Shown here piece by piece: positions 1 through 13,628 of a stretch of 13,628 bases of DNA. A program made the translations under genes and the position numbers. Source of the DNA: Acidobacteriota bacterium (GTDB lineage: Bacteria > Acidobacteriota > UBA6911). The number at the start of each line of letters is the position of its first letter. The stretch's first letter is position 1. The stretch spans positions 1 through 13,628 of the forward strand of contig JAIRVC010000239.1 of NCBI GenBank assembly GCA_031254095.1, given 5' to 3'. The notes below the pieces were generated by a model. It saw only the letters and a program-made list of their open reading frames with translations, had not been told where the DNA came from and made no database searches.

Positions 1-221
1 ACTTGAAGTTCATCAGCTTCTGGAGCCATCGAAAAGACATGTCCTCGAAGTGCGTATGGAACATACCGAAATAGAAGCATCTGGATACAATCCTAATGTA
101 AGCAAGTAATTAGCATGGCGGCAGTAAAAGACTATATCCATGACAAATGGCCGGACGAGCCACACCCCCCCACTTGCGCCTAAGCAACAGGTAAGCACCG
201 ACATTTTTCCTTTTTTGTCTG
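1..221. other. Left-edge region without a supported gene
   Basis: No convincing complete gene is seen here. A plus-strand frame is open from base 2 to a TAA at 107-109 (35 codons) and could be the tail of a gene lying mostly outside the window, but its composition does not identify a family. A minus-strand frame at 13-225 exists but has no recognisable features and overlaps the end of the 222-611 gene. A run of seven C lies near 165-171. I see no terminator hairpin or repeat. Confidence 0.4.
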
Positions 222-611
222 TCATACGATTCGTTTAATTCTCGCTATCAACCAGGGCGCAATTCCTATAAAAACAACAACAATCAGCCATATATTTCCC
301 GTCGTAATATCGTATGCTTTTAACAACTCGCCGAAATTATCTCCCATTGCCAGACCTAACAATGTTTCAAAGACTACAGTTAAAACAATCCATAAAAGTC
401 CAATTTTCCAATACGTTTTTGCTTCTCCTTTCCCGATTCGAGGAATAAAAACAAACGAAACTATAAAAATCAGGAAGCAAAGAATGATTCCGCTAATTGG
501 TTGAGCGCAACTCTCTCCGAGCCAAGGCGTCAGGAATGTCTCGCGTAATCCTCCATTAAGAATGGCAAGAGGAATAATTGACAGCCAAATCAAAATCGAC
601 TTTTTTGTCAT
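222..611 (-). CDS. Small four-helix integral membrane protein of unknown function
   Basis: This encodes a 129-residue, very hydrophobic protein. Four membrane segments are visible at about residues 5-21, 39-57, 67-88 and 104-122, with short polar loops and a basic C-terminus (RIKRIV), so the C-terminus probably faces the cytoplasm. Landmarks that look conserved rather than random are the N-G-G-L-R stretch at the end of helix 1, P-I-S-G before helix 2, K-T-Y-W before helix 3 and T-T-G-N-I-W before helix 4. It starts 10 nt after the stop codon of the 58-aa gene at 622-798 and has no clear Shine-Dalgarno sequence, so it is probably translated by coupling within a two-gene operon. I recognise it only as a conserved hypothetical membrane protein and assign no function. 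Base composition is more AT-rich than the metabolic genes of this window. Confidence 0.75.
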   Translation of the reverse strand: MTKKSILIWLSIIPLAILNGGLRETFLTPWLGESCAQPISGIILCFLIFIVSFVFIPRIGKGEAKTYWKIGLLWIVLTVVFETLLGLAMGDNFGELLKAYDITTGNIWLIVVVFIGIAPWLIARIKRIV

Positions 612-621
612 ATTTAATAAT

Positions 622-798
622 TTACAGATTGTACTTTTTTTTCAACATCGTTTTCGCGTTATCATCCAGTGAGTCTATGTATTTTTTCCAGCCGGGACAG
701 AATTTTATATGCCACCGCCAAAGCCTGCCAATTAAAGATTTAGGCGCTTTGTCGTATTTTGAACGAATAGAACAGTTTTCGCAATTGTGTCGTGCCAT
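622..798 (-). CDS. 58-residue Cys/Trp-rich conserved hypothetical protein
   Basis: This short gene reads ATG (798-796) to TAA (624-622). The product opens MARHNCENCSIRSKYDK, giving a C-x-x-C pair (C6, C9), and has a central RLWRWHIKFCPGWKKY block with C34 and three tryptophans, then a charged, lysine-rich tail. The protein is basic and has no membrane segment. The Cys pair plus the third Cys and H30 could bind a metal or a cluster, but that is inference. I recall small proteins of this type (CxxC then a WxWHxxxCPGWK core) as conserved hypotheticals in several anaerobic phyla, with no known function. No strong ribosome-binding site is seen; an AGAGAA stretch lies far upstream. The membrane gene follows after 10 nt, so the two probably act together. 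The plus-strand reading of the same bases is its mirror. Confidence 0.72.
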   Translation of the reverse strand: MARHNCENCSIRSKYDKAPKSLIGRLWRWHIKFCPGWKKYIDSLDDNAKTMLKKKYNL

Positions 799-937
799 AA
801 ATTTGTTTTATTGATTGTTCTCTATTTCTTTCATATTCTCTGCTTATTTACGAAACGGATAGGGCGGCTCCGGCTCGGTATTTCCGGTCCGCGCGCAGAA
901 AACCCTGACCGCGCCTGCTGAGAAGTAGTAATTTTTA

Positions 938-954
938 TTTAGAGGTTCCCTTTA
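938..954 (+). repeat. Left copy of a 17-bp inverted repeat (TTTAGAGGTTCCCTTTA)
   Basis: TTTAGAGGTTCCCTTTA at 938-954 is the exact reverse complement of 1375-1391. The two copies bracket the 94-aa ORF. A 13-base core (TTTAGAGGTTCCC) recurs at 1488-1500 as the right end of the MITE-like element. The match is directly visible; its role as a transposon terminus is inference. Confidence 0.8.
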
Positions 955-973
955 CTGCGTACTTTGCGTTGAT

Positions 974-1019
974 CTTTGCGCCCTTTGCGGTTAAAACTTT
1001 TACCGCAAAGGGCGCAAAG
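974..1019. repeat. 46-bp palindrome with an 18-bp perfect stem
   Basis: CTTTGCGCCCTTTGCGGT (974-991) pairs perfectly with 1002-1019 around a 10-nt centre, in which three more A-T pairs are possible. The bases just upstream (955-973) repeat the TTTGCG motif again. There is no T-run on either side, so this is not a classic intrinsic terminator. It resembles the dispersed TTTGCG palindromes seen in many genomes. It sits downstream of the minus-strand 94-aa gene and could still block transcription or protect an mRNA 3' end. Confidence 0.8.
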
Positions 1020-1077
1020 CACTCAAATGGAAGCGAAACCCTGCCCCGCGGAATTTGGCATTGCCGAGGGAAAATTA

Positions 1078-1362
1078 TCAGTAGAAACTCTCAACTTTCA
1101 TCTGGCAGCTTGAAAGATCCAGCCAGCCTTTTTCCAGCAGATGAATTTTTGCGGCATTCATGTCAAATTCATCGGGAGCGAGCATGATCAACCGTTTGCC
1201 GCCTTTGCCGCTGGGTTGATAGACCACAACGAGCGGGCCCTTGATATCCTCGTCCACTTCATTGCGCTTATCGCGCGTTGTCCATCCGTCATGCATGAAT
1301 TTTACGCGGGTGATCTCGGCGATACGGGTACGGCCGTCGGATCCGACATATCTTATACGCAT
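1078..1362 (-). CDS. 94-residue hypothetical protein in a repeat-flanked segment
   Basis: This encodes a 94-residue soluble, charged protein of unknown function. The N-terminal half looks like a short beta-rich fold (MRIRYVGSDGRTRIAEITRV), followed by an acidic linker, a second strand-like segment (GPLVVVYQPSGKGGKRLI) and a helical end. There is no signal peptide, membrane segment or recognised motif. A real start is supported by an AAGGAGAC ribosome-binding site at 1375-1368, five bases before the ATG. That site directly abuts the TTTAGAGGTTCCCTTTA repeat, so the leader is formed by repeat sequence. The ORF is bracketed by inverted copies of this repeat (938-954 and 1375-1391), which suggests a passenger of a mobile module or a gene flanked by later insertions. 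The strong ribosome-binding site makes me favour a real gene, but I cannot name its function. Confidence 0.55.
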   Translation of the reverse strand: MRIRYVGSDGRTRIAEITRVKFMHDGWTTRDKRNEVDEDIKGPLVVVYQPSGKGGKRLIMLAPDEFDMNAAKIHLLEKGWLDLSSCQMKVESFY

Positions 1363-1378
1363 AAAAAGTCTCCTTAAA

Positions 1379-1500
1379 GGGAACCTCTAAAAACCCGAAC
1401 TCTGCGTTACGCGGCCGATCAAAATACTCATTTACGTATAATGTAAACTCCGCTTTTGTCCCGGCCGCAAGCCTTGATTTTGGTGTTTTTAGAGGTTCCC
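1379..1500. mobile_element. 122-bp MITE-like element with 16-bp perfect terminal inverted repeats
   Basis: GGGAACCTCTAAAAAC at 1379-1394 is the exact reverse complement of 1485-1500. Inside, GCGGCCG (1411-1417) pairs with CGGCCGC (1462-1468), and TTTAC (1431-1435) pairs with GTAAA (1443-1447) around a 7-nt loop exactly at the centre. The whole segment can therefore fold into one long imperfect hairpin. It encodes no protein. It lies between the start of the 94-aa ORF and the 3' end of the hydrogenase gene. Size, perfect ends and lack of coding potential fit a miniature inverted-repeat element mobilised in trans, or a REP/BIME-like repeat. I see no clear target-site duplication. Confidence 0.7.
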
Positions 1501-1552
1501 CCTTAAACTGATAAAGCCAATTAAAATACACACAGGAGCGCAAACGGCGCGG

Positions 1553-4500
1553 CTACTGCCACTCATTCGCAAGCGGAGAAACCTCGCGCAGCGAACGGTG
1601 CAGGTTGCCGAGCTTATCAGGCGCAACGCGCTTTCCGTCGATCTGTATGTAAATATCGCCGCCGGCGTGTGTTTCGCCGAGACGGATTGACCTAACATCA
1701 AGAAATTCGTTCATCTTGAGCGCATACACGCGCAGCTGGACATCGTTATACAGTTTTTCCGAGCCCAGCGCCTTGCATTCGTCGCAGCCGCAAATATCAA
1801 GTTTATGCACGACAAACGCGGAATTGTCGGCCCGGCGCATACTCTCCTCCGTTCCTTCACGGAACGGGGCGTAATGAGTGTGCAGTAATTCATGCGCCAG
1901 CGGCGAATTCGGCTCGCCGTAGTAATCCTTATACAAATTAAGGATATCGGGATTCTCGTGCGAACGGCGCAGCGGCGACTGGTTATCTATGGTGACCAGC
2001 ACATTCTGGCGCTCGTCAAGCGCGCCCTTCTTTTCGGGAATCGGGTGTCCCGCGCCGCAGATGCAGCCGCCCGGACAGGCCATTACTTCGATAAGATCGT
2101 AACCGCATTCCTTGCCGGCGAGAACGCGCTCCGCAATCGCTTCAACGTTATGCAGGCCGGAAACGACGGCCACGCGGATTTTTTCGCCTCCGGCTTCAAC
2201 AACCGCTTCTTTTACGCCCGCGAATCCACGCACTTCCTCAAAGACAAGCCTGTCGGTACGCGCGGCGCCGGTCAGTTTTTCAACCGCCATGCGCAGCGCC
2301 GCTTCAGCGACCCCGCCGGAAGCGCCAAAAAGCACGCCCGCGGATGAAACGCGCTTATACGGCTCGTCAAACTCGCCGGGGGCGACAGCGGCCGCGTCAA
2401 TGCGCACCAGACTGAACATATCGAGCATTTCAACCGTTGTAAGAACGGCATCAACGTCGCGGATGCCGCCCGGAGCGAATTCAGGCCGCGCGGCCTCAAC
2501 CTTTTTTGCAAGGCACGGCACAATCGAAACCACGTACAATTTTTCGCGCGGAATGCCCGAAAGTTGGGCGAAGTGGTTTTTGACGGTGGCGCCCATCATC
2601 TGCTGCGGCGATTTGCAGCTCGACATATGCGGAATCAGACCCGGATACCGGCGTTCGACGAAGTTGACCCACGCGGGACAGCAGGACGTAAATTGCGGGA
2701 GCTTTCCTTTTTTATGATGCGCCCGATCGAGAAAGTCCGTCGTTTCCTCCATGCTCGTAAGATCGGCGGCGAAAGAAAAATCAAATATCTTATCGAAGCC
2801 GATCGCTCGCATGAGACCCGCCATTTTAGCCGACGCCGCTTCGGGCTCAAGGCCGAATGTCTGGGCGATCACCGAACGCACCGCGGGCGCGACAAAGCCG
2901 ACTACCGTAAGGTCGGGATCGTTGATGGCGCGGAACACTTTTCCCTTCGCGCGCCGGAATTCAAGCGCGCCGCAGGGGCAGGAATTGACGCACTGGCCGC
3001 ATGAAACACAGTCCGTATCCCGGAGCGGCAGGCCGCTCTTTGTTCCGACAAGCTGGCGGCCTTTTTTGTAGTACATCGCCAGAACGTCCGGACCCTCTAT
3101 TTCAGCGCACGCGGCTACGCAACGACCGCAGGAAATACATTTATTGTGGTCGCGCTCAATAAACGGATGATCGTGAACTATAGGCAGGATTGGGCGGGCG
3201 TGATGCGGTTTTTGGAATTCCACGCCGTGTATGCTCGCCTCTTTGCGCAGGGTGCAGTTGTAACGTTCGCCGCAGCCGCATCGCAGGCAGCGTCCCGCTT
3301 CCTGCCGGGCGTCTTCCTCGGTATATCCGAGTTCGACTTCCGTGAATCCTCCTAGCCGCTCATTGTCCGCAATGGAACGCATCGGCGCGCGCCTCAGGCG
3401 CGGTATTTCTTCAAATTCCCATCGCGGAAGGTCTTCGAGCGTGCCGCGGTTGCAGGTGTAAACGTCGTTTTCCTCGTGGACGTATCCCTTAGTTACAAAC
3501 ATGTGCATTGCCGCCGCCGCCTGCCGCCCGGCGGCGACGCCCTGTATCACCGTCGCCGGGCCGGTTACGCAGTCGCCGCCCGCGAAGACCTTATCGACTG
3601 AACACTGAAACGTTCTGGAGTTCACGTCTATGTCGCCCCATTTGTTGAGGCGCACGGGAAGGTCGTTGTAAAGGAATTGGACGTTTGTGCTCTGGCCGAT
3701 AGCGCCGATTACCAAATCCGCTTCGAGAAGGAACTCCGAGCCTTCAATCGGAACGGGCTTGCGGCGTCCTGACCTGTCTTTCTCTCCAAGTTCCATTCTA
3801 AGGAAATGCACTTCCTTGCGGCCGGCGGCGTTCAGCGCTATCCGCGCGGGAGAAGCCAGAAACACCATTTCAACGCCTTCCGCAAGCGCCTCTTTTACCT
3901 CGAATTCCTCGGCGGGCATCTGTTCATAAGTTCGCCGGTAAACCAGCCTGACTTTTTTCGCTCCGCGGCGCAGGGCCGTACGCGCGCAGTCTATTGCCGT
4001 ATTGCCGCCGCCAAGCACTACCACGGAATTCCCCGGATGGGCGTCTATGCCCTTGGTCACCTGCTCAAGGTAATGAATTCCCAGCCGCACTCCGTCGAGA
4101 TTTTCGCCCTCTATATGCAGCGGCGTGGCAATCCATGAACCTATGGCGAGATATACCGCGTCGAAATCCCTCTGCAGATCCTCAAGACGCAGGTGCGTGC
4201 CAAGCGCCTTGCCGGTGACAATCCTTACGCCGAGGCTCCGGATAATGTCGATTTCCTTGTCCAGCGTCGCCTTGGGCAGCCTGTATTCGGGGATGCCGTA
4301 CCGCATCATCCCGCCGGCGTGCGGCTGCCGTTCGAAAACGGTAATTTCGTGCCCGTTCAGCGCCGAATAATACGCGGCGGAAAGACCCGAAGGACCCGCG
4401 CCGACCACGGCTATTTTTCTGCCGCTCGGCTCATTTTTTTTGGGAATCCACGGCGTTTCGCGCGCCATATCCCAATCGGCGGCGAAACGTTTGACATGGT

Positions 4501-5023
4501 TGATGGCTACAGGCGCGTCCACAAGATTGCGGCGGCAGGCGGCTTCGCAGGGATGCGGGCAAACGCGGCCGCAGACTATAGGAAACGGATTGCTGTCTTT
4601 TATGATTTTGATCGCCGTTTCATAATTGCCGTTGCTTACCTGTGTAAGATACCTTTGTATGTCGATGTTCGCCGGACATGTCGTTACGCAGGGCGCGACG
4701 CAGTCAGCGTTGTGATCCGAAAGCAGCTGCTCAAGGCGTATTTTCCGGTACATTTCCAGCTTTGAGTTGTTTGTCGTGATATTCATTCCCGGAAGGATTG
4801 GAGTCTGGCACGCCTTGACCTCCCGTTTGTCGTTCAGCTCCACATCGACCACGCAAAGCCCGCAACTGCCGTTTGAACGCTCAACGCGGATGTCGTAACA
4901 AAGATGGGGCACATAAATATTTTCCTGAAGGAGCGCCTGGAGAATCGTTAATCCCGCTGTAACCTCAATTTTCCGGTCGTTGACCGTTACTTCGATTCTG
5001 TTGTTTTTGATGCCTGTTGCCAT
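1553..5023 (-). CDS. [FeFe]-hydrogenase fused to a GltD/NfnB-like NAD(P)H oxidoreductase module
   Basis: This 1156-residue cytoplasmic enzyme probably exchanges electrons between NAD(P)H and H2. Domains in order: a plant-type 2Fe-2S domain (Cys 42, 54, 57, 72); a GltD-like N-terminal cluster region (Cys 108, 112, 116, 151, 155, 159, 163); an FAD site VVGAGPSG (206-213) and an NAD(P) site VLGGGNTA (336-343); the GltD-type AGGDC at 481-485 and RCLRCGCG near 580; two 4Fe-4S ferredoxin motifs (Cys 629/632/635/639 and 672/675/678/682); then the H-cluster domain. All three H-cluster signatures are intact: TSCCPAW (779-785), VPCLAKKVE (836-843) and EVMACPGGCICG (979-990), giving ligands C782, C837, C983 and C987 and proton-relay C781. 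A small-subunit-like stretch (YGEPNSPLAHELLHTHY) follows near 1035-1051, then a 95-residue tail with CGCDEC. The ribosome-binding site GAGAGG precedes the ATG. No maturase genes (hydEFG) or hydB/hydC partners are seen. It appears to be transcribed alone, divergent from the sigma gene. Confidence 0.93.
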   Translation of the reverse strand: MATGIKNNRIEVTVNDRKIEVTAGLTILQALLQENIYVPHLCYDIRVERSNGSCGLCVVDVELNDKREVKACQTPILPGMNITTNNSKLEMYRKIRLEQLLSDHNADCVAPCVTTCPANIDIQRYLTQVSNGNYETAIKIIKDSNPFPIVCGRVCPHPCEAACRRNLVDAPVAINHVKRFAADWDMARETPWIPKKNEPSGRKIAVVGAGPSGLSAAYYSALNGHEITVFERQPHAGGMMRYGIPEYRLPKATLDKEIDIIRSLGVRIVTGKALGTHLRLEDLQRDFDAVYLAIGSWIATPLHIEGENLDGVRLGIHYLEQVTKGIDAHPGNSVVVLGGGNTAIDCARTALRRGAKKVRLVYRRTYEQMPAEEFEVKEALAEGVEMVFLASPARIALNAAGRKEVHFLRMELGEKDRSGRRKPVPIEGSEFLLEADLVIGAIGQSTNVQFLYNDLPVRLNKWGDIDVNSRTFQCSVDKVFAGGDCVTGPATVIQGVAAGRQAAAAMHMFVTKGYVHEENDVYTCNRGTLEDLPRWEFEEIPRLRRAPMRSIADNERLGGFTEVELGYTEEDARQEAGRCLRCGCGERYNCTLRKEASIHGVEFQKPHHARPILPIVHDHPFIERDHNKCISCGRCVAACAEIEGPDVLAMYYKKGRQLVGTKSGLPLRDTDCVSCGQCVNSCPCGALEFRRAKGKVFRAINDPDLTVVGFVAPAVRSVIAQTFGLEPEAASAKMAGLMRAIGFDKIFDFSFAADLTSMEETTDFLDRAHHKKGKLPQFTSCCPAWVNFVERRYPGLIPHMSSCKSPQQMMGATVKNHFAQLSGIPREKLYVVSIVPCLAKKVEAARPEFAPGGIRDVDAVLTTVEMLDMFSLVRIDAAAVAPGEFDEPYKRVSSAGVLFGASGGVAEAALRMAVEKLTGAARTDRLVFEEVRGFAGVKEAVVEAGGEKIRVAVVSGLHNVEAIAERVLAGKECGYDLIEVMACPGGCICGAGHPIPEKKGALDERQNVLVTIDNQSPLRRSHENPDILNLYKDYYGEPNSPLAHELLHTHYAPFREGTEESMRRADNSAFVVHKLDICGCDECKALGSEKLYNDVQLRVYALKMNEFLDVRSIRLGETHAGGDIYIQIDGKRVAPDKLGNLHRSLREVSPLANEWQ

Positions 5024-5136
5024 ATTTCCTCTCGGTTTATTTATGTTGACCCTTTATGTTGATCCCGACATTTCGACGTAGAAAAATAGCTCAAAAAGCG
5101 CGCGCTTACAACCTTGTGGAACACCCGGATATTCCT

Positions 5137-5165
5137 TTGCAATGCCAACCGGTTCTGTAACAATT
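5137..5165 (+). promoter_or_regulatory. Candidate promoter for the sigma-factor operon
   Basis: TTGCAA (5137-5142), 17 nt, then ACAATT (5160-5165) lies 28 bases before the favoured ATG of the sigma gene and resembles a weak housekeeping promoter. A GGAAC at 5118-5122 could instead be the -35 box of an autoregulated ECF promoter, but I find no matching -10. The 5024-5193 region must also hold the minus-strand promoter of the hydrogenase gene. Confidence 0.22.
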
Positions 5166-5193
5166 TTAAAATCTCACGTAATTGATATCGGGC

Positions 5194-5817
5194 ATGATGG
5201 ATTCTACGGATGCGACACTGGTTGACAGAACTCGCAATGGCGATGAACGGGCGTTTGCCGAACTTGTCCGCCGTTATCAGGCGGCCGTCTGGGGAACCGC
5301 TCATCGCCTGTTGGGCAATTCTTCCGAAAAGGAAGACGCCGTACAGGAAACATTTCTCAGGGCGTTTACCGCGCTCGGTAAATTCGATCCCAAATATCCA
5401 TTCGGCCCCTGGATTCTCAGGATCGCGGCCAATTACTGTATCGACCAATTGCGAAAACGAAAGAGCGGAAAAACACGGTTGTGGTCTGAATTGGGAGATT
5501 TGGAGCAGGAACGGCTGCTGCGTGATTTCACGCGGGACGGCGGCGTTGAATCTTCCGTGAAGTCGGATTTGGAAAGTTATGCCGAAGCGGCGCGGTCTTT
5601 GCTGGACAGGCTGAATCCGAAATACAGGGCGGCGTTCGTCCTTCGCGAAGTAGAGGAAAGAGAATACGACGAAGTCGCGGAAATTTTAGGAACGACGGGA
5701 GCGGCCGCGAGAGTGCGCGTTTGCCGCGCGCGGTCGGAGTTGCAAAAAAAGTTAAGCGAGCTGCCTGGAATTAAAACGGGCAAAAAAAGGGACGCAAACG
5801 AAAATGAAAAACTGTGA
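5194..5817 (+). CDS. ECF-type RNA polymerase sigma factor
   Basis: This encodes a group IV sigma-70 factor of about 207 residues that would direct RNA polymerase to a small regulon. Sigma region 2 spans about residues 8-90 (GDERAFAELVRRYQ, then SEKEDAVQETFLRAF and WILRIAANYCIDQLRKRK). Region 4 spans about 137-190 (LNPKYRAAFVLREVEEREYDEVAEILGT, then VRVCRARSELQKKL). The helix-turn-helix reads GTTGAAARVRVCRAR, where most ECF factors have a GTVKSR-like motif, so its -35 preference may be unusual. The start is uncertain. ATG at 5194 or 5197 fits the family length, a TTG at 5182 would add four residues, and none has a strong Shine-Dalgarno sequence. The last 14 nt overlap the anti-sigma gene, which implies coupled translation and a regulatory pair. 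It is divergent from the hydrogenase gene. Confidence 0.9.
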   Translation: MMDSTDATLVDRTRNGDERAFAELVRRYQAAVWGTAHRLLGNSSEKEDAVQETFLRAFTALGKFDPKYPFGPWILRIAANYCIDQLRKRKSGKTRLWSELGDLEQERLLRDFTRDGGVESSVKSDLESYAEAARSLLDRLNPKYRAAFVLREVEEREYDEVAEILGTTGAAARVRVCRARSELQKKLSELPGIKTGKKRDANENEKL

Positions 5818-6250
5818 ATTGCTGGATCGCTATCGCGACGGGGAATTGAACGATTCCCAAAAGGAAGAATTCCGGAGACACCTTGCCGTCTGCCGGGAAT
5901 GCAGGACGGCAAACGCGTTGCTGGACAATCTTGTTTCAGTCATGCGCGATGAAACCATTACAATGAGCGACATGGCGGATAAAATCGCCCGCCGGGCATT
6001 CCAGCGAATTTCCTCCTGGGATGGATTGCTTGCGCAATGGTTCCGGCCCGGACTTGCTTTCGCGACAGCCTGTCTTTCCATTGCCCTGTGCGCTTTTATC
6101 TGGTTTGCGCCTGAAAGGCCGCCGGATGATTCCATGGAATATGAAACGCTTCTGAATCAGGCAGACGCCAGCGATCCGGCAAGTGAAATTCTGACTGCCG
6201 GCGAAAGTGATTTCGTTCTTATGCTGATGTGGGGAGGAAATACCCAGTGA
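5804..6250 (+). CDS. Membrane-anchored zinc-finger anti-sigma factor
   Basis: This 148-residue protein probably holds the preceding ECF sigma factor inactive at the inner membrane. The N-terminus has the anti-sigma zinc-finger pattern: C4, then ELLDRYRDGEL, then H26-x3-C30-x2-C33 (HLAVCREC). A linker of about 45 residues follows, then a single membrane segment at about 82-101 (PGLAFATACLSIALCAFIWF) and an acidic periplasmic tail of about 45 residues ending in FVLMLMWGGNTQ. This is the normal layout for a sigma-binding inner domain with an outside sensor part. It overlaps the sigma gene by 14 nt and shares its last four bases with the GTG start of the next gene. Release of the sigma factor could be by proteolysis or by a signal from the exported partner downstream; the sequence does not show which. 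Confidence 0.88.
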   Translation: MKNCELLDRYRDGELNDSQKEEFRRHLAVCRECRTANALLDNLVSVMRDETITMSDMADKIARRAFQRISSWDGLLAQWFRPGLAFATACLSIALCAFIWFAPERPPDDSMEYETLLNQADASDPASEILTAGESDFVLMLMWGGNTQ

Positions 6251-6801
6251 AAGTACAGATGCGGGCAATTGCGGTTTTGATTATGGTTTTGCTTTTGGGC
6301 TGCCTGATCGGCGCGGCGGGTTCATGGCTCAGGTATGGGAAACACGAAAATATCAGGGGTGGCGAAAGGCAGGGATCATCGCCGCAGTTCCTGCCCCGGG
6401 GCAGCGATAGACAGGAGTCGCCGCAGATCCAGTCCCGGGGCGGCGAAAGACAGGAGTCGCCGCAACTCCTGCCTAGAGGCGGCGAAAGACAGCTGCCGGA
6501 ATTGCTCGGCATGACGCCCGAACAGAGAGGCCGGTATGAAGATATTATGAGAGAATCGCGTCAGCGGCTGGATACCCTGAGCAGGGAGCAGCGGTTGAAA
6601 ATAGACGCGGTTGTCGAGGAAGCCAATAAAAAAATCCGGTCGATACTAGACAACGAACAAAAAACAAAACTGGAAGCGTTTCTTGAAGACGTCAACAAAC
6701 AGCGCGGGCGCGGCGCCAGCGGTTCTCGCAACGGGCGCGGTTCAGGTTCGCCGTCTCCGGCTCCGGAGCGCGGGCGCAAGCCTGACAACCGGCAGCCCTG
6801 A
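6247..6801 (+). CDS. Membrane-anchored periplasmic Spy/CpxP/CnrX-like sensor protein
   Basis: This encodes a 184-residue exported or anchored protein. GTG at 6247 is chosen because it overlaps the previous stop as GTGA and has a GGGAGG site about nine bases upstream; a GTG at 6229 is less likely. An N-terminal hydrophobic segment at about 7-26 (AIAVLIMVLLLGCLIGAAG) is a signal anchor, or possibly a lipoprotein signal through C19. Residues 37-88 form a charged repeat linker (RGGERQESPQLLP type). Residues about 90-160 are helical and heptad-rich, with MTPEQRGRYEDIM and ILDNEQKTKLEAFLE resembling the LTxxQ motifs of Spy/CpxP proteins. The tail is Arg/Gly/Pro-rich and disordered. Its place behind a sigma and an anti-sigma gene resembles the CnrH/CnrY/CnrX arrangement, so a periplasmic sensor of metal or misfolded-protein stress is a fair inference. 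The ligand is unknown. Confidence 0.7.
   Translation: MKVQMRAIAVLIMVLLLGCLIGAAGSWLRYGKHENIRGGERQGSSPQFLPRGSDRQESPQIQSRGGERQESPQLLPRGGERQLPELLGMTPEQRGRYEDIMRESRQRLDTLSREQRLKIDAVVEEANKKIRSILDNEQKTKLEAFLEDVNKQRGRGASGSRNGRGSGSPSPAPERGRKPDNRQP
6355..6510 (+). repeat. In-frame 13-codon tandem repeats (RGGERQESPQLLP type)
   Basis: Four units are visible inside the sensor gene: 6355-6396 (14 codons), 6397-6435, 6436-6474 (13 codons each) and a partial unit at 6475-6510. All begin R-G-[GS]-[ED]-R-Q. The DNA is also similar from unit to unit, so the array could gain or lose copies by slippage. It would act as a flexible, highly charged spacer between membrane and periplasmic domain. Confidence 0.8.
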
Positions 6802-6802
6802 T

Positions 6803-6828
6803 ATTTTCAGTGATTATCTTCTGAAAAT
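6803..6828 (+). terminator. Weak hairpin after the sigma operon
   Basis: ATTTTCAG (6803-6810) pairs perfectly with CTGAAAAT (6821-6828) around a 10-nt loop immediately after the stop codon at 6801. The stem is AT-rich and no T-run follows, so it is at most a weak terminator or an mRNA-end structure. The rest of 6829-7017 is AT-rich with no gene or clear element. Confidence 0.25.
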
Positions 6829-7017
6829 GTGTATCTTGCGCGAAATTTATCTTAGAAAAACGTGATCCGGCCGATAAAACAGTGTTCGGAAAATGTGAGG
6901 AACGCCCACGGAAAAGGCTGATTCAGGCGTGAAAGAATTCCGTTAAAACTTTCATGAATTTATCTTTAGTTGTAAATGAAATTGTGATTTTCGCGCATTG
7001 CTTTCCTCTCGCTTTTA

Positions 7018-8106
7018 TCAACGTTTTTCTTTAAAACCCCATGTTTCAAATCCGATAAAAACCGGTTCGGGGTTTAGCGCAACGCCGAATGACGCCGCCA
7101 CCCGTTCCTGAATCAGTTTCATAAGGCTTACGATTTCCGACGACGACGCGCCGCCGCGATTGACGAGCGCCAGCGCGTGCTTTTTGGAGATGCCCGCACG
7201 GCCATGCGCGTATCCTTTGGAAAATCCTGAATGTTCGATCAGCCAGGCAGCGGCGAGTTTGATATTTCCTTCAGGCGCGTCAAAACATGGTATGGCTTCG
7301 TCCGGAGCTATAACTCCGGCGGCGCGAGCCTTTTGTTTAAGCGCGGCGAATTCATCGCGGGAAACAACCGGATTTTTGAAAAAAGATCCGGCGCTCCGTG
7401 AATCGGAATCGTTGGGATCTAAAAGCATTCCTTTTGACTTGCGGATTTCAAGCACCGCGCTTCGAACTTCGGCAAGCGAAGGATTCACGCTGCCGGCAAA
7501 ATATTTCCGCAGATCCGCGTATTGCGCGCCCGGCCGCCCATTCTTTTGAAGAAGAAACTCCGTTTGCAGCACAATATATCGTCCGGCGGCGGCGCTGAAA
7601 ACGCTGCCGCGGTAGGCAAACGCACATTCGGCGCGGGTTAATTCAACAATCTTATCCGCGCGCGTATCCCAGGCGTGTACGGCGGCGATGGTTTCGCCGG
7701 CCTCCTGTCCGTAAGCGCCTATGTTCTGTACCGGCGCGCCGCCGGCAGTGCCGGGAATGCCGCTCAGCGCTTCAACGCCCGCAAGATTGCGGCTCACGCA
7801 ATATTGCACAAAAGCGTCCCACTCCACGCCCGCGCCGACGGCTATCCGCGCGTCGGCATCCGGGGGCGCGCTCAGCGGACGTATGCCCGGAATCTCAATT
7901 TTTAGAACAAATCCGTGAAAACCCGCGTCGGCGACAACGAGGTTGCTTCCTCCTCCGAGCGTAAAAACCGGCAATGAACGCGCCCGCGCGAAAGACAGTG
8001 CTTCGGCGATATGATTTTCATCGGACGCGGCCGCGAAAAAGCGGGCCGGGCCGCCCACGCCCAGAGTGGTAAAAGGAGCCAGTGAGACATTTTCCCGGAT
8101 CAGCAT
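7018..8106 (-). CDS. murB: UDP-N-acetylenolpyruvoylglucosamine reductase (MurB)
   Basis: This flavoenzyme reduces UDP-GlcNAc-enolpyruvate with NADPH to UDP-N-acetylmuramate, the second committed step of peptidoglycan synthesis in the cytoplasm. The 362-residue length fits the family. FAD-binding motifs are TTLGVGGPARFF (13-24), GGGSNLVV (51-58) and ALSGIPGTAGGAPVQNIGAYG (113-133). The catalytic set is present: R166 in YRGS, the general acid S241 in SAGSFFKNP, and E347 in LNPEPVFIG. The EGNIKLAAAWLIEHSGF block (279-295) is the substrate-binding C-terminal domain. It follows larA with a 33-nt gap and a GGA-type ribosome-binding site, so it is probably the last gene of the lactate cluster. That is an unusual place, since murB normally sits with other wall genes. 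Enzyme identity is secure; the reason for the linkage is unknown. Confidence 0.96.
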   Translation of the reverse strand: MLIRENVSLAPFTTLGVGGPARFFAAASDENHIAEALSFARARSLPVFTLGGGSNLVVADAGFHGFVLKIEIPGIRPLSAPPDADARIAVGAGVEWDAFVQYCVSRNLAGVEALSGIPGTAGGAPVQNIGAYGQEAGETIAAVHAWDTRADKIVELTRAECAFAYRGSVFSAAAGRYIVLQTEFLLQKNGRPGAQYADLRKYFAGSVNPSLAEVRSAVLEIRKSKGMLLDPNDSDSRSAGSFFKNPVVSRDEFAALKQKARAAGVIAPDEAIPCFDAPEGNIKLAAAWLIEHSGFSKGYAHGRAGISKKHALALVNRGGASSSEIVSLMKLIQERVAASFGVALNPEPVFIGFETWGFKEKR

Positions 8107-8139
8107 TGCTCATTTCCAACAACATTTCCTGCAGGGCAT

Positions 8140-9390
8140 TTACATTTTTACCCGCGGAATAGTCAGACTGCCGTCAAGAAGAGCCAGAACTTTCGCGTCC
8201 TTCCCTTTTTTGGCGAGCGCCGCGTCAATGGCTTCCTGCAATGACTTGAACGGCCGTATAAATATGCTCTCCAGCAAACCGGGCTCAAGATCAGTCACGG
8301 CCCATACTTCCGCCGAAAGGCCGACTTCGGCCATCTTCGCCGCCTTGTGGTATCCCAGCTCAAATTTCTGCTCAATCTTTTTCAGGGCGTCCGCGGGGGA
8401 ATCGGCCGAACTAAGCAGCTTCACAAAGGAATCGTCGCCGACGCCCATCCGGCACTTGGCGACCAATAGCAGTATACCGCCTTCTTTCAGGGCATACTTG
8501 GCGTTGTCAATTCCCTTCTGCGCCTGATAGAGGTCTATGTCCGAAGGGAATTTCACAACCGAAATCACAATGTCGCATTTTTCGGGAATCTCAGCCACGA
8601 ACACTTCGTTCGCTTTGGAAATCGCCGGATCGAGCGACCGGTGAACGTCGCCTGCCGCCGCCGCGTAAATGCGATGGTTTTTGTCGAGCACGGTATTGAT
8701 GGCGAAAACCTCTTTTTTCACCGTGCCGAGAGCGTCGATCATGTCCTCGTGAACCGGGTTCCCCTCAAGTTTCAGCGCGCAGGCCTCCTGCTTTAGCGCC
8801 AGTTTGTGGTTCTGTTCGATCGTTTCATACGCGGCGATGCCCGGCAGAAACGACTTGCGCCCGCCCGTGTAGCCGGCAAAGTAGTGCGGCTCAACGGAGC
8901 TGATTATGACAATCCGGTCGGCCTCAACGCCCAGCCGGTTGACGCGCATCTGCGTGCCGTTTTTAGACGCGCCGAGAAACACCATGTCTTCGCTCTTTTT
9001 CGCGTCATGGACGAAAATACGATCTTTGTATTTCAGATAATGTTTTTCGGAGAATATTTGCAGATATTCCTCGTGCGTCGGGGCGCGATGCGCGCCGGTC
9101 GCCACGATAAAACTCACATTGTGACCGGCTATATCCTTTTCAATAAAATCCAGCACGCGGGCGGTCGGCGTAGGCCGGGTCGGATCGTTCACGATAAAAA
9201 GAACATCGCTAGCCCCTTTGAGGAACGCGCCCAGACTTTCATAGCCGACCGGATTTGCCAGCGCTTCGCGGATGGTCGCGGCTTCGTCGCCGATTTTAAC
9301 TTCGTTCGGCTCAATAACGCCGGCGACGCGCGCGTCGTCAATCACAGCCTCAAGGCTTCCGTCCTTGCCGTAAGGAACTTTCAGAATCAT
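8140..9390 (-). CDS. larA: Nickel-pincer lactate racemase family protein (LarA)
   Basis: LarA enzymes interconvert D- and L-lactate with a covalently bound nickel-pincer nucleotide. The 416 residues match the family length. The key residues known from Lactobacillus plantarum LarA can be placed: DPTRPTP (69-75) for substrate and cofactor binding, H101 in ATGAHR, H169 in EPHYFAGY, the cofactor-anchoring lysine K179 in GGRKSFLPG, H195 in NHKLA, and Q291/K292 in YQAQKG. An active racemase is therefore expected. Related LarA paralogues racemise other 2-hydroxyacids, so the substrate is inferred from the neighbours. Translation is coupled to the upstream Fe-S gene by a 4-nt ATGA overlap with a strong AAGGAG site. 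The cofactor genes larB, larC and larE are not in the window and must lie elsewhere. Confidence 0.88.
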   Translation of the reverse strand: MILKVPYGKDGSLEAVIDDARVAGVIEPNEVKIGDEAATIREALANPVGYESLGAFLKGASDVLFIVNDPTRPTPTARVLDFIEKDIAGHNVSFIVATGAHRAPTHEEYLQIFSEKHYLKYKDRIFVHDAKKSEDMVFLGASKNGTQMRVNRLGVEADRIVIISSVEPHYFAGYTGGRKSFLPGIAAYETIEQNHKLALKQEACALKLEGNPVHEDMIDALGTVKKEVFAINTVLDKNHRIYAAAAGDVHRSLDPAISKANEVFVAEIPEKCDIVISVVKFPSDIDLYQAQKGIDNAKYALKEGGILLLVAKCRMGVGDDSFVKLLSSADSPADALKKIEQKFELGYHKAAKMAEVGLSAEVWAVTDLEPGLLESIFIRPFKSLQEAIDAALAKKGKDAKVLALLDGSLTIPRVKM

Positions 9391-10343
9391 CGCGCGCTCC
9401 TTGCCATCAACGGCCCTAGCGATTTGATCTCCTCCATGAAGCTTTTCGTCTCCGCGGTAAATTTACCCGCTTCTTTTGGAGGAACTTCCACTACCTTGAC
9501 CCGGTTGGGATCAATGCCGATATTTTTCAGCGATTCGGTCAGTATCTTTACGCGCGCCTTGACCCGCGCGTTGCCGCCGTGTTCGCAATCGTCTTCGGGA
9601 CAGCAGCAGATGAGGACGCCCCACGCTCCCGCGTCAAGCGTGTCGAGTACGGTCTTGGACGTGACGCGCCCGGCGCAGATCGTCATCAAAACCTTGTATT
9701 CCGGATTTTCATCCAGCTTGTAGTAACGCGCGGTTTGAAGTCCCGGATAGTTGCCCCAGCCGCAGGAAAACACGACCGCTTTCGCTCCGGTATTCGCGGG
9801 GTTGCCGAAGAAATCCGTTACCGCGCGTTTCAGCTCTTCCGGGTTTGTGCCGAAACCCTGCTCAATAGTTATGCCTATTGCCGGGCAGACATCCAGACAG
9901 TTGCCGCAGGACTGGCATTTCAGACGATCAACCTCGATACGGTCATTGGCGTAATGGCGCGCCTCGTGCTTGCAGCTGCGCACGCAGGCGAGGCAGAGCG
10001 CGCAGGCGTCTTGGTCCGTAAGCGAGGTGGTTCCGGGAACATCGTAACCGGCTTCCTGCAGAAAAGCCCTTGCGTCGTTGTAAACATCCTGAATCGGCAC
10101 GCCCGACGAACAGGCTTTCTGGCAGCGGTTGCAGTGAAAACATTCGAACAGTTTTTCGGCAACATAAGGCGTCGGCTGCACCTGGCCGCTGAGAAGCCCG
10201 TACAACAGGATCAGTTTGCCGCGCGGGCTGTCGGAATCCCAGCGCGTTGACTTATAAATCTGACAATGCTCGTAGCAGTAGCCGCAACGAATACATTTAT
10301 TAAGAGCGCTTTTCCATTTTTCAAGTTTTTCCAGATTTGTCAT
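9387..10343 (-). CDS. HdrC-like / ferredoxin / MvhD fusion iron-sulfur protein
   Basis: This 318-residue soluble electron carrier has four 4Fe-4S motifs followed by an MvhD/FlpD-like domain. The HdrC/GlpC-type pair is C17/C20/C23/C27 and C68/C71/C74/C78. A two-cluster ferredoxin segment follows with C114/C117/C120/C124 and C143/C146/C149/C153. From about residue 187 the sequence follows the delta subunit of methyl-viologen-reducing hydrogenase: VVFSCGWGNYPG, ICAGRV (222-227), then CCCPEDDCEHGGNARVKAR (246-264) and GIDPNRVK. In MvhD the first motif is usually CNWC; here its second Cys is Gly, while C194, C223, C246-248 and C253 remain. No HdrB-type CCG domain is present. It lies 18 nt after the flavin dehydrogenase gene and overlaps larA by 4 nt, so it is the likely electron acceptor of lactate oxidation. 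An HdrA-like partner would be expected elsewhere. Confidence 0.85.
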   Translation of the reverse strand: MTNLEKLEKWKSALNKCIRCGYCYEHCQIYKSTRWDSDSPRGKLILLYGLLSGQVQPTPYVAEKLFECFHCNRCQKACSSGVPIQDVYNDARAFLQEAGYDVPGTTSLTDQDACALCLACVRSCKHEARHYANDRIEVDRLKCQSCGNCLDVCPAIGITIEQGFGTNPEELKRAVTDFFGNPANTGAKAVVFSCGWGNYPGLQTARYYKLDENPEYKVLMTICAGRVTSKTVLDTLDAGAWGVLICCCPEDDCEHGGNARVKARVKILTESLKNIGIDPNRVKVVEVPPKEAGKFTAETKSFMEEIKSLGPLMARSAR

Positions 10344-10361
10344 GACTATAATTCCTGCTGT

Positions 10362-11795
10362 TTATTTAGATGTCTGATAACGTAATTGCGTTTCTGAAAC
10401 CCAGTCGTCGGGGCCGTCCATCAGCTTGCCGGGATTCAGAATATTGTTCGGATCGAACGCCTTTTTAATCGCGCGCATAAGCTCAAGCGTCTCCGCCTTT
10501 TCCTTTTTAAACGCGGCCGCCTTGGAGAGCCCGATGCCGTGCTCGGCGGAAGTCGTTCCGCCCACCGACTGCACAAAATCGTAGATTTCGGCAACGGCGG
10601 CTTTGGCTGCCTCCCACTGGGATTCGTCGTCCGTATCCATAAGAATTTTTGTGTGCATACAGCCCGCGCCGCAGTGGCCGTAAGCGGTCATTACAAGGCC
10701 GTGGCGGTCGGCCACTTCATGAATCTTGTCGGCGGTCTCGGCCATCTTTGAGAACGGCACCGCCATGTCGTCGGCCAGCGACGTCGAGGCAAGCCGTTCA
10801 TCATATTTTGAAAGCGACGGGAACAGCTTGGAACGCCCCGCCCAGATGCGCGCCCGTTCTTTCTCCTCATAGCTGTATTCAAAGCCAAAGCCGTTATGTT
10901 TTTCGCAGATCGACTGGAATTTCTGGACTTCCGGATCAACGACTTCCTTCACCATGCCGTCGGCTTCAAATAGAAGAATCGCGTCAACCTCCGGCAGGCC
11001 GAGTTTTTCAGCCTTGTTCGCGGCCACGATGGCGATCCTGTCGATCAGCTCAAGCATCGACGGCTGACAGCCGCTGCTCATAATTTCTGAAATGGCGTGA
11101 CCGGCGTCGGAAAGCAGGTTGAACTTGGCGATGCCCATACACCGCAGTTTGGGAATAGGCACAAAGCGAAGCGTCGCCTCAACGATTATCGCCAGCGTTC
11201 CTTCCGAACCTATGAGAAGTTTTTCCAGCGGATAGCCCGATGCCGCCACGCGGGTATTGGCTCCCAGCGAAAAGCAGTCGCCGTTGGCCATAACGACTTT
11301 TACGGCAAGCACGGCGTCGCGCGCCGCGCCGTATTTTACCGAGCGCGTTCCGGAAGCGTTGTTGGCGATCTCGCCTCCGATGGTGGCGACGACGCTCGAA
11401 GCCGGCGTCGGCGGATAAAAAACGCCGTAAGGCTTCAGCGCGCGATTCAGGTCGTCGTCCACGACGCCCGGTTCAACGCGGCAGTAACCGTCCTCCGGAT
11501 TGATTTCCAGTATCCGGTTCATGTCCCTCATATCGAGTATGATGCCGCCGTACACGGGAACAACCTGGCCGCACATGACAGACGCGGACCCGCGCGGAAT
11601 CACGGGGATTTTCTCGCTGTTGGCATAGCGCATGATCGCCTGCACCTGCTCGGTGTTTTGCGGACGCGCCACCGCGTGAGGCATAGCCTGATGCACGGAG
11701 GAATCCGATCCATATATGTAAAGATCAGCCGGGTCGCTCAAAATGTTTTGCTCCCCGACGATCGCCTTGAGTTTTTCAATATTTACAGAAACCAT
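10362..11795 (-). CDS. FAD-linked D-lactate/glycolate dehydrogenase (GlcD family)
   Basis: This 477-residue flavoprotein probably oxidises a 2-hydroxyacid, most likely D-lactate to pyruvate given the adjacent racemase. The N-terminal FAD domain carries PRGSASVMCG (67-76), the VEPG turn (107-110), PPTPASS (128-134), GGEIANNASGTRSVKYG (140-156) and the IGSEGTLA loop (195-202). The C-terminal domain carries GHCGAGCMH (373-381), SAEHGIG (416-422) and the closing FDPNNILNPGK. The two metal-site His and the E-H pair are kept, but the usual GDGN of GHxGDGNxH reads GAGC. There is no signal peptide or membrane segment, so it is cytoplasmic. A GAGGAG site lies before the ATG. It leads the cluster with the Fe-S protein 18 nt downstream. 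Glycolate or 2-hydroxyglutarate cannot be excluded as substrate from sequence alone. Confidence 0.9.
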   Translation of the reverse strand: MVSVNIEKLKAIVGEQNILSDPADLYIYGSDSSVHQAMPHAVARPQNTEQVQAIMRYANSEKIPVIPRGSASVMCGQVVPVYGGIILDMRDMNRILEINPEDGYCRVEPGVVDDDLNRALKPYGVFYPPTPASSVVATIGGEIANNASGTRSVKYGAARDAVLAVKVVMANGDCFSLGANTRVAASGYPLEKLLIGSEGTLAIIVEATLRFVPIPKLRCMGIAKFNLLSDAGHAISEIMSSGCQPSMLELIDRIAIVAANKAEKLGLPEVDAILLFEADGMVKEVVDPEVQKFQSICEKHNGFGFEYSYEEKERARIWAGRSKLFPSLSKYDERLASTSLADDMAVPFSKMAETADKIHEVADRHGLVMTAYGHCGAGCMHTKILMDTDDESQWEAAKAAVAEIYDFVQSVGGTTSAEHGIGLSKAAAFKKEKAETLELMRAIKKAFDPNNILNPGKLMDGPDDWVSETQLRYQTSK

Positions 11796-11934
11796 CGCCG
11801 CTCCTCAAATTTTAAAAATAACCTTTATAAATACCACAGCGGGAGGTGCAAAAGAAACACCCGCGTTTGATATTTGAATGCCTTGCGCGTTTTTATGACC
11901 CTCGCGGCCATTTTACCATTTGGAGACGGTCGAT

Positions 11935-11963
11935 TTTATCATACAATGTCAGGTCGCTTACAA
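11935..11963 (-). promoter_or_regulatory. Candidate promoter of the lactate cluster
   Basis: Read on the minus strand, TTGTAA (11963-11958), 17 nt, then GATAAA (11940-11935) is a 4/6 plus 4/6 match to the housekeeping consensus. It would give a leader of roughly 130 nt containing the small hairpin at 11839-11864. It lies just beside the palindromic element. The match is weak and unproven. Confidence 0.22.
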
Positions 11964-11991
11964 ACATGACGGCAGATTTCTTCAAAAGTAA

Positions 11992-12136
11992 AGGAAACGC
12001 TGATTAATTGTCTGCGCGGGATGAAGTGCGAGGCGCACGGAGCGCAGGAACCGAGGCATATAGAGAAATATGTTGAGGTTACGAGCACCGCGCAACGAAG
12101 TAATTCGCCCGCTCAGGCAATTAATCAGTGTTTCCT
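11992..12136. mobile_element. 145-bp MITE-like element folding into one long hairpin
   Basis: AGGAAACGCTGATTAATTG (11992-12010) is the reverse complement of 12118-12136 with a single G/T mismatch. The inner arms continue to pair with bulges down to CATAT (12057-12061) and ATATG (12068-12072) around an AGAGAA loop. Next to this, AACC (12049-12052) pairs with GGTT (12077-12080), with tandem G-A mismatches between, as in a structured RNA or ssDNA hairpin. A TAAAG direct repeat at 11989-11993 and 12136-12140 may be a target duplication, but it overlaps the ends. There is no coding capacity. It sits between divergent lactate genes and could affect their expression. Confidence 0.72.
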
Positions 12137-12213
12137 AAAGAGAGGGGCCGCAAAACCGCATACGGGAAACGTTGCGACATACAAACCACTTACATATATC
12201 AGGGAGAAGTTCA

Positions 12214-13628
12214 ATGATTGAAACAGAAATGGCCGATGCTTCAAAATCCGGCTCCGCAAAAGTAATTTCCGCCGAAGAAGCCGCCGCCCTCATCCAAGAC
12301 GGCGCGACACTCTGTTCGCCGATCATGGGGATGGCCGGCTGGTCCGAAGAAGTCGGGCGGGCGATAGGCAAGCGGTATCTTGAAACAGGACATCCAAAAG
12401 GATGCACGCTGGTCTGCGGCTCGGCAATGGGCAACCATAGAGGCAATGGACCCGAAGTTATGGGACATGAAGGGCTTATCACCAATTTTATCGGCGCGCA
12501 CGTACATGGATCGCCCAGCATTGGAAAATTGATATCGGAAAATAAAATGACCGCCTATTGTTTTCCTCAAGGCGTGGTAGTGCATCTCTTGCGCGAGATC
12601 GCCGCCAAGCGGCCCGGCATCCTTACCAAAGTTGGTCTCGGCACTTTCGTCGATCCCCGCGTCGAAGGCGGCAAGATGAACGAGCTGACCCGGACGAAGG
12701 GTCCCGACATGAATAAAGTCGTTACATTTGAAGGCGAAGAGTATCTCTGGTTTAAAACCTTCCCGATCAATGTCGCCCTGATCCGCGGCACCACGGCGGA
12801 TGAAAACGGCAATCTTACTATCGAAAAGGAAGGCCCGGTACTCGAATGCATGGAAGTCGCCTCGGCCGTCAAAAACAACGGCGGCATCGTTATCGTGCAG
12901 GTGGAGTATCTCGCAAAAGCGGGAACGCTCAATCCTAAACATGTCCGGTTGCCGGGCGTGCTTGTCGATCATATCGTAATCGCGAAAAACCCGCAGGAAT
13001 TCCACACGCAGAGCGAAGGCGTATATTATCAGCCCGCGTTCAGCGGCGAGCTGCGGATGCCGCTCGGCGCGCTGCCGCAGCTTCCGTTCGATGAACGGCT
13101 TTTCATTCTCCGCCGCGCGGCTATGGAACTCCCTCCTAATGCCGTCGTCAATCTCGGCATAGGCACTCCTGACCGCATGGCGACGGTCGCCGCTCACGAA
13201 GGCGTCAGCGATATGATGACGCTCACAACGGAAGCGGGAGGCGTCGGCGGCGTACCGGCCGGCTGGCCAAACTTCGGCATGAGTTACAACGCGGACGCTT
13301 TCGTCAACCATCCGAACATGTTTGACTGGTACGACGGCGGCGGCATAGACCGGGCGTTTCTTGGCATGGGCGAAGTCGATAAGTTCGGCAACGTCAACGT
13401 CAGCAAATTCGGCGGCCGTCCAATCGGCTGCGGCGGCTTCATCAATATCACCACCGCGAGCAAGGGCGTTGTCTATTGCGGCACGTTTACAACCGGCGGG
13501 CTGAAAGTAACCGCCGAGAACGGCAAGCTAAAAATTCTGGAAGAAGGCAAGAAGAAGAAATTTATCGACCATGTGGAGCAAATCACATTCAGCGGCAAGT
13601 ACGCGGCGAAGGGCAGCAAGCCGATCAT
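12214..13628 (+). CDS. pct: Propionate/lactate CoA-transferase (Pct/YdiF family), 3' end cut by the window
   Basis: This enzyme transfers CoA between short-chain acids, for example acetyl- or propionyl-CoA to lactate. The 471 visible codons run off the end, and the family is about 520 residues, so roughly 50 are missing. The N-terminal half matches the alpha-subunit fold (EEAAALIQDGATLCSP; later GLGTFVDPRVEGGKMN and RGTTADENGNLTIEKE). The C-terminal half matches the beta fold (VVNLGIGTPDRMA, then TEAGGVGGVPAG and FGMSYN). The catalytic glutamate that forms the enzyme-CoA thioester is E340 in the T-E-A-G motif (GAA at 13231-13233). The ATG at 12214 has an AGGGAGAAG site five bases upstream. 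Divergent placement against larA and the lactate dehydrogenase supports a role in lactate or propionate metabolism. Acetate or butyrate could also be substrates, as these enzymes are broad. Confidence 0.92.
   Translation, partial: MIETEMADASKSGSAKVISAEEAAALIQDGATLCSPIMGMAGWSEEVGRAIGKRYLETGHPKGCTLVCGSAMGNHRGNGPEVMGHEGLITNFIGAHVHGSPSIGKLISENKMTAYCFPQGVVVHLLREIAAKRPGILTKVGLGTFVDPRVEGGKMNELTRTKGPDMNKVVTFEGEEYLWFKTFPINVALIRGTTADENGNLTIEKEGPVLECMEVASAVKNNGGIVIVQVEYLAKAGTLNPKHVRLPGVLVDHIVIAKNPQEFHTQSEGVYYQPAFSGELRMPLGALPQLPFDERLFILRRAAMELPPNAVVNLGIGTPDRMATVAAHEGVSDMMTLTTEAGGVGGVPAGWPNFGMSYNADAFVNHPNMFDWYDGGGIDRAFLGMGEVDKFGNVNVSKFGGRPIGCGGFINITTASKGVVYCGTFTTGGLKVTAENGKLKILEEGKKKKFIDHVEQITFSGKYAAKGSKPI

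Follow-up and report, generated by a model that had tools for sequence, protein, structure and literature searches.

In LctBCD, the Etf-dependent confurcating lactate dehydrogenase of Acetobacterium woodii (7qh2), a GlcD-type flavoprotein is combined with a dedicated electron partner, EtfAB. GlcDEF and other pairs of GlcD with GlcF/HdrD likewise join a GlcD-type enzyme to an Fe-S partner with an HdrC-like N-terminal part, an example being the Thermodesulfovibrio lactate cluster (as given in an excerpt of PMC5165239). HdrC-like, HdrA-type ferredoxin, and MvhD pieces occur in the HdrABC-MvhADG and HdrA2 complexes of methanogens (5odc, 8rvu, and 7bkb), and the excerpted text of PMC6085437 lists Moorella MetFV with MvhD and HdrABC.

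A dehydrogenase, an Fe-S fusion protein, and a racemase in one locus

The window (the whole 13,628-nucleotide stretch of DNA that was analyzed) carries three adjacent genes, here called GLCD, FUS, and LARA, with the following features:

10362..11795, minus strand: GLCD, GlcD/VAO-type FAD dehydrogenase, predicted D-malate dehydrogenase (477 amino acids; Pfam, NCBIfam, and solved-chain matches)
10647..10649, minus strand: GLCD Lys383, candidate ligand of the second carboxylate (alignment; codon checked)
9387..10343, minus strand: FUS, fusion of HdrC, HdrA-type 2[4Fe-4S] ferredoxin, and MvhD, predicted electron relay (318 amino acids)
10041..10343, minus strand: FUS residues 1 to 101, HdrC-like domain with two CxxCxxCxxxC motifs
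9849..10043, minus strand: FUS residues 101 to 165, ferredoxin domain resembling the C-terminal ferredoxin of HdrA
9390..9794, minus strand: FUS residues 184 to 318, MvhD domain
8140..9390, minus strand: LARA, NPN-dependent racemase, predicted malate racemase (416 amino acids)
8344..8349, minus strand: LARA His348-Lys349, malate-racemase pair at the LarA W358/T359 positions (codons checked)

The preliminary description had placed these genes here, which we confirmed. They are tightly spaced on the minus strand: the gap between GLCD and FUS is 18 nt, and the FUS stop codon overlaps the LARA start in the sequence ATGA. The preliminary description had also proposed an Etf-less module in which a GlcD-type dehydrogenase is joined by an HdrC/MvhD fusion and a LarA-type racemase, a view borne out by the domain assignments and by the Etf scans, in which no match was found among the window ORFs scanned (9 by Pfam and 8 by NCBIfam). 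GLCD has the domains of a GlcD-type FAD dehydrogenase (FAD_binding_4 and FAD-oxidase_C in Pfam), as in LctBCD, but the EtfAB partner of the latter is absent from the module.

Pfam identified 4Fe-4S dicluster regions and an FlpD/MvhD domain in FUS; the FlpD domain scored above its cut-off and has the MvhD fold, which places FUS in the MvhD/FlpD family. Residues 92 to 312 matched residues 557 to 774 of HdrA2 (NCBIfam), and all 20 cysteines were invariant in 72 of 72 sequences. The predicted structure (AlphaFold; pLDDT, 87.5; pTM, 0.84) matched HdrC, ferredoxin, and MvhD, with 909 Foldseek matches at an E value of ≤10, of which the four at ≤0.001 were all MvhD. In contrast to the methanogen complexes, FUS has no HdrA flavin domain by domain searches, HdrB is not part of the fusion, and the catalytic partner is a GlcD-type dehydrogenase. 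Since the flavin domain is missing, FUS may simply relay electrons to whatever partner docks on MvhD. Compared with GlcDEF, FUS has the ferredoxin and MvhD parts instead of CCG domains, which Pfam did not detect in it, and no GlcE was found among the window genes scanned with Pfam and NCBIfam; the locus thus belongs outside the GlcDEF group, lacking both GlcE and a CCG-bearing GlcF.

Residues bearing on the substrate

The preliminary description suggested that the locus may encode a lactate dehydrogenase that confurcates electrons, together with a lactate racemase. Consistent with this, LctD (7qh2; 249.6 bits) is the second closest solved relative of GLCD after glycolate oxidase 9qgz, LARA falls in the lactate racemase superfamily (Lar_N and LarA_C in Pfam), and the acidobacterial loci showed no malate gene next to the module. 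However, the residues that bear on specificity make lactate highly improbable. The shared active-site residues R321, H374, H381, E418, and H419 are present in GLCD, and by alignment Lys383 lies in the side-chain pocket, where mouse LDHD has Ile407. This pocket is hydrophobic in LDHD according to an excerpt of PMC10589216; at the Lys383 position, LctD has a Tyr in the aligned chain. Of 71 GLCD sequences that are readable here, 70 have the Lys, and the exception is a frameshifted gene (L047). By motif, the same position corresponds to human D2HGDH Asn443, a carboxylate-binding residue. D-Malate is also accepted by D-2-hydroxyglutarate dehydrogenase (6lpn). That enzyme shares the metal/FAD active site and a polar side-chain pocket with GLCD, whereas its Thr390, Lys401, and Asn443 correspond to Phe (F325), Ala (A341), and Lys in GLCD.

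All LarA catalytic and NPN residues (D72, R75, H108, H174, K184, H200, and K298) are present in LARA, and these positions showed no differing letter in 63 LARA sequences, with gaps in at most two. The closest solved chain was malate racemase Mar2 (6d6z; 239 bits, versus 203 for lactate racemase 2yjg). Among six NCBIfam models, the LarAH6 malate racemase model was the best but, at 385.8 bits, remained below its cut-off of 500, as did five LARA relatives (372 to 394 bits). Malate racemases are expected to carry H/Q and K at LarA positions W358 and T359 (PMC11770544, section 6; PMC7583248, section 7). The corresponding H348 and K349 were invariant in the 61 readable of 63 LARA sequences, that of the window included, where a lactate racemase would have W-E/Q. 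The catalytic, cofactor, and Q, H, and K specificity residues of the Mar2/LarAH6 malate racemases (6d6z and 7s91) are shared with LARA, although LARA has F171 where Mar2 has Lys173 and, at 386 bits, falls under the LarAH6 cut-off. The specificity residues suggest that LARA is a malate racemase. The lactate label was therefore not upheld for either enzyme; it was set aside on the LARA and GLCD residues, with help from malate-type neighbors in 12 of the 80 best loci described below.

A different dicarboxylate, such as 2-hydroxyglutarate or tartrate, is very unlikely as the substrate, yet some of the same residues would accommodate it. LARA Y170, F171, and H348 also fit the pattern of 2-hydroxyglutarate racemases, tartrate is a known side activity of malate racemases, and a Lys in the pocket would suit any dicarboxylate. 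On the other hand, K349, which replaces T, alone separates LARA from the 2-hydroxyglutarate pattern, GLCD lacks the Lys401 and Asn443 of D2HGDH, and malic enzyme, fumarase, and PEPCK-like genes lie near some loci.

The LarC protein needed for the nickel cofactor is encoded in the genome of the window and was found in 15 of 25 genomes; it was not found in G319, G321, G322, G326, and G327, despite LARA or pieces of LARA there. No LARA was found at an E value of ≤1e-20 in G302, G303, G320, and G325, all of which carry GLCD and FUS.

Conservation and neighborhood of the module

Locus counts refer to the best 80 of 170 confirmed FUS loci, all outside the window (here, the 80 best loci), and neighbors were counted by tblastn for families with a query picked from the loci; the HdrA, MetV, MetF, and hydrogenase counts take the top match of each family in a locus. 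Of 139 homologues, 120 were listed, and set A1 comprises 29 of these. The three-gene set is conserved across bacteria of several phyla and, in part, archaea. GLCD lay 5' of FUS on the same strand in 78 of the 80 best loci, so that the pairing is not due to chance, and the pair proposed in the preliminary description is indeed a conserved one. One of the two exceptions is a contig end (L039), and the other (L101) is a FUS gene truly without GLCD; in L089, two genes separate GLCD from FUS. LARA followed 3' of FUS in 65 of the 80. Among 297 Acidobacteriota genomes (phylum assigned by record titles), GLCD was detected in eight (E value, ≤1e-120) and FUS in seven (≤1e-50); the two genes adjoin in all seven FUS carriers, and the eighth GLCD is cut off by the end of its contig. 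The distance matrices of GLCD and FUS were correlated with an r of 0.94 (48 sequences), and those of GLCD and FUS with same-operon LARA gave 0.79 and 0.73, respectively. A CCG-type paralogue adjoins FUS in L089.

Malate or oxaloacetate genes were found near FUS in 12 of the 80 best loci, none of them acidobacterial: malic enzyme in eight (three on the FUS strand), oxaloacetate decarboxylase alpha in seven (six), carboxyl transferase in seven (seven), a beta subunit in three (three), fumarase alpha/beta in two (two), and aconitase in four (none). In archaeal locus L116, fumarase alpha/beta, a PEPCK-like gene, and LARA adjoin the cluster, and in WOR-3 locus L115, LARA adjoins two proteins scoring above the TIGR01763 malate dehydrogenase cut-off.

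Whether the module stands in for NAD-dependent malate dehydrogenase was also considered, with PF02866 as the comparison. PF02866 matches were found in 13 of 35 module genomes and not in the window's own genome (76% complete). Desulfospira locus L078 comes from genome G318; within the family to which G318 belongs, FUS was present in 69 of 86 genomes, and PF02866 occurred in 24 of the 69 with FUS and in 5 of the 17 without it. FUS and PF02866 are not anticorrelated in these counts, which therefore lend the replacement idea no support. For naphthalene culture N47, the excerpted text of PMC12137691 reports NAD-linked malate dehydrogenase activity.

Candidate electron acceptors and the proposed system

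No EtfA or EtfB was found on the FUS strand in any of the 80 best loci, also at an E value of ≤1e-5, using one query each, so that divergent Etf could escape, and many loci end at contig ends. Opposite-strand EtfA and EtfB occurred in 15 and 13 of the 80 (one query each), and EtfAB as a hidden partner, found on the opposite strand only, was rejected. An EtfAB pair tightly co-conserved with the dehydrogenase, which would have spoken against the preliminary description, was therefore not seen.

That description had pointed to HdrA instead. HdrA-family matches (E value, ≤1e-60) were found in 32 of 35 module genomes, in agreement with the proposed co-occurrence; the genome of the window is among them and encodes a full-length HdrA on contig C58, with HdrC and HdrB adjoining by our reading. 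Co-occurrence thus holds in general but not throughout, as HdrA was absent at this threshold from carriers G302, G303, and G325. At 1e-30, FUS itself was the sole HdrA match in G302, so this one carrier probably lacks HdrA. If FUS docks on HdrA, malate electrons and reduced ferredoxin might jointly reduce a mid-potential acceptor. This confurcation is possible, though we would not favor it. Both HdrA-facing pieces, HdrC and MvhD, are in FUS, and HdrA lies on the FUS strand in 8 of the 80 best loci, in most with MvhA/MvhG; L089 has the order HdrA-MvhD-GLCD-regulator-CCG protein-FUS-MvhG-MvhA (regulator and CCG protein assigned by eye). However, FUS has no flavin domain and has its own ferredoxin domain, and HdrA is therefore not needed to join its predicted clusters. 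Same-strand HdrA was found neither in the window nor in the other 72 of the 80 best loci; near-full-length HdrA was among the matches listed in only 15 of the 35 genomes, and is thus present in at least 15; and the best HdrA match was near 1e-80 in G004, G005, and G006.

Genes of C1 (folate/corrinoid) metabolism, namely, MetV, MetF, RACo, FTCD, and ThyX, were found near 44 of the 80 best loci. MetV and MetF lay on the FUS strand in 12 and 11 of the 80, respectively. L029 and L027 have the order GLCD-FUS-MetV-MetF, with a 4-nt FUS/MetV overlap in the former and MetV ~260 nt past FUS in the latter, and HdrA was not found in either genome (E value, ≤1e-60). The reduction potentials of malate/oxaloacetate and methylene-tetrahydrofolate are close. 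The MvhD end of FUS might accordingly dock on MetV, giving a direct malate:methylene-tetrahydrofolate oxidoreductase that does without HdrA, for which the excerpted listing of Moorella MetFV with MvhD and HdrABC (PMC6085437) offers a precedent: MetVF is gene-linked to an MvhD module in both, although the operon described here has GLCD and no HdrA. We consider this reading unlikely, since MetVF is not beside the module in the window or in its nearest relative, L023, same-strand MetVF is missing from the majority of Desulfobacterota loci and from every archaeal locus, and 29 of the 44 C1 loci owe their place to RACo on the opposite strand. Moreover, G302 and G303 had no LARA match, and L-malate would therefore be out of reach there.

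The module could also run in the reductive direction, with H2 or another donor reducing oxaloacetate to D-malate and the racemase supplying L-malate to fumarase. Hydrogenase genes lie on the FUS strand in archaeal loci, L089, and L101, and Dehalococcoidia loci L090 and L091 contain oxaloacetate decarboxylase alpha, fumarase, HdrB/HdrC, and an FAD_binding_2 protein. This direction is nevertheless doubtful, as the module-bearing Desulfobacteraceae are mostly known oxidizers.

Overall, we regard the module, with moderate confidence, as a soluble malate-oxidizing system in which a D-malate dehydrogenase feeds a wire derived from Hdr and a racemase acts on malate. Gene order, domains, invariant residues, and co-occurrence are observed, whereas the substrate, stereochemistry, cluster types, electron path, partner, and direction are inferred. 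LARA, a nickel-pincer racemase, would interconvert L- and D-malate, and GLCD, a metal/FAD 2-hydroxyacid dehydrogenase of a family whose studied members are D-specific, would oxidize D-malate to oxaloacetate. The electron pair would leave the GLCD FAD via FUS, passing two putative [4Fe-4S] clusters of the HdrC-like domain and two of the HdrA-type ferredoxin to the MvhD site. FUS would thus be the Hdr-Mvh wire minus its bifurcating flavin domain, with GLCD in the place of HdrB, and the MvhD end would dock on a partner that depends on the lineage. This would be HdrA with MvhAG in archaea and in two unclassified bacteria, and MetVF in Acidobacteriota and some Desulfobacterota. That FUS is a straight wire plugging D-malate dehydrogenase into any MvhD-docking partner, so as to form a malate:methylene-tetrahydrofolate oxidoreductase in Acidobacteriota and their relatives and a hydrogenase-linked malate/oxaloacetate enzyme in archaea, is a more speculative and somewhat unlikely extension. 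In the former case, the C4-acid pool would be joined to the methyl branch of the Wood-Ljungdahl pathway without NAD or ferredoxin.

Should the wire reading hold, Hdr parts would act as an adaptor without bifurcation. Should HdrA be the partner instead, malate/oxaloacetate would be a new high-potential partner of HdrA. The sulfate reducers concerned, in the G318 family, are known as complete oxidizers; 45 of the 69 FUS genomes had no PF02866 malate/lactate dehydrogenase match, and the module is therefore a testable candidate for how these organisms carry out the malate step. The module may show how malate is handled in some anaerobes without an ordinary malate dehydrogenase, and genes of this type that are annotated as D-lactate dehydrogenase and lactate racemase would have to be relabeled.

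Gene order and conservation of the module

The module consists of genes for a GlcD-type FAD dehydrogenase (GLCD), for a fusion of HdrC, an HdrA-type ferredoxin, and MvhD (FUS), and for a LarA-type nickel-pincer racemase (LARA), arranged in the window as follows.

10362-11795, minus strand: GLCD, predicted D-malate dehydrogenase
9387-10343, minus strand: FUS, predicted electron relay
8140-9390, minus strand: LARA, predicted malate racemase
7018-8106, minus strand: murB, next after LARA

GLCD and FUS are separated by 18 nt, and FUS and LARA overlap in ATGA. A domain scan of the window genes bore out the domains that the preliminary description had assigned to the three proteins. The genome to which the window belongs, as contig C63, comprises 2.09 Mb in 399 contigs and is 76% complete. 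On the window's plus strand, consecutive genes (5182-6801) encode an ECF sigma factor, a zinc-finger protein of the anti-sigma type, and a product that matched no Pfam family, and a divergent CoA transferase (12172-13626), truncated by the window end, is nearest to FadX but far below the FadX cut-off. A CoA transferase gene was also identified near the module in loci L041, L042, and L076.

Genome contigs were scanned with a 29-member FUS alignment (A1), and the best 80 of 170 confirmed loci (L numbers) were kept; they originate from Acidobacteriota, Desulfobacterota, Spirochaetia, Dehalococcoidia, Thermoplasmatota, a Woesearchaeote, WOR-3, and others. The GlcD-fusion pair noted in the preliminary description proved conserved across genomes: by tblastn with the window proteins, GLCD was located upstream of FUS on the same strand in 78 of these best 80 loci, and LARA was present in 65. 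GLCD was not detected by tblastn in L039, a locus at a contig end, or in L101, where FUS is flanked by hydrogenase genes, and two genes separate GLCD from FUS in L089. The 15 loci in which tblastn identified no LARA are nine archaeal ones, L027, L029, L089, L101, L102, and L077 (contig end). Within the window's phylum, FUS occurs in 7 of 297 genomes, adjoining GLCD in all seven, and GLCD occurs in 8, the eighth being cut by its contig end; in the family of genome G318, 69 of 86 genomes carry FUS. The distance correlation of GLCD with FUS was r=0.94 (48 sequences). LARA was used as the control because relatedness alone inflates r values, and its correlations with GLCD (0.79) and FUS (0.73) were lower.

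Dehydrogenase and oxidoreductase genes of COG0277 and COG0247 have been found near several LarA groups (PMC7583248), HdrD/GlcD pairs are mentioned in an archaeal study (PMC10667645), and GlcD has been named a lactate dehydrogenase (PMC9723716). Twelve bifurcating enzymes, including Etf-lactate dehydrogenase and MetFV-MvhD-HdrABC, are treated in PMC6085437, the accessible text of which names no GlcD-MvhD pair among them. No description of the GLCD-FUS-LARA module was recognised among the papers listed by searches of an open-access collection.

Malate as the probable substrate

Malate is probably the substrate of the module. Specificity in the LarA superfamily is tied to a few residues: F, F, W, and E/Q in lactate racemases; Y, F, H/Q, and T in 2-hydroxyglutarate racemases; and, after two variable positions, H/Q and K in malate racemases (PMC7583248, PMC11770544). 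LARA, labelled a lactate racemase in the preliminary description, instead fits the malate pattern with Y170, F171, H348, and K349, and its nearest solved structure is the malate racemase Mar2, whose Q293 is matched by LARA Q291, preceding the catalytic Lys. Among 63 LARA sequences, the Q, H, and K are invariant in 61/61 readable cases and the Y and F in 62/62, and H-K is also present in three further homologues (two archaeal, one WOR-3). The NCBIfam LarAH6 malate racemase model ranked first for LARA and for five relatives, with scores below its cut-off. On the basis of the specificity residues, the nearest structure, and this ranking, we read LARA as a putative malate racemase that the LarAH6 model, applied strictly, does not include.

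GLCD retains the residues binding the metal, C1-carboxylate, and hydroxyl in D-2-hydroxyglutarate dehydrogenase (D2HGDH) and D-lactate dehydrogenase (LDHD) (PMC7801405, PMC10589216), namely, R321, H374, H381, E418, and H419. Two residues past the metal-binding His, Lys383 occupies the position of LDHD Ile407 and D2HGDH Asn443. Across 75 GLCD sequences, counting that of the window, 70 have this Lys; the remaining five have a gap (three sequences), X (L027), or Gly (L047, where the gene is frameshifted in its contig and the Gly was treated as misaligned). Other relatives in the alignments shown have Leu, Tyr, Ile, or Asn. By motif and LDHD alignment, D2HGDH Thr390 and Lys401 correspond to GLCD F325 and A341. 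The single conserved Lys predicted in the side-chain pocket would fit a short dicarboxylate.

Malate/oxaloacetate-type genes were identified in 12 of the 80 loci, none of them acidobacterial: malic enzyme (8 loci), oxaloacetate decarboxylase alpha (7) and beta (3), carboxyl transferase (7), aconitase (4), and fumarase (2). Where informative, the neighbouring genes of the families counted agree with malate. In Dehalococcoidia loci L090 and L091, the order is carboxyl transferase, oxaloacetate decarboxylase alpha, GLCD, FUS, LARA, fumarase alpha, HdrC, HdrB, Fe-S protein, FAD_binding_2 protein, and fumarase beta, resembling the Pelotomaculum mmc cluster, in which malate dehydrogenase is among similar steps (PMC6046458). 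In archaeon G326, the cluster is adjoined by fumarase alpha/beta, LARA, and a PEP carboxykinase-like protein assigned by eye, for which NCBIfam gave no hit at the threshold applied; in WOR-3 genome G328, LARA adjoins two proteins above the TIGR01763 malate dehydrogenase cut-off. Malic enzyme is drawn in the Desulfobacterium autotrophicum genome paper and used in that on Desulfococcus multivorans, which encodes TCA-cycle homologues, the Mdh protein being undetected.

Possible electron partners of the fusion protein

The malate/oxaloacetate potential is near -170 mV and that of methylene/methyl-THF near -200 mV; NAD lies at -320 mV and ferredoxin at -400 to -500 mV. Electrons might enter HdrA for confurcation, pass to MetVF, or be used with the module running toward oxaloacetate reduction, a direction that we regard as quite unlikely; these readings overlap, and their likelihoods are not mutually exclusive.

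Entry into HdrA, suggested in the preliminary description, is possible but doubtful. An HdrA-like gene does co-occur with the fusion: at E<=1e-60, HdrA-family matches were found in 34 of 37 genomes searched and in 32 of 35 module carriers (the 37 minus G002 and G009, which lack the module, with G001 included via its cut GLCD), the exceptions being G302 (L027), G303 (L029), and G325, a Woesearchaeote of 0.6 Mb. HdrA is likely truly absent from G302, though this MAG is small, because its sole match at 1e-30 was FUS itself and 44 of 60 family mates have no HdrA match. Among the matches listed, HdrA is near full-length (model 1-4 to 637 or beyond) in at least 15 of the 35 carriers (G000, G001, G304, G306, G308, G310, G311, G319-G323, and G326-G328) and otherwise partial, with the best in G004, G005, and G006 near 1e-80. 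Contig C58 of the window's genome carries HdrA and MvhD; HdrC, HdrB, and an FrhB-like gene were assigned there by reading. The strand of FUS carries HdrA in 8 of the 80 loci and MvhA in 9; apart from L089 and L101, these loci are all archaeal.

In L089 (3399-12378), HdrA, MvhD, GLCD, an ArsR-like regulator, a CCG (HdrD/GlcF-like) protein, FUS, MvhG, and MvhA follow one another on a single strand; the CCG protein and FUS are neighbours in this run, the regulator and CCG protein being assigned by eye. In L101 (653-6400), which has no GLCD, a run with HdrA and MvhD has FUS flanked by MvhG and MvhA. Full-length HdrA2-type proteins above the family cut-off (G308:C59:1779-4109 and G310:C54:44968-47298) have one in-frame TGA each, possibly encoding selenocysteine.

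Transfer to MetVF seems improbable. MetV was found on the strand of FUS in 12 of the 80 loci (four Acidobacteriota, L027, L029, L030, L031, L041, L042, L076, and L092) and MetF in 11, L030 having MetV only. The order in L029 is GLCD-FUS-MetV-MetF with a 4-nt FUS/MetV overlap, and in L027 the MetV start lies ~260 nt downstream of FUS. ThyX is on the same strand in 6 loci; on the opposite strand, RACo (corrinoid reductive activator) is present in 29 (e.g., L035:3290-5236) and FTCD in 8. Combined, C1 genes are near the module in 44 of the 80 loci, a tie to C1 chemistry that the readings do not fully explain.

The window also encodes, at 1553-5023 on the minus strand, a 1156-aa fusion of a [2Fe-2S] N terminus, a GltD-type NAD(P) flavodomain, and a group A [FeFe] hydrogenase, which is a candidate electron partner for the module. 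Considered by itself, the reading of FUS as an electron relay is very likely.
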